Below the pieces are notes generated by a model that was not told the origin of the DNA, made no database searches, and was given only the letters and a program-made list of their open reading frames with translations. A program made the translations under genes and the position numbers. A DNA stretch of 64,000 nucleotides from a virus: positions 32,432-96,431 of IMG/VR virus record IMGVR_UViG_3300044922_000290; one strand, given 5' to 3'. Shown piece after piece: positions 1 to 64,000 of this stretch (the first letter of the stretch is position 1; each line of letters opens with the position of its first letter).

Positions 1-238
1 GCATTTTAGCTGAAATACCTTTCTTAACTAATAAAGCTCTGAATAACCAAACATATTGTTGTCTTATCTGTACTACCTCTCTCTTTCTTGTAGAAGATTT
101 CAGAGTATCTATAGAAACATTATTCTTGGCACAAACAAACCTTAATACAGTACTTGCATTAATGTGGCCTGTCTTTGCACCATAAGTAAAAGAACTTCTA
201 TATACATCATTTAACCCTACAAATATCTCATACTTCAT
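1..238 (-). CDS. DnaA domain IV-like DNA-binding protein (partial, 3' end outside window)
   Basis: The first 79 residues are visible; the gene leaves the window at its left edge. Residues about 30-75 resemble the C-terminal DNA-binding domain of DnaA (Bac_DnaA_C): V-C-A-K-N-N-V-S-I-D-x-L, then S-T-R-K-R-E and a helix with R-Q-x-Y-V-W-L. In DnaA this part binds DnaA boxes through a helix-turn-helix. No AAA+ ATPase domain precedes it, because the start codon lies only about 30 residues upstream. It overlaps the gene before it by an ATGA junction, so the two are probably translationally coupled. A role at a phage or host origin is inferred. The missing C-terminus, which would carry the recognition helix, limits confidence. 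Confidence 0.5.
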   Translation of the reverse strand, partial: MKYEIFVGLNDVYRSSFTYGAKTGHINASTVLRFVCAKNNVSIDTLKSSTRKREVVQIRQQYVWLFRALLVKKGISAKM

Positions 239-561
239 ATTTTGCTTAAAATTTCATTAACTTTTTCTTCATTGCACATATGCCAACAATTTATCATATT
301 TCTTTTTTGGCACTCCAAAGAATAACTATCCTCAATTTGATCCCCAACTCCACCATTAATTATTAAATTGTAGTTTCCAAAGTACCTGTCTTCTACAGGA
401 ATAGGTCTGGGATTTTTAGGGTGGGTTATAAAAGAATACATTCTTTTAAAAATAAATATAGAGTTACCATTTAACTCTACGCTAGTTATATAAAACAAAG
501 GCTCATCCTCTAATGGTATACAGCTAGTAAAAGGATAAAAAGTTAAATCTTTGACTGTCAT
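235..561 (-). CDS. hypothetical protein, 108 aa
   Basis: I do not recognise this protein. It is rich in aromatic residues and beta-type sequence in the first half, then charged near its end. It carries three cysteines (residues about 14, 84 and 96) with no clear zinc-site spacing. The ATG overlaps the upstream stop as ATGA, and its own stop overlaps the next start the same way, so it sits inside a coupled run of small replication-arm genes. No signal peptide or membrane segment is visible. Confidence 0.7.
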   Translation of the reverse strand: MTVKDLTFYPFTSCIPLEDEPLFYITSVELNGNSIFIFKRMYSFITHPKNPRPIPVEDRYFGNYNLIINGGVGDQIEDSYSLECQKRNMINCWHMCNEEKVNEILSKI

Positions 562-758
562 AACCTGTTATAAATTAATCTTAAATCTTCTTCATCTTCT
601 TCTACTGTAGGCTCTAATACCTGTTGTAGTTCTTCTTTTGTAACTTCCTTATCAAATACTGTCCTGAAATACAAAACCAGAGACTCCACATTATTAGTAA
701 TCTCTGGTTTACGTAAACTTGCTAAACTATGTAATGCTAAGATTTCTTCTCTTTGCAT
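558..758 (-). CDS. small acidic hypothetical protein, 66 aa
   Basis: The start chosen is the ATG giving M-Q-R-E-E-I. A longer reading would need a TTG 24 bases upstream. The protein is helical and ends in an acidic stretch (E-E-D-E-E-D). It overlaps the upstream gene by 22 bases and the downstream gene by an ATGA junction. Function is unknown. Small acidic early phage proteins often bind host enzymes, but nothing here proves that. Confidence 0.65.
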   Translation of the reverse strand: MQREEILALHSLASLRKPEITNNVESLVLYFRTVFDKEVTKEELQQVLEPTVEEDEEDLRLIYNRL

Positions 759-1234
759 ATTTCTATTAATTTTACTAAACAAGCTAATTGAGCTTCTTCG
801 TAAGTTTTAAGAGTATCACTCTCTAAACAATCTAATTCTCCTTCCTTTTTTGGATTATTTAAATTATTAATAGAAAACCTATAATCACGATATACATTAG
901 CCCAATAAACTGAGTTTTCTAATTTATATTTTTTTCTAAAGAAATCAAACGCTTGTTGCCAAAGTGGTGCAGCAGTAAAAGGATTATCTAAAAAGAATTT
1001 CAACAACATAGGATTATGTGCAGCCTGAAAATTTGCAGGATTGTTCAAATCACTATTATAAATCCACTCTTTAGTATCTTCTATATAAGGAAGATTATCT
1101 GCATACTCGCTTTTAGGGTAGTCAAAAGGATTTCTTAGTCTTCCTTCATTATCATAGGTAGTAAAACAAGGTTCGTTAAAACCTAATTCTTTTAAAGCTA
1201 CTGCAATCTCATAAGGTACAAAATTATTTTCCAT
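737..1234 (-). CDS. conserved Bacteroidota phage hypothetical protein, 165 aa
   Basis: This resembles a small protein often seen in Bacteroidota phages and prophages. It starts with a V-P-Y-E-I-A-V-A-L-K-E-L-G-F type helix, has a central P-L-W-Q-Q-A-F-D-F-F-R-K-K-Y segment, and ends with a Y-E-E-A-Q-L-A-C-L-V-K-L-I-E helix. Its function is not known to me. It overlaps the zinc-ribbon microprotein gene upstream by 11 bases. Soluble, with no export signal. Confidence 0.75.
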   Translation of the reverse strand: MENNFVPYEIAVALKELGFNEPCFTTYDNEGRLRNPFDYPKSEYADNLPYIEDTKEWIYNSDLNNPANFQAAHNPMLLKFFLDNPFTAAPLWQQAFDFFRKKYKLENSVYWANVYRDYRFSINNLNNPKKEGELDCLESDTLKTYEEAQLACLVKLIEICKEKKS

Positions 1235-1349
1235 TAACTACAGGTTTAGGTGTACATACATGACCATCACTCCATTTAATACCTGGAGGAGGAGTTGTTT
1301 CTGGTGAAGTATATTTAGTACCACAACCACTACATATAAATTGATTCAT
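1224..1349 (-). CDS. zinc-ribbon-like microprotein, 41 aa
   Basis: A short gene with a clean ATG and TAA. The product has an N-terminal C-S-G-C pair (residues 6 and 9), a proline-rich linker, and a third cysteine near residue 32 beside a histidine. That could form a small zinc site. It fills the gap between its neighbours almost exactly and overlaps the next gene by 11 bases, which supports it being real. Function unknown. Confidence 0.65.
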   Translation of the reverse strand: MNQFICSGCGTKYTSPETTPPPGIKWSDGHVCTPKPVVNGK

Positions 1350-1360
1350 ATTATTAGTTT

Positions 1361-1603
1361 TTAAAATTCATATTCAGGTTTCCACGTATAAGAATGTAAC
1401 TTATAATCTCTACCAAACTTACTTGGCATATCCTTACTTATAAATACAGGCTCTTTCAATTCTTCAGGAGGATAAGTAGATACACCTTTCTCACCTACTA
1501 CATTAACTTGTAAAGTAGTATTGTTTTTAATAGCATCTTCTACATCATAACTACGAATATCTATACAACCTCTAAATATCTTTTTTACTGTTAATGTTTT
1601 CAT
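1361..1603 (-). CDS. hypothetical protein, 80 aa
   Basis: The ATG giving M-K-T-L-T-V-K-K is preferred to a GTG nine bases upstream that would overlap the previous stop. The protein is mostly beta-type with a basic N-terminus and ends with W-K-P-E-Y-E-F. I recognise no family. It lies in the tightly packed run between the helicase and the zinc-ribbon microprotein. Confidence 0.65.
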   Translation of the reverse strand: MKTLTVKKIFRGCIDIRSYDVEDAIKNNTTLQVNVVGEKGVSTYPPEELKEPVFISKDMPSKFGRDYKLHSYTWKPEYEF

Positions 1604-1604
1604 A

Positions 1605-1901
1605 TTATTCACTTAACCATTTAAATAATTCTTTGTATGTATCAAATTCGTATACTTTAACTTCTGAGTTAACTAAAGAAGTTACTAATTCAGAAAGAGA
1701 TTCAGTAGTTTCTGCGTAGTAACCATTACCCGCTGTAACCCCATATGTACATAAAACTATATAATCTCCTGACTCATATTCACTTCTGGTTATAAACCCC
1801 CTATCTCCAGCATTATCAAGAACTCCATAATATTTATTTGGAGAAACTTTTGAAGCTTCTATTGTTTTTAGTTTAGTTTTTACTGTTATTACTTCTTTCA
1901 T
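1605..1901 (-). CDS. hypothetical protein, 98 aa
   Basis: A small mixed alpha/beta protein. The C-terminus (Y-E-F-D-T-Y-K-E-L-F-K-W-L-S-E) resembles the ends of small accessory proteins common in Bacteroidota phages. A T-R-S-E-Y-E-S-G-D-Y-I segment suggests a small beta-barrel. It starts one base after the helicase stop, so it is probably translated with it. Function unknown. Confidence 0.7.
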   Translation of the reverse strand: MKEVITVKTKLKTIEASKVSPNKYYGVLDNAGDRGFITRSEYESGDYIVLCTYGVTAGNGYYAETTESLSELVTSLVNSEVKVYEFDTYKELFKWLSE

Positions 1902-1902
1902 T

Positions 1903-2931
1903 TTAGATATATTTTATACGTTTTGAATCTACCCCCTGAAGGGCGCTAGCTAACCAAACTTCATCTTGAGTATCTTTAGCTACTGTAATGTAAATCTGAG
2001 CTTTCTTATCTCCTTCAAGATTACAAGTCCTTAGTATTTTCTGTACTTGCAATTCTTCATTAGATTGTATTTGGTGTATTACAGCATGTTTTAGTCCTAC
2101 TCCTGTAAAACCCATACTCAACATGCCAATACAACTTAGTTTATTTACTTTCTTTTTTTGAAATAACTCTAAACTATCTTCTTTAGATTTACTATGATAA
2201 GAATGTTTACAGAGTTTATCAGCTACTTCAGTTAGTGTAGTAAATACTAATACTCTCTTTAAAGGCTTTATAAGGTTCTGTGCTGCTTTTAATTTACTTT
2301 CTAATCTATAGATATACTGAGCTCTTTTTAATGCAGCATTGTTCTTTACATGCACATATTTAGCATCAGAGAATGATAGCATTTTAAAGTATTCAAAAGT
2401 TTTAGTAAGTTTATTGTAAGCTGTTCTTTCTTCAGGAGTTAATGTAACTTCTTTTATGAATATTTCATAGTCACTTATAATGTTGTGGTCTATGGCTTGC
2501 TCTATACTATAATCATACTTAACAGTTAGCCCTAGTTCTTGCCTTATTTTCTGTTTATTCTTATTACCCAAAGTACCTGTTGCACCAACAATTCTCTTTG
2601 GTTTTCTACTTTTAATGACTTTATACTGATTATCTGAAATCTGATGGCACTCATCTATTATGAGTAAATCTAAATCCATTGGAAGCTCTTCTGAAGACCT
2701 TATATTAAGTAATGTAGGAGTAAATCCTAAATCCCATTTAAGTATTTCAGCTCTCCAGGAATCTAAGATAGAATTAAAAGGAGCTACAACAGCTATCTTT
2801 TTATCTTCTTTACCTCGTATAGAATCTATTAAAAGCTTTGTCTTTCCTACTCTACAAGCTACTACTATCAAACAATTATAATTATTATCTTTAATAGCCT
2901 GAACAGCTTCTGCTTGAATTTTATTCCTCAT
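1903..2931 (-). CDS. SF2 DNA helicase (UvsW/SNF2-like)
   Basis: A 342-residue superfamily 2 helicase that would unwind or remodel DNA at replication or recombination structures, using ATP. Visible motifs are a Q-A-E-A-V region at the start, Walker A at residues 25-31 (A-C-R-V-G-K-T), a D-E-C-H box at 93-96, and motif III G-A-T-G-T at 116-120. The C-terminal half has the S-M-G-F-T-G-V-G-L motif V. Motif VI (Q-x-x-Q-K-I-L-R-T-C) keeps the final arginine but is irregular. It is compact, like T4 UvsW-type and crAss-phage helicases, with no extra domains. It lies just downstream of the polymerase in the leftward operon. Confidence 0.88.
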   Translation of the reverse strand: MRNKIQAEAVQAIKDNNYNCLIVVACRVGKTKLLIDSIRGKEDKKIAVVAPFNSILDSWRAEILKWDLGFTPTLLNIRSSEELPMDLDLLIIDECHQISDNQYKVIKSRKPKRIVGATGTLGNKNKQKIRQELGLTVKYDYSIEQAIDHNIISDYEIFIKEVTLTPEERTAYNKLTKTFEYFKMLSFSDAKYVHVKNNAALKRAQYIYRLESKLKAAQNLIKPLKRVLVFTTLTEVADKLCKHSYHSKSKEDSLELFQKKKVNKLSCIGMLSMGFTGVGLKHAVIHQIQSNEELQVQKILRTCNLEGDKKAQIYITVAKDTQDEVWLASALQGVDSKRIKYI

Positions 2932-2934
2932 TTC

Positions 2935-3114
2935 CTAAACTACAGTGTTTTGCTTTATTTTTTCTTTTTTATATTCATACCTACTACACTCAAGCCAATT
3001 ATCTGTTATATTTTCTTTTCCATTCAAGGTTTTATATAATCTAACAGTTGGGCAAGGATTAGGTTTTTCTTTGATTATTTCACAAAGAGGTTGATTGTCT
3101 TTTATTGTACTCAT
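2935..3114 (-). CDS. hypothetical protein, 59 aa
   Basis: A small gene filling the space between polymerase and helicase, with clean ATG and TAG. The product has cysteines at residues 11, 21 and 43 (L-C-E-I, P-C-P-T, E-C-S-R), a P-T-V-R-L-Y-K-T segment, and a lysine-rich tail. Protein-like composition and exact fit between neighbours support it. I recognise no family; a metal site is possible. Confidence 0.65.
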   Translation of the reverse strand: MSTIKDNQPLCEIIKEKPNPCPTVRLYKTLNGKENITDNWLECSRYEYKKEKIKQNTVV

Positions 3115-3120
3115 GTTTAG

Positions 3121-4956
3121 TTATTTTTCCCAGTAGTCCGAAATCTTGCAATCTACTTCAAAGGGTACATTTTTTACAATTGCTTCAGCAGCTTCAATCA
3201 TTAACTTATTAAGAACTTCTTTCCATTCTTCTGCTTTTTCTGCAATAACTTCTGTTTGTATCTCATCATAAACAGATAGCAATATATAAGCTGGGTAGTT
3301 GTTACTATCTATATATTCCTGTATTTTTATTAAAGCAAGTTTGATAGCATCCGCATTTGCACCTTGGATAGGTGTGTTCATTGATGCTCTTTCTATTTCA
3401 CCTTGCCTTGTAAAGTTATTTTTATCTTGCCAGCCTTCAAACCACCTTACTCTTCTAAATGGAGCAGGAGTTCTTATGTAACCTCTTGTTTTACCAAGAG
3501 TACCTAGCATTTTAAGAAATTTATCTACACCAGGAACAATCTTAAAAAACTTTTTAATAATCTTATCAGCTTGGTCTACAGATATTTGCATAGTATCTGC
3601 CAACTTAAATTTTGACATGCCATATGCTAATCCAAAGTTTACAGTCTTCTGCACATCTCTGTATGTAACACCAGGTTTAAAAGGAGTTTCTTTCTTTACA
3701 TCAGTAATAGGTATATCAAAAGTAGCTGCACAAAGAACACTATGTAAATCTTCTTTATTCTTAAAAGAGTTAACCCATAAAGGGTCTTCACTAAATTCAG
3801 CTATAATTCTTAATTCGGCTCCTGAGAAATCTCCACCAACTATTTTATACCCGTCTCTAGGTATAAAGCAACTTCTAATCTTTTTTGCTAATTCTCCTTT
3901 ACTTGGTATTTGATTAAGATTAGGCTCACTTACTGAAATTCTGCCAGTTGATAGAAGTTGCCATATGTTACAATGTATTCTACCTGTCTTTTTGTTTATA
4001 AACTTAAGAAAATCTCTACCAAAAGAAGAAGCCAGCTTATTGTTTTTGTTGTATTCAATAAGCTTTGCTATAATAGGATGATTACTTTTATTTGTTTGTA
4101 AAAACCTATCACCTGTTGTATCAGTAGCAAAGCCTAACTTTCTTACTATTTCTAGTTTCTGCTTTGCTGAAGCCCAATTTATATCAAGTGTCCTTTCTTC
4201 AAAGCCAAATAAGTTACCTTGAGTATATCTAGGTACATAAGATTTAAGTTTTGGTTCAGCCATAAGTAAAGTATCTAATTCTTCCTCACCTTGTTTAGTA
4301 AGAGCTTCAGTTACTTCACATACTTCCAGCCATTTCTTTTCATCTAACCTAATTCCGTTAAATTCTAACTTGGCAAACACTTTAGTAACTTCATTTTCTA
4401 GCCATACAAGATTGCCTAAATCCCATTTTTCTAGTTCTACAAGTTGTTTATCTCTAATATCTTGTAACAAGAGAACATCTTTAGCTGCATATTCTATTAC
4501 CCTATCACTAAGTTTCTCTGAATGTATTACACCTCGTATAGATTTATCTAATACAGTTGTAGTATATTTTAAAGCTAATGCAGCTAATCCTAATGCTCTA
4601 TCTTCTATACCTGTTGTAAGTATACATTCAGCCAGGAATGTATCGTAGAGTATTGTAGGATATATACCAACGCTATAAAAGAATTTTAAATCATACTTGG
4701 CATTTTGTAGAAGTAAGAACTTGTTTTCTAACAGGTCTTTAAACAACCTAATATCATTACAAGTACAATCTATGACATATTGATTATATCTATCACCCAA
4801 CTGTAAAGTAAGTACATAGCCATCTATAAATCCACCTACAGTTTCTGTGTCAACTTGTACTTCAAACTTATCCTCAAAATAATCCAATACATCTTGACAA
4901 GTAGCTAATTTATAGGTATCTGTATCAAACAATCTATTACTTACTAAGTATATCAT
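3121..4956 (-). CDS. family A DNA polymerase with 3'-5' exonuclease
   Basis: The replicative polymerase of the phage, 611 residues. The N-terminal third is a DEDDy proofreading exonuclease: V-D-T-E at about 35-38, N-A-K-Y-D at 85-89, and Y-A-A-K-D at 156-160. The polymerase domain shows motif A (G-G-D-F-S-G-A-E-L-R, catalytic Asp 376), motif B (K-T-V-N-F-G-L-A-Y-G, 437-446), and motif C as V-Y-D-E, where many Pol I enzymes have V-H-D-E. There is no 5'-3' exonuclease domain. The ATG at an ATGA overlap was chosen; a longer reading would need a TTG and adds a tail unlike the family. Crassvirales carry either family A or family B polymerases. Confidence 0.95.
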   Translation of the reverse strand: MIYLVSNRLFDTDTYKLATCQDVLDYFEDKFEVQVDTETVGGFIDGYVLTLQLGDRYNQYVIDCTCNDIRLFKDLLENKFLLLQNAKYDLKFFYSVGIYPTILYDTFLAECILTTGIEDRALGLAALALKYTTTVLDKSIRGVIHSEKLSDRVIEYAAKDVLLLQDIRDKQLVELEKWDLGNLVWLENEVTKVFAKLEFNGIRLDEKKWLEVCEVTEALTKQGEEELDTLLMAEPKLKSYVPRYTQGNLFGFEERTLDINWASAKQKLEIVRKLGFATDTTGDRFLQTNKSNHPIIAKLIEYNKNNKLASSFGRDFLKFINKKTGRIHCNIWQLLSTGRISVSEPNLNQIPSKGELAKKIRSCFIPRDGYKIVGGDFSGAELRIIAEFSEDPLWVNSFKNKEDLHSVLCAATFDIPITDVKKETPFKPGVTYRDVQKTVNFGLAYGMSKFKLADTMQISVDQADKIIKKFFKIVPGVDKFLKMLGTLGKTRGYIRTPAPFRRVRWFEGWQDKNNFTRQGEIERASMNTPIQGANADAIKLALIKIQEYIDSNNYPAYILLSVYDEIQTEVIAEKAEEWKEVLNKLMIEAAEAIVKNVPFEVDCKISDYWEK

Positions 4957-5153
4957 ACACTTCCATTTATTATATAAGGTATAGCAGCAGCAAGAAAAGT
5001 TCCTAAAATGACTACTATTATAGCTCCTGCTGACCAAGATAATATAGCATCATCAGTAGCAAACCAAGACCGCATTACAAACCTACCTATCCAATAAGGT
5101 ACAAATATAATAGCAGCTATACTGACTATTACAATTATCGTTCTTTCTATCAT
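4953..5153 (-). CDS. small membrane protein, 66 aa, two TM segments
   Basis: Two hydrophobic stretches (residues about 4-22 and 37-58) separated by a charged loop containing R-F-V-M-R-S-W-F-A-T-D-D. The ATG at an ATGA junction with the upstream stop is preferred over one 12 bases earlier. It overlaps the polymerase start by ATGA. An inner-membrane location is inferred from the sequence. Function unknown. Confidence 0.65.
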   Translation of the reverse strand: MIERTIIVIVSIAAIIFVPYWIGRFVMRSWFATDDAILSWSAGAIIVVILGTFLAAAIPYIINGSV

Positions 5154-5419
5154 AACTTTAAACATTTATTACAGTAATACTTTTCTCCTTCTTCTAATGG
5201 TTCCCCATTAAACCTTTTACTACACCATTCGCATTGTAAAGGCTTTAATTTGATTCCAAGATGTTCTTCAGTATTCTTATCCCAATGTTCCAATAAAGTC
5301 TTTCTAAGCTCTTGTATTTGCCTTACAATTAATAATTCAGAAGGAGTAAAGCTAGACATATTAAATGTTAATCCAGATACTCTAGCTTTAGACCAATTTC
5401 TTTCTCTTGCTTTACTCAT
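5150..5419 (-). CDS. zinc-ribbon protein, 89 aa
   Basis: The C-terminal third has two C-x-x-C pairs (C-E-W-C and C-N-K-C) about 20 residues apart, a treble-clef or zinc-ribbon arrangement. The N-terminal part is basic and helical (S-K-A-R-E-R-N-W-S-K). The ATG inside an 8-base overlap with the previous gene was taken. It could bind nucleic acid or a host transcription factor, but that is inference. Confidence 0.68.
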   Translation of the reverse strand: MSKARERNWSKARVSGLTFNMSSFTPSELLIVRQIQELRKTLLEHWDKNTEEHLGIKLKPLQCEWCSKRFNGEPLEEGEKYYCNKCLKL

Positions 5420-5576
5420 CTTTAAGCATTTCATCAAAACCTACTCCACCATTACCTTTCCACCAAGTTTCTTCTAATTTCTTTTTAACAAGAGTTCTTA
5501 GACTTTCCATAGTATGGTCATGTGCAATTAATTCCTTAACTGCATTAAGTATTTCTTCAGTTGTTTTTTCTATCAT
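5412..5576 (-). CDS. small helical hypothetical protein, 54 aa
   Basis: Starts at an ATG preceded by an A/G-rich leader (AAAAGAAGAGAA), one of the few sites here resembling a purine-rich ribosome binding site. The product is helical and charged, with W-W-K-G-N-G-G-V-G-F near the end. It overlaps the microprotein before it and the zinc-ribbon gene after it. Function unknown. Confidence 0.6.
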   Translation of the reverse strand: MIEKTTEEILNAVKELIAHDHTMESLRTLVKKKLEETWWKGNGGVGFDEMLKDE

Positions 5577-5656
5577 TTCTCTTCTTTTAAAATTATAAAT
5601 ATTGTAGGTAATACTACAAATATAAATATACAAGCACCTAGTAGTAGTATTTTCAT
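5573..5656 (-). CDS. single-pass membrane microprotein, 27 aa
   Basis: The product is M-K-I-L-L-L-G-A-C, then a continuous hydrophobic stretch, ending in K-E-E-K. This is the pattern of a one-helix membrane peptide. The stop overlaps the next start (AAATGATAG), and the gene exactly fills the gap. Very short genes are uncertain from sequence alone. Confidence 0.5.
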   Translation of the reverse strand: MKILLLGACIFIFVVLPTIFIILKEEK

Positions 5657-5658
5657 TC

Positions 5659-5850
5659 TTAAACTTTATTTAACTGTGACTCTTTGTCCATTGTGCTATT
5701 GTAACTTTTAACAAGTTTTTCAGCAAATTGTAAATCTGTTGTTGTTAAAATTAAGTTTCTATTTTGCAAAATTTCTCCTCTGTGTATTTCATATTGTGTC
5801 GGATACTTACGTTTAAGTAAGATAAGAATATCTTTAGTGTGCGGTTGCAT
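5659..5850 (-). CDS. hypothetical protein, 63 aa
   Basis: A small soluble protein with a helix-rich first half (K-D-I-L-I-L-L-K-R-K-Y) and T-T-T-D-L-Q-F-A-E-K-L-V-K-S-Y in the second, like a small substrate- or peptide-binding fold. No family recognised. It starts three bases after the preceding stop, in the same leftward transcript. Confidence 0.6.
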   Translation of the reverse strand: MQPHTKDILILLKRKYPTQYEIHRGEILQNRNLILTTTDLQFAEKLVKSYNSTMDKESQLNKV

Positions 5851-5852
5851 TG

Positions 5853-6053
5853 TTATTCTAATGGTTTAAAATTAGCTTCTATTATAGCATACAATGTTCT
5901 GTATATTACAATAACAGGTAGGCAAATTAGGTATATAATTATAGGAAATATGTGTGTAGGTTTTATTTTTTCGCCCCTATTAGCTAATGGTCTTATACAC
6001 CATCCATAAATTATAAATACAATAGCAGTTAATATTATTTTTGTTAGTGTCAT
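5853..6053 (-). CDS. small membrane protein, 66 aa, two TM segments
   Basis: Hydrophobic segments at residues about 5-22 and 36-55 are separated by a basic loop (R-P-L-A-N-R-G-E-K-I-K), so the loop probably faces the cytoplasm. No export cleavage site. Unknown role; one of several tiny membrane proteins in this early arm. Confidence 0.62.
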   Translation of the reverse strand: MTLTKIILTAIVFIIYGWCIRPLANRGEKIKPTHIFPIIIYLICLPVIVIYRTLYAIIEANFKPLE

Positions 6054-6080
6054 ATTTTTATTTGTTAAAGTTGGTTAAAA

Positions 6081-6227
6081 TTATATGTTTATTTCTAAAA
6101 ATGTAAGGTCTGCCCTAATGCTTGCATCGGTTTTATAGGGTAGTTTCCATCCGTCAAAGACTATACAGGTGTTCCACCAACTTATCGGTGCAAAACATAT
6201 AAATCTTATGTAAAATCTTGGTTTCAT
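6081..6227 (-). CDS. hypothetical protein, 48 aa
   Basis: A small gene with a TAATG junction to the upstream gene. The product is aromatic-rich: R-F-Y-I-R-F-I-C-F-A-P-I-S-W-W, then F-D-G-W-K-L-P-Y. It is the last gene of a cassette with a somewhat higher GC content and different codons than its surroundings. Function unknown. Confidence 0.55.
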   Translation of the reverse strand: MKPRFYIRFICFAPISWWNTCIVFDGWKLPYKTDASIRADLTFLEINI

Positions 6228-6508
6228 TATTTGGTGTTAGAGTTGGTTTCGTAGTGTTTATATAATTCAGCACGCTTGTACTGCACTTGTGTATCTATGT
6301 GTGTAAAAAAATCATTACCATTGGAGTAAAAATTATCTTCTACCCATTTTATAGCATTTAAAACCTCTTGCTCTATCTGTTCACGCTCTTTGGGGAGTAA
6401 CTCTGTAAGCATTTCTATTACCTCATCATAGGTAACGTAATCTTTATTCTTATCATTTTCTTTTGCTGTTTTTGCATTTGCTATAGCTTCCTGTAACGCT
6501 GTTTCCAT
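6227..6508 (-). CDS. conserved phage hypothetical protein, 93 aa
   Basis: Helical and charged. The central W-V-E-D-N-F-Y-S-N-G-N-D-F-F-T-H segment resembles small accessory proteins in Bacteroidota prophages. No catalytic motif is visible. It shares the GC-richer composition of the 6.1-8.6 kb cassette and ends in a TAATG overlap with the next gene. Confidence 0.65.
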   Translation of the reverse strand: METALQEAIANAKTAKENDKNKDYVTYDEVIEMLTELLPKEREQIEQEVLNAIKWVEDNFYSNGNDFFTHIDTQVQYKRAELYKHYETNSNTK

Positions 6509-6509
6509 G

Positions 6510-6908
6510 TTAGTTAGATTTGGTAATTAGTTCTGTTCCTGTAAGGGTGAAGTATAGGTTTTGAAGTTGGTGTAAGTACTTATAGTTTAATGGTTTCCCA
6601 AAATCAACACTTAATAATCCATCATCAAAAGTTACAATTAACATTCCATTGCCTATTGAGTAAGACGACTGTTTAAATCCATCTTTTTTATCGGTAATTT
6701 TCTCAAACCCCGACCTTAGTAGTATATCTTCTGTAAGGGGGATAGGTTGATACCAAGCAACCGTATTTTTACCGTTTACTATCAGTTCGTGTTCAATGCT
6801 TTCTACCTTGCATATATCAAAATGCTCTTTTTCATCGGGCGTACCAGGTACTCTTGTGTAATAGTGATGGTAAATTAAATTACCAATTCTAAGTTCTTTC
6901 GCTGTCAT
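6510..6908 (-). CDS. conserved Bacteroidota phage protein (ELRIGNL family), 132 aa
   Basis: Recognisable as a protein widespread in Bacteroidota phages and prophages. It opens with A-K-E-L-R-I-G-N-L-I, has a central P-I-P-L-T-E-D-I-L-L-R-S-G-F, and ends with Y-L-H-Q-L-Q-N-L-Y-F-T-L-T-G-T-E-L. No biochemical function is known to me. The family is typical of accessory cassettes, which fits the idea that this block was acquired as a unit. Confidence 0.75.
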   Translation of the reverse strand: MTAKELRIGNLIYHHYYTRVPGTPDEKEHFDICKVESIEHELIVNGKNTVAWYQPIPLTEDILLRSGFEKITDKKDGFKQSSYSIGNGMLIVTFDDGLLSVDFGKPLNYKYLHQLQNLYFTLTGTELITKSN

Positions 6909-6919
6909 TTCTTCTATCT

Positions 6920-7279
6920 TTAAAACTTGTTAATACTTAGGTATTGCTTGATGGCTTCGGCTGCTTTTTGGGCTTCATGTTCTGTTTTAAAGCAGTTACC
7001 AGCTAATATTCTTGGGTTGTCTAAATCGTGGTGAGTATAATTTGTTTTCCTAACCTTAAACCAATCATTTATATAGTAATAATCCTCAAGTAATTTTGGT
7101 TGCCACCTCTGCTCTGTTTCAATTGGTGCTTGCTCTGTTGTATCAATAGGCTGATAGGTTTCTTGTCCTTTAGAAAAGTATAAGTCCTCTAATCTTTTAA
7201 GCCTTTCATTCATATCGGATATTAGACATTCTACTTGCGTTAATAATTTAGCATTATCCTGTTCTATTAAGTCAGTCAT
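6920..7279 (-). CDS. hypothetical phage protein with N-terminal coiled coil, 119 aa
   Basis: Residues 1-35 form a short coiled coil (heptads around E-C-L-I-S-D-M-N-E-R-L-K-R-L). After a T/E/P-rich linker the C-terminal half contains D-Y-Y-Y-I-N-D-W-F and G-N-C-F-K-T-E-H-E-A-Q-K-A-A-E-A-I, a module common in Bacteroidota phage accessory proteins. It overlaps the next upstream gene by 8 bases. Function unknown. Confidence 0.68.
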   Translation of the reverse strand: MTDLIEQDNAKLLTQVECLISDMNERLKRLEDLYFSKGQETYQPIDTTEQAPIETEQRWQPKLLEDYYYINDWFKVRKTNYTHHDLDNPRILAGNCFKTEHEAQKAAEAIKQYLSINKF

Positions 7280-7550
7280 TTGATGTGGGTTTAAGGGTTT
7301 GTAGTTCGGTTAGAAGTTCTAAGTATAAATCATAGTTTACTAAAAAACTTGGCAATATTTCTATTCTTGCTGCTATATCCTCTATTGGTTTCATTTTACT
7401 TTTCAGCAATCGCTCTACTGCTTGCTTATAGGCTGTTGCGCCATCAATAAAACCGTGTGTATAGGTTATTTTATGTGGCGGGGTATATGTTGCTTCTTGA
7501 AACTCGCTTGACTTTTCAGCTTCTTGCTGCCATTCTTTCGGTAGTGTCAT
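7272..7550 (-). CDS. hypothetical protein, 92 aa
   Basis: Soluble and helical at the C-terminus. A G-F-I-D-G-A-T-A-Y-K-Q-A segment in the middle is typical of small Bacteroidota prophage proteins. Member of the GC-richer cassette. No function can be assigned. Confidence 0.65.
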   Translation of the reverse strand: MTLPKEWQQEAEKSSEFQEATYTPPHKITYTHGFIDGATAYKQAVERLLKSKMKPIEDIAARIEILPSFLVNYDLYLELLTELQTLKPTSND

Positions 7551-7560
7551 GGTGTTTGTT

Positions 7561-8001
7561 TTAAAGGGTTAGTTTTATCCAGTTATACTCAATCATTTTT
7601 TCTACTGATAAGCCCATAAATGGTAAGGCGTAACCTTTAGAGCGTAGGTAAGAGCTTACCCATTCACCTGTTCCTGCTCCAAAACCACAGTATCCGCCTT
7701 TTAAATATAAGCATGAAAGAGCACAATCTTTGCCTTGTTTTATTTCATCTTGTATTTTTAATTTATAATGATTATGATGACCTTCGTTGTATAAAACTTT
7801 TCTATATACAGCAATAGCATCCTTATGTGTTATTGATGAAAGGGGCTTTAATTCCAAATAATCAGTTTGTAACTTTTCTTTAGGGGTAAAATCATCAAAG
7901 CCAACATGTAGTTTAGGCTCGTTTGATTTTCTTATGCAAAGGACTTTCTGACCATAATACAGGGCAAAAAAACGGGCTTTGTTATCTAAGGTGTTCTCCA
8001 T
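7561..8001 (-). CDS. conserved Bacteroidota phage protein (SITHKDAI type), 146 aa
   Basis: The sequence L-K-P-L-S-S-I-T-H-K-D-A-I and the end L-R-S-K-G-Y-A-L-P-F-M-G-L-S-V-E are hallmarks of a family of unknown function common in Bacteroidota phages and prophages. Three central cysteines (C-A-L-S-C-L-Y-L-K-G-G-Y-C) could bind a metal. It lies in the imported-looking cassette, four bases from its upstream neighbour. Confidence 0.72.
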   Translation of the reverse strand: MENTLDNKARFFALYYGQKVLCIRKSNEPKLHVGFDDFTPKEKLQTDYLELKPLSSITHKDAIAVYRKVLYNEGHHNHYKLKIQDEIKQGKDCALSCLYLKGGYCGFGAGTGEWVSSYLRSKGYALPFMGLSVEKMIEYNWIKLTL

Positions 8002-8004
8002 CTT

Positions 8005-8298
8005 TTAAAGGGTTATTCCGCAATCTTGCAGGGTTAAACGTATTCTAACCATAGCTGCTGGCGGTGGAGGATTTTTTGTTTCTTTAGTTTTATTGTATAT
8101 TTCTTTTAAAAGTTCAGCTAACCTCTCCTTATCGGAATTGGCTTTTGCTAACTGGGTTGTTAGGTCTGCTGTTTGTTGGGTAGCGTAGGTTACCATAGCC
8201 TTAATAGTTCCCTTATACACAAGACCTTGTTTGCTAATTATATTAGACACACCTTTGTGTTTAAAGTTTTCGTCTAATACTTCTTTTGCTGTTTTCAT
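8005..8298 (-). CDS. helical hypothetical protein, 97 aa
   Basis: The N-terminal part has an A-K-E-V-L-D-E-N-F pattern seen in small Bacteroidota phage proteins. The middle is a coiled coil (T-T-Q-L-A-K-A-N-S-D-K-E-R-L-A-E-L-L). A P-P-P-P linker then leads to a short C-terminal segment. Leader before the ATG is A-rich with no Shine-Dalgarno. Confidence 0.65.
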   Translation of the reverse strand: MKTAKEVLDENFKHKGVSNIISKQGLVYKGTIKAMVTYATQQTADLTTQLAKANSDKERLAELLKEIYNKTKETKNPPPPAAMVRIRLTLQDCGITL

Positions 8299-8316
8299 TC
8301 TATTTGTTGTGTTTGG

Positions 8317-8613
8317 TTAAAGATTTTTTTCTATTGCTTTATCAATAATATCATTAAGTGTTTTTATCTGCTCTTTCAACTCCTCATTCTCCTTTTGATA
8401 CTTTTCAATAGTAAATATCTGGGCTTCGTTTACTTCTTTTAACAAGGTGTTTTCCTCTTTAAGGGCTTGGTAATTGTTGCAAGCGGTTACTATAAATTCA
8501 GCCGTTTCTGTTTCAAATGTTTCAATAATAAAATTATCATTAATATCACAAATGCTACATTCATTTTTTTCGCTTATTCTCAAAGGTAATTTTAGTGTGT
8601 GTTTATTCTCCAT
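8317..8613 (-). CDS. coiled-coil hypothetical protein, 98 aa
   Basis: Residues 1-45 contain a possible metal pair (C-S-I-C) and an E-F-I-V-T-A-C-N-N-Y-Q-A-L-K segment. Residues 50-98 are a continuous coiled coil. This layout is common in Bacteroidota phage accessory genes. It is the first gene of the compositionally distinct cassette. Confidence 0.65.
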   Translation of the reverse strand: MENKHTLKLPLRISEKNECSICDINDNFIIETFETETAEFIVTACNNYQALKEENTLLKEVNEAQIFTIEKYQKENEELKEQIKTLNDIIDKAIEKNL

Positions 8614-8649
8614 TGTTAGTGTTGTTACTTGGTTTTAGATAGTTTGTGT

Positions 8650-8841
8650 TTAAAGTAATAAATATAATACTATTATTCCTAATAATATTACTAATATTAC
8701 TAATCTTTTAGCTTCTTTCTTATGTTTCAATAAGTATCTTTCAGCTTTATATCCTTGAGAATTTAAACTCATAGAATGAAACCATACTCCTCTTATTATA
8801 ATGTAACATATAATAGCTGTTATTATTAATAGTAATTTCAT
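8650..8841 (-). CDS. small membrane protein, 63 aa, two TM segments
   Basis: The start at the ATG giving M-K-L-L-L-I-I-T-A-I avoids a longer, unlikely N-terminus that would run through an upstream hairpin. Hydrophobic segments at residues about 2-17 and 46-63 flank a basic region (K-A-E-R-Y-L-L-K-H-K-K-E-A-K-R). Unknown function. Its codons are like the AT-rich phage core, unlike the neighbouring cassette. Confidence 0.6.
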   Translation of the reverse strand: MKLLLIITAIICYIIIRGVWFHSMSLNSQGYKAERYLLKHKKEAKRLVILVILLGIIVLYLLL

Positions 8842-8856
8842 AATTCTTTTATAAAA

Positions 8857-8884
8857 AACTTCTATAGTACATCTTATAGAAGTT
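8857..8884 (-). terminator. 10-bp hairpin upstream of small membrane gene
   Basis: AACTTCTATA and TATAGAAGTT are perfectly complementary around an 8-base loop. On the leftward strand the hairpin sits 15 bases before the ATG of the 63-aa membrane protein and is followed by A-rich DNA, without a strong U-tract. It may be an attenuator, an RNA-processing site or a leader hairpin controlling translation. Confidence 0.4.
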
Positions 8885-9030
8885 ATTGATAATTCCAGTT
8901 TCACATAAGGAATTATTAAACAGGTTAAAGAACTGTCAATATGCACCCTGTTTTAATGCTCAAAGATAAAACTGGGTTGGGTTAGTAAGAAATAAAATTC
9001 TTAGTGTTGCAGTTTTTCTTTGATTATTAG

Positions 9031-9105
9031 TCTCCCTGACAAGATTCTAACTTGTGACTTTCCCATTAGAAGTGGGATACTCTATACAGCTGAGTTACAG
9101 GGAGA
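9031..9105 (-). tRNA. tRNA-Arg (UCU)
   Basis: A full cloverleaf on the leftward strand. The acceptor stem TCTCCCT/AGGGAGA pairs in all seven positions. The anticodon stem TCCCA/TGGGA carries the loop CTTCTAA, which gives anticodon TCT after U33. The T stem ACAAG/CTTGT has the loop TTAGAAT, less standard than TTCGAAT. No CCA is encoded. AGA is a heavily used arginine codon in these genes, so the tRNA would help translate phage mRNA in a host poorer in that tRNA. It lies between a small membrane gene and the dNMP kinase and is probably cut from the long leftward transcript. Confidence 0.85.
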
Positions 9106-9118
9106 TATATAATATTAC

Positions 9119-9682
9119 TTAAAGTATCTCTTTAATAAGAGAATCCAATTGTACTTCAATATCTTTTCCAAAGATAAGTGTTTTATTTGCTTTTATCAAA
9201 TCTAAATCGTATTCTGAAAGATTATTATCAGTTAAAGGATTAGTAATTTCTACTACTATTAATTCATCTTCACAATCATTATCTATACAATTAGCCAAAG
9301 CAAAATGTTCACTATCAAATCTTAAATCAGATACAATCACAAAAGAAGGTTTAGTTTCCCAAATATCTCCTGTACTTACTTGAAAATCATAATCTTTAAT
9401 TTTCTTTACAAGCTCTTCAGCAAAAACATTAGTACTAAATGCAGATTTTATAGCATCAGCAGTAGTTTCTAATAAATTTCTACCAACTTCTTTTTCATCT
9501 CTATTCTCCCAATTAAGAGGAGATTTTTTAGGAAAAAATGCTTTATCTACTATCTTCTTCAAAGGTTCAGCAAAAGATAATACTTTATTACTAATACCTT
9601 TTTCATCTAATTTCTTAGCCAACATAGCTGCTACTGTGGATTTACCTGAGCCATTTTTGCCTTTTAGTGCTATTATTTTCAT
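9119..9682 (-). CDS. deoxynucleoside monophosphate kinase
   Basis: A 187-residue P-loop kinase that would phosphorylate dNMPs to dNDPs to feed phage DNA synthesis. Walker A is at residues 8-16 (G-K-N-G-S-G-K-S-T). A V-S-D-L-R-F-D-S-E segment near residue 120 matches the arginine-containing region of the T4 gp1-type dNMP kinase family. Size fits the family. Its start overlaps the upstream stop by ATGA. Other small P-loop kinases are possible, but the replication-gene setting fits best. Confidence 0.8.
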   Translation of the reverse strand: MKIIALKGKNGSGKSTVAAMLAKKLDEKGISNKVLSFAEPLKKIVDKAFFPKKSPLNWENRDEKEVGRNLLETTADAIKSAFSTNVFAEELVKKIKDYDFQVSTGDIWETKPSFVIVSDLRFDSEHFALANCIDNDCEDELIVVEITNPLTDNNLSEYDLDLIKANKTLIFGKDIEVQLDSLIKEIL

Positions 9683-9873
9683 GCTTCTGTATCTAAATTA
9701 GTTACATATTTTACAGGAACTTTCTGTACTATGTTAATTACACCTTTAAGATATACATAATGCCCATATAATTCAGCTCTATGTTCATCAGTAATTACTT
9801 CTTTCAACTCTCTGTTTAATAGAACTTGTAACTTTTTATGTAATTGTCTTTTATACCTAGTAAGTTTGTCCAT
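9679..9873 (-). CDS. small basic hypothetical protein, 64 aa
   Basis: The N-terminal half is a basic helix (Y-K-R-Q-L-H-K-K-L-Q-V-L-L-N-R). It is coupled to the dNMP kinase by an ATGA junction. A long inverted repeat lies just upstream, so this gene may open a separately controlled or processed transcript. Function unknown. Confidence 0.62.
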   Translation of the reverse strand: MDKLTRYKRQLHKKLQVLLNRELKEVITDEHRAELYGHYVYLKGVINIVQKVPVKYVTNLDTEA

Positions 9874-9886
9874 AATAATAGTATAA

Positions 9887-9978
9887 AAAGCAAGCCAAGT
9901 ACCATCTAATCAGTTAAATACCTACAGTGTGCAGTAACTGTTTTTGTTAGTAAATAATTTCTCAGCTTGGCTTGCTTT
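9887..9978 (-). ncRNA. 92-base segment closed by a 13-bp inverted repeat
   Basis: AAAGCAAGCCAAG and CTTGGCTTGCTTT pair perfectly around a 66-base interior, which has further small inverted repeats (CAGTTA/TAACTG and ACAGT/ACTGT). On the leftward strand it follows a stop codon and ends in CTTGCTTTTT, so it may act partly as a terminator. Its length matches several other closed segments in this arm. A structured small RNA or a processing element is inferred. Confidence 0.45.
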
Positions 9979-9989
9979 ATAGTTTTTAA

Positions 9990-10373
9990 TTAAGCTTTCT
10001 TTTCAGCAGGAACTGAATAAATTGCTGCTTCGTCAGCCTTAAACTCTGCAATTTCTTCTTGCAAAGCTGCAATTTGGTTTTCATAACCCAAGATTACATT
10101 ACGTTTAGCACGTACTTGTTTTAGGTAAGTAACACAATAGCTTTCTGCACCTTCTGTAGTGTTTACACTATCAGGATTTACATTAAGGATTGTTTCGTTA
10201 AGATCTTCTTTGGCATCAACAATCTTTTCTTCAAGAGTTTCAATTTGATCCTCACGCATAGAAATTTGTTTAGCCAGATGTTTATCTAACTTACCTTCAA
10301 AACGAGTTAGTTTTGCTTCATCACCGCCTTTAAGAAAGGCTAATACACGGTCTTTTAAATTTGACTTTTTCAT
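9990..10373 (-). CDS. coiled-coil hypothetical protein, 127 aa
   Basis: Almost entirely helical and charged, with two coiled-coil stretches (residues about 20-60 and 85-115) around a loop containing N-V-N-P-D-S-V-N-T-T. It uses more CGT and GCA codons than its neighbours, resembling the highly expressed capsid genes. The A-rich leader ACAACAAACA precedes the ATG. It ends next to the large inverted repeat. No family recognised. Confidence 0.7.
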   Translation of the reverse strand: MKKSNLKDRVLAFLKGGDEAKLTRFEGKLDKHLAKQISMREDQIETLEEKIVDAKEDLNETILNVNPDSVNTTEGAESYCVTYLKQVRAKRNVILGYENQIAALQEEIAEFKADEAAIYSVPAEKKA

Positions 10374-10383
10374 TGTTTGTTGT

Positions 10384-12312
10384 TTATAAATTGATTATTG
10401 ATTTCTTTTTGTACTTTTTAACTATTGGTAAATCTAATTGTTGATTAATTGGTTTAGCTAAATACTCTACTTCACTAAACTGATACTTTTGCTTTTTAGG
10501 CTCTACAAAAGTAAAACAATCTTCTGGAACTAAAGGATATTTATCTACAAATTCTTGTTTAGGAGAACTTATAATTTCTGCATACTTTCCATTTGCATAA
10601 AGAAATCCTGGAGTTTGCCCAGTTCCTACTTCTTGGTTAGAATACTTCTGTATTTCTCCTTGTAAAGTACATTCTCCATAAGTAGCTTCTCCATGATGAC
10701 TTAAAGGTATTACAGTATCTCCTTCTTTGTAACGAAGCCTACAATAATGTAATATTCTATCTATACTTGCAGTAGAACTAGGTTCACTTGGTTGTAAATG
10801 TTTATCTGGTAAAGGTACATTATAACCTTGAACTTTAGCTATTTCTTCTGGAGTTGCTTTACGCAGGTCTTTTATTTCTATCCAACCATTTCCATCGTAT
10901 TTAAGCTCTCTATTAAACATACGAACTGCTATACTACCATCAAGAGTTTCAATCTGATAAGCTTCACCAATATTTCTATCATGGCTAGTATTATCATTTA
11001 ATGGTACAACCCAATCTCCTACTTTAAATTCTTCTGAAGTATTAGTTTTAGGTTCTGATACTATTTCTGCCCATTTACTCAACTTTTTATCATAAAGTAC
11101 TCTTTCATAGTTAGTATTTCCATATTTACTATTAGTTGAGTGGGATTGTTGCTTATCTGTATAAGCAATTATATCTCCATCTTTATCAGCTTTAATGTAA
11201 AAGTGATTTGTAACTACACAATACATGTCATCATCCAACTTTATTTGTACATGAGCAGGAATAAACTTAGTACCTATTGGATAACGTTGTTTAGCTTGAG
11301 AAATTAAATCTTCTTCAATAGACTCTTCTTTAACTTCTTGTTTATAACCTATTAAAGTACATAATTCTGATAAAGATAGTTGTTTTTCAGCACCCTGTTT
11401 ATTATTATCTACACCAAAAGATTGTTCTAGCCCTTTAGTACCATCTTCAATGAAAAAATACTGGTTACTTTCAAAACTTTGATAAGTATTATCTGTAATA
11501 GTTCTCCATGTGCGAGGTAAAGATATATTCTTATTACACCATTCTTTTAGTTTATTAAATATATCCTCTGTAAAATCAGGTTCATATTTAACATAAAAAG
11601 AATGTTTTTCTTTAACTTCATTAGGATTAAATCCAACAGGCATTACTTCAAACTTAGGTAAATGAACTACTTCAATACCAAATCCCGTATGATTATCTCT
11701 AACTCTAGTTACATCGTATGTATTACCCTGATGATTATACTTAGTTATAAGTAAATATTCTCCTATATCCATACCTATACATACAGGATTATTAACTAAA
11801 GCTTTCAAGTACCTACCAACTAAAGTTTCTTTAGGATTTTGTTGAGCATCAAATGAAGTTTTATCAGAGATTTTATAATCAGTACATAAACTTCCTGAAT
11901 TTCCATCAAATGTAATAGAAGCAATAGAACCTTGAAAACCTTTTAATTTAAGTCTTTCTGTTTTAGGATTATAGCTTTCTACTTCATATATTTTACCTAC
12001 AACATTAAAATCATTAACAGATAAATCAGTATTAGAACCTTTAATACATTCTACATATTCTGGAATAACTTCATATACATTTAAATCAAATTTGCCATCA
12101 TCTCCTATTCTATAATAATTAGTACTAATATAGGCACCATCTGCTTTTATCCAATTTACTTGCACCCAAAGATATTTAGGTGTAGTAGGAAAATGAGTTT
12201 CATTATCAACAATTACACCATACTCAGCACCTATTCCCTGACCTGCAAATTGAGAATCTTTATCTAATAATACTTTTAAGCCTACTACGGCATTTTCTTT
12301 TGTTACTTTCAT
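10384..12312 (-). CDS. large modular hypothetical protein, 642 aa
   Basis: A mosaic of repeated beta-rich modules. Recurrent elements are a V-G-D-W-V-V-P-L type start, glycine turns, W-A-E-I-V-S-E-P and Y-A-E-I-I-S-S-P pieces, and an L-R-K-A-T-P-E-E-I helix. The A-T-P-E-E-I element follows small SH3-like modules in many Bacteroidota phage proteins. The tail is basic (K-K-Y-K-K-K-S). No enzyme motif or export signal is visible. It could be a scaffold binding several partners in the infected cell; that is inference. Position between two apparently highly expressed genes suggests it is abundant. Confidence 0.75.
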   Translation of the reverse strand: MKVTKENAVVGLKVLLDKDSQFAGQGIGAEYGVIVDNETHFPTTPKYLWVQVNWIKADGAYISTNYYRIGDDGKFDLNVYEVIPEYVECIKGSNTDLSVNDFNVVGKIYEVESYNPKTERLKLKGFQGSIASITFDGNSGSLCTDYKISDKTSFDAQQNPKETLVGRYLKALVNNPVCIGMDIGEYLLITKYNHQGNTYDVTRVRDNHTGFGIEVVHLPKFEVMPVGFNPNEVKEKHSFYVKYEPDFTEDIFNKLKEWCNKNISLPRTWRTITDNTYQSFESNQYFFIEDGTKGLEQSFGVDNNKQGAEKQLSLSELCTLIGYKQEVKEESIEEDLISQAKQRYPIGTKFIPAHVQIKLDDDMYCVVTNHFYIKADKDGDIIAYTDKQQSHSTNSKYGNTNYERVLYDKKLSKWAEIVSEPKTNTSEEFKVGDWVVPLNDNTSHDRNIGEAYQIETLDGSIAVRMFNRELKYDGNGWIEIKDLRKATPEEIAKVQGYNVPLPDKHLQPSEPSSTASIDRILHYCRLRYKEGDTVIPLSHHGEATYGECTLQGEIQKYSNQEVGTGQTPGFLYANGKYAEIISSPKQEFVDKYPLVPEDCFTFVEPKKQKYQFSEVEYLAKPINQQLDLPIVKKYKKKSIINL

Positions 12313-12397
12313 AGTCTTGTTATAAAAATAAACCTCTCTAAAAATTCTTCATCCGCATAAAGAACCAAACTTGAGGTTTGTATAGTTTAAATTATAA

Positions 12398-12946
12398 TTA
12401 CGCTTCTTGCAAGCCTAATGCTTCTACTGATGTAGATTCAGCACGTAGGAATGTATGAGAAGGTTTACCAAATACAAGAGAAGTATGACGGTAAACTTCT
12501 TTACCATTAGCCATTACTACTTCACCTGTAGAAGGATTAATCTTTGGGTCAATAGTAAGAGGTTCACCTGCTGCATTACGAGCAATAATAGAACCATTCA
12601 TACGGTAAGGAGAGTTATTCTCTGTACACTGAATGTTTACTTCAACAGGAGCACCTGCTAGTTTAGCATACAAATCTTCAGCAAACAAAACTTCGTCTTT
12701 CTCAATGTAATCTTGTACTTTAACACCTGCTGAATAAGCTACACCTGATTTAGCAGATATAACTACAGTTAGTTTTTGGGTGTTTTTAATACCTTGCAAT
12801 AACAGAGATGGATTTACCGCCTCAGAGTTATTTTGGATTTGTTGTACTAATTGGATACCAAGTTGATTCTTTGTAGAACCTTCATTTACCCATACTTTAC
12901 GAATTAATGCTTTGCCTGTTGCTAAAGCTGTTTCAAAATTTGTCAT
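12398..12946 (-). CDS. hypothetical, probably abundant early protein, 182 aa
   Basis: Unrecognised. The first 30 residues are helical, the rest mixed beta, with E-V-N-I-Q-C-T-E-N-N-S-P-Y-R-M and a T-F-L-R-A-E-S-T-S end. Codon choice (CGT, GGT, ACTTC-rich) resembles the capsid gene, and the gene has its own promoter-like sequence, both pointing to strong expression. A single-stranded DNA-binding protein is expected in such an arm and would suit size and expression, but no OB-fold motif can be shown. Confidence 0.7.
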   Translation of the reverse strand: MTNFETALATGKALIRKVWVNEGSTKNQLGIQLVQQIQNNSEAVNPSLLLQGIKNTQKLTVVISAKSGVAYSAGVKVQDYIEKDEVLFAEDLYAKLAGAPVEVNIQCTENNSPYRMNGSIIARNAAGEPLTIDPKINPSTGEVVMANGKEVYRHTSLVFGKPSHTFLRAESTSVEALGLQEA

Positions 12947-12959
12947 AAAAATAAAAATT

Positions 12960-12991
12960 AAAATATAAAAAATTGTTCAACTGCTATTCAA
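12960..12991 (-). promoter_or_regulatory. Bacteroidota-type promoter for the 182-aa gene
   Basis: On the leftward strand a TTG is followed after 21 bases by TATATTTT, close to the Bacteroidota sigma-70 pattern (TTG, 19-21 bases, TAnnTTTG). It ends 14 bases before the ATG. A small CTGCT/AGCAG hairpin overlaps it. The match is good but the final G is replaced by T. Confidence 0.45.
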
Positions 12992-13019
12992 TATCCAGCA
13001 GTCCATATACTTGAGTTAT

Positions 13020-13042
13020 TACGTTACACAAGTTTTAACGTA
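13020..13042. terminator. 7-bp hairpin after the 119-aa gene
   Basis: TACGTTA and TAACGTA pair perfectly around a 9-base loop, a few bases past the stop of the 119-aa gene and before the promoter-like site of the next gene. There is no clear U-tract, so termination is likely but not certain. Confidence 0.4.
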
Positions 13043-13054
13043 CTTTAGCTTTAC

Positions 13055-13414
13055 TTAATCCTCTGCTACAATAGCTTTTTTCTGAGATAGGATAAGTTTT
13101 TCAGCTAATTTTGTTGTTTCCTTAACTGTAAAGTCAGGATTAATAAGAAATAATATATCTTTCTTTTCAGCAAGACTATTATCTTTAAAGAGTAAAGAAA
13201 AGAACAATCTGTCTATGGATTGATTCCTAAAGGCTTTTTCATTCTCCAGGATAGAACGCCATTCAGAACCTAATAAACTTCCATAGTACTTGTCATCAAC
13301 TAAAAATCTTGTTAGTAATCGTTCTATTTCCGAATTTAGTAAGAATCTTACAGGCACAAACTTTCCATTAGCATCTAGCCAACAGAGTTTTCTATCATTA
13401 GAGTGGTTTCTCAT
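13055..13414 (-). CDS. hypothetical protein, 119 aa
   Basis: Helical, basic at the start (M-R-N-H-S-N-D-R-K), with R-L-L-T-R-F-L-V-D-D-K-Y-Y and K-L-A-E-K-L-I-L-S-Q-K-K. It is coupled to the ParB-like gene by ATGA, which suggests the two work together. I recognise no family. Confidence 0.68.
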   Translation of the reverse strand: MRNHSNDRKLCWLDANGKFVPVRFLLNSEIERLLTRFLVDDKYYGSLLGSEWRSILENEKAFRNQSIDRLFFSLLFKDNSLAEKKDILFLINPDFTVKETTKLAEKLILSQKKAIVAED

Positions 13415-14175
13415 AGTAGTTGTTTAAATGTTGTTTCTAAAGCACCAGGTTCTTGTGTTGCAAATACAAATGAATCTTTAATCTTCAATAGCTTTGCCAA
13501 GAACTTAGTGTGGTCATATTTACTACCAACTTTAGATAAGAAATTAAGATACTCTGAACAAGCATATTTATTTTCTGACCTGTTCATGCGAGGTAAGATT
13601 TTAAATACATCAGTAAGATAATCTAATTTCTTCTTGGCTCCCGCTTCATCGTAAATAGTAAAAGTACCATCTTTAATGTATTTTGAGATAGAAGAGCCAC
13701 CTGCACTAACATTAATAGTCCTATCAGATAGTATAGAAGCTATAATAGATAATTCAAAATCGTAGATTTCAAAATACCTATTAAGTTTCTTGTAATCATC
13801 TTTTATTGAAGCCCAAGAAGTAATAAAATCTAATAGACACCAAGATTTACTACTTGCATTTAGCGAAGCAATCTTTTCTATTAATTCTTGTTGGTTTTTT
13901 ATTGCAATAAAAGTACAAGGAATGTCTATACCAAGACGTAAACAAGCAGTATAAAGATGTTGTCCATCAATAATGTAAAGCTTTTCTATACCATCAATAA
14001 ATGATATTTTAGCTACTACAACAGGACGTATAATTTTACCTATTCTCATAATAGCATTAGCTATTTTAGTAACATGGCCAGGGCCTACAGCTCTGTTTAT
14101 ACCTGCTAAAAAATGTAGTCCCTTTTTACTTGTTGGTTTAAGAATCAGGTCTACGGTTAAAGGTAGTATGTTCAT
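13411..14175 (-). CDS. ParB/Srx-fold nuclease-like protein
   Basis: A 254-residue protein whose first 95 residues have the ParB/sulfiredoxin N-terminal layout. There is a G-K-I-I-R-P-V-V-V-A strand (residues 46-55), then L-Y-I-I-D-G-Q-H at 66-73 and an A-C-L-R-L-G-I helix. Chromosomal ParB has G-E-R-R-x-R-A at that place to bind CTP; here it is D-G-Q-H-L-Y-T-A, as in ParB-like proteins that are not sequence-specific partition proteins. No classical helix-turn-helix is obvious in the remainder, which is helical. ParB-fold proteins are common among crAss-phage replication genes. It overlaps both neighbours (ATGA and TAATG). A link with the parS-type site at 18.1 kb is possible, but the altered box argues against direct binding. 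Confidence 0.72.
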   Translation of the reverse strand: MNILPLTVDLILKPTSKKGLHFLAGINRAVGPGHVTKIANAIMRIGKIIRPVVVAKISFIDGIEKLYIIDGQHLYTACLRLGIDIPCTFIAIKNQQELIEKIASLNASSKSWCLLDFITSWASIKDDYKKLNRYFEIYDFELSIIASILSDRTINVSAGGSSISKYIKDGTFTIYDEAGAKKKLDYLTDVFKILPRMNRSENKYACSEYLNFLSKVGSKYDHTKFLAKLLKIKDSFVFATQEPGALETTFKQLL

Positions 14176-14429
14176 TATAATGTAGTTATAAAAACATTAA
14201 ACCTTGGTTTTGATTTAGCCAAATCAGCTAACAGCTGTAATTGGTTAGATTTGTAGTTAGCATTTAACTTTGCTAGCTTATGGTGCAGTTTCTCTAACTT
14301 TAACTCTGCTTTTTCAGCAGTAGTCTTAGTAAAGTCTACAGATGTAACAGGTGGATGCCATAGTTCGTGCTCTATCATCCATTGAGCTGACCAACTCTTG
14401 ATTGGTTCTACTTTGTTTTTATGGTTCAT
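14175..14429 (-). CDS. helical hypothetical protein, 84 aa
   Basis: The N-terminus contains a W-S-A-Q-W-M-I-E-H-E-L-W-H-P-P segment. Residues 35-65 are a coiled coil (E-L-K-L-E-K-L-H-H-K-L-A-K-L). It is joined to both neighbours by overlapping start and stop codons (ATGA and TAATG), so it is probably made together with the ParB-like protein. Function unknown. Confidence 0.65.
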   Translation of the reverse strand: MNHKNKVEPIKSWSAQWMIEHELWHPPVTSVDFTKTTAEKAELKLEKLHHKLAKLNANYKSNQLQLLADLAKSKPRFNVFITTL

Positions 14430-14713
14430 TTTGTTTTGTTTATTAAGTGTTTAATAAATTTTATTCTTGGAGCTTTAACATCCATTGGCCACCAATATCC
14501 TCTTTTATACCTATATTTATTTTTAAATATAAATAATGTATTTTTAAATAATTTGGGCCTTTCTGAATTAAAATGGTTTAATAAAGCATAGTATTCTTCC
14601 ATTGTTATTTTACTAAACCATTTTAAATCTATTATAGCGCAACAAATACCAGAATGATCATTTGTTTCAAATTCTATTAAAAGTAATTTGTACAATTCGT
14701 TTAAAGTTTTCAT
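14426..14713 (-). CDS. conserved small phage protein (GYWWP type), 95 aa
   Basis: Helical first half (E-L-Y-K-L-L-L-I-E-F), then E-E-Y-Y-A-L-L-N-H-F and the basic-aromatic stretch Y-R-Y-K-R-G-Y-W-W-P, ending R-I-K-F-I-K-H-L-I. Similar small proteins with a G-Y-W-W motif occur in many phages and prophages. Role unknown. It begins the coupled set leading to the ParB-like gene. Confidence 0.68.
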   Translation of the reverse strand: MKTLNELYKLLLIEFETNDHSGICCAIIDLKWFSKITMEEYYALLNHFNSERPKLFKNTLFIFKNKYRYKRGYWWPMDVKAPRIKFIKHLINKTK

Positions 14714-14718
14714 ATTGT

Positions 14719-14772
14719 TTAAATAAAAATGGGTACTTGGCTACACTCTAAACAAACATAGCCTTTCCCCAT
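14719..14772 (-). CDS. possible 17-aa C-x-x-C microprotein overlapping a hairpin
   Basis: An ATG reading frame of 17 codons gives M-G-K-G-Y-V-C-L-E-C-S-Q. It fits exactly between neighbours. However, the same DNA forms a hairpin with two stems (ATGGG/CCCAT and GGCTA/TAGCC, 14729-14772), so the element may be RNA rather than protein. I cannot decide between them. Confidence 0.25.
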   Translation of the reverse strand: MGKGYVCLECSQVPIFI

Positions 14773-14776
14773 AATG

Positions 14777-14914
14777 TTAATAAGTAAAAGTGACAATGTA
14801 TTTATCACCTTCATATCGTAGTTTGTTGATTACAGCACCATATAGCTTTTGTAATCTGTCCATAAATGGTTTAAGTGTAGACCATTTGTCAAAATAGAGT
14901 GTTCTTTTTTTCAT
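14777..14914 (-). CDS. small basic hypothetical protein, 45 aa
   Basis: Begins M-K-K-R-T-L-Y-F-D-K-W and ends Y-I-V-T-F-T-Y, with a basic middle. Clean ATG after the A-rich leader AAACAACA, and TAA stop. Composition and fit between neighbours support it. Function unknown. Confidence 0.6.
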   Translation of the reverse strand: MKKRTLYFDKWSTLKPFMDRLQKLYGAVINKLRYEGDKYIVTFTY

Positions 14915-14924
14915 TGTTGTTTAT

Positions 14925-15113
14925 TTAGTAATAATTAGTTACACGATAAGCTACAGTTCTGTTTAACTTAGCTTTAGCTTTAATTCTACTAAGTATATTC
15001 ATCTGTTCTGTAACAGTAATATACTTTCTGGCTTCTAATACTCTTTCAAGTAGTTTTTTATTAACCCCCTGATGTATTATATCCATTCCTGTATTATCAT
15101 TTAGTTTTAACAT
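14925..15113 (-). CDS. small basic hypothetical protein, 62 aa
   Basis: Helical and basic, with I-L-S-R-I-K-A-K-A-K-L-N-R near the C-terminus, a pattern fit for nucleic-acid or membrane-surface binding. No family recognised. The reading-frame-shifted gene upstream overlaps its first 17 bases. Confidence 0.6.
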   Translation of the reverse strand: MLKLNDNTGMDIIHQGVNKKLLERVLEARKYITVTEQMNILSRIKAKAKLNRTVAYRVTNYY

Positions 15114-15308
15114 AAACTGTATCTATTTTTTGTTCAAATTTAGTGTACTTAATAAGTTCTCTAAGAATAGTTGGGTAATTTAATCCTGTTACTACCAAAG
15201 ATGGGCTAATAACAACTATTACAAAGAGAATTATTTTAAATGTCCAAACATATTATCTTCATTACTTTCAGGGTGTTTATAATTACCTGAACCTTCTATT
15301 TTTATCAT
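15097..15308 (-). CDS. small membrane protein split across two frames (possible -1 frameshift)
   Basis: Zero frame gives M-I-K-I-E-G-S-G-N-Y and 15 more residues, then stops at TAA (15231-15233). Immediately before that stop is T-TTA-AAA, the X-XXY-YYZ heptamer of -1 ribosomal slippage. The -1 frame continues without a stop for 46 codons: a hydrophobic helix (K-I-I-L-F-V-I-V-V-I-S-P-S-L-V-V) and a charged tail ending V-Y-V-K-T-K. The fusion would be about 70 residues, a one-helix membrane protein. No start codon exists in the second frame. A sequencing or natural indel in the A/T run is the simpler alternative. Confidence 0.45.
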
Positions 15309-15318
15309 AATTAATAAG

Positions 15319-15573
15319 TTAACCTATTATTCTTCTAATAGGTATAAAGTATGAAGAAGATTCTCCTAATATAGCCTCTTCTTGAAACCACTCCTCTTCC
15401 ATATAAGTTTGAGATTCAGGCCATTCTACTAAAGAATAACCATTTTGAGCAGTTTCTATAAATAAATTAACATTATCTAAAGTTTCTTTATCTTCAGGGT
15501 TATTTTTATCTAATCCTAATTCATCTATTCCTTGTCCTATTACTTCTATTGTATCTTCTAATTTTGTTTGCAT
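15319..15573 (-). CDS. acidic hypothetical protein, 84 aa
   Basis: Strongly acidic. Contains S-L-V-E-W-P-E-S-Q-T-Y-M-E-E-E-W-F and ends F-I-P-I-R-R-I-I-G. Small proteins with a V-E-W-P-E-S-Q segment recur in Bacteroidota phages. It might mimic DNA or bind a host protein, but this is only a guess from charge. Confidence 0.66.
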   Translation of the reverse strand: MQTKLEDTIEVIGQGIDELGLDKNNPEDKETLDNVNLFIETAQNGYSLVEWPESQTYMEEEWFQEEAILGESSSYFIPIRRIIG

Positions 15574-15584
15574 GTTGTCGTTAT

Positions 15585-15728
15585 TTAATAAGTATAATTA
15601 GGTGGTAAAGTAAACTCTGCTGGATTAGTATAATAAGCATATATATCTCCATCACTTTTTGGTTTAGGAAAATTAGCTCTACCAGTATTTGTTAAAATAT
15701 TATACCACCAATCTAATGCTTTTTTCAT
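15585..15728 (-). CDS. small hypothetical protein, 47 aa
   Basis: Clean ATG and TAA. The product starts M-K-K-A-L-D-W-W-Y-N-I-L-T and ends F-T-L-P-P-N-Y-T-Y, aromatic and proline rich. Natural amino acid pattern and tight fit support it. Function unknown. Confidence 0.6.
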   Translation of the reverse strand: MKKALDWWYNILTNTGRANFPKPKSDGDIYAYYTNPAEFTLPPNYTY

Positions 15729-15751
15729 AGTTGTATTATTTAATAAGTTAA

Positions 15752-15839
15752 AAACTATACTGAACAGTTTGTGGGTTTTCTGCGTATTTCCATACTAACC
15801 ATCCATTAACTGTTTTGCGGTTATCTATCAGTATAGTTT
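15752..15839 (-). ncRNA. 88-base segment closed by a 12-bp inverted repeat
   Basis: AAACTATACTGA (15752-15763) and TCAGTATAGTTT (15828-15839) pair perfectly. Nested inside are AACAGTT/AACTGTT, GGTT/AACC and GTAT-TTCC-ATAC, giving a long irregular rod. The same DNA, read leftward, has a 29-codon open stretch without ATG (residues like V-N-G-W-L-V-W-K-Y-A-E-N-P), so coding by an unusual start is also possible. Similar closed segments occur at 9.9, 17.2, 17.9 and 18.2 kb. Confidence 0.4.
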
Positions 15840-15865
15840 ATTGTTTAGGTCGAGGCCAACAATAT

Positions 15866-15940
15866 TTAAAGTATTTTAACAGCAATATATAGTAATACTA
15901 TAATTACTCCTATTATTTTCATTGAAATATTTGTTTTCAT
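15866..15940 (-). CDS. membrane microprotein, 24 aa, possibly frame-interrupted
   Basis: Starts M-K-T-N-I-S-M-K-I-I-G and is hydrophobic throughout, one membrane helix, ending V-K-I-L before TAA. In the +1 frame the reading continues after an A4 run with a plausible end (Y-F-K-Y-C-W-P-R-P-K-Q, stop at 15838-15840). Either the short form is the product, or a +1 slip or an indel separates the two parts. Confidence 0.4.
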   Translation of the reverse strand: MKTNISMKIIGVIIVLLYIAVKIL

Positions 15941-15942
15941 AG

Positions 15943-16161
15943 TTATATTAAATTTAATACTGGTGTAATACTATCACATACTTTTTTACCTAAAGGAGTT
16001 ATGTAATAATATATATTTTCAGAATCAGTTCTATCAATAAATTCTTTTTCTTTTAAATATACTATTATATTTGAATCAAATTTATCTCTTATTTGAACTG
16101 TATTGTATTTATGTCCTTTATTTTTTATAAATAATAAGGCTAAAAATTGTTCTTCATTCAT
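15943..16161 (-). CDS. small winged-helix-like protein, 72 aa
   Basis: Helix-rich first half followed by Y-Y-Y-I-T-P-L-G-K-K-V-C-D, the kind of beta-wing and L-G-K end found in small winged-helix regulators. That would suit a transcription regulator of phage or host genes, but the recognition helix cannot be confirmed. It begins 38 bases after the next upstream gene's stop. Confidence 0.58.
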   Translation of the reverse strand: MNEEQFLALLFIKNKGHKYNTVQIRDKFDSNIIVYLKEKEFIDRTDSENIYYYITPLGKKVCDSITPVLNLI

Positions 16162-16199
16162 AGTTAATAAGTTTATTTAAATCTTAAAAGCCATTTTAA

Positions 16200-16424
16200 C
16201 TAAAAATATGAATTTACTACTAAAAATCCTATAAATTCATAATTATCTCCAGTAGTCTCTGCTTCAACAGTATAATTATTAGTAACTGATAAAGTTTGAT
16301 AATGTTGATAAATCCATTTTTTAATAGAATCTTCAGTAAATTCTATATTAATTGTAAGCTCTTCAGTAAAATTAAATTTACCTCTAGGCTTATAGAATGT
16401 TATTTTTAGTTTAAATTCCTTCAT
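16200..16424 (-). CDS. hypothetical protein, 74 aa
   Basis: Mostly beta strands alternating charged and hydrophobic residues (F-K-L-K-I-T-F-Y-K, E-E-L-T-I-N-I-E-F), with one helix (S-I-K-K-W-I-Y-Q-H-Y). No known motif. A-rich leader and clean ATG. Confidence 0.62.
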   Translation of the reverse strand: MKEFKLKITFYKPRGKFNFTEELTINIEFTEDSIKKWIYQHYQTLSVTNNYTVEAETTGDNYEFIGFLVVNSYF

Positions 16425-16449
16425 AATAATAGTCTTTGAGGTTTGAATG

Positions 16450-16704
16450 TTATTTGTCTATTACTTGTTCATAATAATCAGCTGCTACTATTCCTGATGT
16501 CCACCAACCTATTAATACAGTATAAGCGTAGAACCAATTAGGGTCAGTAATAACTGATTGATAGTTAAACCATAACATACCAAATAATGATAGTATGAAG
16601 AATAAAGCTGCAAATACAGCTATAAAGATAATGAATAAGATGAAGTATTTCACGTTGTTTGTTTTTAGAGTTAATAAAAATAAAGTATCTGTGCTATTAT
16701 TCAT
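16450..16704 (-). CDS. membrane protein, 84 aa, two TM segments
   Basis: A long hydrophobic stretch at residues about 20-46 and a second at about 60-76 (Y-A-Y-T-V-L-I-G-W-W-T-S-G-I-V). The two are joined by a short polar loop. A hypothetical 14-codon ORF overlaps its start by ATGA. Role unknown; early phage membrane proteins can act in superinfection exclusion, but nothing proves it here. Confidence 0.62.
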   Translation of the reverse strand: MNNSTDTLFLLTLKTNNVKYFILFIIFIAVFAALFFILSLFGMLWFNYQSVITDPNWFYAYTVLIGWWTSGIVAADYYEQVIDK

Positions 16705-16745
16705 AGTATGAACCTATACACCAAGTTTCCTGATACTTTATGCAT
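16701..16745 (-). CDS. possible 14-aa microprotein
   Basis: M-H-K-V-S-G-N-L-V-Y-R-F-I-L then TGA. Its stop forms ATGA with the next gene and its ATG forms TAATG with the end of an upstream 31-codon open stretch. Such chained junctions are how real genes here are arranged, but the length makes chance likely. Confidence 0.2.
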   Translation of the reverse strand: MHKVSGNLVYRFIL

Positions 16746-16770
16746 TAATGTTCGCCATTTATGCTTAACG

Positions 16771-16844
16771 GTCTGTAACCTTTAGATTCTCCAAAGGTAG
16801 TGTTTCTAATGTATGTTATATAACAGACTTTCCATATACATTAG
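16771..16844 (-). ncRNA. intergenic segment with pseudoknot-like crossing stems
   Basis: GTCTGT (16771-16776) pairs with ACAGAC (16823-16828) around an inner hairpin ACCTTT/AAAGGT. CTAATGTAT (16806-16814) pairs with ATACATTAG (16836-16844). The first and last stems cross, so forming both gives a pseudoknot. The gap 16705-16849 also holds a 31-codon open stretch lacking ATG. A structured RNA is inferred. Confidence 0.35.
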
Positions 16845-16849
16845 CTAGA

Positions 16850-17155
16850 TTATTGCTCTGTTGATTGATTCTCAAAAGCATTAAGGTCAGATTCATCTAA
16901 ATAAAGAGAATAAAAATGAGCTTCTACAATCATTGAGGCTTCATCATAAGCCCATTGAAGTATATGGCTAGCATTATTATAATCCTTCATCTTTTTTAAG
17001 ATAGATAAATAAGGCGCAAAGTCTTTTTGTTCAAATTTATGAGCATTAAATGCCATATTTTGTACAAGAACACTTGCTGTAATAACCATATTCCATTTAT
17101 AAAGGTCGCCTAAATCTCTAAGCAACTCTTCTAATTTTGTTAATTCTTGTTTCAC
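16850..17155 (-). CDS. helical hypothetical protein, 101 aa (GTG start)
   Basis: The only sensible start is GTG (M-K-Q-E-L-T-K-L-E-E). The protein is helical throughout: L-L-R-D-L-G-D-L-Y-K-W-N at the start, then D-E-A-S-M-I-V-E-A-H-F-Y-S in the C-terminal part. No motif is recognisable. Soluble. Confidence 0.62.
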   Translation of the reverse strand: MKQELTKLEELLRDLGDLYKWNMVITASVLVQNMAFNAHKFEQKDFAPYLSILKKMKDYNNASHILQWAYDEASMIVEAHFYSLYLDESDLNAFENQSTEQ

Positions 17156-17187
17156 GTTTCTGTTTGTTTGAGTTAGTAATAAAATAA

Positions 17188-17282
17188 ACTATAGTACTAT
17201 CAACAGTCTTCAAGTTACTTTATGAAGCTCTAAGTTTAAGCTGAAGAATATACCAATGGTTATACTCTTGTCATACTATAGT
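17188..17282 (-). ncRNA. 95-base segment closed by a 9-bp inverted repeat
   Basis: ACTATAGTA (17188-17196) pairs with TACTATAGT (17274-17282). Inside is a 9-bp hairpin (17244-17269) whose one imperfect pair is a G-U wobble on the leftward strand but a mismatch on the other, pointing to a leftward RNA. CTTCA/TGAAG and AGCT/AGCT stems fill the rest. The whole gap 17156-17432 has no confident gene; an 18-codon ATG frame (17296-17352, starting M-K-T-I-V-C-S-E-T-W) is the best candidate. Confidence 0.4.
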
Positions 17283-17384
17283 AGTAATTGTAATTCTATC
17301 GTACTCTAAATGGAACTTCAATCCACGTCTCTGAGCATACAATAGTTTTCATAGGTTATTTAAGCCTACTATTACAAGTAAGAA

Positions 17385-17425
17385 AGTTCACCCAAAACTG
17401 ACATTACATCAATCTCAGGTGAACT
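17385..17425 (-). terminator. 8-bp stem-loop after the 116-aa gene
   Basis: AGTTCACC and GGTGAACT pair perfectly around a 25-base loop, just past the stop of the 116-aa gene on the leftward strand. The following bases are TTCTTACTT, a weak U-rich tail. A terminator or RNA-end stabiliser is likely. Confidence 0.4.
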
Positions 17426-17432
17426 CAAAGAG

Positions 17433-17783
17433 TTAATTTTCTAAGTGAGATATATGCTCTTTATACATCATTTGATCATATACATCTGTTGAAGTACGAG
17501 TTTTTAAATAAATCAAGGCTTTATTTTTTAAGTTCTCTTTTTCATTAGATATATCTAAGTTCAAATGCTCTTTTAACTGTTTACTTGTTAGTAATCCCTG
17601 ATATTTACCATTTCGGTAGATTTCAGCAGCTAGAAAAGGTTTTGATATAAAAGCAAATTGTTCTTCTCCACTTAACCAGTCTTTCCAAATATGTTCTTGG
17701 TACGTATGAACTGGTAATAATAGACTTAAAACTATTTTAAGGTCTATATCATTTTTTGGTTGGATTGTTTCTGTAAAAGTCAT
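17433..17783 (-). CDS. hypothetical early protein, 116 aa
   Basis: The ATG giving M-T-F-T-E-T-I-Q-P is preferred; a GTG 33 bases upstream would extend into the noncoding block. The protein is soluble, with W-K-D-W-L-S-G-E-E-Q-F-A-F and R-N-G-K-Y-Q-G-L-L-T-S-K-Q-L-K. It is the second gene of the leftward operon after about 590 noncoding bases. No family recognised. Confidence 0.65.
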   Translation of the reverse strand: MTFTETIQPKNDIDLKIVLSLLLPVHTYQEHIWKDWLSGEEQFAFISKPFLAAEIYRNGKYQGLLTSKQLKEHLNLDISNEKENLKNKALIYLKTRTSTDVYDQMMYKEHISHLEN

Positions 17784-17877
17784 TGTTATGTTTTTTGAGT
17801 TTGAGCTACCATGCACTCCTTGTATTTATCATTGTTTATACTCTATGAAAGGAACATAAAAGAGTTAATAATCCCTC

Positions 17878-18045
17878 TGCACTCAGTTGTAATACACGAG
17901 ACTATCCGACCTGTCTCTCACGGTTTGATGTATTACAACTGCTCACCCTTGGGAAGTGAGTTATGGTGCATTAATTATGAAGGTTATCTGAACACCTACA
18001 AACGCCAGTAGCTTACTGGATAGACACGAGGTTAAAGGAATCGTG
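17878..18045 (-). ncRNA. candidate structured RNA with three-way junction
   Basis: TGCAC (17878-17882) pairs with GTGCA (17966-17970) and encloses two hairpins. One is a perfect 13-bp stem (17884-17896 with 17929-17941) topped by GAGAC/GTCTC. The other is CTCAC/GTGAG (17942-17960). Two more hairpins follow: CCAGTA-GCT-TACTGG (18005-18019) and CACGA/TCGTG (18025-18045). No leftward gene covers this block. Strand is inferred from the surrounding transcription. Large phage noncoding RNAs exist, but I cannot match this one to a class. Confidence 0.5.
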
Positions 18046-18143
18046 ACAATACTTTATTGCTATAATATTATAAGATAAACAGGGTAAAATACTACAGTTT
18101 TCAGGATGTTGGAAAGGATAGTTGGTAATCCATTATAACAAAT

Positions 18144-18159
18144 TGTTCCACGTGAAACA
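18144..18159. promoter_or_regulatory. parS-type ParB binding site
   Basis: TGTTCCACGTGAAACA is identical to a standard bacterial parS site (consensus TGTTNCACGTGAAACA), which chromosomal ParB recognises across most bacterial phyla. A 16-base match in an AT-rich genome is very unlikely by chance, and it lies in the noncoding region between the two arms. No second copy was seen in the window. It could let the phage genome bind host ParB, or be bound by a phage factor. Confidence 0.75.
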
Positions 18160-18205
18160 TTACATAATGTATTGACTATCAACACTTTCAGAAGAAAATT
18201 AATAA

Positions 18206-18295
18206 ACTATAGCATTAGTAGTGGCCTTGATTATATCTAACATCATTTCACCGTTAAATATAAATGTACCCTCCTAAAACACCTAATACTATAGT
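18206..18295 (-). ncRNA. 90-base segment closed by a 12-bp inverted repeat
   Basis: ACTATAGCATTA (18206-18217) faces TAATACTATAGT (18284-18295). Eleven of twelve positions are Watson-Crick. The remaining one is a G-U wobble on the leftward strand and a C-A mismatch on the rightward strand, so a leftward RNA is favoured. The interior has an ATG-less open stretch of about 24 codons. It matches the other closed segments of this arm in length and in its ACTATA arm. Confidence 0.4.
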
Positions 18296-18333
18296 CTATT
18301 AATAGTGTAGCACATAGTGCTTAGAGAAGAATA

Positions 18334-18351
18334 AACTCCCCGTAGGGAGTT
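18334..18351 (-). terminator. hairpin with UNCG tetraloop after the first leftward gene
   Basis: On the leftward strand AACTCCC-TACG-GGGAGTT forms a 7-bp stem capped by C(UACG)G, an exceptionally stable tetraloop, followed by TATTCTTCTCT. It lies 24 bases past the stop of the first leftward gene. It is probably a partial terminator or a 3'-end stabiliser for that gene's message. Confidence 0.55.
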
Positions 18352-18374
18352 ATATCTCAAGATGATTAAAGGGA

Positions 18375-18653
18375 CTATTCGTCCCTTTTCATCATCAATG
18401 TGTTGCAGGTAACCTCTTTTACCTCACCATTATCATCTGTAATCTCTACCTGTCTTGGGATTACAGTGAAATGTGCTACATTAATGTCCATTGTAGCACC
18501 CTTATTTTCCTGATTATCCAATGAAATGTAGAAGGTTAGTTTACGTGAGATACTGTTATTCTCACCTACTTTCTGAGTAGTGTTAGTAACAATCTTGGTG
18601 AAAAACTTACCTGAAAGGTCTGACTTGCGTGAAAATTCTACTGTAAATAGCAT
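18375..18653 (-). CDS. first leftward gene, hypothetical beta-rich protein, 92 aa
   Basis: Beta-strand-rich (F-T-V-E-F-S-R-K, L-T-F-Y-I-S-L-D-N, A-H-F-T-V-I-P-R-Q-V-E-I), ending M-M-K-R-D-E. It is nearest to the divergent promoter region and has codons like the highly expressed genes, so it is probably one of the first and most abundant early proteins. A hairpin sits in its leader and another after its stop. No family recognised. Confidence 0.7.
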   Translation of the reverse strand: MLFTVEFSRKSDLSGKFFTKIVTNTTQKVGENNSISRKLTFYISLDNQENKGATMDINVAHFTVIPRQVEITDDNGEVKEVTCNTLMMKRDE

Positions 18654-18701
18654 AAGCTGCGGATTTATTAAGTTTGTTTATAGAACACGGTGGATGAGTT
18701 T

Positions 18702-18723
18702 CCCCGCTGAACTTATGAGGGGG
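18702..18723 (-). promoter_or_regulatory. leader hairpin of the first leftward gene
   Basis: CCCC and GGGG runs 18702-18705 and 18719-18723 can pair in the 5' leader about 50 bases before the ATG. G/C runs are rare in this DNA, so the element stands out. It may protect or regulate the early message. Confidence 0.35.
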
Positions 18724-18793
18724 TGTTGTTTGGGGCTGGAACTTAATTCACTACACATACACCATTTCAAAAAATATTTCCAAAAATTTTTAG

Positions 18794-18832
18794 TGGGGGG
18801 TATCAAATATCCTATATAAACATGGGGGGTAT
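18794..18832. promoter_or_regulatory. two direct TGGGGGGTAT repeats in the divergent promoter region
   Basis: TGGGGGGTAT occurs at 18794-18803 and 18823-18832, 29 bases apart, nearly three helical turns. Between them, on the leftward strand, is GATATTTG, one base off the Bacteroidota -7 element. Six-G runs are unusual in this AT-rich genome. A pair of operator sites controlling the early promoter is inferred. Confidence 0.4.
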
Positions 18833-18852
18833 GTTTTTTATTTTAGTAACTT

Positions 18853-18885
18853 TTTTGTACCTTGCAAGTATAATTGCTATAAAAT
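18853..18885 (+). promoter_or_regulatory. possible promoter for the peptidase-like gene
   Basis: TTTTG (18853-18857) is followed after 20 bases by TATAAAAT (18878-18885), a weak Bacteroidota-type promoter, ending nine bases before the ATG. The -7 element lacks TTTG, so confidence is low. Confidence 0.3.
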
Positions 18886-18894
18886 AATAAGCGA

Positions 18895-19239
18895 ATGCAC
18901 AAATTACATATACCTATATACGAAATACCTTTATTTGTGTATATAGGATACCCACCTGAAGGTATTAGAAAGAAGTATAATATAGATCCAGGGTTAGATG
19001 CAGTAGCTGCTGTACATGAAATAGAAGGTGCACTTTTAGTATGGTTTCACCCAACAGAATTTATACCATCTTTAGTAGCACATGAAGTAATACATCTTAA
19101 GAACTTGATATTCACACATATATCTTTTAAACAAGATCCTACAAATGATGAAGCAGAAGCTTATCTTGTAGAATACTTAGTAAAAGAAATAGAGAAAGTT
19201 TTCAAAAAATACAACCTTTCTCAGAAAAAAGTAGTATAA
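18895..19239 (+). CDS. HExxH zinc metallopeptidase-like protein, 114 aa
   Basis: First gene of the right arm. H-E-V-I-H at residues 63-67 within V-A-H-E-V-I-H-L, plus a downstream N-D-E-A-E-A-Y-L (84-91) that can supply the third ligand, fit a small gluzincin-like peptidase. Similar small HExxH proteins occur in Bacteroidota phages, and some resemble ImmA or SprT-like enzymes. There is no signal peptide, so it would act in the cytoplasm, perhaps cutting a host regulator. It has its own terminator and sits next to the phage chaperonin genes. Confidence 0.65.
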   Translation: MHKLHIPIYEIPLFVYIGYPPEGIRKKYNIDPGLDAVAAVHEIEGALLVWFHPTEFIPSLVAHEVIHLKNLIFTHISFKQDPTNDEAEAYLVEYLVKEIEKVFKKYNLSQKKVV

Positions 19240-19324
19240 TTGCACCAATATAACTTCAATCCCCTATTAAAAGTCGGAAGATTGTTGGATCAGGTAAATT
19301 GATAATCAGTTACTTAATAACTTT

Positions 19325-19400
19325 AGAAGTTTAGTTTTGACTTCTCCATTTAAGGTTTTGACCCCTTCCCTTAAATTGGTTCTTTTTAAAGGGGTTTTTC
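19325..19400 (+). terminator. terminator with competing or pseudoknot stems before groEL
   Basis: ACCCCTT (19361-19367) pairs with AAGGGGT (19389-19395), followed by a T-run: a rho-independent terminator for the peptidase gene. A perfect 8-bp hairpin, ATTTAAGG/CCTTAAAT (19348-19376), holds the left arm of the terminator in its loop. A third stem AGAAGT/ACTTCT lies just upstream. The overlap permits either a pseudoknot or a switch between two folds. Confidence 0.6.
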
Positions 19401-19441
19401 TTAACAATCTGTTTTTTCTGCGAAAAAACTTATAAATTCCC

Positions 19442-19471
19442 TTGTTTATCTAAAAATAATACCTATATTTG
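19442..19471 (+). promoter_or_regulatory. strong Bacteroidota promoter for groEL-groES
   Basis: TTG (19442-19444), 19 bases, then TATATTTG (19464-19471) is a full match to the Bacteroidota housekeeping promoter. It lies downstream of the terminator and 17 bases before the groEL ATG, so the chaperonin operon has its own transcription, read by the host RNA polymerase. Confidence 0.75.
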
Positions 19472-19488
19472 CTCAAAACAATTCAAAA

Positions 19489-21054
19489 ATGAGCAAAATA
19501 ATAGAATTTCACACAAGATCCCTCCAGAAAGGTGCTAACATTTTAGCAAATGCAGTAAAAGGTACTCTTGGCCCACAAGGAAGGAATGTAATTCTTTCAC
19601 GTCAATTCAATGCACCACACATTACTAAAGATGGTGTTAGTGTAGCTTCTTCAATAAAGCTTGAAGATCCAAATGAAAATCTTGGAGCACAACTTTTACA
19701 GGAGATAGCTAACAAAACACTAGAAGTCTCAGGAGATGGTACTACTACAAGTATTGTTTTAGCACAAACCATTCTTAATGAAGGACTAAGACTAATAGCT
19801 GAAGGCACAAATCCTGTAAAACTAAAGAAAGGTATAGAGCTAGCAACAGTAGAAGCTATACAATCTATTAAATCACAATCACTACTATTACAATCAGATT
19901 CTATTCTTAATGTAGCTACTATATCAGCTAATAATGACTTTACTATAGGTAAACTAATAGCTGATGCTGTAAATCTAGTAGGAGAAGAAGGTTTAATTAC
20001 AGTTGAAGAATCAAGGTCTACTGAAACATACATAGAAGTTACAGAAGGACTAAAGATAGATAAAGGGTACATTTCACCTTACTTTGTTACTGATCCTAAT
20101 AAGATGGTAGTAGAATACCAGAATGCACTTATCCTGATTACAGATGAGAAGATAACAGCTACTACTCAAATACTTAAGTACTTAGAAGCTTGTGTAAAAG
20201 AACAAAGAGCTCTTATTATTATCTGTGAAGACTTATTAGATGAAGCTCTTTCTACTCTTGTAGTAAACAGAATGAAAGGTATCAAAGTAGCAGCTATCAA
20301 AGCTCCTGCACATGGTGACCACAAGAAAGAACTATTACAGGATATAGCTACAATAACTGGTGGTCTATATATTACTCAAGATAAAGGATTATCACTAGAA
20401 TCTTCTCAACTATCTTCTTTAGGACAATCAGATGTTAAAATCTTTAAAGACTCTACCACTCTTATTAATGGTAAAGGCAAGAAAGAAGACATACTTATCA
20501 GAGTATCTCAAATTAAAGAACAAGCTAAACACGCTGAATTACAGTTTGACCAAGATAGGCTAACCAAGAGAGCACAGAAACTTTCAGGAGGAGCAGCTGT
20601 ATTATATGTAGGAGCAACAACTGAAACAGAGTTAAAAGAAAAAGCTGATAGAATAGATGATGCACTTTGTGCTACAAAAGCTGCAATAGCTGAAGGTATA
20701 GTACCAGGAGGAGGAACAGCATTTATAAAAGCAATAGCTTCTATCTCTTCTTCAAAAGATAAAGACATTCAGTCAGGTATTGACTTAATAAAGAAAGCAT
20801 TAGAAGCACCTCTTCGTCAAATACTTCAAAATGCAGGACTAGAAGAAGATACTATTATTTCTAAAGTAAAGAAAGGCAAACAGTTTAATGCCAAGTCAGA
20901 ACAATATGAAGATCTATTAGTTTCAGGAGTAATAGACCCAACAAAAGTAGTAAGAGTAGCCTTGGAAAACGCATCATCAGTATGTGCACTATTCCTAACT
21001 ACTTCTTGTGTAGTAGCAGAAAAATATATAGAAACCCCAATGAACTTTAATTAA
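19489..21054 (+). CDS. groEL: chaperonin GroEL, phage-encoded
   Basis: A complete 60-kDa chaperonin subunit, 521 residues. It would form rings that fold proteins in the cytoplasm using ATP, with the GroES made next door. Key parts are intact: nucleotide-site T-K-D-G-V-S-V (47-53), G-D-G-T-T-T (82-87), T-I-S-A-N near 145, and the catalytic-Asp region D-A-L-C-A-T near 390. The apical G-Y-I-S-P-Y-F stretch that helps bind clients and GroES is kept. The C-terminal G-G-M tail of bacterial GroEL is missing; it ends T-P-M-N-F-N. Codons match the phage core, so acquisition is not recent. A capsid or tail protein is the likely client, by analogy with T4 gp31. Confidence 0.97.
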   Translation: MSKIIEFHTRSLQKGANILANAVKGTLGPQGRNVILSRQFNAPHITKDGVSVASSIKLEDPNENLGAQLLQEIANKTLEVSGDGTTTSIVLAQTILNEGLRLIAEGTNPVKLKKGIELATVEAIQSIKSQSLLLQSDSILNVATISANNDFTIGKLIADAVNLVGEEGLITVEESRSTETYIEVTEGLKIDKGYISPYFVTDPNKMVVEYQNALILITDEKITATTQILKYLEACVKEQRALIIICEDLLDEALSTLVVNRMKGIKVAAIKAPAHGDHKKELLQDIATITGGLYITQDKGLSLESSQLSSLGQSDVKIFKDSTTLINGKGKKEDILIRVSQIKEQAKHAELQFDQDRLTKRAQKLSGGAAVLYVGATTETELKEKADRIDDALCATKAAIAEGIVPGGGTAFIKAIASISSSKDKDIQSGIDLIKKALEAPLRQILQNAGLEEDTIISKVKKGKQFNAKSEQYEDLLVSGVIDPTKVVRVALENASSVCALFLTTSCVVAEKYIETPMNFN

Positions 21055-21059
21055 TTAAT

Positions 21060-21335
21060 ATGAAAACATCAAATGTAACACCAGTACCTCTTGGAGAAAG
21101 AGTTATAGTAGAACCAATAGTAGAAAAACAAGAATCAGAGTTATTCTTAGCTGAAACTAAACTACCGCCTGCAACACAAGGTATAATAAAAGCTGTATCA
21201 GAACAAGTAACTACTTTAAAAGTAGGAGATGTAGTACAGTTTAGTCCTAATACAGGAGTACCTTTACTTATGGTAGATAATGCCTACCTATTAATGAGAG
21301 TAGGAGATATAATTTGTAAATTTGTTGAACTTTAA
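21060..21335 (+). CDS. groES: co-chaperonin GroES, phage-encoded
   Basis: A 91-residue GroES lid subunit. It begins with the P-L-G-E-R-V-I-V-E-P strand, has a mobile loop with hydrophobic L-F-L in place of the usual I-V-L that docks on GroEL, then T-Q-G-I-I-K-A-V, and V-G-D-V-V-Q-F. The roof loop (P-N-T-G-V) is short. It starts five bases after groEL, as in bacterial operons. Loop divergence suggests it co-evolved with the phage GroEL. Confidence 0.93.
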   Translation: MKTSNVTPVPLGERVIVEPIVEKQESELFLAETKLPPATQGIIKAVSEQVTTLKVGDVVQFSPNTGVPLLMVDNAYLLMRVGDIICKFVEL

Positions 21336-21345
21336 AAATATAACT

Positions 21346-21702
21346 ATGAAAGAGATAACCCCAAAAGAATACATGGAATCTTTTCTACATTTTGATAACT
21401 ATAAAATAGAATATACAGATTCTTATGAATCTGACTTCTATAGGTTTAACATTAAAGTAGTGAAAAAAGATGAAACATCTTTCGATGTACCTCATTATGC
21501 AACTAACGCATATTTAATTAGGAATACATCTTTAGAAACAATTTTAAAAGATTGTCCTTACATTTTAGCAGATGTAATAAGTTTTACAGTAAATGCCATA
21601 ATAAAAGATACTGTGGAAAACCCAACATATCAAAAAGACTGTGAAACACCAAAAGTTACGTTGGAAGATACAGATTTTGATAAACTAACCTTTGAATTGT
21701 AA
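21346..21702 (+). CDS. hypothetical protein in chaperonin operon, 118 aa
   Basis: Starts at the ATG giving M-K-E-I-T-P-K-E-Y; a TTG upstream would overlap groES. Acidic alpha/beta protein with F-N-I-K-V-V-K-K-D-E and N-A-I-I-K-D-T-V. It is the last gene before a strong terminator, so it is co-transcribed with groEL-groES. A chaperonin adaptor role is possible but unproven. Confidence 0.65.
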   Translation: MKEITPKEYMESFLHFDNYKIEYTDSYESDFYRFNIKVVKKDETSFDVPHYATNAYLIRNTSLETILKDCPYILADVISFTVNAIIKDTVENPTYQKDCETPKVTLEDTDFDKLTFEL

Positions 21703-21711
21703 TTAAGAAAG

Positions 21712-21734
21712 GAGCTACGAAAGTAGCTCTTTTT
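21712..21734 (+). terminator. rho-independent terminator of the chaperonin operon
   Basis: GAGCTAC-GAAA-GTAGCTC, a perfect 7-bp stem with a GNRA tetraloop, followed by five T. Upstream AAAG can extend the stem. It closes the groEL-groES-118aa unit. Confidence 0.88.
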
Positions 21735-21736
21735 GC

Positions 21737-21771
21737 TTTTGCAACTAATTAAAAACTATTTCGTATATTTA
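21737..21771 (+). promoter_or_regulatory. promoter for the packaging gene operon
   Basis: TTTTG (21737-21741), 22 bases, then TATATTTA (21764-21771), near the Bacteroidota pattern with a slightly long spacer. It lies right after the terminator and five bases before the next ATG, so the leader would be very short or the ATG further in is used. Confidence 0.5.
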
Positions 21772-21775
21772 CCCT

Positions 21776-21958
21776 ATGACAATGCCAAGAGTTTTTTCTA
21801 TAGAATGTGAATCAGTAACAGGACTTATCAAAGCTACGCTTAATGTAGAGAAGATATTTCAAACCTGTATGCTTGAAGGTGAGCATTACCTTACAGAAAC
21901 TTTTAGCTTAGAGGATAAACACTTTTTAGTTGTTACAGTATGGAACTCAGAGGAATAA
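21776..21958 (+). CDS. small hypothetical protein, 60 aa
   Basis: First gene after the chaperonin terminator. Mixed alpha/beta: M-P-R-V-F-S-I-E-C-E-S and H-F-L-V-V-T-V-W-N. A second ATG lies at codon 3. It overlaps the next gene by 19 bases. Function unknown. Confidence 0.6.
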   Translation: MTMPRVFSIECESVTGLIKATLNVEKIFQTCMLEGEHYLTETFSLEDKHFLVVTVWNSEE

Positions 21959-22236
21959 CAGACCTATATAATACAAAGCTAACAGAAGAAGGGCCAAAAG
22001 AGTTTCTTGTAAAAAGAAATGCATCTTTTAAAATCTACTGTGAACCTTTTCATTTGGGAGCACATGCTGAAGTACTTAACATACGCACAGGTAAAGTGTT
22101 TAAAGACAGGTGTCAGGTACATATAGAAAATATGGGAGTAGTTGTAGTTAAAATAGCTGCTACCAAACTAAATGAACTGAAAAAGCAACATTCACAAAAT
22201 AAGACAGTAGGATTTCATGCGCACAAAGGTAATTAG
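21940..22236 (+). CDS. hypothetical protein, 98 aa
   Basis: Beta-rich with an F-L-V-K-R-N-A-S-F-K-I-Y-C-E-P segment and a basic, histidine-containing end (G-F-H-A-H-K-G-N). It overlaps both neighbours by about 20 bases, which indicates translational coupling. No family recognised. Confidence 0.65.
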   Translation: MELRGITDLYNTKLTEEGPKEFLVKRNASFKIYCEPFHLGAHAEVLNIRTGKVFKDRCQVHIENMGVVVVKIAATKLNELKKQHSQNKTVGFHAHKGN

Positions 22237-22639
22237 GAACTACTTTGAAGACTACAATAGCCTGGAAAAGTTTAAAGTAGAATTTCTACAAGAGCTGGAT
22301 AATTGGAAAGATGAAATGATGTTGCATGATTTACATTACGTAGTATTAGAAGAAATCTACTTACAGGAAACAGAACCTTCTTATACTTTGCAATACGAGT
22401 TTTATTTGCAGGGAAGATATAAATACCACCTATCTTTCTCACAAATAAAAGAACACTCTTTACAAGAAAAGAAGAATATACCTGTAAAGGTATTTGTCAC
22501 AATGGCAGAGTTTAAAGATTTATTGCTTGCATATATGACAGAATATCCTGATATTTGTCCAGACAAGAATAAATTAGTAGTAAACGGAGTTACATTTAAA
22601 CTCTACTTAGAAGAAATAAACAATGGTAAAACCATTTAA
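22217..22639 (+). CDS. hypothetical protein, 140 aa
   Basis: Helical N-terminus (L-E-K-F-K-V-E-F-L-Q-E-L-D-N-W) then beta strands with many tyrosines (Y-T-L-Q-Y-E-F-Y-L-Q-G-R-Y-K-Y). Overlaps both neighbours. It is in the block leading to TerL, so a packaging or assembly role is possible. No motif is visible. Confidence 0.65.
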   Translation: MRTKVIRNYFEDYNSLEKFKVEFLQELDNWKDEMMLHDLHYVVLEEIYLQETEPSYTLQYEFYLQGRYKYHLSFSQIKEHSLQEKKNIPVKVFVTMAEFKDLLLAYMTEYPDICPDKNKLVVNGVTFKLYLEEINNGKTI

Positions 22640-23111
22640 TATAAAAGTAAAGAATAAACAAGAATTGTTTTTAGCTTACCTTAAAGCAATAAATTGGACT
22701 TTGCCTGAACAGTTAACTGATTCAGAGTTAGAAGTCCTGTCGTATCTTGTGTATTATAATAACTTCTATGCAGCTGAAATAAAGTCAGATGAAATAAGGT
22801 ATGATTTACTATTCTCTTCTTCAACAAAAAAGAAGATAAGGGAAGAGTTTGATATAGATGCACAAAAGTTTGAGACTTACTTAAATAAACTACGTAAAAA
22901 AGGTATTATCACAAATAATACTTTATCTAAACAAGTAGTAATAACAATGGAAGATAAATTAGAAATACGTTTTACAATGGCTGTAAAAGAAGAACCAAAA
23001 CCAACAGAAAATGAAAGACCTTCTTTTGATGCCTTTGTAGATGAAGCAATAGAAGTACCTGAATTAAAAGCAGTAACTTTTATAGATGATGATGACTTAG
23101 ATATATTATAA
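22623..23111 (+). CDS. helix-turn-helix protein, possible small terminase, 162 aa
   Basis: Residues 30-110 are helices in a winged-helix-like order: L-T-D-S-E-L-E-V-L-S-Y-L, then K-K-K-I-R-E-E-F-D-I-D, then F-E-T-Y-L-N-K-L-R-K-K-G-I-I. The last looks like a recognition helix plus wing. The C-terminus is acidic (I-D-D-D-D-L-D-I-L). Its place a few genes before TerL and this layout suit a small terminase subunit that binds DNA ends. A regulator is an equal alternative. Confidence 0.55.
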   Translation: MVKPFNIKVKNKQELFLAYLKAINWTLPEQLTDSELEVLSYLVYYNNFYAAEIKSDEIRYDLLFSSSTKKKIREEFDIDAQKFETYLNKLRKKGIITNNTLSKQVVITMEDKLEIRFTMAVKEEPKPTENERPSFDAFVDEAIEVPELKAVTFIDDDDLDIL

Positions 23112-23359
23112 TGAAACTGGATTATAGATTAGAAAGATTAGTAGAGAAACATGCCAAAAGGTGCGGTATAACTAAAGCAGAAGCTTTGGAAGTAGTATCT
23201 GCTTATTTTACTAACATAAAAGATAAGATTACAGGCTCCTCTTATGAAGAAGGGTTTGTGGAAATATACATGCCTAAGTTAGGAGAGTTTTGTCCTAACT
23301 ATCAAAAAATAGAAAAAGTACATGAAGTTATTGAAGCTAGAAAACAACAACCTTTGTAG
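23111..23359 (+). CDS. HU/IHF-like protein, 82 aa
   Basis: The order of elements resembles the HU/IHF DNA-bending fold: helical start (L-E-R-L-V-E-K-H-A-K), G-I-T-K-A-E-A-L-E-V-V-S-A-Y-F, then a short arm and I-Y-M-P-K-L-G-E-F-C-P, which matches the phage form of the G-F-G-T-F strand. HU/IHF-like genes near the packaging block are known in crAss-like phages. Joined to the previous gene by TAATG. Confidence 0.55.
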   Translation: MKLDYRLERLVEKHAKRCGITKAEALEVVSAYFTNIKDKITGSSYEEGFVEIYMPKLGEFCPNYQKIEKVHEVIEARKQQPL

Positions 23360-23867
23360 CATTACTCCTGAAGCATTAGGATTAAAAGCTTTTAGGGATA
23401 TATGGGAAAGGGATAAAACCAAAAATAAAGACAGGGCTAAACTAGATTTAGCCTTTGTATATTTTTACGCTGACTGGACTTCTGTATTCAAACTATTTGA
23501 GAAGCAGCTAAAGATAGAAAAGTTAGAAGAAGAAATATACGACAAAAAGTATAAGTGTGATGAACTTGTATTAGCTGCATGCGAATTGTACGAAGTAATA
23601 CAAAATGAATCTTCTTTCTCCTTAAAATTCTTAAACTCAATAAAAGAGTCTGCTGTAAATATATCTAACTATCTAAAGACCATAAGATTAGAAGAAAGAA
23701 CTAAGCTAGGTGGACAGGTTTATAATGTAGCACAAATACAAAAAGCCATTTCAGATTTTCCTGAAACAATAAAAAAGATTACTGAAATGGAGAAAGTAGT
23801 AGAAGCAGAACTAACTCAAAAAGATAACTTAAGAGGCGGGGCTGAAAAATCAACATTTGAGGATTAA
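23322..23867 (+). CDS. helical packaging-block protein, 181 aa
   Basis: Largely helical, with I-E-K-L-E-E-E-I-Y-D-K-K-Y-K and E-T-I-K-K-I-T-E-M-E-K coiled-coil segments and a flexible end (L-R-G-G-A-E-K-S-T-F). It overlaps the HU-like gene by 38 bases and TerL by a TAATG junction. The immediate position before TerL and the oligomer-type helices make it a second candidate for the small terminase. Confidence 0.6.
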   Translation: MKLLKLENNNLCSITPEALGLKAFRDIWERDKTKNKDRAKLDLAFVYFYADWTSVFKLFEKQLKIEKLEEEIYDKKYKCDELVLAACELYEVIQNESSFSLKFLNSIKESAVNISNYLKTIRLEERTKLGGQVYNVAQIQKAISDFPETIKKITEMEKVVEAELTQKDNLRGGAEKSTFED

Positions 23868-25876
23868 TGCTTACGAAAGAAGACATACATAATTTTACTG
23901 AAGTAAGAAGACACTTTGAAGAATATAACTCTTATTGCCCCTTTCCCGAATCTCGTACACCTAACTCACGTTGGATGCAATTCTGGAATAGAGAGCAAGA
24001 AAGAATATTAAAGGGTTACTACTACACAGAAGATAAATTTATTACAGGAGAACTATACTATTATTTCAATTATAGTATAATGGATAAGACTGTAGAAGAA
24101 GGTGGAATGACTTTTTCCATTAATGGATTTCCAGTAACTTGGGATGGTACTATTGAAGTAGATGGGTATTATCAAGAGGCACATAGAAATAAAAAAGATT
24201 GCTTCATACTCAAAGGTCGTAGGAAAGGTTTATCTTACTATGCAGCAGCATTAGCTTCTAGAATATACCATTTTAAAAGAAACAGTAATGTATTTATTGT
24301 AGCAGCAACAAAACAATATATTTTAGGTGCTGACTCTACAATGACTAAGGTACTTCAGAATGTTGACCACATGTCTTTACATACACCTTTTGGTAAACTA
24401 CGTCAAAAGATTAATAAAGCTGACCACATACGTGCAAGTTATCTAGAGAATGTAAAAGGGCAGATAATAGAAAAAGGTTACAAATCTAATATAGCTGCAA
24501 TAGTTTTAGATGACCCACAAAAGTTACGTGGTAAAAGCGCAGATTTAATTATAGTAGAAGAAGCTGGTTCATTCCCTAATTTACTAGATGCAATACCTAT
24601 TATAAGAAAATCAGTACAGGAAGGTATATTAAAGAAAGGTACAATATTAGCATTTGGTACAGGTGGTGATGAAGGGCCAGGTTTTGCAGCAATGGAAACT
24701 GTATTCTACAAACCTGATGCATACGGATTTCAAGATGTAAAGAATATATGGGAAGAAGCTAAAGTTACCCAACCTTGTTGTTTCTTCTTCCCTGCTTACA
24801 AAAACTACTTGGGTTTTATAGATGAGAATGGTAACTCTTTAGAGAAAGAAGCAAAAGATTATATACTACAGCAAAGGCTAGATAAAAAGAAATTAGGTGT
24901 GGATAATAAGACGCTGTTAAAAATGGCAGCGGAAGATCCAATTACACCTGAAGAAGCAATGCTTCGTACAAAGGGTACTTACTTTCCGATAACTGAAGCA
25001 AAGAAAAGATTATCAGAACTATACACAGACAAAGAGTTATCAAAGCACAATGTTGGTAGATTAGAGTATAATGAAGATAAAGTAATTAAATGGGTTGATG
25101 TACAGGATGCACAACCTCAAAGAGAATGGCCTATATTAGACCCAACCATAAATTACATAGAAGTATTTGAACTGCCTCAACAAGATAAAAACACACTTGT
25201 AGTACCTCGTAACAGATACATAGGAGGTATTGACCCGTACAATCAAGACCAGACAACAAACTCTGAATCAGTTGGTTGTATGTTTATAATGGACTTATGG
25301 ACTGACAGGATTGTATGTGAGTATACAGCTCGTCCTGAAAGAGCAGAAGATTTCTATGAAACTTGTAGACGTATTTTAGTTTGGTACAATGCAACAGCAA
25401 TGTATGAAGCTTCTGTAACCCTGATGTATAAATTCTTTGAGAGAAAACAACAATTGTATTTATTGGCAGATACTCCTTCTTACTTAAGAGATAGAAATAC
25501 TTGGAGAGAAGGGTTAGATACTTCAAAAGGTATAAAGCCAACTGAAGATGTAAACAAAAGAGGAAGAGAATCACAAAAAACCTGGATGCTATCCGACTTA
25601 GATGTAACTACAGGTTCCAAAAAAATAGATACCATAAGATCTGTAGGTTACTTAAAAGAAGTTATAAACTGGAATAAGGATGGTAACTTTGATAGAGTAT
25701 CTGCAATGAACATGCTATTCTTGTATAGAGAAGACCTTACAGATGATGTTGCAGAAGAAAGGAAAAAACCTAAGTCAAATAAATTCGGTAACTTTTTTAC
25801 CAAATTTAAAGTACAAAGGAAGTTAACAGACATTTTCGATAAAGAAGATTTTGAAACATTTGAGAAATACAGATAA
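23867..25876 (+). CDS. terL: terminase large subunit
   Basis: The motor that pumps DNA into the procapsid and cuts it, 669 residues. The N-terminal ATPase has a Walker A-like K-G-R-R-K-G-L-S-Y (116-124) and Walker B with catalytic Glu, D-L-I-I-V-E-E-A-G (226-234). The C-terminal RNase H-like nuclease starts with I-G-G-I-D-P-Y at 452-458, with another acidic site in Y-E-A-S-V. The long first 100 residues and the overall sequence fit crAss-like TerL. It abuts the portal gene without a gap. Confidence 0.95.
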   Translation: MLTKEDIHNFTEVRRHFEEYNSYCPFPESRTPNSRWMQFWNREQERILKGYYYTEDKFITGELYYYFNYSIMDKTVEEGGMTFSINGFPVTWDGTIEVDGYYQEAHRNKKDCFILKGRRKGLSYYAAALASRIYHFKRNSNVFIVAATKQYILGADSTMTKVLQNVDHMSLHTPFGKLRQKINKADHIRASYLENVKGQIIEKGYKSNIAAIVLDDPQKLRGKSADLIIVEEAGSFPNLLDAIPIIRKSVQEGILKKGTILAFGTGGDEGPGFAAMETVFYKPDAYGFQDVKNIWEEAKVTQPCCFFFPAYKNYLGFIDENGNSLEKEAKDYILQQRLDKKKLGVDNKTLLKMAAEDPITPEEAMLRTKGTYFPITEAKKRLSELYTDKELSKHNVGRLEYNEDKVIKWVDVQDAQPQREWPILDPTINYIEVFELPQQDKNTLVVPRNRYIGGIDPYNQDQTTNSESVGCMFIMDLWTDRIVCEYTARPERAEDFYETCRRILVWYNATAMYEASVTLMYKFFERKQQLYLLADTPSYLRDRNTWREGLDTSKGIKPTEDVNKRGRESQKTWMLSDLDVTTGSKKIDTIRSVGYLKEVINWNKDGNFDRVSAMNMLFLYREDLTDDVAEERKKPKSNKFGNFFTKFKVQRKLTDIFDKEDFETFEKYR

Positions 25877-28327
25877 ATGTTAGGACAAGTAAAATTACTC
25901 CCAGACCAAATGGTGTCTGATGAAAAGAAAGCTACCAAAGAATGGCAGAAGAATAATTTAGATGCTTTTGAAAACATTATTATGTTTGAGAATCGTCAAT
26001 TACGACCTACCTTATATAATAAGTTTAACAACTATAATCTAAAGAGAGGGGTAATAAACCAAGCAGATTTTGAGAAAATACTAGACCCACAGGGACTAGG
26101 ATTAAATTCTTTCCCTGCAAGATTAGAACATATGGGTTTTGGTAATGCCAAAATAGACCTACTTGTAGGGGAACATATGAACCGTAGGTTTGATTGGAGA
26201 GTAACACTTTCTAATAATGATGCTGAAGGTATTTCAGGAAAAGAACAAAGAATGATGGGTAGGGTAAAGCAAGAACTTGTAGATATGTTACAAGGGAACC
26301 TACCTGAAGAAGAAGCACAAGCAAGACTACAAAGGCTTTCTGATTACATGAACTATGAATGGCAAGATGTAGCAGAATCAGGAGCTCAAAAGATATTAAA
26401 GTATTATTACAAACAACAGGATTTAGATACAATATTTAACAGGGCATTTGAAGATGCTCTGATTGCAGGTGAACAAATAGTATTTACAGAAGCACTAGGT
26501 AAAGAACTCTTTATAAGAAAAGGAGACCCAACAAAAATCTTTACCATTATGTCTGCTGAATCAATAGATGAATCAGGACTTGAGGCACTAGTAGAGGTAA
26601 GCTACCAAACAGTATCAAATGTACTAGACAATTTCCATCCTTACTTAGATACAGAAGCCATAGCTAAACTACAAGCCTTTAAAGGTATCTCACCTTTTGG
26701 TGGTACATCTGGTTGGACTTACCCTACTTATGGGCCTGTAGGTGAACTTGCAGTACCTGATAATTCTATTACAGCTTCAGGTATATTTCCTGTATCTGAA
26801 TTAGAAAGAACACTATTTGCAACAAACATAGATGTGAATGGTAATATGCGTGTTGTGCATTGCTTGTGGAAATCAAAAAGAAAAGTAAAACTACTTAAGT
26901 CTTTCAACGAAGAAACAGGACTGGAAGAAGAAAAATATGTACATCAAAAGTACAAAGCTAACAAACTTTTGGGAGAAGAAGTAGTAAAAGAAATGTGGGT
27001 AAATGAATGGTGGAGAGGTTTTAAGATTGGGTATGATATATACGTAAAGATAGAACCTGTACCATTCCTTTCTACATCACTAGACAATATCTCACGTCAA
27101 GAACCACCTGTTACTATACAGATATATAATACAAATACTTCAAAGGCACAATCCTTAATGGATATTTGTAAACCCTTTGATTATATGTTAGATGTACTTT
27201 ACTTTAAAAAGAAACATTTAACATCACTTATGTTACCTGACGTGTTGGTATTTCCTACTTCAATGATGCCTGATAACATGAATCTTGAAGAGTTCATCAA
27301 TTATATACAGACTACTGCAATCATGCCTTTAGATCCTACTGCTGAAATAGACAATGGAGCATTGGCAGGTAAAGCAGCAGGACAAATAAACAATACAGTA
27401 GGAGCACAAATAGTATCAGCAGCTCAAAATGGCCCACTATCAGTAATAGGTTCACTTATAGATACTACTTTACAAAGTATGGATCAGGTAACTGGCATTA
27501 CACAACAAAGACAAGGCGCTATACAAAATAGAGAATTAGTAGGTAACGTAGAAAGGTCTGTAACACAATCTTCTCATATAACAGAGAAATGGTTTAGGCT
27601 GAATGATAAATTTAAACTAAGGACGTTACGTAAAGTAATGAATATTTCTATTCAGCAATTCAAGGAGAACCCAAAGAAATTCCAATACATATTAGACGAC
27701 CTTACAACATTAGTCTTATCAGATGAAGAACTTACAGCAATACAAGCTTCTGAATTTGACTTGCATGTAACCAACTCTACTAATGATGCACTAATAATGC
27801 AGAAGATAGAAGGCTTATTCCAAGTTGCAATGCAAAATGGTACAGCTACTCTTTCTGATGTACTTGAAATCTACCAAAATGAATCTATTGCTAATGCAAC
27901 TGCCAAACTTAAACTACGTGAAAAACAAAGACAAGAGAAAGCAGCTGAAGCAGAGAAACAACAAATAGAAATCAAAAAACAACTTGATTTAGCTGCACAA
28001 GAAATAGAAGATAGAAAAGTAAGGTTAGAAGCTGCACGTCTAGAACTAGAAAGATATAAGATAGATACAGACAGAGAAACTAAACTGGAAGTAGCTCAAC
28101 TACAAGCTCAATCATTTGACCCTGAAAAGGATTATAATAATAACAATGAGCCTGACTATTTAGAAATGAGAAAACTAGATTTAGAACAACAGAAGATAGA
28201 ATTACAACGTCAATCTGAATCTATAAGAGTTTCACTAGAACAACTAAAAGAGAAGAATAAGAAAGAGATAGCTCAACAAAAGCTAGAAGTAGATAAAATA
28301 AAAGCAAGAAAAGGTGGAAGTAAGTAA
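25877..28327 (+). CDS. portal protein
   Basis: A 816-residue portal of crAss-like type, the dodecameric ring at the capsid vertex through which DNA passes. Position right after TerL, length, and segments such as L-G-L-N-S-F-P-A-R-L-E-H, V-G-E-H-M-N-R-R and G-I-T-Q-Q-R-Q-G-A support this. Residues about 680-816 are a long coiled coil with one break holding an acidic D-Y-N-N-N-N-E-P-D loop that might bind calcium. The barrel of crAss-like portals projects into the capsid, and this coil may be part of it. Confidence 0.92.
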   Translation: MLGQVKLLPDQMVSDEKKATKEWQKNNLDAFENIIMFENRQLRPTLYNKFNNYNLKRGVINQADFEKILDPQGLGLNSFPARLEHMGFGNAKIDLLVGEHMNRRFDWRVTLSNNDAEGISGKEQRMMGRVKQELVDMLQGNLPEEEAQARLQRLSDYMNYEWQDVAESGAQKILKYYYKQQDLDTIFNRAFEDALIAGEQIVFTEALGKELFIRKGDPTKIFTIMSAESIDESGLEALVEVSYQTVSNVLDNFHPYLDTEAIAKLQAFKGISPFGGTSGWTYPTYGPVGELAVPDNSITASGIFPVSELERTLFATNIDVNGNMRVVHCLWKSKRKVKLLKSFNEETGLEEEKYVHQKYKANKLLGEEVVKEMWVNEWWRGFKIGYDIYVKIEPVPFLSTSLDNISRQEPPVTIQIYNTNTSKAQSLMDICKPFDYMLDVLYFKKKHLTSLMLPDVLVFPTSMMPDNMNLEEFINYIQTTAIMPLDPTAEIDNGALAGKAAGQINNTVGAQIVSAAQNGPLSVIGSLIDTTLQSMDQVTGITQQRQGAIQNRELVGNVERSVTQSSHITEKWFRLNDKFKLRTLRKVMNISIQQFKENPKKFQYILDDLTTLVLSDEELTAIQASEFDLHVTNSTNDALIMQKIEGLFQVAMQNGTATLSDVLEIYQNESIANATAKLKLREKQRQEKAAEAEKQQIEIKKQLDLAAQEIEDRKVRLEAARLELERYKIDTDRETKLEVAQLQAQSFDPEKDYNNNNEPDYLEMRKLDLEQQKIELQRQSESIRVSLEQLKEKNKKEIAQQKLEVDKIKARKGGSK

Positions 28328-28676
28328 ATTTATTGGAAGATTATTCCATGCACGTGATACAGCACATCTATATCATTTATCATTAGAAGGCCCAGGAGCA
28401 TATGCAGCACATGTAGCAGCAGAAGCCTTTTATGATAAACTATTAGATTTTACTGATACTCTAATAGAATCACATCAAGGTAAGTACGGGCTATTATCTT
28501 TAACTATACAAGCTTCCTATACAGAAGTAAGTAAAGATTTTATCTCTTATCTTAAAGCACTATTGACTTATATTGAAACAGAATGTCCCTTTACAGACTC
28601 TGATGAACTCAATATTATAGACGAAATAAAGACTCTTACTAAACAAACCTTATATAAATTAACGTACTTGAAGTAG
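28314..28676 (+). CDS. DUF5856-like helical protein, 120 aa (GTG start)
   Basis: Starts at GTG inside the last codons of the portal gene; no ATG is in a sensible place. The sequence F-I-G-R-L-F-H-A-R-D-T-A-H-L-Y-H-L-S and A-Y-A-A-H-V-A-A-E-A-F-Y-D-K-L-L-D-F-T-D resembles the four-helix DUF5856 family, found in phages and reminiscent of Dps/ferritin. E and H residues are placed as in a di-metal site, but no activity is established. Coupled to the portal by a 14-base overlap. Confidence 0.65.
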   Translation: MEVSKFIGRLFHARDTAHLYHLSLEGPGAYAAHVAAEAFYDKLLDFTDTLIESHQGKYGLLSLTIQASYTEVSKDFISYLKALLTYIETECPFTDSDELNIIDEIKTLTKQTLYKLTYLK

Positions 28677-28778
28677 GTTTTATATACAAGTTATATATAA
28701 TTGCTATATATGCCTATAATTTTAATTTTAATTAATGCAACAAATAGTTAATATTTGTGCGTTTAAAACACATATTTT

Positions 28779-29924
28779 ATGGAAATAGAAAATTTAGAAG
28801 TTATTCCTTTTGACCAGATTGGTAAAGAACCAGAAGTAAAAAAGGAAAAAACAGCAGCAGAAGAAGAACCAAAGAAAACTGAAGTAACATCAGACGATGG
28901 TCTTATTGCTTTTGATGACTTAATGAAGCCATCAGATGAACCTGTGGAAGGTAAAGAAGCTCCAAAGAAAGTAGAAGAAAATACTAATGTACTTTCTAAA
29001 ACCCTTAAAGCTCTTTACGAGAAAGAAGGACTAGAGTTTAATGAAGAAGAGTTTGATGGTACTATAGAAAGTTATCTTTCTCTGCAAGAAGATTTATCTG
29101 ACAGAAAAGCACAAGTAAAACTAGACTCTCATATACAGAACAACCTTAACCCTCTTAATAAGAAGTTCATTGAGTTAGTTGATAGTGGTGTACCAGTTGA
29201 AGATGCAGCAGATTTAATGAAATCTCTAAAGACTATCTCACAAATTAACAAAGATGATATTGCTTCAGATTTAGAGTTAGCTGAAAAGATACAAAAAGAA
29301 TACTTGCGTAATACAACTAACTTTTCTCCTGATAAAATAGACAGGGAAATTAAGAAGTCTAAAGAGGCAGGTGTATTAATGGAAGAAGCTGAATCTAACT
29401 ATGATGAGTTAGTTGAAGTAGTAAATAATTACGAAGCACAGCTAAAACAAGAAGTAGCTAAACAAAGCCAATACCAACAAGCTCAAGCACAAAGGCAACT
29501 ACAAGACTTACAAGACTTTATTGAAAGTACTGAAGAAATTGGTGGAATAAAGTTATCTAAGAAACTTAAAGAATCTTGGACTAAGGAATACCAAACAGTT
29601 GAAGCTAATGGTCAGAAAGTAAATCCAATATTTGCTACCCGCCAAAAAGATGAAGCTAAGTTTGATGCTCTTTTACGTTTCTATCATACCATTGGTTTAT
29701 TTAAATATGACACTCGCAAAAAGGATTTTATTCCTGATTTAAGTGTTCTTAAAAATGTAGGTAAAGCTGATGTAATAAAAGAACTAGAAGCAGCTATAAC
29801 TAATAACAACCAGAAAAGCATAAACAAATCATTTGGTACTACCTCTACAGATACTATGGAACAGGTAATAAATGATGGTTATGCCAAACTAGCAGAAGCA
29901 GTAAAAAACAAAAAAATAAAATAA
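28779..29924 (+). CDS. capsid scaffold-like protein
   Basis: A 381-residue highly charged, helical protein just before the capsid gene, the usual place of the scaffold. The first 70 residues are acidic and disordered (E-P-K-K-T-E-V-T-S-D-D). The middle is helical with a glutamine-rich coiled coil (Y-Q-Q-A-Q-A-Q-R-Q-L-Q-D-L-Q). The end is basic (V-K-N-K-K-I-K), as in scaffold C-termini that contact the shell. A weak -7-like AATATTTG lies 22 bases upstream. Confidence 0.72.
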   Translation: MEIENLEVIPFDQIGKEPEVKKEKTAAEEEPKKTEVTSDDGLIAFDDLMKPSDEPVEGKEAPKKVEENTNVLSKTLKALYEKEGLEFNEEEFDGTIESYLSLQEDLSDRKAQVKLDSHIQNNLNPLNKKFIELVDSGVPVEDAADLMKSLKTISQINKDDIASDLELAEKIQKEYLRNTTNFSPDKIDREIKKSKEAGVLMEEAESNYDELVEVVNNYEAQLKQEVAKQSQYQQAQAQRQLQDLQDFIESTEEIGGIKLSKKLKESWTKEYQTVEANGQKVNPIFATRQKDEAKFDALLRFYHTIGLFKYDTRKKDFIPDLSVLKNVGKADVIKELEAAITNNNQKSINKSFGTTSTDTMEQVINDGYAKLAEAVKNKKIK

Positions 29925-29948
29925 CAACTAAAAAACAAATAATTTAAA

Positions 29949-31472
29949 ATGATTGAAAATTTTGGAACCCTCTCAAAACTAGGCCCTAAAAGTTACATTG
30001 GGCCTTTGAAAGTACCTCACTTGGGTGAACTAGGTGAGAAATTTGGCTACGATGTAGAAAAAATGGTCTATCGCAGATTGTTTCAATATCTACCTGCTGA
30101 TGATTATATCGCATTTATGCGTGAATTTCCAGTACATGCCTTAGACACTAGCAATGATTATTTCTTCTGGCGTCTTGGCGGTACTAATCAAAAGGTAGTA
30201 ACTCTACTTGACTGGTCTGACTTAGCAGGTGCTAAACCTTCTAAAGTAGGTCAAAATAACGCTCAATGGTATATGTACTTTGCTGAGCCTCTATTTAAGG
30301 TTGGTGATGTAGTTCTTGGTGATACACCTCTTGACTACAATATCATGGTTAAAGATTTTACAGAGGTTTCTAAAGACAAATATGAGTACCGTGTAGAACT
30401 TATTAATCAAGGTTCTCCTCTAATGTCTGTACCTGATTCAGAATTAACTGTAGGTTCAAACTGGTCTAAAGGCTGGCAATTGTCTCCTAACGAGCGTTCT
30501 TACCAAGGTACTGATTTTTATATGAATACCTTTGTTGAGCTTAAAGCCCCTACTTCATTGCACCGTATGCAATACAAAGTAGATGGTAACATGATTGAGC
30601 AAAACAAACCAATGCCTTTTGGTATGGTATTTAAAGATGATGCAGGTGCTAAAATCTCTGTAGGTGCTTATGTAAACTACTTTGATGCTCTTGCTATCCA
30701 TCAGTTTGAAATGCAAGCTGCCCGTGCTTTCATTCTTTCTCAAAAGAACTATGATAGCTCTGATATGGTTTATAACATTGACGAGAAAAACAAATGTGTT
30801 ATTAAATCATTCCCAGGTTTCTTCAAACAAATTGCTGCAACAAACACTATTCCTCAAAACTCTATTAACTTAGACCAAATAGTTGACATTGCACAAGACT
30901 TGAACTTGGCTTACAAATATGATGAGCAACTTTACCTAGTAATTGAAACAGGTTACTATGGTTACCAAGAAGCTTCTAAATGGCTAGAAAACCGTTCAAC
31001 TACTTACACTCCTAACTGGACTTTACATCGCATTCAAGAGAATGGTGATATGGGTGGTCAAGGTTTAACTTACCAAGGTGTATTCACTCGTTTCCGTTCT
31101 TACAATGGTGTAAACATTGAAATACGTTTCCGTAAGTTCTTTGATGATCCTGAATTGTGGAAACAAAAAGATCCTTCAGGCTTAGGTCTAGTATCTTCTC
31201 GCCACATGTTAATCCGTTCAGGTGTTAAAGCTGATGGTCAATTCCTAGGTGATAGTGGTATTAAACGTCTATCTGTGAAAGCTTACGAAGATGGTATCTT
31301 CCGTTACATTCCAGGTATGCGTAACCCATTCTCTCCAGGTGGTACAGGTTGGGCAGGTAAATCTTCTACAGTATCTCCTGAAGATGCTTATGAAGTACAT
31401 GGTATGATGTATAATGGTTGCGTTATCGAAGACCCAACTAAAATACTATTCTTGCCACGTAACGTAGCTTAA
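29949..31472 (+). CDS. major capsid protein
   Basis: A 507-residue HK97-fold shell protein of crAss-like type. Supporting it are position after the scaffold, size, and the end with M-M-Y-N-G-C-V-I-E-D-P-T-K-I-L-F, typical of the group. Codon use shifts to CGT, GGT, AAC and TTC, as in very strongly expressed genes. A purine-rich run (AACTAAAAAACAAAT) precedes the ATG. It is followed by a hairpin that probably stabilises or ends the message. Confidence 0.93.
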   Translation: MIENFGTLSKLGPKSYIGPLKVPHLGELGEKFGYDVEKMVYRRLFQYLPADDYIAFMREFPVHALDTSNDYFFWRLGGTNQKVVTLLDWSDLAGAKPSKVGQNNAQWYMYFAEPLFKVGDVVLGDTPLDYNIMVKDFTEVSKDKYEYRVELINQGSPLMSVPDSELTVGSNWSKGWQLSPNERSYQGTDFYMNTFVELKAPTSLHRMQYKVDGNMIEQNKPMPFGMVFKDDAGAKISVGAYVNYFDALAIHQFEMQAARAFILSQKNYDSSDMVYNIDEKNKCVIKSFPGFFKQIAATNTIPQNSINLDQIVDIAQDLNLAYKYDEQLYLVIETGYYGYQEASKWLENRSTTYTPNWTLHRIQENGDMGGQGLTYQGVFTRFRSYNGVNIEIRFRKFFDDPELWKQKDPSGLGLVSSRHMLIRSGVKADGQFLGDSGIKRLSVKAYEDGIFRYIPGMRNPFSPGGTGWAGKSSTVSPEDAYEVHGMMYNGCVIEDPTKILFLPRNVA

Positions 31473-31484
31473 ATTTAATTAAAC

Positions 31485-31532
31485 ATTTTGGGGCTAGTAT
31501 AAATTTCGTATATTAGCCCCAAAATTATTTTT
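31485..31532 (+). terminator. 17-bp hairpin with T-tract between capsid gene and next gene
   Basis: Arms 31485-31501 and 31509-31525 (core TTTTGGGGCTA/TAGCCCCAAAA) pair over 17 bases with one G-U wobble and a 7-base loop, followed by TATTTTT. It is a strong terminator, and it can also work on the other strand. The next ATG follows the T-tract directly, so transcripts that read through must start translation just past the hairpin. Confidence 0.85.
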
Positions 31533-32510
31533 ATGGAAAAAGAAACAAAAACAAAATCAGCTCCTGCTGATAAAACAGAAGGCATGTCATTTGAACAGAT
31601 TGTTGCAAATGGTCTTCACCCGTATCTTAAGCCTAAGAAGCTTAAAATTAAAGCTATCAATTCCTTGAAGTTTGAAGGTCAGACTATTTCTGAACTACCT
31701 CAAGGTTTTATGATGGACAATCAAACGTATAAACTTGATTTACCTATTGATGGTAAAACAGGTCAATTAGTAAAAGTATTTGATACTACTACTAAGCAAT
31801 TTGTACCTGAATACAATCAGGAAATGACTGAACTAGAGTTCTTTTCAAAAGAAAAGAATATGGATTTAGCTACAAATGCAAAGAACAATAACTTTTGGAA
31901 AGCTTATACAGACCCTGTTACTCGTGATTCACAAAGGGCTTTTACTCTAGACATTCCTAAGAATGGTATAGAACTAGACCTAACACGTGTAGAAGATTGT
32001 CTTAAAGCTAAGATTGCTTATGCAAACAGAAAGTATATTGCACCAAATTGGGAAGACAGGTTTGATCGTCCTACTTATAAGTTTGCCATAGTTGATGAAA
32101 ATCGTCAATTTGACAACAAGAAAGAATTGCTTGATAAACGTACTAAAGCAATACAGTTATACGCAACAGAATATGTAGGTCAAGAAAATAAACTACGTAA
32201 TTTTATTGTTGTACATAACCCGCTTAAGAAACTTAACAAAGCAACCTCTTTAGCTACACTAGAAACTTATGTAGGAGAACTGGCAACAGAAAAACCTGAT
32301 GAGTTCTTTAATGTACATAAAGATCCTTTCTTCTTACTAAAGACTAAGATTTATAAAGCTATTGAAGTTGGTTACATTCTTTATGCAACTAAAACTACCT
32401 ACAAAACAGTTAATGATGAACCACTAGGTACTATCATGGACATTATAGGTAAATGCAAAGAAGATGTAAACTTCCTTAATAGAATTGAAAAAGAAATACA
32501 AGATAAGTAG
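31533..32510 (+). CDS. conserved crAss-like head protein, 325 aa
   Basis: Located directly after the capsid gene, where Crassvirales carry a conserved structural protein. The first 20 residues are a lysine-rich disordered tail. Then come beta segments (L-K-I-K-A-I-N-S-L-K-F) and a helical second half with K-R-T-K-A-I-Q-L-Y-A-T-E-Y. No enzymatic motif. A head-auxiliary or assembly role is inferred from position. Confidence 0.65.
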   Translation: MEKETKTKSAPADKTEGMSFEQIVANGLHPYLKPKKLKIKAINSLKFEGQTISELPQGFMMDNQTYKLDLPIDGKTGQLVKVFDTTTKQFVPEYNQEMTELEFFSKEKNMDLATNAKNNNFWKAYTDPVTRDSQRAFTLDIPKNGIELDLTRVEDCLKAKIAYANRKYIAPNWEDRFDRPTYKFAIVDENRQFDNKKELLDKRTKAIQLYATEYVGQENKLRNFIVVHNPLKKLNKATSLATLETYVGELATEKPDEFFNVHKDPFFLLKTKIYKAIEVGYILYATKTTYKTVNDEPLGTIMDIIGKCKEDVNFLNRIEKEIQDK

Positions 32511-32513
32511 AGC

Positions 32514-33347
32514 ATGACAGCAAACGAGTGGAGAGATATTTTTGTAGTTGAATACGAAAAGATAACATCTAATGGAGCACCAGACATTGAGGATGCACAG
32601 TTATCCATTCTCTTCACCAACGCTCAGTTGCACTTTGTTCAAACTCGTATAAGCACACTCAATCTAAAGAAAGAAGGCTTAGAGGAAACAGAGGTAAGAA
32701 TGCAGGGGTTATCAGGGTTAATAACTGATTCTGATGACCCCTTTAATTCTATAGGCACTACAACAGTATCTTCAGAACAACAAGGTGTATTTTCTAATTA
32801 CAATCTGCAAGGAACATTCTGGGATTTACCTCAGAACTTTATGTATGCCATATATGAAGATGTAACTATTGATAAAATAGATTGCTCAACAAATGACTAT
32901 GGAATACTTACAGTAGATGTAGTAAGGCATGATGAGATAAAAAGAAACTCTGTAAATCCTTTTAAAAGACCTTATTGGAATGGTAATGAAGGTACAGCAT
33001 GGAGAGTAGCCTATCAAAGGAATAACTCTGCATATGGAGCTTCTACTACTACCAACCCAACTTACAATCCATTAGTAACAGATGGTTATTCATTCCTTGT
33101 AGGACAAACTCCAAAGAGGCATGAACTAATAACTAATGGACAATTTACTATTACTGATTACAAACTTAGGTTTCTTAAGATACCTAAACAAATAGTTGTA
33201 GATATTACCAATCCTACACTACAAAGAAATTGTGAGCTAGATTACTCTACTCACTTGGCAATAATTGGTATTGCAGTTGATATGGCTAAAGAAGCCTTGA
33301 ATCAACCAAATACACAAATTATTCCAAATATGCAACAAGTTGAATAA
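32514..33347 (+). CDS. ring (head-tail connector) protein, 277 aa
   Basis: The end (L-R-F-L-K-I-P-K-Q-I-V-V-D-I, then C-E-L-D-Y-S-T-H-L-A-I-I-G-I-A-V-D-M-A) is the pattern of ring or adaptor proteins stacked under the portal in Bacteroidota podoviruses. N-terminal helix with E-W-R-D-I-F. It starts three bases after the previous gene. Confidence 0.7.
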   Translation: MTANEWRDIFVVEYEKITSNGAPDIEDAQLSILFTNAQLHFVQTRISTLNLKKEGLEETEVRMQGLSGLITDSDDPFNSIGTTTVSSEQQGVFSNYNLQGTFWDLPQNFMYAIYEDVTIDKIDCSTNDYGILTVDVVRHDEIKRNSVNPFKRPYWNGNEGTAWRVAYQRNNSAYGASTTTNPTYNPLVTDGYSFLVGQTPKRHELITNGQFTITDYKLRFLKIPKQIVVDITNPTLQRNCELDYSTHLAIIGIAVDMAKEALNQPNTQIIPNMQQVE

Positions 33348-33379
33348 TTTTAAGTATAAAGGCTAAAACAAAACAAACA

Positions 33380-33934
33380 ATGAGCGTAACAATTACAGCC
33401 CAAGAAATAACAAGAGCAAATAACCCACAACCACTAGGTCAAACAGAATCTGGTATTGTGCGTGCAAATGTTTACAATGATGTAGTAACAGATTTAGGTA
33501 ATCTAGCTACAGCAGTAAATGATATATCAACCACAACAGGAACTGTAAAAGCTGATATAGTATCAGAATACACAGCAGGTTCAGGAGTAACTGTAGATTC
33601 AGTATTACTTAAAGATGGTTATGTATCTCCAACTAAAGCAGCTTACACACAAGGAACTAGCAAAACTACAGCAGTGCCTATTACTACACGTACAGGTACA
33701 ATAACTACATTTGCTCTTACAGATGCAGCTAATGCTTCTTTCTCTTTTGATGTAACTCTAACAGGGCTAGCAGCTACTAACGTACCTTTACTTACTGTAG
33801 ACCAAAATTCTTCTACAGGTTTTGCAGTAGCTTCAGCTAAAGCAGATACAAACAAAATTACTGTTACAGTAAAGAACGTAGATGCAAGTGCAGCTTTAAA
33901 CGCAGCAATTAAAATTCATTATACAATACTATAA
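33380..33934 (+). CDS. head-fibre-like trimeric protein, 184 aa
   Basis: Helical N-terminus, then Y-T-A-G-S-G-V-T-V-D-S-V-L-L-K-D-G, a short motif common in phage fibre and decoration proteins before a trimeric beta domain. The remaining two thirds is T/A-rich beta sequence. In crAss-like virions, head fibres decorate the capsid; this protein fits that place and size. Own A-rich leader and strong codons suggest high copy number. Confidence 0.62.
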   Translation: MSVTITAQEITRANNPQPLGQTESGIVRANVYNDVVTDLGNLATAVNDISTTTGTVKADIVSEYTAGSGVTVDSVLLKDGYVSPTKAAYTQGTSKTTAVPITTRTGTITTFALTDAANASFSFDVTLTGLAATNVPLLTVDQNSSTGFAVASAKADTNKITVTVKNVDASAALNAAIKIHYTIL

Positions 33935-33953
33935 CAATCTAAAAAAATAAAAA

Positions 33954-34364
33954 ATGAAAACTTTTTCAAGAACAATTGAATTAACAGAAGCCCAGATAGA
34001 AGGGCTAAACACAGGTTCTCCTGTACCTTTGACTTTACTAAGTGCTCCTGCAACAGGTAAAGCATTTGTAGTAACAGGCGCTCAACTTTGGAAAACAGCA
34101 GGTAATGCTGCAACAGTAGGTACAGGTGAAATTATCATATCTTATGGTAGTGACACTAATGGTGTACTGCAATTCTCTAACGTAGATGCTTCTACAGGTG
34201 CTCTAGGTAACAATGCTCAAGACCGTATTCAAATAGCTTCTCATTTAAGTAATGCTGTAGCTGCAAATGGTGCAACAGTATCTATTTCAGCTAATGCAGC
34301 TATTGCTTGTGCAACAGGTACTACAGCTAAAATTAAACTAGACTGCCAACTAATTGACTTATAA
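33954..34364 (+). CDS. head decoration-like protein, 136 aa
   Basis: An A/T/G-rich beta protein with a helical start (E-L-T-E-A-Q-I-E-G-L-N). Segments such as V-V-T-G-A-Q-L-W-K-T-A-G and T-A-K-I-K-L-D-C-Q-L-I look like a small jelly-roll. Codons match the capsid gene. A virion surface protein is the best guess. Confidence 0.58.
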   Translation: MKTFSRTIELTEAQIEGLNTGSPVPLTLLSAPATGKAFVVTGAQLWKTAGNAATVGTGEIIISYGSDTNGVLQFSNVDASTGALGNNAQDRIQIASHLSNAVAANGATVSISANAAIACATGTTAKIKLDCQLIDL

Positions 34365-34388
34365 TTAAAAATATAAAAATATAAAAAA

Positions 34389-35696
34389 ATGAAATCACAA
34401 AGTGTAATTAAAGACCAATTCAGGCTAATTGTAGCAAAAGACATTGCTCGTACAGCAACAGTTGGTGCATTAGCCTCTCCAACATCAGTAGCTGATGGTG
34501 AAGTAGTAGTAACAGATGCAGGTAATGTAATCTTAAGTTCTGGTACAGTAGTAGGTGTTGATCGTATTAAAATTGTACAAGGTCGTGGAGCCTCTAAACC
34601 TCTATTTGAAACAGCTACATTTGCTTTTGCAGATGTTTATCAGTACAAAGGCCAAGCTTTTGAAGATGCTCAACAACAAGTAACCTATCTAGGTTATGAT
34701 GCTGTAGCTAACGCAGGTTCAGTAGAAGTATTGAACAACAATGCTTATGCAATGACTATTACTTTCCAAGAAATTACTGTTCCTGGTTTGCAAGGTTCTT
34801 ATGTTCCTGTATCAGTATGGTATCAATCAGATGCTACAGCTACTCAAGCTAAAGTAGTAAATGGTTTGTACAACAACCTTGTTAGGCAACTAGCTAACTT
34901 TAACCTTCCTGTAATTCTTGCAGAACGTGTTTCTAGTGTTAACCCAGCTACAACAGTAACCCCAACTGCAACTGTATCTCAAGGTTCTAAAACAGTAACT
35001 ATGGTAGGCGGTACTACTGCTTTTGTAGCAGGAGATTACATTCGTTTTGGTGCGACTACAGCTGTTGCTTCCCCTGTATACAAAATAGTTTCTGAAACAG
35101 GCACTGGTGTTAATCTTGTACTAGACCAACCTTACCAAGCAGCTGATGCAACAGGTGTAACTGTATCTCAAATATCAGCAGCACAAATTGCAGCAGGTGA
35201 TATGGGTATCAAACTAACAGGTATTGAACAACCATTTGTACTTGACTCACGTCCTGTAGATAAAGTTCAATTCAATGTAGGTATCTCTAACTCACAAGGT
35301 GCAGCTAGCTCTACTACTGTAAGTACTACAGCTATTGCAACTTATGGTCATGGTACTTATGCTCTTATTACTACTCAACAAGCTGATAGCTCTCGTAATG
35401 CAGGTGATTTCTATGGTTATGCAATATACCCATACGACAAGCCTCTTACTACTACAGTAACAGGACAAGATTACTCTACTTTAAACATTGGCACTCGTGT
35501 AGGTCGTGGTTTAAATGGTGAACTTACTCCTAACAACTTTGTAGCTAACATTGAGATTGCTTGTGCTTTGGATGGTAACGTAGCTAATACTTTTGATACT
35601 AACATAGAAGGTCCTTCAGGTGTTGCTGATGTACTTGATGCTTTTATTGCTGGCCCAACTAACTCACCATTTACCCCTCAAATAGGTAACCTATAA
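34389..35696 (+). CDS. abundant virion beta protein, 435 aa
   Basis: Basic start (K-S-Q-S-V-I-K-D-Q-F-R-L), then repeated beta segments, including T-A-T-V-G-A-L-A-S-P-T-S-V-A-D-G-E-V. A middle immunoglobulin-like stretch follows (T-V-S-Q-G-S-K-T-V-T-M-V-G-G). The codon pattern shows strong expression, equal to the capsid protein. Its place among head decoration genes suggests an outer capsid or large auxiliary protein. A tail-tube role is less likely in a podovirus. Confidence 0.55.
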   Translation: MKSQSVIKDQFRLIVAKDIARTATVGALASPTSVADGEVVVTDAGNVILSSGTVVGVDRIKIVQGRGASKPLFETATFAFADVYQYKGQAFEDAQQQVTYLGYDAVANAGSVEVLNNNAYAMTITFQEITVPGLQGSYVPVSVWYQSDATATQAKVVNGLYNNLVRQLANFNLPVILAERVSSVNPATTVTPTATVSQGSKTVTMVGGTTAFVAGDYIRFGATTAVASPVYKIVSETGTGVNLVLDQPYQAADATGVTVSQISAAQIAAGDMGIKLTGIEQPFVLDSRPVDKVQFNVGISNSQGAASSTTVSTTAIATYGHGTYALITTQQADSSRNAGDFYGYAIYPYDKPLTTTVTGQDYSTLNIGTRVGRGLNGELTPNNFVANIEIACALDGNVANTFDTNIEGPSGVADVLDAFIAGPTNSPFTPQIGNL

Positions 35697-35697
35697 T

Positions 35698-36285
35698 ATG
35701 GCATATACTCCAAGCCTGAGTATATGTGAAAAGAATCACTGCTCAGACATACTTCTGACTGATTCAAGAGGTTTGTATGATTCTACCCTCAATCCAGATG
35801 GATGGAATGGGGGTAGTAATCCTACCAACTCAACTATTACTTCTGCTACAGTAAGTGTATTATTACCTAATACAACTACTGCTGTAGATTTAGATGTAAC
35901 TGCTTCAGTTACTTCTGCAACTATATTAAACTATCAAAGTATATTTAATTTAGGCACATACAGTGCTACTGACTTAGGTACTACAGGTAAACTACCTGAT
36001 GGTATTTATACTTTTACTTATACTATAGTAGATGGTAGTGATACATACACTTCATCTTATAAAACGTATTTATTTTGTCAAACACGTTGTTGTGTAGACA
36101 AATTGTTAGCAGAAATTCCTAATAGAATGACTGACCTAACATTTATTAATAATGTAGAAATGGCTAATGCCTTTTTACTATCTGCTTCTAAATCTGCCTT
36201 CTCTTGTGGAAAGTTTACAGAAACTCAAAAACTTGTGGAACAAGCTAAAAAGATTTGTAATTTTTATAATAAAACTTGTTGTTAA
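35698..36285 (+). CDS. virion appendage protein with C-terminal cysteines, 195 aa
   Basis: Residues 10-130 form a beta-sandwich with L-T-D-S-R-G-L-Y-D-S-T-L-N-P-D-G-W near the start, a layout seen in Bacteroidota phage structural proteins. The last 75 residues are helical and end K-T-C-C. Ten cysteines in total, mostly paired (C-Q-T-R-C-C). Metal binding or disulfides in the released virion are plausible. Confidence 0.6.
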   Translation: MAYTPSLSICEKNHCSDILLTDSRGLYDSTLNPDGWNGGSNPTNSTITSATVSVLLPNTTTAVDLDVTASVTSATILNYQSIFNLGTYSATDLGTTGKLPDGIYTFTYTIVDGSDTYTSSYKTYLFCQTRCCVDKLLAEIPNRMTDLTFINNVEMANAFLLSASKSAFSCGKFTETQKLVEQAKKICNFYNKTCC

Positions 36286-36286
36286 T

Positions 36287-37120
36287 ATGTGTTCAGGAAA
36301 TTGCAATTGTTCGTGTGACCAAGTAACTATACCTTCCATAGCAGGTGCTAATGGTGTAAATGGATTAAATGCCTTTACTGAAACTACAGCACAGTTTACA
36401 ATGCCTAATGTGGGCTCTAATGTAACTATTACTGTTAGCAATGTTTCTCCATTAACAGGCTTATGGGCAGTTCCTGGGCAAATAATTTTTGTTAAAAATG
36501 CAGGATACTTTGAAGTAGTATCAAATACAGCTACTACTATAACTATAACTAATCTTGGTTATACAGGTAATACAGCCCCAGGAACTCTTCTTATTACAGG
36601 ATTACCAGTATCTCCAGCAGGATTAGCTTCACAAGGAGGAATGCTGCAATTTAACTACTTTAATGCTACAGCAGGAACAGGCTCTTTTCAATTATTTAAT
36701 GGTAGCTCTCAGAATATAGCATATACAGATTATGTTTTATCCCAAAATGGAGATACAATAGAAATAGATGCTTTTATTTTTACCAATGCAGGAGGAAAAA
36801 GTAGTAACACTTCTTTTAGGTTTAGACTTGATGGTGTAGCTTTACTTACTACTCCAATAAGTATTATTTACCCAGAACTTACTAGAGAAACATTTAAAAT
36901 AAGAATAACAAGAGTTAGTAGTACAACTTTAATCTTTGAAGCAAAGCAATATCACGCACCTACTCCAACTACTACAGTATACGATTGGTCTTCAATAGGT
37001 ACAATATCTGTAGCAGATTTAGATAGCCCAGGTAACTATCCTTTAACAGTAGATTTTCAAGTAAATGCAGATTTAGCACATACGTTAGGTTGGCAATCAA
37101 TAACTTCAATTAAGAAATAA
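36287..37120 (+). CDS. tail-fibre-like protein with cysteine cluster, 277 aa
   Basis: The ATG giving M-C-S-G-N-C-N-C-S-C-D is chosen; the longer frame overlaps the previous gene in an unlikely way. After the cysteine cluster comes a short collagen-like G-A-N-G-V-N-G-L-N, then T-M-P-N-V-G-S-N-V-T-I-T-V and G-Y-F-E-V-V, typical of Bacteroidota phage fibre modules. The rest is a beta domain. It probably projects from the virion. Confidence 0.65.
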   Translation: MCSGNCNCSCDQVTIPSIAGANGVNGLNAFTETTAQFTMPNVGSNVTITVSNVSPLTGLWAVPGQIIFVKNAGYFEVVSNTATTITITNLGYTGNTAPGTLLITGLPVSPAGLASQGGMLQFNYFNATAGTGSFQLFNGSSQNIAYTDYVLSQNGDTIEIDAFIFTNAGGKSSNTSFRFRLDGVALLTTPISIIYPELTRETFKIRITRVSSTTLIFEAKQYHAPTPTTTVYDWSSIGTISVADLDSPGNYPLTVDFQVNADLAHTLGWQSITSIKK

Positions 37121-38865
37121 TGGCAGAGACACTAAACGCTCAATATATACAAATAAGTTTATCTGGAACAACAGAGTCTTTAGACCCTACTGATTTGTAC
37201 AACTATTATATATTGTATAATACTGGTACATTATCAGGGAATTATATACTACAAGCCACAAGTACTCCAACTAGTGACGTAAGGTTTTCTATTTCTAAAT
37301 TAGGAAGCATAGACTTAAATGGTTTTACTTTTACAGTATTTGGTAATACATTAACGCAAGCTCAAGCTAGCTCAGATTTACTTATTGAAGTTATATATGA
37401 TACTCAAAGTAATACTTGGCAAACTAACTTACAAGTTAATAATTTAGGTGTTCCTTCAATATATGAAGGGGTAGAAAGTACAGCTGTACCTACATCAGGT
37501 AGTACAGTTTTGTCTCCTGACATAAATAAGAAATGGCAAGAATTTACAGGTTCTCAAACACTTGTAGGTAATTATACTATTACAGGTACAGGTATTTCAA
37601 ATGGAGATGAGTTTTGGATTATATGGAACTCTACATTAGATCTTAATGGTAATACCTTATCTATATTTGGGCTTACTATACCTGAAGGAGATGCTATAGG
37701 TGGAAACTTTATAGTAGTAGCTAAATATGATGGCTCTGCTTGGGTTGCTAAGTTTATAGATGGGCATTATGCTATATGGGAAGAAGGCGCAGGAACTAAC
37801 TCTGTAAAAAGAATTGGTTCTAGTTCTACAGCAGCAGGAAATAATTCTTTAAACCTAAGCTCTCAATCAGGTTCTACTACAGCAGGAGATGGTGCTATAA
37901 ATATTGGTCACCAAGGTACTGCAAGCGGTATTAATGCTTTGACACAAGGTTTTGATACATCAGCTTCAGGAAGCCATTCAAGTGCTTTTGGTAATTTATC
38001 AGACGCAAGTGGTGTATGTTCTGTAGCTAGAGGGTATAATACAGTAGCTCAGGGTGATTACTCTGAAGCAAGTAACCACCAGTCTACTTCTGTAGAAGAC
38101 TACTCTATAGCAAAAGGGTTTATGTCAAAAGCTAAATGGTTAGGTTCAGAAACTATGTCAGCAGGTAATAATGCTAATAACATAAATAAACCTAATCAAA
38201 AAGTACATGCTTTTTTAAGAAAAATTACTACTAATGCAACTTTAACAGAATTATTTATTGATGGTAGTGCTTTACAAGTAGGACTTACTGCAAATTCTGT
38301 AATGCATGTTACAGGTAAAGTTACAGGTATTCAAACAGCAGGTTCAGCAGGTTCTGTAGGAGATACAAAATCTTGGGAATTTAGCTGTATACTAACAAAC
38401 ATTTCTGGGTTTACTGGTTTAAAAGCACTTGATGGAGAAGGTTCAGGAGTTATATATAAAGGAGCTTTAAGAAACATTCCAAACGTACATTTATCAGGTA
38501 CAGCAACTGCTGGAGCAGGTTCTACTATAACTTTAGATGGTGCAGCTCCTGCTGTTGATGGTTGGTTTAATAACGCTTATATAATTATAGTAAGTGGTAC
38601 AGGAGCAGGGCAAAGAGCTTTAATAAAAGGATTTGTAGGTTCTACATTAGTAGCTACTATAGATGGAACTTGGTCTGTAAATCCAGATGCTACTTCAGGT
38701 TATATAATTGAATCAGGATTAGGAGTAACTACAAATACTGATAATTGGGTAGTTTTTCCAGATGCAGATAGTGGAAACAATGCGTTTAAACTAGAAGTAC
38801 AAGGAGAAGCCAATAAAACAATATCTTGGCATGCAGTTTTAGAAATAAATGAAATCTGTTATTAA
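37120..38865 (+). CDS. tail fibre with YadA-like head repeats, 581 aa
   Basis: N-terminal 220 residues hold two similar beta modules, each with a D-L-N-G-x-T-x-x-x-F-G turn. Residues about 235-345 are repeats of the A-S-G-x-x-S-x-A-x-G type (for example S-A-S-G-S-H-S-S-A-F-G), the trimeric beta-roll of YadA-like adhesins. The C-terminal 230 residues form a beta domain that may bind a receptor. A trimeric adsorption fibre is the natural reading. Confidence 0.75.
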   Translation: MAETLNAQYIQISLSGTTESLDPTDLYNYYILYNTGTLSGNYILQATSTPTSDVRFSISKLGSIDLNGFTFTVFGNTLTQAQASSDLLIEVIYDTQSNTWQTNLQVNNLGVPSIYEGVESTAVPTSGSTVLSPDINKKWQEFTGSQTLVGNYTITGTGISNGDEFWIIWNSTLDLNGNTLSIFGLTIPEGDAIGGNFIVVAKYDGSAWVAKFIDGHYAIWEEGAGTNSVKRIGSSSTAAGNNSLNLSSQSGSTTAGDGAINIGHQGTASGINALTQGFDTSASGSHSSAFGNLSDASGVCSVARGYNTVAQGDYSEASNHQSTSVEDYSIAKGFMSKAKWLGSETMSAGNNANNINKPNQKVHAFLRKITTNATLTELFIDGSALQVGLTANSVMHVTGKVTGIQTAGSAGSVGDTKSWEFSCILTNISGFTGLKALDGEGSGVIYKGALRNIPNVHLSGTATAGAGSTITLDGAAPAVDGWFNNAYIIIVSGTGAGQRALIKGFVGSTLVATIDGTWSVNPDATSGYIIESGLGVTTNTDNWVVFPDADSGNNAFKLEVQGEANKTISWHAVLEINEICY

Positions 38866-39434
38866 TGACCACTACTTGTAAAAATATACATATCAATGAC
38901 ATACAGTGTAAGTTTGCTGATTTAGCATACAAACAATCACAGGCATTGTCTATTGGTAGAACATGTTTAGAGAGGGTTACAGCAATGAGAATAGTTGCTA
39001 GTTATCTTCCTTTACTTTATTGTTACAAGACATTTAACGCTACAGTTACATACGCATATAACTTTATTTTTACAAAGAACAATGATGATGCAGTAACTAT
39101 AGATATTACTATAGGTACAGAAACATTTTCATATAGTGGTACAGGTCAAAGATTTGAAATAACAAATTACTTTTTACAAGATATACTAGCAAATACTACT
39201 TATGCGTTTGAAGGATTTACCCATCAAGGAGCATTGTATATTTATAGTTACGATACTTCTCTTGGTTTTGGTACTACTACAACTGTAACAGAATCTGAAG
39301 ATATTACTGTAACTACAAATATGGAAGATTCGTATGAACATATATTAGATATATGGAATTGCATAACGCAAGAACAAGTATGTGCAATTATTAATCACGC
39401 TAAAAAACTAACAGGAGAATGCAATTGCAGCTAG
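38865..39434 (+). CDS. virion protein with terminal cysteines, 189 aa
   Basis: Begins with a helical segment (L-A-Y-K-Q-S-Q-A-L-S-I-G-R), passes to beta strands with I-D-I-T-I-G-T-E-T-F-S-Y-S-G, and ends G-E-C-N-C-S. It has cysteines at both termini like its neighbours at 35.7 and 36.3 kb. Unknown family; co-located with fibres, so an adaptor joining them is possible. Confidence 0.58.
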   Translation: MTTTCKNIHINDIQCKFADLAYKQSQALSIGRTCLERVTAMRIVASYLPLLYCYKTFNATVTYAYNFIFTKNNDDAVTIDITIGTETFSYSGTGQRFEITNYFLQDILANTTYAFEGFTHQGALYIYSYDTSLGFGTTTTVTESEDITVTTNMEDSYEHILDIWNCITQEQVCAIINHAKKLTGECNCS

Positions 39435-39757
39435 GAGGTAACTCACAAGGATTAGTATCACTAATCACATTACTAGGTAAACAACTAGTACCAACATTAT
39501 ATAAATCTTTAGCAGTAACAGGAACAGCAAAAAGCTTACCTGATATACCTGAAGGAGCTGTAGCAGCTCATATTACTGTAGAAACAGGTGTAACTCTTAG
39601 ATACACTTTAGATGGAACTACAGCAACTACAACTGTAGGACATTTATTAGCTAATGCCCAAATACTAGAAATAGTAGGTTCAGTAGCAATCTCTAAGTTT
39701 TCAATAATTGAAGTTACAGGTGGTACAAGTTCAATCAAAATAACTTATTACGTATAA
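39419..39757 (+). CDS. small beta-rich virion protein, 112 aa
   Basis: Opens L-Q-L-G-G-N-S-Q-G-L-V-S-L-I-T and continues as a compact beta domain (A-V-A-A-H-I-T-V-E-T-G-V-T-L-R-Y-T-L-D). Overlaps the previous gene by 16 bases and the next by TAATG. Probably a small fibre-linked protein. Confidence 0.58.
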   Translation: MQLQLGGNSQGLVSLITLLGKQLVPTLYKSLAVTGTAKSLPDIPEGAVAAHITVETGVTLRYTLDGTTATTTVGHLLANAQILEIVGSVAISKFSIIEVTGGTSSIKITYYV

Positions 39758-40560
39758 TGGGAGCAAAGTCAGGCATTAAATGGAATGGGGTAACCCAAGC
39801 ACAAACCCAAAATACTATAGAAACTATAGGGTCAGATGTACAGATAATTCTAAGAGATCCAAGAACTGAACAAGAATGGGTTACTAGTTCTACAGATTAT
39901 ATTAATGCTCTTGTATCTTTAGGTGTAATACCTTCAAGTGCTGGTTCTTGGCTAACAAAAGGCAATAAGGGTACTGACTATACTAATGACTTTATTGGTA
40001 CAGAAGATGATGAGCCTCTTACCTTTAGAACTAATAATGTTGCAAGATTAGGGTTTGATGAAAATGGTGGGGCTTTAAGTACAACTGATGTTTTAAATCC
40101 ATCAGGAAGTTATAGCATTCTTCAATGGAGTACAGATGCTATAAATCAAAAAATATATGTATCTGATGTACTTGTAACAAGTGTTAAAGTAACTACAGGA
40201 GATGTAACTATATTAACAGAAGATGTAGGAGCAGGTGTTTATAATGAAACAATAGTAAGTTTAGCTGAAATACTATTATCAGCATCAGGAACAGGAATAT
40301 CAGATATTCATGTTTATCCAAATGGAGAAATAGGTATAGCTTCTACGGCAAATACAACAATCAATGCAATAACAGCTACTGGAGGTGTAAGTGGTAATGT
40401 AGGTATAGGTACAACTACACCAGCTTCATTATTAACAGTAGATGATGGAGATATTGAAGTAGCAAACAAAAATAATGGCTTAATATTATATAGTCAAGAT
40501 GGTACTAAATACAGAATTACAGCAGCTGATGGAGGTACACTAACAGTAACAGCAATCTAA
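39757..40560 (+). CDS. tail fibre protein, 267 aa
   Basis: N-terminal helix-turn region with R-D-P-R-T-E-Q-E-W, then beta repeats and a C-terminal V-G-I-G-T-T-T-P-A-S-L-L-T-V-D segment followed by Y-R-I-T-A-A-D-G-G-T-L. That end is common in Bacteroidota phage fibres. A fibre or fibre-tip subunit is inferred. Confidence 0.65.
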   Translation: MGAKSGIKWNGVTQAQTQNTIETIGSDVQIILRDPRTEQEWVTSSTDYINALVSLGVIPSSAGSWLTKGNKGTDYTNDFIGTEDDEPLTFRTNNVARLGFDENGGALSTTDVLNPSGSYSILQWSTDAINQKIYVSDVLVTSVKVTTGDVTILTEDVGAGVYNETIVSLAEILLSASGTGISDIHVYPNGEIGIASTANTTINAITATGGVSGNVGIGTTTPASLLTVDDGDIEVANKNNGLILYSQDGTKYRITAADGGTLTVTAI

Positions 40561-40578
40561 CCAAAAATAATTGATGTA

Positions 40579-40845
40579 ATGAAACATTTGTTTGACGAAA
40601 TAAGTATATATATTCACGAAAACTTTGAAAGACTCTGTGGTGCTACAGTAGGAATAGGTGCAGGAGTTAAACATGTTGTTACCCAAGAACAAGAAATTAA
40701 CCTAGAAACAATTTTACAGAAAGTGCTACTTGTCGCTCTATATGCTATTGTTGGTGGAATATTCGGTGGAATAGGTAAATGGGCTATTGATGAGTTTAAA
40801 GCTTATATTAAAAAATACAAAAATGAGCAGAAAAGAAAAAGCTAG
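40579..40845 (+). CDS. holin-like small membrane protein, 88 aa
   Basis: One main hydrophobic helix (residues about 47-66, V-L-L-V-A-L-Y-A-I-V-G-G-I-F-G-G-I-G) after an amphipathic N-terminus, and a highly basic tail (K-K-Y-K-N-E-Q-K-R-K). It lies just before another membrane protein and the endolysin, so a holin is the best guess. Confidence 0.55.
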   Translation: MKHLFDEISIYIHENFERLCGATVGIGAGVKHVVTQEQEINLETILQKVLLVALYAIVGGIFGGIGKWAIDEFKAYIKKYKNEQKRKS

Positions 40846-41212
40846 TTGGTGGTTAGTAGAACAAGTAATGAAAGCCAAAGAAATTGTAAGACAGTTTCCT
40901 GAAATATTTGGATTACCTTTAGTTTTAGTAAGTTTTTATTACAGCCCTCATTTACTGTATATGGTAGATCCAACAGCAGCTAGTTGGGATTGGGGAGTAG
41001 TACAAACAGTAGTACTTGTAGCAATTATAGGATTAACATTAAACTGTTTAGCGTATATTGGTTTTAAATTAAACCACCCTAATTTATATAAAACATTTTT
41101 AGAATTAGATTATACTAAATTACCTGTATGGCAAATTACCTTATTATCCTTCTTTGTGGTCTCCAAATACATTCTAATGTTCTTGCTAATAACCTTAGCT
41201 CTTTTAACTTAG
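40823..41212 (+). CDS. membrane protein of the lysis cassette, 129 aa
   Basis: The ATG giving M-S-R-K-E-K-A-S-W-W is preferred. Three hydrophobic segments: about 27-45, 58-80 and 104-127. It overlaps the holin-like gene by 23 bases and the endolysin by 85 bases, an arrangement typical of lysis genes. It could be the holin itself, an antiholin or an accessory pore. Confidence 0.55.
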   Translation: MSRKEKASWWLVEQVMKAKEIVRQFPEIFGLPLVLVSFYYSPHLLYMVDPTAASWDWGVVQTVVLVAIIGLTLNCLAYIGFKLNHPNLYKTFLELDYTKLPVWQITLLSFFVVSKYILMFLLITLALLT

Positions 41213-41742
41213 ATTCTAATAAAGTTGTAATACCTAAAGTAGAACCTATAGTTGTTAAAAAGAATGTTTATGAAGTATTAGATAGTTTATTTACTACTCA
41301 ATTAAACATCAGGGAATTAACTGGAAAAAATGATGGGCCTCAAGTTGAGGCTTTTCTTCGTTCTGTAAACAGAGTAAAAGGAGATGCTTGGTGTGCTGCT
41401 TATACTTCTTATAACCTACAATACTTAGCTAAAAGAGGTTATAAAGTAGATTACATAGTATCAGGTTGGTCACCTTCTTGGGCTAATAATAAGTTTGTAA
41501 TATGGAAAAAAGGAAAACCTTTGGTTCCTTTTACTATGGGAGATGTATTTAGTATATACTTTGCAAACCAAAAAAGAGCTGCACACGTAGGTTTTATATA
41601 TGAAGATAAAGGCAATACTGTAATTACACAAGAAGGTAATACTTCTGATGATAATTATGGGCAAGCAACAAGAGAAGGTAATAAAGTAGCAAGAAAAAGA
41701 AGGCTTAAATCACAGTTATATACTGTAGCTAGATTCATGTAA
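41128..41742 (+). CDS. exported CHAP-like endolysin, 204 aa
   Basis: A cell-wall hydrolase. N-terminal hydrophobic signal (Y-L-I-I-L-L-C-G-L-Q) with a likely cleavage near residue 21, so export by Sec is probable. The catalytic domain has G-D-A-W-C-A-A-Y (Cys 89), A-A-H-V-G-F-I (His 153), and Q-E-G-N-T (residues 168-172), the cysteine-histidine-acid set of CHAP/NlpC-type peptidoglycan amidases. The linker is basic. The start of the gene lies inside the upstream membrane gene. Confidence 0.78.
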   Translation: MANYLIILLCGLQIHSNVLANNLSSFNLDSNKVVIPKVEPIVVKKNVYEVLDSLFTTQLNIRELTGKNDGPQVEAFLRSVNRVKGDAWCAAYTSYNLQYLAKRGYKVDYIVSGWSPSWANNKFVIWKKGKPLVPFTMGDVFSIYFANQKRAAHVGFIYEDKGNTVITQEGNTSDDNYGQATREGNKVARKRRLKSQLYTVARFM

Positions 41743-42617
41743 TGGAAACCCAATTTGACAATTATAGCTTTTTAATAGTACAAGCACCTGCAAGTTTATA
41801 TAAAGATAAGCTTGTATTTATTGTCAATGGATCTACAAAAGGTCAGGGAAGAACTTACCCTTTTAAACCAGCAGGATTTTATTACTCAGATGGTTCTACT
41901 TGGACTTTTAAAGGAGCTACTAGTACAGGAGGAACAGGAACAGTTACATCAGTAGATATAACTACTAATGCTCCCGCAATAACTATTACAGGTAACCCTA
42001 TAACTACAGCAGGAACTATAGATTTAGGCTTTAATGGGGCTATTACAGATTATATAGATGGTACAGGAGATTTACAAGTATTTCCAACCATTCCAAGCGG
42101 AACGGTAACAAACGTAGCAGCTTTAACTTTAGGCACAACGGGTACAGATTTAAGTTCTACGGTAGCCAATCCAACCACAACGCCTGTAATAACCCTAAAT
42201 GTACCAAATGCAAGTGCAACAAATAGGGGTGTATTAACCTCTACTCAATACAGCGCACTATCTACCAAATCTTTTGGTATAGTAATTGACGGGGGTGGTA
42301 CACCAATTACCACAGGTATTGCAGGTGATGTAGTTATACCCTTTGCTATGACTATTACTTCTTGGACTTTAATAGCTGACCAGGTAGGTAGTATAGTAAT
42401 TGATTTATGGAAAGATACCTACGCTAACTACCCACCAACAGTAGCTGATACAATTACAGGCAGCGAAAAACCAACATTATCGTCTGTTATTAAAAACCAA
42501 GATCTAACCCTTACAACGTGGACTACAGCTGTTGCTGCGGGTGATATTATCAGGTTTAATGTTGACAGCGCAAGTACGGTAACAAGGATAACACTTTCAA
42601 TAGCGGGAGCGGTATGA
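41742..42617 (+). CDS. tail fibre, mosaic, 291 aa
   Basis: The first 105 residues (with G-T-V-T-S-V-D-I-T-T-N-A-P-A and I-T-G-N-P-I-T-T-A-G-T-I-D-L) use the phage's normal codons. After about 42.08 kb codons become GC-richer. The rest has A-S-A-T-N-R-G-V-L-T-S-T-Q-Y and a beta C-terminus. The change inside the gene marks a recombination point: a native anchor joined to an exchanged tip. Joined to the endolysin by TAATG. Confidence 0.72.
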   Translation: METQFDNYSFLIVQAPASLYKDKLVFIVNGSTKGQGRTYPFKPAGFYYSDGSTWTFKGATSTGGTGTVTSVDITTNAPAITITGNPITTAGTIDLGFNGAITDYIDGTGDLQVFPTIPSGTVTNVAALTLGTTGTDLSSTVANPTTTPVITLNVPNASATNRGVLTSTQYSALSTKSFGIVIDGGGTPITTGIAGDVVIPFAMTITSWTLIADQVGSIVIDLWKDTYANYPPTVADTITGSEKPTLSSVIKNQDLTLTTWTTAVAAGDIIRFNVDSASTVTRITLSIAGAV

Positions 42618-42832
42618 TAGTACGCCTTATAAACCCGTTATTCCAAAACGAAACTAAGCAATGGGACTACCTGATAACAAACAATCAGGGGGAAACAAGG
42701 GAACGCTTTCCATTTACCATTAATGATGGTGATGATGCTACAATAGAGGCTACTAATACCTTCAATGCGGTAAAAAACATAGATTGGACTTTAGACGAAT
42801 TATTTATAGACGTACCAGATGGCAGTATATAA
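42614..42832 (+). CDS. small fibre-module protein, 72 aa
   Basis: Coupled by ATGA to the fibre gene before it and overlapping the tailspike gene after it. Acidic beta protein with W-D-Y-L-I-T-N-N-Q-G-E-T-R and D-W-T-L-D-E-L-F-I-D. It may be a fibre chaperone or linker. GC-rich codons show it moved with the tailspike. Confidence 0.6.
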   Translation: MIVRLINPLFQNETKQWDYLITNNQGETRERFPFTINDGDDATIEATNTFNAVKNIDWTLDELFIDVPDGSI

Positions 42833-45341
42833 AAACATAGGTACAGGTAATTTTACAGCAGCTAATTGGGAAGTTGTGCAGGGGTATGAGAATACCGAAA
42901 CATCTGTACAGCTTCTTACCACTACGGCAGTAGCAGCTCCAAACTACACAGCAGGGGTAGAAACAGTAGATGGCGTATTGGTTAAGTTTGGTCTTATTCA
43001 AGGCACAGCAGGACAGATAGCTGCAACTACTGTAACAGCTCAATTATTTAACGTAACTACCGCAACAGTAGTAGCAAGTACCACAATAAATGTATCTGAT
43101 TTAGATACTGCACTAATAAACTTTCCCTCTCCTTTTGCGGGAGGCTCTTGGCACTATTTAAAGTTTTCTGCACCTATTTTATTGGTTGTGGGACAGAACT
43201 ATGCTGTAAGGCTTTTGGTTAATTCAGGAGGCGCTTCAGTTTGGGCTTGGAGGGCTGCGGCTAATGCTTGGAATAGAGGCATAGTAACAACTACAACAGG
43301 AACACCCGCAGCTACGGATACCTTAATAGTTACTGGGGAATATACAGGGGCGGGAACAAGCAATTCATTTACTGTAACCAATAATAATACAGCCACCACA
43401 ACCTTTGCTAACTTTTTTGTAGGGGCTAAGGGTACTTTTGCTTGGGGAACAACAGCCGCCACAAACTACTACCTTAAACTTGCAGGTAATTTAAATATAG
43501 GGGTGGCAGGATTAATGAGTATGGGTACATCAGGAACACCTATGCCTTCTACATCAAGTGCAATTTTGGAGTTTGTATGCGCCTCATCAGGGCAGTTTGG
43601 AATGATTGTCTATGGTACTTTACAAACCTACGGGGCTACCAAAACAGTATCAGCTAAACTAAATGCTAATGCTGCTGCTTTAGCAACCTCTCTGACAACA
43701 AACATTTCTACGAATTGGAAGAACGGGGATATTTTAGGGCTTGCAGGGACTACACAAACCAATACTCAAGCAGAGAAAATAACCTGTACGGCAGATGCAG
43801 TAACAACCACATTGACAGTAAGTGCTTTGGTTAATGCTCACGGAGGGGTAGCTCCTGTGGTAGCTGATATAGTAAACCTTCGTAGGAACGTAAGGATAAT
43901 AGGAACTTCTACAACTAACGTAGCCTACATTAACTTTCCAAGCGGGATAAATACCACGTCTTATTTATACTACACAGAGATATATTTTTGTGGTAACACA
44001 ACTATTGGAAAATCAGCCATAGGTATAGGGACAAGCGGCAGTATAGATGTAAGCTACTGCTCAATATATGATAACCCTAACGGGTATGGTTTTTTGCATA
44101 ACGGAGCTACTATAGGGACAATTAATTTTGCAAATAACGTAACGTACAACAATTCAATAGGGATATGGCTTTCTTCAGCAGCTACAGGAACGTGGACTGT
44201 TAGCAACAACATTAGCATAAGGAGTTCTATAACATTAAATGATGTTGGTGGCACGTTTACCAATAATATAGTTACCAACGCAACATCAACAGGCATTACA
44301 ATAAGTGAGCAGTTTGGGGAGATTGTTTCCTTTAGCGGATTGACTTATTATGGGGGAGGAAGTACGGGTATAAACGTAAACTGTGCAGGAACAATATCTA
44401 ATCTTACTGTTTGGCGAACAGCATCAATAGGGCTAACAACCCCTGCTATTTTACAGTCGGGGCAAATGTTAATGTTTGATACCTTTACCCTATTTGGAAA
44501 TGCTACAGTAAACCTATTACCAGCTGCATCTACTGGCCTTATCTTATTTAAAACAGGAACGGTTTTTGGTGGTACTACCCAAGTGGCACAATACGGTATA
44601 TGGGCTGCTAATACCAACGACCATATCATTGTTCAAAGCACAGCCTTTTCAGGACATTCCATTGCTGATATTTATGGTGTTTCACAGGGCAGAGGGAATA
44701 ATTTTATGTTCTTAAACAGCACATTTACTTCGGCTGTGGAGATTATCTCACAATCATCTTTAGACTTTTCTTTTGAGGGGTATGGGGTAACATCTGTAAA
44801 CCACCAAAACGTAGCGGGAGTAAACAAGGCTTATACTAAAAACGGAACAGTACAAACTGATACGGTAATATTTAATACAGCAAGTCCATCAGTACGATTA
44901 ACACCAACCTCTACCTCTTTTAAACTGTATGCCAAGCCCTTTAAAGTGGCAGTATCAAGTGGTCAAACTTGTACTGTATCAGTAGAAGTAAGAAAATCTA
45001 CCTTAGCTGATGGTACGGCTTACAATGGTAACCAACCAAGACTAATGGTTAGGATTAACCCTATTGCGGGCATAGCCTCTAATACAGTCTTAGATACTAT
45101 GGTTGTGGCTGCGGGTACTTGGGAAACACTAACAGGAACAACAGTAGCCGTAGCACAGGATTGTATATTGGAGTTTTATGTAGACTGTGATGGTACTTTT
45201 GGTTGGATAAATTTTGATGACTTCTCAACAACAACTAATGTAAATACAAAGGGTATGGGCTATTGGGATTTTGGACAGCCTTATACAACAGGAATTTTTA
45301 GTGCAATTTCTGGGCAAAAAAGTTATACATTTGTAGGGTAA
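42819..45341 (+). CDS. tailspike with G8-like domain and beta-helix, 840 aa
   Basis: A host-receptor spike that may cut or bind surface polysaccharide. Residues about 60-170 form a beta-sandwich module. About 215-355 are like the G8 domain: N-W-K-N-G-D-I-L-G-L-A-G near the middle and L-R-R-N-V-R-I-I-G-T-S at its end. From about 360 to 660 a right-handed parallel beta-helix follows, with many N-N-x-x and S-x-x-x-N-N rungs. The last 150 residues are a carbohydrate-binding-like beta domain. No catalytic residues can be fixed. Codons (GCG, CGG, GGG) are unlike the core genome, so it was gained from another phage. Confidence 0.75.
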   Translation: MAVYKNIGTGNFTAANWEVVQGYENTETSVQLLTTTAVAAPNYTAGVETVDGVLVKFGLIQGTAGQIAATTVTAQLFNVTTATVVASTTINVSDLDTALINFPSPFAGGSWHYLKFSAPILLVVGQNYAVRLLVNSGGASVWAWRAAANAWNRGIVTTTTGTPAATDTLIVTGEYTGAGTSNSFTVTNNNTATTTFANFFVGAKGTFAWGTTAATNYYLKLAGNLNIGVAGLMSMGTSGTPMPSTSSAILEFVCASSGQFGMIVYGTLQTYGATKTVSAKLNANAAALATSLTTNISTNWKNGDILGLAGTTQTNTQAEKITCTADAVTTTLTVSALVNAHGGVAPVVADIVNLRRNVRIIGTSTTNVAYINFPSGINTTSYLYYTEIYFCGNTTIGKSAIGIGTSGSIDVSYCSIYDNPNGYGFLHNGATIGTINFANNVTYNNSIGIWLSSAATGTWTVSNNISIRSSITLNDVGGTFTNNIVTNATSTGITISEQFGEIVSFSGLTYYGGGSTGINVNCAGTISNLTVWRTASIGLTTPAILQSGQMLMFDTFTLFGNATVNLLPAASTGLILFKTGTVFGGTTQVAQYGIWAANTNDHIIVQSTAFSGHSIADIYGVSQGRGNNFMFLNSTFTSAVEIISQSSLDFSFEGYGVTSVNHQNVAGVNKAYTKNGTVQTDTVIFNTASPSVRLTPTSTSFKLYAKPFKVAVSSGQTCTVSVEVRKSTLADGTAYNGNQPRLMVRINPIAGIASNTVLDTMVVAAGTWETLTGTTVAVAQDCILEFYVDCDGTFGWINFDDFSTTTNVNTKGMGYWDFGQPYTTGIFSAISGQKSYTFVG

Positions 45342-45356
45342 AAAGCTTACTAAAAT

Positions 45357-45548
45357 ATGAAAGCAACAAAACAACAAGTAATCAATGCTCAGGTAGAGCC
45401 ATTCTTAAAATTAAAAGACCCTAATTGGGGAGATATTTACAATGCTATAAACCAATTTATACATATAACAAATGAGCTTGAAAAACAAGGTAATATCACG
45501 TTTGGAGAAGTTGTGGAACAACCTAAAGACTTGGAGCGTAAAGAATAA
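45357..45548 (+). CDS. small hypothetical protein, 63 aa
   Basis: Helical: K-Q-Q-V-I-N-A-Q-V-E-P-F-L-K-L and an I-N-Q-F-I-H-I-T-N-E-L-E-K-Q-G segment. Codons return to the core pattern here, marking the end of the foreign fibre module. It overlaps the next gene by 77 bases. Function unknown. Confidence 0.6.
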   Translation: MKATKQQVINAQVEPFLKLKDPNWGDIYNAINQFIHITNELEKQGNITFGEVVEQPKDLERKE

Positions 45549-46107
45549 AGTAATTGCAGTACTTTCAATAATAATAGTATTTTTACTACTAAGATTAGAG
45601 TATTGTAATAAACCTAAGATACAATACTTAGATAGGACTGTAGTAGACTCTATAATAAGAAAGTCTACAGTAGATACTGTATATGTAACAAACAGAGTTA
45701 TTAAATATGTATCTGTACCTTACCCTGACCTAATTAAAGAATATAAAGATACTTGTTTGGATTTACAAGTAAACAGATATACTGTTCCTGTAGAAGATAC
45801 CCTTATTACAGGTAAAATAATAGCAAGAGTAACAGGTACTTTAGACTCTCTTAAACTAGATTATACTTATAAGTATCCTGTAATAACTAAGACAGACTCT
45901 ATAACTATATACAAAACAAGAACTGTATATAAACAACCCCTGTCTTTAACTGTGGGAGGAGCTATTGGTGGTAATAAGAATACTTTTGTAGCAGGAATAA
46001 ATGCAGGTATAATTACTCCAAAAGGTATGGTGTATGAAGCACAATATGATTTTTCAGGAAAAAGTATTACCTTTGGTGTGAAAAAAGCATTTAAACTTCA
46101 AAAATAA
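45472..46107 (+). CDS. membrane-anchored protein (DUF6808-like), 211 aa
   Basis: Residues 20-41 are a single membrane helix after a basic N-terminus, so the rest is periplasmic. The middle has heptads with D-S-I-I-R-K-S-T-V-D-T-V-Y-V. The end (V-G-G-A-I-G-G-N-K-N-T-F and I-T-P-K-G-M-V-Y-E-A-Q-Y-D-F) matches proteins found beside Bacteroidota phage lysis genes. A spanin-like role linking inner and outer membranes at lysis is possible. Confidence 0.6.
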   Translation: MSLKNKVISRLEKLWNNLKTWSVKNKVIAVLSIIIVFLLLRLEYCNKPKIQYLDRTVVDSIIRKSTVDTVYVTNRVIKYVSVPYPDLIKEYKDTCLDLQVNRYTVPVEDTLITGKIIARVTGTLDSLKLDYTYKYPVITKTDSITIYKTRTVYKQPLSLTVGGAIGGNKNTFVAGINAGIITPKGMVYEAQYDFSGKSITFGVKKAFKLQK

Positions 46108-46111
46108 CCAA

Positions 46112-47269
46112 ATGACTGTAGAACAAATTAAACAGGCTTTACTTGAAGATTCTTCTTTAAGAAAGCTTAATACAGAAAGACTTGCCAAAAAACTAGGAGC
46201 TACAATAGAAAATGTAATCCTAGCCAGGTCTAAGAAAACTCCTCTTCAAGAGAAGCTTGATTATTTAGAATTACCTATTAGTGCTGTAGACAAAGTAAAG
46301 TTTTGGGATCAGGGTGAAAACCAAAGATTCACTATATCAACTAAAAGAAGTTGGCATGAAACATTGGGTCTAACATCAATAGATGATGCACTAGAAAGCA
46401 TTAAAACAGCATTTAAAGATAAGATTTCTCCAGTAAGAATAAAGGTAGAAGAAAAAGATAATAGAAAAGCTCTTTTCATTTATTTAGCTGATTTACACAT
46501 AGGAGCCAAAACTTCTAATAACAGCTTGTTTCCTAACCATTATGATGCTAATGTATTTAAAGAAAGGTTACAACATACCTTAGTTACTATAAAACAGAAT
46601 AAAGAGTTCTTTGGTGTATTTGATGCATTATACATAGTAAACTTAGGAGATGCTCTTGATGGTTATAATAAACAAACAACAAGAGGTGGACATGAATTAC
46701 CTCAGAACTTAGATAACAATGAACAGCTAGATACATTCTTTGAAGCACATAAAGATTTATTTGATACTATAGTATCTATGAATGCAGCTAAAAGAATAGA
46801 ATATGTTGCTTGTACTAACTGTAACCATAGTGGTTCATTTGGTTATGCAGCTAACAGATTATTAGACATCTACTTATCTCTTAAATACCCTGATATAAAG
46901 AGGACTATTGTAACTAGGTTTATAGACCACTTACAATATGGTCAACATACTTTTATGTTTACTCACGGTAAAGATGATAAGGATATGAAGTTTGGATTGC
47001 CTGCAATACTAAATGAAAAAACAGAAAATTATATTAATGCTTACATACACTACCATAAAATACAAACTCCTGCAATACATTTAGTAAAAGGAGATTTACA
47101 CTTATCTGCTAAACAACCTGCAAAGATATTCCGTTACAAGAATGTTTTATCTTTATATGGTAGTAGCAAGTGGGTACAAACTAACTTTATGGTAAATAAG
47201 TGTGGTTATAACTACGAGATAGTAGATAAGTATAGTACAAGCATTTATGAGAACGAACATATATTTTAA
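46112..47269 (+). CDS. metallophosphoesterase with N-terminal helical domain
   Basis: A calcineurin-type phosphoesterase or nuclease, 385 residues. Metal-site motifs are in order: Y-L-A-D-L-H-I-G (D127, H129), N-L-G-D-A-L-D-G near 182, T-N-C-N-H-S (in place of G-N-H-D), F-T-H-G-K-D and K-G-D-L-H-L. The first 45 residues form a helix-turn-helix-like segment (A-K-K-L-G-A-T-I-E-N-V). Such genes are part of the crAss-like structural block. Nucleic acid is the likely substrate, but this is inferred. Confidence 0.82.
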   Translation: MTVEQIKQALLEDSSLRKLNTERLAKKLGATIENVILARSKKTPLQEKLDYLELPISAVDKVKFWDQGENQRFTISTKRSWHETLGLTSIDDALESIKTAFKDKISPVRIKVEEKDNRKALFIYLADLHIGAKTSNNSLFPNHYDANVFKERLQHTLVTIKQNKEFFGVFDALYIVNLGDALDGYNKQTTRGGHELPQNLDNNEQLDTFFEAHKDLFDTIVSMNAAKRIEYVACTNCNHSGSFGYAANRLLDIYLSLKYPDIKRTIVTRFIDHLQYGQHTFMFTHGKDDKDMKFGLPAILNEKTENYINAYIHYHKIQTPAIHLVKGDLHLSAKQPAKIFRYKNVLSLYGSSKWVQTNFMVNKCGYNYEIVDKYSTSIYENEHIF

Positions 47270-47272
47270 ATC

Positions 47273-47986
47273 ATGCTAACATTAGAGAAGCTCCGTTTTG
47301 GGCTATTAGAATCCATAAATCAATACTCAGATGACTCTACCCTGACTTATAGGTTATTAGATCAGTATATAGAAGAATACAGAGTAAAATGGTTTGAACT
47401 TGAATTTAATAAATTCAATAAAGTAGTACCTAATGTGTACTATCAGACACTATCTTGTTTAGATATAGAAACAGTAGATATTGCAGAATGTTGTTCTACC
47501 ATTGTAGGTTGTGATATACTTCGTACAAAAGAAGAAATTCCAGGAATAATTTCTTTAGCTGATGGAGAACTAATAGCTAAAGTAAGTCCTGTAGGTATAT
47601 ACAACATTCCTTTTCAACTTATAAAATACGAGAACCTTGAATATTTTGGTGAAGGTAGATATGAGAAAAATAGAATAGGGGCTTTCTACTATAATAACAG
47701 AATTTACTTATGGTGTAAAGACAAGTTTAATTACAGCTTAATAGAGAAGATTTCTATGAGAGCTGTATTTAGGTATCCTTCTGAAGCAGGTAAATTTAGT
47801 GATTGTTCTAATAAACCTTGTTGGGGCCCAGATACTGCATATCCTTTGGATGAAAGAATTTGGAACTATATGAAGAATGATATTTTAGCAAATGAGTTTA
47901 AAATTAAACTATCTTCACCACAAGACCTTAGCTTAAGTAATGCCAAAGTAGGCTCACCAATAACCCCAAATGAGAATACTCAATAA
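47273..47986 (+). CDS. ring/connector protein, 237 aa
   Basis: N-terminal helices (L-D-Q-Y-I-E-E-Y-R-V-K-W-F), a middle beta domain with cysteines (A-E-C-C-S-T-I-V-G-C), and P-L-D-E-R-I-W-N-Y-M-K-N-D-I-L near the end. Position in a run of three connector-size genes and the Bacteroidota podovirus look of its end fit a ring protein below the portal. Overlaps the next gene by 17 bases. Confidence 0.6.
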   Translation: MLTLEKLRFGLLESINQYSDDSTLTYRLLDQYIEEYRVKWFELEFNKFNKVVPNVYYQTLSCLDIETVDIAECCSTIVGCDILRTKEEIPGIISLADGELIAKVSPVGIYNIPFQLIKYENLEYFGEGRYEKNRIGAFYYNNRIYLWCKDKFNYSLIEKISMRAVFRYPSEAGKFSDCSNKPCWGPDTAYPLDERIWNYMKNDILANEFKIKLSSPQDLSLSNAKVGSPITPNENTQ

Positions 47987-48470
47987 AGACCACTATAGTT
48001 ATTACAAGCAAAAATCTAAATCTCCACTATCGTATGAAGAGTATAACAACTTTTTGTATGGTAATGGAGATTCTATGTATGATTGGAGAACTAAAGAAGT
48101 ATGTAAAGAGTTTGGCTTAATGCAGGACATAATACATACCATAGTTCACTCTGCAAGTATGTTTCCTATGCCTTATGGGTTAGGTAATATATATGTAACA
48201 AAGAAGAAAAACAGAGTAATGGAATTTCCTAGTGGTAAAATCTTCAAGAAGAGAAGTGTAAACTGGAAAGAAACAAAACAGAAAGGTTCTTTAGTGTTTC
48301 ATGACAATGTACATACAGATGAGTATATTTACAAGATAAAATGGGATACCTCTTACCATCATTACAGGAATAAAACTTTATATAAATTCAAACCTTCCAG
48401 AGGATTTCAACGTTACATAGCATTTATGAAAGAGAAAAATCCACAATTAGACTATTTAGAAGATGTATAA
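47970..48470 (+). CDS. crAss-like connector-block protein, 166 aa
   Basis: Basic. It has an E-Y-N-N-F-L-Y-G-N-G-D N-terminal part, a beta middle (Y-I-Y-K-I-K-W-D-T-S-Y-H-H-Y) and a basic F-K-P-S-R-G-F-Q-R-Y-I-A-F end. It is placed between two ring-type proteins and is probably a ring or adaptor. Overlaps both neighbours. Confidence 0.58.
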   Translation: MRILNKDHYSYYKQKSKSPLSYEEYNNFLYGNGDSMYDWRTKEVCKEFGLMQDIIHTIVHSASMFPMPYGLGNIYVTKKKNRVMEFPSGKIFKKRSVNWKETKQKGSLVFHDNVHTDEYIYKIKWDTSYHHYRNKTLYKFKPSRGFQRYIAFMKEKNPQLDYLEDV

Positions 48471-49434
48471 TGGTAAATATGTAAGCTCATCATATATAAT
48501 GAATGAGCTTTTCCGTGATTTTAAATCTTATGACTACCAACTACAAGTAGCTGATGTGGTACAATGGATTGGTGATGGCTTACGCAGGTTAAAACAACCA
48601 AGGTATTATGTAGATAAACTAACAGATGGTAACCTAGCTTTAGGACATTTACCTCTGATAGATATAGTTGATGGTAGAGGAGAATTACCTTATGACCTTA
48701 TTTCTATAACTCAAACAGCAAGAGCTGAAGAAAGAAGAAGTCCTTTTAATCCTCCTTACGTTTTATCAGGTATAGCTTACTATGATATAGAAACAGGTAC
48801 TGAATGTACTTTGGGAGATGGTTCAGACTTATGTAATCAGTTTACAAATTGTAACTGTCATATAGGTTCAGACCAAAGATGTCAAGGTTGTTGTAAAGAT
48901 TCACCTTGTACTACACTAACCTTACATCCAATGCGTTGGGCTACACATACATTCTTTAAAGGTTACCATAATTGTGACTTAGATGTACGGGCTAATTCTG
49001 ACCTTACTTATACAGTAAACAACAACTACATATTTACTTCTTTCAAAGAAGGTAAAGTATGTATGGCATACAGAGCTGTACCTTTAGATGAGAATGGATT
49101 ACCTTTAGTACCTGATACACAATCAGTAATAGAATACCTTAAATGGTTCTGTGCTGAAAAGATTGCTTTTAACTTATTTCTAACTGATAAATACACAGAA
49201 ACTAAATTAAGTTATTTCCAAGCTAACCATCAGTTATGGTTTAGAAAAGCACGTGCTGAAGCCAAAATACCTCAATCAATGGATGAATGGGAATCTTTAA
49301 AGAACTCTCGTGTTAAACTACTTCCAAGATTCTTTGAGCATAATTCATTCTTTGGTCACCTACAAACTCCTCAACAGATTTGGAACCAACCAAGAAGTGT
49401 TGCATTAAATAACCCTGTAAGTAGATTATTATAA
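48463..49434 (+). CDS. ring/tail-tubular protein with cysteine-rich insertion, 323 aa
   Basis: The C-terminal half (K-V-C-M-A-Y-R-A-V-P-L-D-E-N-G-L-P-L-V-P-D) is the typical ring or tail-tubular pattern of these podoviruses. Residues about 120-150 are a cysteine-dense loop with seven cysteines (N-C-N-C-H, C-Q-G-C-C), which may hold zinc or disulfides. Joined to the next gene by TAATG. Confidence 0.65.
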   Translation: MYNGKYVSSSYIMNELFRDFKSYDYQLQVADVVQWIGDGLRRLKQPRYYVDKLTDGNLALGHLPLIDIVDGRGELPYDLISITQTARAEERRSPFNPPYVLSGIAYYDIETGTECTLGDGSDLCNQFTNCNCHIGSDQRCQGCCKDSPCTTLTLHPMRWATHTFFKGYHNCDLDVRANSDLTYTVNNNYIFTSFKEGKVCMAYRAVPLDENGLPLVPDTQSVIEYLKWFCAEKIAFNLFLTDKYTETKLSYFQANHQLWFRKARAEAKIPQSMDEWESLKNSRVKLLPRFFEHNSFFGHLQTPQQIWNQPRSVALNNPVSRLL

Positions 49435-52400
49435 TGGGAGAATACGTTAGAAATACATTTGACAAAGGATTAAATAAAGACTTAAGTAAGGGTAAAACAG
49501 CAAACAATACATTACTAGAAAACTTAGGTTTTAACATAGTAACTGAACTTGGGTTATCTACCTTAGCTTTAGAAACTCCAAAAGGAAACAAGTATTCTTT
49601 TGAGATACCTGATACATTTGCTATTTATAAGATTACCATACGTAGATTGCCTACAGAAGCATCAGGATATAATTTAGATATTAACCAACAAGGTGTAGGA
49701 ATAACTTTATCTACCGCAACTACAATAGATGAGTTATTCTCACAGATGCAATCTTTTGTACAAAATAGCTTTAAAATACAACTAGGCTTAGATTTTATCT
49801 ATGTAATAGGAACTACACAAAATCCTATTATATCTTCTACTATGTTTAATAGTGGAGGCCCACTTACACTAGCTTTACATATATCAGCTCAAACTGATTT
49901 AGCTATTGTAGGTTGGAAACAAATAAGAGATTCAATAGGTATATTAACTACAAAGAAAACTAATGTAGCTCCTTTTACAGATAGTGATGGTAACATATCA
50001 CAAATATGGAAACTAGACTATAATGAAGTTACAGATACAGTAGTTTCTCCTAATGGTACAGCACTAAATTGTGTAGACCATTTATACTATAATGACAGAT
50101 TAAATTTATCTTTACAACATGAAATATATAGGGAAATTGAGGGAAGGTATGAAAATACACAAGCTCAAAGATTCTATTGGACGGACAATTATAATTACCC
50201 AAGGGCATTTAATTTTGCATTGGAGAACAGCTTTACAACTCCTCCTGGGTTACTAGATTGGAAAGCAGATGTAGCATTATCTGTACCTATATTAGATAGT
50301 ATTATACCAAATACAGGTAATATTCCTGTAGGTAAAATAGGGTACTTTTACCAACTGCAATCTACTGATGGGGCATTATCCCCATATTCTGATATAAGTA
50401 ACCTTATAATGCTTACAGACAGTACATATGCAGAAAGTTCACAACAATATAAAGGAGCTATATCAGGTACTAACAGTACTAAGTCAGTAAGGTTTTATAT
50501 AAACAATATTGACCAAAGATACTCTATAATAAAAGTATGTTATGTAATATATCAAAATAACAACATACCAGAGTTTTATAAATTTAATGAGTTTAATATT
50601 ACTTCAAAGAAGATGTTCTTTGTACATTCAGGTAATGAATCAGATACAGCACTATCTTTAGAAGAAGTAATAAATCCTAACATACAGTTTGATACTTGTA
50701 AATCAATAACTTACAAATACAACAGGCTGTATGCTGCAAACACTACTACAAAAAACTATGCATTAGATTTTGATGCGAGAGTTTACAGATACTCAGGTAA
50801 GGCTCCATACAATTTTACAGATGTAGCTCCTCAAGTAGCTAAAGTATGGTCACAAGATGGTAGGTATAAACTTATAAATACCAGCTATAAGATATACAAT
50901 GTTAATGGTACAAACATTACACCTCAAGATATTTCTGATTCAGAAGACTTAGTAAATGCTTATAATGATGAATCAGGTACTGTATATGGACTATTCCCAA
51001 CAGGTGATGTATCTGTTTGGGATAATATCTATCAGTTTAAGTTTCAAGCAGATGGATTAACTTTAGGAGGCTCAGGGCCAAATGTAAGTTATAAGTTTGT
51101 AAAAGAAGATATGTCTTGTGATTGGGTAGTAACAGGAAGTTTAGACCACACCGAAGGTACAAATGGTTCAGGCCCTGTATATTTACCACGTGGTACAGAC
51201 TTTATTAATGTACCAGCAGGTAATAATACAAGTTCTGTAAACTTAGGTATAACAGGGCAAGATTATTTACAACAAGGTTTTGCTAACTTAAAATCAAGCT
51301 CACGTGAATCTATATACCTTACTTTACAAAGAGGTGAAACATATAGAGTTGGTATAAGGACTTTAAATAAGAAAGGAGAAACTTCTTTTGTAAATTGGAT
51401 GGGAGATATACGTACTCCTGAAGCTGTAGAATATAATACAGTAGACCCAAGTGCTAATCCTTTTAACTATAATCTGGCTTTAAATAATCTTACAGACAAT
51501 GTAAACTATTTACAGGTTCGTAGTATAGGGTTAGAATTTACAATAAGAACTGAGAATTTACCTGATGATATTACTGCATTTCAGATAGTTTATGTAGAGA
51601 GAACTGACGAGAATAAAACTAGGTTTGGTACAGGCTTACATTTACCTGTACTACAAATGAATGGCAGTGATGTCAACAGGCTAAAAGTTAATGGGGAGTT
51701 TACTGATGTTTATGTTACTGGAGTATATAAAAGTACAAGTAGTGCTGAAAACTGGACAGCTTATGACATACGAGAAGATTCTACTACAAAAGGTGGTGGT
51801 GGAGTATCTTTTATAAGAAGTAACTTTTGGCCTTTACAATTAGGGGCAAATCAACCCAACAGAATAGGATTAATTAAATCTCCTATGGCTGATGCACAAT
51901 TACCTCTTACAAGTGCTACATACATAAAACTACATGAAGGGTTTAGAGCCTATGAATCTCAATACTTTGCACAAAATCCAAGTAGTGGGGGGTTAGCTAT
52001 GTGCTATGGCTATTGGTTAAAATATAATGATTCTGCTTTAGGTATACCAACTACACAAATACGTAACTCAATAGACGCACGTCAGAATGTAGGTATAGAT
52101 TCTATTGTATTAAGAACTGTTGCTCCTACTGTAATGCAGTATGACTTTCATAATGTAGCATTAAGGAATGGTGATGGTACAGAAGGAAAACGTGGTTTAA
52201 TAGCAGGATTAGGACAAACATCAGAATTTATTGTTACAGGACAAATAACTAATACAGTACAATACAATACTACTTTTAATGGTAGTAATGTTACAGATGT
52301 AGATGCATTACCTTTTACAGCTTTTAATGATTCTGCGTTTGAACCAGGAACTGATGATGCTGATGATAACAGAGGTATACCAAAATCTAACTACAGGTTA

Positions 52401-53996
52401 GTACAATACTGTACTTTTAATATAGGACAGTATGGAGGCCCTTGGAGAGCTTCAAGATATAATAATGAGTATATAGCCTTTGGTAATTTTATACCTATCA
52501 GTGCTTCAAATCCTGCAAATCAAACATTTAGACAGTTTGGAGATACTTGGATAGGAATGTACTCAAGTGTATATTTTGCTTTTCCTTGGATGGAAGATCA
52601 TGGTATAGCTAGTAGAGGTGGAGTAGGTTCAGGGTTAGGTAATATATATGAAGAATCTAACAACTACAAACAAGCTTCAGTTATTTACCCTTGTGAAGCT
52701 CCTATTAATGGAGATATGAGGTATGGTAAATACTGGGCATCAGACCAAGTTAGACAACAGAATAACTTAGATGATTTTGCACCATTTCAGTTTGATGAGA
52801 ATTTATTTAACTTATCTTACGACCAAAAGAATAATGCAAAAAAGTTTGTGCCAGAACCTTTTAATACAAGTTTTGATGAAGAGCAACCTCATAGAGTATG
52901 GGTTTCACAAAACAAGTTAGATAGTGAAGTAATAGACTCTTGGAGAATATTCAGGGTAAATGATTATAAAGACTTAGAAGGTACATACGGACAGATAAAT
53001 AAGATAGTAAACTTTAAAGATAAACTTTTAGCTTATCAAGATAGAGCTGTAGGTTGGGTACAATCAGAAGAAAATTCTGCACTAAGAACTACTGACACAT
53101 TGGCAGCTCAAATAGGTACAGGTGACATACTGACAAGGTATCAATACATATCTATTGAATCAGGTTCTATACATCAACATTCTGTAGTTGTAGCTCCTGA
53201 TAGTGTACATTCATTTGATGCAAGGTTAAGAAAGTATATGATACTACGAGAAAACTTAGCTCCTGCTTCAGATGTAGAAGGATTATCAGCTTTCTTCAGA
53301 GAAAATGTATATGGGCCTATACTACAAACAGACCAAGTACTATTAGGTATAGGTATACATGGAGTATATGATACTAAATACAATAGATGTTTTATGACCT
53401 TCTTAAATAAGGTAGATGATGGTGCAGGTAAAATAGACAAGAAGTTTACAACAGTATATAATGATTTACTACAAGCATTTGAGAAACATGAACCTTTTAC
53501 ACCTAACTTATATTTAAATACAGGTAAAAGATTACTTTCAACTAACAATGCTTTAGATAAAGTATATGTACATTCACAAGGTAACTTCCTTGAGTATTAT
53601 GGTAGTTATTATCCAGCTTCTGTTACATTCATTTGTAAATTCCCTGATGAAACTAACTTACTTACAGCAAGGGTAGATACATTAGAGTTTTGGTCAGAAG
53701 TATTTAATAATGCTGGAGTAAACTTACCACTAGAATCAGTTACTTCAATAAAAATGGAGAATGATTATCAATCTACCTTTAATTCTTTGAACCCTTTAAC
53801 AGATTCTACGTTAAAGCGAAGAGAAAGAACTTGGAGAGTATCTCATATAAAAGATTACACTCCTCCTTATAACAATGTAAAGATAAAACCATATCTACGT
53901 GATAAGTATGTTAAAGTAACACTTACATTTAACAATCCTCAACATAGATTAGTTTTACATGATATTAATACACAAATTACTAAATCTTACCATTAA
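49434..53996 (+). CDS. crAss-like tail (muzzle/stabilisation) protein, 1520 aa
   Basis: The largest complete tail gene. It begins F-D-K-G-L-N-K-D-L-S-K-G-K, seen in crAss-like tail stabilisation proteins. The rest is beta-rich, with fibronectin-like parts (G-Q-D-Y-L-Q-Q-G-F) and a propeller-like region between about 1100 and 1350 (F-K-D-K-L-L-A-Y-Q-D-R-A). It likely forms the distal part of the short tail that closes the DNA channel. TAATG joins at both ends. Confidence 0.68.
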   Translation: MGEYVRNTFDKGLNKDLSKGKTANNTLLENLGFNIVTELGLSTLALETPKGNKYSFEIPDTFAIYKITIRRLPTEASGYNLDINQQGVGITLSTATTIDELFSQMQSFVQNSFKIQLGLDFIYVIGTTQNPIISSTMFNSGGPLTLALHISAQTDLAIVGWKQIRDSIGILTTKKTNVAPFTDSDGNISQIWKLDYNEVTDTVVSPNGTALNCVDHLYYNDRLNLSLQHEIYREIEGRYENTQAQRFYWTDNYNYPRAFNFALENSFTTPPGLLDWKADVALSVPILDSIIPNTGNIPVGKIGYFYQLQSTDGALSPYSDISNLIMLTDSTYAESSQQYKGAISGTNSTKSVRFYINNIDQRYSIIKVCYVIYQNNNIPEFYKFNEFNITSKKMFFVHSGNESDTALSLEEVINPNIQFDTCKSITYKYNRLYAANTTTKNYALDFDARVYRYSGKAPYNFTDVAPQVAKVWSQDGRYKLINTSYKIYNVNGTNITPQDISDSEDLVNAYNDESGTVYGLFPTGDVSVWDNIYQFKFQADGLTLGGSGPNVSYKFVKEDMSCDWVVTGSLDHTEGTNGSGPVYLPRGTDFINVPAGNNTSSVNLGITGQDYLQQGFANLKSSSRESIYLTLQRGETYRVGIRTLNKKGETSFVNWMGDIRTPEAVEYNTVDPSANPFNYNLALNNLTDNVNYLQVRSIGLEFTIRTENLPDDITAFQIVYVERTDENKTRFGTGLHLPVLQMNGSDVNRLKVNGEFTDVYVTGVYKSTSSAENWTAYDIREDSTTKGGGGVSFIRSNFWPLQLGANQPNRIGLIKSPMADAQLPLTSATYIKLHEGFRAYESQYFAQNPSSGGLAMCYGYWLKYNDSALGIPTTQIRNSIDARQNVGIDSIVLRTVAPTVMQYDFHNVALRNGDGTEGKRGLIAGLGQTSEFIVTGQITNTVQYNTTFNGSNVTDVDALPFTAFNDSAFEPGTDDADDNRGIPKSNYRLVQYCTFNIGQYGGPWRASRYNNEYIAFGNFIPISASNPANQTFRQFGDTWIGMYSSVYFAFPWMEDHGIASRGGVGSGLGNIYEESNNYKQASVIYPCEAPINGDMRYGKYWASDQVRQQNNLDDFAPFQFDENLFNLSYDQKNNAKKFVPEPFNTSFDEEQPHRVWVSQNKLDSEVIDSWRIFRVNDYKDLEGTYGQINKIVNFKDKLLAYQDRAVGWVQSEENSALRTTDTLAAQIGTGDILTRYQYISIESGSIHQHSVVVAPDSVHSFDARLRKYMILRENLAPASDVEGLSAFFRENVYGPILQTDQVLLGIGIHGVYDTKYNRCFMTFLNKVDDGAGKIDKKFTTVYNDLLQAFEKHEPFTPNLYLNTGKRLLSTNNALDKVYVHSQGNFLEYYGSYYPASVTFICKFPDETNLLTARVDTLEFWSEVFNNAGVNLPLESVTSIKMENDYQSTFNSLNPLTDSTLKRRERTWRVSHIKDYTPPYNNVKIKPYLRDKYVKVTLTFNNPQHRLVLHDINTQITKSYH

Positions 53997-56900
53997 TGGG
54001 AAAGTATACTAAAATAAAAGCTGATGGTGGGCCAATAAAAGGTAAGAAGAAACCTGCTATTAAAGTTAGTGATCCTTTTGATCTTAATTTACATGCTTAT
54101 TTAGATAGCTCAAATTTACATAATGCTTACTTAGAGCAACTAAAATATAACCCGCCAGTAGCTCCAAAAGATTTAACTGCCCTTGATATTGATTATAAAA
54201 ATAGATTTAAAAATAAAACAAAAAATGAACAATTAATTTCGTTTAGTCCAAAAAAGGGTATGGTTAGCCCGTATAAATCTAAAAGCGAGTATTTAAAAGC
54301 AAATCCTGCGGAAGCTCCTTTAATAGATGCTTATGAAAATTTAAACTTTAAAGGAAAAACTCAAACAGGCTATTGGACAACTCCTGATTTATCTCACGAA
54401 AGTATAGCACCAATTGATGTTTATACAGGAGAAGTCTTAGTAAAAGGAAAACCAAGGCATGGGGGAAATCCCGTATATGCAGAACCTACTCAACCTTATG
54501 AGTATACTGGAGATATTAATGACGTATTAAAATATAGAAGTAGCCCCACTGTATATGGAATAAGTGCCTCCCCACACCAAGAAAAATTAAATATAAATTC
54601 TATACAATATAATCCTAAAGATACTAATCCTTACAATAAATATGTTGTAAATAGATACTTACCTACACCACAATCTCCAGTTAATCCTTTACCATACGAT
54701 GATATTCAGTTATATTCTGGACACCAAAACAGAGATAATCAAGGTCTATCTGTAGGTTATGTAATGGAAGATGGTAAGAGGAGAGATATAATGGCAGATG
54801 AATATAATGCAATTATGGGTAGCTCTGTACAAGGAGGTACTAAACTAGAAAATACTGATTATGCAATGGGTGGAATGATTAAACGTAAAGATGGCTCATA
54901 TTCTAAACGAGGATTGTGGGACAATATAAGGGCTAACAAAGGTTCAGGTAAAGCTCCTACTAAAGAGATGCTTAAACAAGAACGTAAAATTAAAGCTAAG
55001 TATGCAGATGGTGGCCCATTAGATAGAAATAAATTAAAAGAATACATTGACCTGTATGGATTTGGTTCAGGAGAAGATAGTGCTGGAGATGGTTATGATT
55101 TTATTTATAATAATCTAATAACCAAACATGGACTAGACCCAGATAATGCTGCTAAATATACTACAGCTATTTTATCTCCTTTAGAAATACAACCAAATAG
55201 TTTTACTCAAAGTACAGAAAATAATAATGCTGTTTATACAGCAGAAGATATGGATTTATATACAGGTGATACTGATATGGCAGAAATTAATAAATATAGA
55301 CCAACAAAACAATTAACTGCTAAAAAACCTTTTGGGTATAAAGAGAATTTTTCTAATGGTGAACAAGAATATGGTAAAGGCGGGCCAATTAATCCTTTAG
55401 AAGGAGATTTAATTTCTAAAGTTATTATGAACAGAAATAGAGATAAAGATTTTGTTCAAAGAGCTTATGCTGTAGGAGATTATCCTAATTCTAATATGTT
55501 TACTTCACCTGATCCTGATAACTTTGGTTCTAGAATGAGCCATAAAATGGAATATGGAGAAGATGATAAAGGACAAACATATATGTATCCTTCTGTAATG
55601 AATCCTAAAAATGAAGATATAAAAATTCCTAAACAGTATGCAGACTATATATCTTCTGTAGGTTATAAAAAAGCTACAGGAATGCCTTATGCAATGGGTG
55701 GTAGAATGAACCAAGCTCAACAGCTTAATCAAGGTAAAATGAGAGTTGGTAGTGGTGAAGGTAATGGGTTAAGAGAATATGCATCAGATTATGGTAATTT
55801 CCTATTAGATGGAATTACAGGTGTGGCGGAAGGAATTACAGGAGCTGAAATATATAACCCTAATTACAATACAAAGCTAGGTAAAATAGCAGGAGCTGTT
55901 AACAATCAATCAGGTAAAATGATTGGTAAATTTGCACCTATGGCTTTAAATGCTGTAGCACCTGGAGTAGGAACTGCTGTAGGAGTAGCAGGTAAAGCTA
56001 TTGGAACAGGGTTAAACGCTTCAAAAAATGAACAATCTAATGAACAATTAAATTTAGGTAATAATTCAATGCTACCTAACGTATTAGGTAATAATACGGA
56101 AGGTATAGCAGCAATGGAACAAATGGGAGCAAGTATGAAAATGGCACAAGGTGGCTTAATGCACATCAATGAAGGTGGTACACACGAACAAAATGCTTTA
56201 GGTGGTGTACCTATAGGCCCTAATGCTTTAGTAGAGCAGGGTGAAACTATAAATAATGACTTTGTATTTTCTGATAGGTTAAAACCTAAAGGAAGTAAAA
56301 AGACTTATGCACAACTATCTAAATCTGTAGATACTAAATACAGATTACGTCCTGATGATAAACTTTCTAAAGAAGCTAAACAGATGGATTTAGATAGGTT
56401 AGCTATGCAACAAGAAGCTCAGAAAGATGAAATGTCTACTAAGTATATGCAGAAAGCAATGGCTTGTGGTGGGAAGATAAAAGGCTTTGGTGGTTCATTT
56501 CAAGGGCCTATATCTCAATCTATGAATGTTACTAATGGTCAGAATACTTTGTTAGCTATGGGTGGAAATCTTCCTAACTATGATTATGGAGATGATGGAA
56601 ACATAAGAAGAAGTCCTTATAATAATATGGTTAATGCTGTAGATAATGGCATTAACAATGTTAATTACCGACCTAGCAATGATGTAATATTTAATGAACG
56701 TATGAAAAGAGAGGGTTTTAACCCTACTTTAGAAGATTATAATAAAGTTGTATTAAGGCAACAACAAGCAGCTTATGGTGGTAGCTTGATGAGTAACTTT
56801 ATGGAACAACCTCCTGTATATCAAAATCCTGCTAATCAATATGCTACGGGTGGTAATATGTATGGTAATGGTGGTGGGCCAATTGGGCCTTTAACACAGG

Positions 56901-58102
56901 ATGGACAATTTTTATCTACTTCTTTTTCAGGGCCTGATATGGATGAAACTTATCTTGATGAAAATTATTTAGATGATTTAAGAGCACAGCATTTTAAAAG
57001 TAATCCAAACATGGATCAAACTGTGTACTCAAATGACGATTTTCCTGTTAAAGATTATTCTTATTTAAGTAACCCTCAATATAATGATCCTAATTACAGT
57101 ATAGATGGTTATTTTAAGGATACAAATCGGAACCAATATTATAATACAAAAGTTTCACCAAGTTATAGCAGTGCTTTAAATAGACTAGAAACTAACCCAG
57201 CAGGGCAAAACTATTTAAAACAAATAGGAACTGTTAGCGGGTACACTAGAGATACTATATTTAATAACTTAGACCCCGATGTAATATTTAATAGAATAAT
57301 AGATAATGGCGTTGATTCAAATACTCCTATTAATATAGAATCTAAACCTTATTATACTCCTAATACTCAAGTTAAAGGTAGAGATGTACAGCCCTATAAT
57401 TCAGAAGAAAACAATTTGGCTAAACAAATGCAAGGTACAAGTAATCCTGCACAAAATGAATACCCAGAAGTTGGTAATACAGGATATTTAACTAACTTAG
57501 CAGGAAATTTAGTTAAAGCAGGTATGGTAGCTACAAGTAAACCTCCTATATATAACCCTTCAGTTAAGTTTGGCAGAATGAATGCTAACCCTGCTGAAAG
57601 ATTGGCTATGCAAGAAGGACGTAGAGAGATACAAGGTACTAAAGACATTATAAGGAACAATGCTACATCTTCAGGGCAATACCTTACTAATGCTTCACTT
57701 ATGGGTAGTAATGCAGCTAACAAGCTAGCAGGTACTATAGGTGGTATTAGACAACAATACGATACACAAAATGTAGGTATAGGTAATCAAGAAGCTCAAG
57801 TAAACCAACAAATAACTGCTGCTAATAACTTAGCTAAAGAAACCTTTAGAGATAACAGATTAAACCAATACAATAAGATATTAGATAGTGTTATAGGTGC
57901 TAACCAACAAAGGTTTGCAACTGATGTACATGCTAATAACTATCAGAATCAAGCTATTAGTATGTTAAAAACTAAAGACTTCCATGTAGGCAGAAAAGAT
58001 AAAAATGGAATGTTTGAAGTATTAGATATAAATGGTAATATTGTAGGAACACTAGACAACAATGGTGTTGCAAAAGACTTACAAGGTAATCTAATAAAAT
58101 AA
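53996..58102 (+). CDS. large virion protein with recurrent Gly-Gly motifs, 1368 aa
   Basis: Mostly disordered N/P/Y-rich sequence, with at least ten copies of a Y-A-x-G-G or A-x-G-G motif (for example Y-A-M-G-G-M, Y-A-D-G-G-P, Y-A-T-G-G-N), each starting a new segment. Around residue 720 is H-I-N-E-G-G-T-H-E-Q-N and V-E-Q-G-E-T, a pattern seen in large phage virion proteins. There is an A/G-rich hydrophobic stretch near residue 640. It fits a cargo protein packed in the head and ejected with DNA; the function is inferred. Confidence 0.6.
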   Translation: MGKYTKIKADGGPIKGKKKPAIKVSDPFDLNLHAYLDSSNLHNAYLEQLKYNPPVAPKDLTALDIDYKNRFKNKTKNEQLISFSPKKGMVSPYKSKSEYLKANPAEAPLIDAYENLNFKGKTQTGYWTTPDLSHESIAPIDVYTGEVLVKGKPRHGGNPVYAEPTQPYEYTGDINDVLKYRSSPTVYGISASPHQEKLNINSIQYNPKDTNPYNKYVVNRYLPTPQSPVNPLPYDDIQLYSGHQNRDNQGLSVGYVMEDGKRRDIMADEYNAIMGSSVQGGTKLENTDYAMGGMIKRKDGSYSKRGLWDNIRANKGSGKAPTKEMLKQERKIKAKYADGGPLDRNKLKEYIDLYGFGSGEDSAGDGYDFIYNNLITKHGLDPDNAAKYTTAILSPLEIQPNSFTQSTENNNAVYTAEDMDLYTGDTDMAEINKYRPTKQLTAKKPFGYKENFSNGEQEYGKGGPINPLEGDLISKVIMNRNRDKDFVQRAYAVGDYPNSNMFTSPDPDNFGSRMSHKMEYGEDDKGQTYMYPSVMNPKNEDIKIPKQYADYISSVGYKKATGMPYAMGGRMNQAQQLNQGKMRVGSGEGNGLREYASDYGNFLLDGITGVAEGITGAEIYNPNYNTKLGKIAGAVNNQSGKMIGKFAPMALNAVAPGVGTAVGVAGKAIGTGLNASKNEQSNEQLNLGNNSMLPNVLGNNTEGIAAMEQMGASMKMAQGGLMHINEGGTHEQNALGGVPIGPNALVEQGETINNDFVFSDRLKPKGSKKTYAQLSKSVDTKYRLRPDDKLSKEAKQMDLDRLAMQQEAQKDEMSTKYMQKAMACGGKIKGFGGSFQGPISQSMNVTNGQNTLLAMGGNLPNYDYGDDGNIRRSPYNNMVNAVDNGINNVNYRPSNDVIFNERMKREGFNPTLEDYNKVVLRQQQAAYGGSLMSNFMEQPPVYQNPANQYATGGNMYGNGGGPIGPLTQDGQFLSTSFSGPDMDETYLDENYLDDLRAQHFKSNPNMDQTVYSNDDFPVKDYSYLSNPQYNDPNYSIDGYFKDTNRNQYYNTKVSPSYSSALNRLETNPAGQNYLKQIGTVSGYTRDTIFNNLDPDVIFNRIIDNGVDSNTPINIESKPYYTPNTQVKGRDVQPYNSEENNLAKQMQGTSNPAQNEYPEVGNTGYLTNLAGNLVKAGMVATSKPPIYNPSVKFGRMNANPAERLAMQEGRREIQGTKDIIRNNATSSGQYLTNASLMGSNAANKLAGTIGGIRQQYDTQNVGIGNQEAQVNQQITAANNLAKETFRDNRLNQYNKILDSVIGANQQRFATDVHANNYQNQAISMLKTKDFHVGRKDKNGMFEVLDINGNIVGTLDNNGVAKDLQGNLIK

Positions 58103-58104
58103 TT

Positions 58105-60450
58105 ATGGGCAGATTTATAGATATTACAGGTGCTCCTATAGCATCAGATTTTCAGGAAATGCCTTTGGATTTTATGTCAAAGGCATTAGACATTCAACAA
58201 AAGTCTAAGGATACTTTTGATACTGCACGAGAGAGTATGTTACCTAGTGAAGGGGGGTTAGCAAGTACTATGTTAAAAATGCCTGATGGTAAATTAATTT
58301 CTCTATCCCAATATGAAAAAGATAAATATGATAAATCTCTTGAAGATATAGCTAAAGTAGCAATTAATAATCCAATGGAGGCTAACAGAAGATTTGGAAT
58401 ATTTAAAAAACAAAGAGACAGTGATCCAGTTTTAAAATGGGCTAAAGAAGATTTTGCTTTAAAACCTACAGTAATTAATAATGAAAAAGCAGAAGATAAA
58501 GCAGGAACAGCTGTAAGATCTTACAGAGATAAAGAAGGTAAGGTAATACCCATTAATGTGGATGATATTATTTCAGGCAAAGTTTCAACTCCTCTTGAGT
58601 ATTATAATAGTATAGGTTATAGTGATTTTACAACTCCTACAAGAACTTTTATAAAGGACATTAAAGGTATTGAAGGTATGACTTCAAGTACCATAAAGCC
58701 CTACTTAGATGAGATAGCTGGTATAGGCTCAATGATAGCACAGGGTAAATCTGCTACTAAATTTGATAGGCAAACAATGGATAATCTACAAAAAGGTATA
58801 AATACCGCAGTAGATTACTTATTAAATAGTAAAAGTGCTGCCAGCCGATCTTTTAAAGCCATATATGGAATTATTGATGGTAATGGTAATCCACTGGTTG
58901 ATGAAGCAACTGCAAAACAACTTGCTACAAAATTTGTGTTAGAGCAAGCAGATGACTTTACTTATGATAACAAAAGTACTACTACTGATATGTCTTGGAG
59001 CCTTCCTTCAAAAGGAGATAGTGGAGATGGAAATAAAAATGGTAATGATGAAGAATCTGTAGAAATACCTGCTGGTTCAATCTATACTAAACAAGGAGAA
59101 AATCTTGTATTAAAAGCCATAGCAGGAAAAACTAGAGAAGACCTAGCTAAAGATGCTACTATGGCAGCATCTAAACTACTCGTTATTAAAAATCTTGATG
59201 CTACTAATCCAGATTTAGCAAGATTAGGTAAATCATTAGTAAATCCTAAAACAGGATTAATAGATTTTAATAAACTAACTCCTGCAATATTAGATGATAT
59301 AATAATAGCAGCTAATAAAAATAAAGACCCAAATATTACAACTGCTATTAATAGCTTAGCAGTAGCTAAACGTGGGTTTGATTTACTTCAAGACGCTGAT
59401 GTAGAATCAGATGTTATAGCTAGGCAACGTAGCGGGTTTACAGAAAAGAAAGCAAAAGAATATGAAGGTATTCGTAAAGATATAGAAGAAGAATTATTAA
59501 AGTATGCTACTGCCCCAAGTACTAGATTAATAATAACTGACAACGGTACTATTAAAGCTTTGATTAGTGGGGGAGCAGAAACAATGACAAAAAGTATAAT
59601 AAGAGTAGTTCCAGAAAATATACCTCTTTTTACAAAATATATAAAAGATATACAAGATAGTAATAGCGAGTTTTCTCAATATCGTAAAATTAAACAAGAG
59701 GAATACAACAAACGTACTAATCCTAATTATGAATACGCTCAAAACTGGACAGCTATAAAATGGGCAGCTTCTTCTGATGGGGAACATGAAAAGAAACAAT
59801 TAAATAATGCAGTGCATTCAAATATCACTAATTTAATTAGAGGAACAGGAGATAAAGAAAGTATAATAGTAAATGATGCGGGAGAAGCTGTAGATTTAAA
59901 AGAATACTACCCAGACCCAGAAGATGTAAATGTTATAGCACACGTAGATAACCCCGATGGTACAACTTCTGTTAAATTTAAACTTAAGAAATCTGCTCCT
60001 ACTCCAGAAGGAAAAATTAAAGTATCTGGGGAAGATGTATTTATATTAAAAACAGCTTCACCAATTGTTACTGAAGTATTGAAAAAATATAATAACCCAG
60101 TATATACTTTTGAGGGCAGAGCTAAAAGTACAGTGGCTGATTGGGAAAGAAATGTTTTACCTCAAACTAAGCGAGATGGAACTCCTTACATTAAAACAGT
60201 ATATCACGATAAAAACCCTATAAAAATACAGAATGTAGATGGAATTAATAATTACACTTTTGTCCCTAACAAAGAAGGTGCAAATGATTTTGTAGACTTT
60301 TATAATAAATACGTTGTATTTTTCCCTAATATAGAGAAAATATCTATAGATGCAAACTATGGTAAAGAGGATATAGGGGTAATTATAAGTACCTACGAAA
60401 TGTTAAAAGACCAACAAACTAAATTAGATAAACTTATTTTAGATAAATAA
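58105..60450 (+). CDS. large virion (cargo-like) protein, 781 aa
   Basis: Helical and charged, without catalytic motifs. Residues 50-130 are like those of head cargo proteins (D-K-Y-D-K-S-L-E-D-I-A-K-V-A). A D/G/N-rich linker near residue 310 splits it into two halves. It starts three bases after the 1368-aa gene and is joined to the next by TAATG. Crassvirales package several such proteins; assignment rests on context. Confidence 0.6.
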   Translation: MGRFIDITGAPIASDFQEMPLDFMSKALDIQQKSKDTFDTARESMLPSEGGLASTMLKMPDGKLISLSQYEKDKYDKSLEDIAKVAINNPMEANRRFGIFKKQRDSDPVLKWAKEDFALKPTVINNEKAEDKAGTAVRSYRDKEGKVIPINVDDIISGKVSTPLEYYNSIGYSDFTTPTRTFIKDIKGIEGMTSSTIKPYLDEIAGIGSMIAQGKSATKFDRQTMDNLQKGINTAVDYLLNSKSAASRSFKAIYGIIDGNGNPLVDEATAKQLATKFVLEQADDFTYDNKSTTTDMSWSLPSKGDSGDGNKNGNDEESVEIPAGSIYTKQGENLVLKAIAGKTREDLAKDATMAASKLLVIKNLDATNPDLARLGKSLVNPKTGLIDFNKLTPAILDDIIIAANKNKDPNITTAINSLAVAKRGFDLLQDADVESDVIARQRSGFTEKKAKEYEGIRKDIEEELLKYATAPSTRLIITDNGTIKALISGGAETMTKSIIRVVPENIPLFTKYIKDIQDSNSEFSQYRKIKQEEYNKRTNPNYEYAQNWTAIKWAASSDGEHEKKQLNNAVHSNITNLIRGTGDKESIIVNDAGEAVDLKEYYPDPEDVNVIAHVDNPDGTTSVKFKLKKSAPTPEGKIKVSGEDVFILKTASPIVTEVLKKYNNPVYTFEGRAKSTVADWERNVLPQTKRDGTPYIKTVYHDKNPIKIQNVDGINNYTFVPNKEGANDFVDFYNKYVVFFPNIEKISIDANYGKEDIGVIISTYEMLKDQQTKLDKLILDK

Positions 60451-63400
60451 TGGCAAAACAACCTAAAGAAGAACCAAATCCAATATTACAACATTTATTT
60501 AATACTCCAATAAAATACGGATTAGAAAACCCAGGATTTGATATTCCCACTTATAGAGATGTTTCAGATGATTTTGATACGTTTGAAGGAAGTAGAGTAG
60601 ACCCATTGGGGGGAGTAAATTTTGAAGCAGAAGATGATTGGCTAGCTAAAAGAGATGCTGAACAATCTTTGTATGATGCTTGGGGCAATGGCTTAATAAA
60701 AGCTGTAGGTAAGGCAGGTACTACTGCTGTAGAAGGTATAGGAGCATTAGCTACACTACCTTTTGGGCTTATAAAAGGAGTTTCTAGTGGTGATTGGAGT
60801 GGATTCTATGATAATGCTTTAGGCAATGCAATGGATGATATTAATGATTCATTGGCAGAAGCTTTTCCTAATTATAGTTCAAGAAGAGATTCTACATTTG
60901 ATGCTGACTTTTGGGCAGACCAATTCTTAGGTGGAGCAGGATATATGGCAGGTGCTATATTAGGTGGAGAAGGTATAGGGCTTATTGGTAAAGCAGTAGG
61001 AGGAGGATTAAAAGCAACTAGCCTATTACAATTAGGTAAGGGATCTAAAATAAAAGATATTGTTGGTTCAGGTTCTAAACTAGCTCAATTTGGAGCTAAG
61101 TTAAAAGACCCCACAAAACAATTAGCATATAGTTTAGCTACAGCTACTAGTGAAGCAGCAGTAGAAGCTAGAGATGTTAAGAATGTATTGTATGATGATT
61201 TATTTGCCAGAAGAGATGCAGGTGATCTTGCTTTACAAGGTAAGACTGATGCAGAACTTATGGATATGTCTAGAGCTGCTGGTAATGCAGCATTTGCATT
61301 TAACTTGCCTGTTATTGCTGCATCTAACTTTTTAACCTTTGGTAAAGCCTTAACATCAAAGTATGGAGCAGCAAGAAAAACTTTTGGTAATGTAGTAGGA
61401 GATATAGGAGAAACAGCTGTAAAAAAAGAATCAGCTTTACTTAGTGGATTAGGTAGACTTGGAGAAGGTGCTATATCTGAAGGTAGCCAAGAGTTAGCTC
61501 AGTTAGGTATTTCAGAAGGTTCTAAGAAGTACTATTTAGGACAATACAGTTCAAGTGCGCAGCACTTTAACAGTCTGTGGGGAAGTGTAATTGATGAAAC
61601 AGTAAGAAACTTAGGTACTAAAGAAGGTTTTGAGTCTATGTTTCTTGGTGCAATATTAGGTGGGCCAACTTCTCTATTAGTAGGACAAAAGCAAAGAGCA
61701 CAAGAAAAAAAGAATACTGCTGCTTACTCCGAGTTATTAAATAACCCAATGCTTCAAAGTCTAGTTTCTAACTTAAGTAGAAGAGGTGATAATATTACAC
61801 AAGTTGCAAATGCAAGTGCTCAACAAGATGGTGCAATAGTTGCTGGAGATAAATTTGGTTTTAAGAACTCAGAATATGATGTTCTAAAAGGACTAACAAA
61901 ACAAGCAGTAGAATTAGGCGGTGCAGATACTTTTATAGATAAACTAGAAGCACTTAAAGAATCAGACCTTGGAGAATTTAATAAAAAGTTTAGTAACCCT
62001 GAAGGTGAATTTGCAACTGTTGAAGAGCGTAATAAATCAATAGATGATGCAATACAAACAGTTAAAAGTGTAGCTGATGCTTATGATAATATTATAGTTA
62101 GTAGGCCAGAATTAAACCCTCTAGTAGCTGAAAAAACACCTGAACTTACTCAAGCTAAGAGACATATATTTGATGCAGTATTTGATGCTGTAACTAACTT
62201 TGAAGATATAGATAAAAGAGAAAATGATATAACTTCACAAATATTAGGACTTACAGCAGGTCAAAAAATTACTAATATAGGTATTATACCAAGTGAAGTA
62301 GGGCCTATTTTAAATCAGTATATAGAAAATACTCCAGGAGTAGATTTTGATACCTTTCGTAAATCAGATGCTTATAAAGAAAACTTTCAATCAAAGATTG
62401 ATGACTTTAAAAAAGTAAATCCTGCTAAAGCTTCTGAAGTTCAAACTCTTGTAGATGATTTAATTAAACTTTCTCTTCGCAGAGAAGAAATGATTAAACA
62501 GTATAATGAAGCTATAGAACAGCCTGAAAAAATACAGAAAGAAGCTGAAGCTGCTGCTCAAAAACTTCAAGAAAAAAGAGATAGATTAAAAGCAGAAGCT
62601 GATGCACAAGCTGCGGAAGCCTTAAAAACTGCAACTGAAGCTACTCCACAACCTACTGTAAATACTCCTCAGCCTGCACAAACTCCTGAACAAATGTTAG
62701 GAGGTACAACAGAAGATGGCTTACAAATGAGTGCTTCTGAAAATGAAAGTGAATTAGAAAAAGTAGCAATTGAAATAGCAACTTTACAAGAAGACCTTAA
62801 ATCTTATGAACCTGGTTCAGACATGTACAGTCTATATGAAGCAGCTTTACAAGAGGCAGAGGCAAAACAAAAAGCTTTAATTTCTAAAAAGAAAGAAACT
62901 GAAGAAGCTAATAAAAAGAAAGAAGGTACAGCAGAAAAACAAGCTGTAGCAACTAAAACTATATCTAGCGAAGATAAAGAACCTGTTGATGGAAATACTT
63001 TTACTAAATTAATATCTCCTAAAACAGAAGCTGCACAAAAGATAATTCAAACTACTCCTGTACAAGAATTAATAAAAGGCATCAAAGTTATTATAAAAGA
63101 ATATTCAAACTACAGAATAACAAGTAAGTATTTATTAGAGGGATCTCCCATAGTTATAAATGGAAGAAGGGTAGATTCTTATACAGTAGATAAAAATATA
63201 GATGGGTCTATAGGCGGAATAGATGTAAAATTTGCAGACACTTCTACTCTTGATTATACAACAGCTGAAGCCCAAAAAGATTTAAATAAAACTTATATTG
63301 TAAGTAAAGAAGGAGGTATTTATGAAGTAGGTACTGAAACTCCTGTATTAGTACAAAAAGCAACTCAAAAAGAAAATGTTAGTTATGTAGGAAGACCTAT

Positions 63401-64000
63401 AAGTATTACATTTACTTATAATGGTGTAGAATTAGGCTACTTACCTAATGCTGATAAATTTAGAACTAAAGATGGTAGAGGTTGGAATGATTTAAATACT
63501 GACGAAAAATTAAATTTATTTAAAGCAAGAAAGGGTACTCTTACTTTACAGGATATTCAAGCCTTAAATATACAGCAACAAGAGCTTGCTAAAATACAAC
63601 AACAACTAGAAAAACAGCCTTTTGGAGAGTACTCTTTACAAGACTTTCCATTCCTATCTATTACTCCAAGTATGGGGGAATTTGATATAGCTTCTAAAGA
63701 TACAGAGCCTTTATTAGCTACTAAAATGCCTATAGCTAGGTCAGGAGGTAACCCCCTTATATATGACCAAAATAAAGGTACATTTGTATATTCAAATGAT
63801 ACTCCCACAGCTTTAGATGCTGTTAAAACTATACCAGAAGGTATACAACAAAAACCAGGTGAGAAAAATAAAGTTGGTAATAGATACTTAGTATTACTTG
63901 AAAATGGTAATTGGGCTGTACTTGAACATAAAGAATTAACTTTAGCTGAATTTGAAACCGTATTTAAAGAACTTCTTGACCTACAAAAAAGAATTAAAGA
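60450..64000 (+). CDS. very large virion (cargo-like) protein, 3' end outside window
   Basis: Open from the TAATG junction to the right edge, 1183 codons with no stop. Residues 75-190 hold A/G-rich hydrophobic helices (A-L-A-T-L-P-F-G-L-I-K-G, G-A-G-Y-M-A-G-A-I-L-G-G), possibly membrane-inserting. Further A/G stretches appear near 275 and 400. Residues about 680-840 are a long charged coiled coil with an A/T/P/Q-rich linker. The last part is beta-rich. Proteins of this design in podoviruses are ejected with the DNA. The RNA polymerase genes of the group would be expected after it. Confidence 0.68.
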   Translation, partial: MAKQPKEEPNPILQHLFNTPIKYGLENPGFDIPTYRDVSDDFDTFEGSRVDPLGGVNFEAEDDWLAKRDAEQSLYDAWGNGLIKAVGKAGTTAVEGIGALATLPFGLIKGVSSGDWSGFYDNALGNAMDDINDSLAEAFPNYSSRRDSTFDADFWADQFLGGAGYMAGAILGGEGIGLIGKAVGGGLKATSLLQLGKGSKIKDIVGSGSKLAQFGAKLKDPTKQLAYSLATATSEAAVEARDVKNVLYDDLFARRDAGDLALQGKTDAELMDMSRAAGNAAFAFNLPVIAASNFLTFGKALTSKYGAARKTFGNVVGDIGETAVKKESALLSGLGRLGEGAISEGSQELAQLGISEGSKKYYLGQYSSSAQHFNSLWGSVIDETVRNLGTKEGFESMFLGAILGGPTSLLVGQKQRAQEKKNTAAYSELLNNPMLQSLVSNLSRRGDNITQVANASAQQDGAIVAGDKFGFKNSEYDVLKGLTKQAVELGGADTFIDKLEALKESDLGEFNKKFSNPEGEFATVEERNKSIDDAIQTVKSVADAYDNIIVSRPELNPLVAEKTPELTQAKRHIFDAVFDAVTNFEDIDKRENDITSQILGLTAGQKITNIGIIPSEVGPILNQYIENTPGVDFDTFRKSDAYKENFQSKIDDFKKVNPAKASEVQTLVDDLIKLSLRREEMIKQYNEAIEQPEKIQKEAEAAAQKLQEKRDRLKAEADAQAAEALKTATEATPQPTVNTPQPAQTPEQMLGGTTEDGLQMSASENESELEKVAIEIATLQEDLKSYEPGSDMYSLYEAALQEAEAKQKALISKKKETEEANKKKEGTAEKQAVATKTISSEDKEPVDGNTFTKLISPKTEAAQKIIQTTPVQELIKGIKVIIKEYSNYRITSKYLLEGSPIVINGRRVDSYTVDKNIDGSIGGIDVKFADTSTLDYTTAEAQKDLNKTYIVSKEGGIYEVGTETPVLVQKATQKENVSYVGRPISITFTYNGVELGYLPNADKFRTKDGRGWNDLNTDEKLNLFKARKGTLTLQDIQALNIQQQELAKIQQQLEKQPFGEYSLQDFPFLSITPSMGEFDIASKDTEPLLATKMPIARSGGNPLIYDQNKGTFVYSNDTPTALDAVKTIPEGIQQKPGEKNKVGNRYLVLLENGNWAVLEHKELTLAEFETVFKELLDLQKRIK

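Follow-up and report, generated by a model that had tools for sequence, protein, structure and literature searches.

A lone chromosomal-type parS sequence near the arm junction of a crAss-like phage genome as a candidate site for host ParB

A crAss-like phage genome carries, in noncoding DNA near the junction of its two arms, a single exact copy of a chromosomal-type parS sequence, and the ParB protein of the host is probably the one that would read it. The site lies in a window of 64,000 nucleotides, which is the whole stretch of DNA analysed here and corresponds to positions 32432-96431 of the 96,431-base record G000; coordinates refer to this window unless another contig is named.

A single parS-type site in a crAss-like genome

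We class the phage as crAss-like (Crassvirales) on a crAss-type capsid, terminase and portal protein, a genome near 97 kb (here 96,431 bases) and two opposite arms, an assignment made from these characters. The major capsid protein matched Crassvirales members at 24% identity over 99%, and the large terminase matched cr53_1 (Suoliviridae) at 35% over 94% of its length, with Flavobacterium phages less close. The structural genes are as follows.

23867-25876, + strand: large terminase subunit, crAss-like type (match to cr53_1)
25877-28327, + strand: portal protein (phrog_6547)
29949-31472, + strand: major capsid protein, crAss-like type (comparison with crAss-like phages, phrog_11589)

The left arm encodes DNA polymerase A, primase-like, DnaB-like and RIIA-like genes. 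Also on this arm are a spore-photoproduct-lyase-like protein, a uracil-DNA glycosylase and an RIIA-like lysis-inhibition protein (genes of these kinds, - strand: L129 17832-18680 and 18949-19638; L130 3276-5390). Because of the crAss-like kinship, the host is presumed to belong to the Bacteroidota.

The parS-type site and the nearby turning point of the genome are listed here.

18144-18159, + strand: parS-type site TGTTCCACGTGAAACA, single copy in the record, chance expectation computed
18519 (record position 50,950), no strand: cumulative GC-skew minimum, presumed junction or origin region

The 16-mer TGTTCCACGTGAAACA fits with 0 mismatches the pattern TGTTNCACGTGNAACA, which we take to be the consensus of chromosomal-type parS, the ParB/Spo0J centromere site, and this pattern occurs once in the entire record. 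Allowing up to three mismatches to the 16-mer, the window gave a single extra match, which was the same site on the opposite strand. Markov models of order 1-4 trained on the record put the chance expectation for such sites at 0.00008-0.00036 per genome. The site is noncoding and is flanked by ORFs at 17433-17816 and 18375-18653 (both - strand), close to the point where gene direction turns from leftward to rightward; the first long genes pointing right are at 18895 and 19489. The sequence-only reading had proposed an exact chromosomal parS consensus standing alone in noncoding DNA between the arms, and this was confirmed. The match supports taking the 16-mer as a putative parS of the host's chromosomal type.

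Chromosomal parS sites are located near the replication origin. In the phage record, 375 bases separate the 16-mer from the cumulative GC-skew minimum. Skew and gene orientation flip together, so this minimum shows where the arms meet and is no more than a hint of an origin.

The same sequence in Bacteroidota chromosomes

A sample of 148 genomes was drawn from one phylum around an Aequorivita genome, itself selected because it carries the site. The pattern TGTTNCACGTGNAACA was present in 111 of the 148, and its reversed control in 2. Genomes bearing the pattern had 1-5 copies each, and 37 of the 148 had none. The TGTTCCACGTGAAACA variant was frequent among the Bacteroidota matches listed. In Aequorivita, Dokdonia, Pedobacter and Roseivirga, parS adjoins gidA/mnmG, and in Aequorivita and Dokdonia it does so on either side.

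Bacteroidota chromosomal parS beside gidA/mnmG: L311 at 2844 and 4751; L323 at 2342, 2457 and 4356; L297 at 3100; L341 at 2742 and 2788

The parS pairs that flank gidA/mnmG, and many other listed Bacteroidota pairs, had a spacing near 1.9 kb. The phage copy is identical in its 16 bases to the chromosomal sites, which stand beside gidA/mnmG in the four named genomes, but it is single and adjoins neither gidA nor a recognised parAB.

parS in viral contigs at large

The exact 16-mer TGTTCCACGTGAAACA was found in at least 120 IMG/VR stretches. The pattern ATTGTTYCACGTGRAACAWT likewise occurred in at least 120, whereas its reversed form occurred in 0 and a version with permuted arms, which kept the CACGTG core and the palindrome, in 2; these control patterns match composition and not every oligonucleotide bias. 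From two IMG/VR scans we fetched, among the matches listed, 229 stretches chosen for containing the pattern. By a simple ORF call, 107 of their 296 sites were intergenic, compared to 6.9% of random positions, and 189 of the 229 stretches held one site each. IMG/VR includes proviruses, so part of its parS sites may be host DNA.

Within the stretches alone, a ParB box motif was present in 3 of the 229 and a ParA motif in 0 of the 229; the same motifs were present in 33 and 36, respectively, of 119 bacterial stretches. We also searched 50 whole parS-bearing records for ParB_N, namely 46 of the 229 IMG/VR stretches, picked mainly for long contigs, and four named phages. At E 0.001, 45 of the 50 gave no match and five matched, and 47 had no ParB_N over the cut-off while three had one; fragments among these records can miss a viral ParB.

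For named phages we probed INPHARED with two AT-flanked parS sequences, which hit 333 and 326 records, and with the first of them reversed, which hit 1; the counts include redundant records (for example 91-92 from Listeria) and imperfect or partial matches, and the control mirrors the first probe only. Phages of Listeria and Lactobacillus (Herelleviridae) are among the matches, as are relatives of phi29 and phages of Pseudomonas and Vibrio. The exact sites were located in four named records, and INPHARED rows at 100% over query positions 8-23 also contain the exact 16-mer. Four palindromic parS sites lie within 5 kb in vB_BcoS-136, and one palindromic site each was found in Bromius and LMTA-94, for which a stretch was fetched. 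The genome of phi29 holds four exact copies of the same non-palindromic 16-mer TGTTCCACGTGAAACA, at L465 508, 2025, 3365 and 8823. A search with PF02195 (ParB_N) gave no match in LMTA-94, Bromius, vB_BcoS-136 or phi29. By these counts, parS is strongly over-represented in viral contigs.

Some arrangements stood out among the carriers. The exact 16-mer lies in annotated terminal repeats of phiPsa374, phiPsa315 and phiPsa267 (direct repeats) and of Vibrio phage phi 3 (left repeat), all of them phages of Gram-negative hosts; it may be these repeats that enter the cell ahead of the rest of the genome. The GC-rich contig L044 (IMGVR_UViG_3300037518_000322, 116,662 bases) has twelve parS-type sites in a 13.9-kb stretch from 8906 onward, and the whole contig gave no ParB_N match.

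Host ParB as the probable reader

No canonical partition genes of the phage's own were recognised. PF02195 (ParB_N) was matched in 0 of six records of the phage group, two of which exceed 90 kb, whereas the control was positive in 10 of 14 genomes. ParA (PF13614) was not found over the cut-off in the same six records, with one sub-threshold match in G001. These two families make up the genome-wide search for partition genes. A phage-plasmid with its own recognisable ParABS was rejected on these results. A P-loop protein at 9119-9682 gave weak matches to many families, with phosphomevalonate kinase as the top match and CbiA/ParA included, and all those shown were below the cut-off. The integrase search covered the tyrosine family, which was found in 0 of the six records, with positive controls.

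Because no canonical ParB, and no ParA over the cut-off, was recognised in the phage record and the same site is present on Bacteroidota chromosomes, host ParB is probably the likelier reader of the phage parS, and it would likely bind the 16-mer. This is what the sequence-only reading had suggested, and the lack in the record of a PF02195 match, a ParA over the cut-off and a tyrosine integrase, together with the sharing of the site by Bacteroidota chromosomes, supports it. The most telling support comes from the enrichment of parS in viral contigs and the 45 of 50 carriers with no ParB_N match.

Precedents for such reading exist. The 2005 work of Meijer et al. is said to link Spo0J to the parS sites of phi29. 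Spo0J, the ParB of the host, reportedly entraps the phi29 chromosome in the spore, as stated in excerpts of a paper that also describes phi29 as virulent (PMC9437464, citing Meijer et al. 2005). Like the present phage, phi29 has the identical 16-mer and no ParB_N match, and the host Spo0J (ParB) reportedly acts on its genome. It differs in being a 19-kb phage of a spore-forming host with sites spread over its genome, whereas the crAss-like phage, at 96 kb, has one site, close to where its arms meet. Endospores are not known from the presumed Bacteroidota hosts, and the benefit has to be another one than spore entrapment as in phi29.

Reading of a mobile element's parS copies by the ParB of another element is also described for SGI1, whose parS mimics hijack the IncC ParABS: an SGI1-derived minimal replicon with a mimic parS was stabilised when the other element's ParA and ParB were supplied, according to excerpts of PMC10954446. 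There, the ParAB comes from a helper plasmid and not from the chromosome, and SGI1 is an integrative element and not a phage. In excerpts of PMC13190303, engineered lambda-parS gathers cell-made CFP-ParB within minutes of injection and then replicates and lyses, with ParB foci that expand during phage replication. As far as this account goes, it indicates that ParB can load on entering phage DNA and that lysis can still follow. Phage-plasmids with their own parABS (P1 and some actinophages) resemble the proposed case in having an unintegrated phage genome with a parS centromere, but they carry parA and parB in cis, neither of which was recognised in this phage; the same source, as excerpted, relates a suggestion that Carjivirus communis (crAssphage) is a phage-plasmid (PMC11652158).

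The reading we tentatively prefer, and would put a little short of probable, is that the 16-mer may be a working parS recognised in trans by ParB from the chromosome of a host presumed to belong to the Bacteroidota, for partition during unintegrated persistence. After injection and circularisation of the phage DNA, host ParB would load at parS and slide as a CTP clamp across the flanking phage DNA. The loaded ParB would then recruit host ParA, and perhaps SMC. As a result the phage genome could be segregated and sit in the cell as an origin region does, persisting unintegrated in a carrier state or slow infection. We infer partition as the purpose of the site, as well as its benefit and the persistence it would serve.

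The position at the arm junction and GC-skew minimum, the retention of a block around the site in the relative L122 (below) and the lack of a recognisable canonical ParB, ParA and tyrosine integrase argue for this reading. Against it, two other relatives (L124 and L125) have no site in the same slot and the retention rests on a single relative. Also against it are the 37 of 148 genomes of the phylum with no pattern and the phage's own ParB-like partition protein as classed by PHROGs.

Host ParB could instead be bound for the sake of the lytic cycle, a reading we consider rather unlikely. ParB clamps, with SMC, would be drawn onto replicating phage DNA and depleted from the host chromosome, and would compact, place or untangle phage genomes. 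The Herelleviridae are virulent phages, and parS is present in their Listeria and Lactobacillus members. It is likewise present in relatives of phi29, itself virulent in the excerpted account (PMC9437464), and LMTA-94, Bromius, vB_BcoS-136 and phi29, all with no PF02195 match, fit a lytic use as well. With 1-5 copies per TGTTNCACGTGNAACA-bearing Bacteroidota genome, a replicating phage would presumably soon outnumber the chromosomal sites. The gathering of cell-supplied ParB on lambda-parS DNA, in foci that expand with replication, points the same way in the portions of PMC13190303 cited above. Yet a single site would be a weak sink at low copy, and the natural case reported, phi29, is one of spore entrapment, that is, of segregation and survival, as excerpts of PMC9437464 present it. 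Since lambda-parS lyses despite ParB and phi29 is virulent, to the extent that these excerpted sources describe them, the site may serve something other than partition in a carrier state.

A hypervariable slot and the relatives of the phage

Five related IMG/VR contigs were collected through GroEL, and a terminase search added L380, a 96% fragment. One of them, L125, is 94 kb long, and its GroEL is 100% identical to that of the window in the best segment. Comparison of these relatives placed the site in a slot with conserved borders.

18054-18079, + strand: conserved left border of the slot (TTATTGCTATAATATTATAAGATAAA), from the comparison of relatives
18080-18301, no strand: hypervariable noncoding slot, occupied by the site in the window and L122 and by different sequence with inverted repeats in L124 and L125
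18141-18160, + strand: 20-base block AATTGTTCCACGTGAAACAT, identical in L122
18302-18324, + strand: conserved right border of the slot (ATAGTGTAGCACATAGTGCTTAG), from the comparison of relatives

The slot was fully readable in four genomes (the window, L122, L124 and L125), between the left border TTATTGCTATAATATTATAAGRTAAA and the right border ATAGTGTAGCACATAGTGCTTAG; L123 and L126 end inside or beyond it. In IMG/VR, the 20-base core of the right border occurred in only four contigs, all of them relatives already known. The 16-mer occupies the slot in the window and L122 and is absent from the same slot in L124 and L125, that is, it is present in two of four fully covered slots. Outside AATTGTTCCACGTGAAACAT, the alignment of the window with L122 had 89 of 137 columns identical (65%, with gaps counted as differences), and at that identity the chance that a given 20-base run survives is about 0.0002. 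By these alignments, one diverged relative has kept the putative site and two lack it. The check suggested in the sequence-only reading, a search of relatives for the 16-mer at the same place, has a mixed outcome, with the site present in L122 and absent from L124 and L125.

Further from the phage, the parS-type site was found, with up to one mismatch, in 0 of 16 named phage records (13 Crassvirales, two Flavobacterium Fipvunavirus and one Leptolyngbya phage). At the same tolerance it was found in 0 of 50 IMG/VR terminase relatives, which were taken from 80 and include L125 and many fragments. The fetched stretches of all 80 terminase relatives had none in 937,139 bases. A general crAss-like trait was therefore rejected, given 0 of 16 named records, 0 of 50 terminase relatives and L125 with no site, and by these comparisons the candidate parS is lineage-specific among crAss-like phages. 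The same two counts speak against a need for parS in crAss-like persistence generally, for which the site should be commoner.

The patchy distribution raises the question of a passenger, a 16-mer without function here that was picked up with a fragment of host DNA or arose by chance. Its presence in just two of the four covered slots, its absence from the 16 named records and the 50 terminase relatives (L125 among the latter) and the nature of the slot, a recombination hot spot in which pieces are shuffled, all favour such an origin. We nevertheless regard it as improbable. The chance expectation is 0.00008-0.00036, the 20-base block outlasted a divergence of ~35% around it in L122, and viral contigs overall are strongly enriched in the same site.

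Other properties of the region gave little. Rfam placed no family near the parS-type site, the best match being a sub-threshold one to rli45 at 16531-16613. The slot as an RNA gene was dropped, as the folding of 18055-18304 was no better than that of shuffled sequence (z -0.34). Sigma-70-like promoter matches numbered 13, against 13.0 in shuffles, and so showed no excess. Near and distant BLAST of the site region against named phages gave no match.

Beside the slot, four relatives share an almost unchanged noncoding element that ends in GCCAGTAGCTTACTGGATAGACACGAGGTTAAAGGAATCGTGACAATACT, despite its shuffled surroundings, and L122 has a further matching piece.

Noncoding element ending GCCAGTAGCTTACTGGATAGACACGAGGTTAAAGGAATCGTGACAATACT: window 17941-18053; L122 4594-4636 and 4770-4882; L124 3570-3688; L125 5284-5334

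The element matched no Rfam family, and it may be a phage regulatory RNA or a recombination element.

The ParB-like protein of the phage

The phage encodes a protein of partition type, which we presume is not the reader of the site.

13411-14175, - strand: ParB-like protein, 254 aa (phrog_12305, phrog_1033), resembling only the N-terminal ParB domain, with GQHL for GERR

It matched no Pfam ParB model and no HTH family. In a profile comparison with ten canonical ParBs from bacterial loci, only residues 36-103 aligned (E 0.00057, with a probability of just 29.6%), and DGQHLYTAC of the phage protein stood opposite AGERRWRAA. The absence of the G-E-R-R box from this protein, pointed out by the sequence-only reading, holds in this alignment at its 29.6% profile probability. 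Its profile gave one chance-level match (E 0.53) against PDB sequences, and AlphaFold2 on the ParB-like trio returned low confidence (pLDDT 37.8, pTM 0.29). Its sole matches in sequence searches were distant proteins of Enterococcus and Streptococcus phages, along with two uncultured records. ParB-fold proteins of a divergent kind are widespread in phages, and some with the fold bind ATP or GTP and not CTP, according to excerpts of PMC12704722.

Among the relatives, L122 (97%) and L124 (69%) have the ParB-like gene; it was not found in L125 or in the fragments L123 and L126. In L125 it is swapped cleanly for three small ORFs (2526-3282), with conserved neighbours on both sides.

That the site is an operator of a phage protein (this ParB-like one, or an unrecognised regulator), parS-like through that protein's descent from ParB, is very unlikely: the window and L122 have both the site and the gene (97% identical) and L125 has neither, in a tiny sample, and the protein could have a DNA-binding domain, on which the AlphaFold2 model (pLDDT 37.8) is uninformative, but L124 carries the gene (69%) and no site, the protein aligns weakly over residues 36-103 only, with GQHL for GERR and no Pfam HTH, 45 of the 50 other parS-bearing records have no ParB_N match, and one copy per genome is unusual for an operator.

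A possible role of host-read parS in phage persistence

Reading of a phage parS by host ParB is already known from phi29; what is new here is a crAss-like phage, a presumably non-sporulating Bacteroidota host and a site at the arm junction. In the open-licence literature of PubMed Central, the matches listed included no report of parS in crAss-like phages and no survey of, or claim about, phages with a lone parS. The enrichment in viral contigs, the hundreds of named records that match the probes and the 45 of 50 carriers with no ParB_N match suggest that exploitation of host ParB is not a peculiarity of phi29.

A wider version of our preferred reading, partition by host ParB, is that many kinds of phage, including this crAss-like one, carry a bare parS as a passport into the ParB-ParA (and SMC) segregation of the host. 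Their unintegrated DNA would be partitioned or positioned in this way, giving a carrier state with no integrase, repressor or parAB of their own. We hold this to be possible but doubtful. If it were true, a lone parS in noncoding DNA would be a readable sequence sign of that carrier lifestyle. As an answer to how crAss-like phages persist without integration, a centromere read by the host would offer a simple mechanism, open to testing, for at least one crAss-like lineage.
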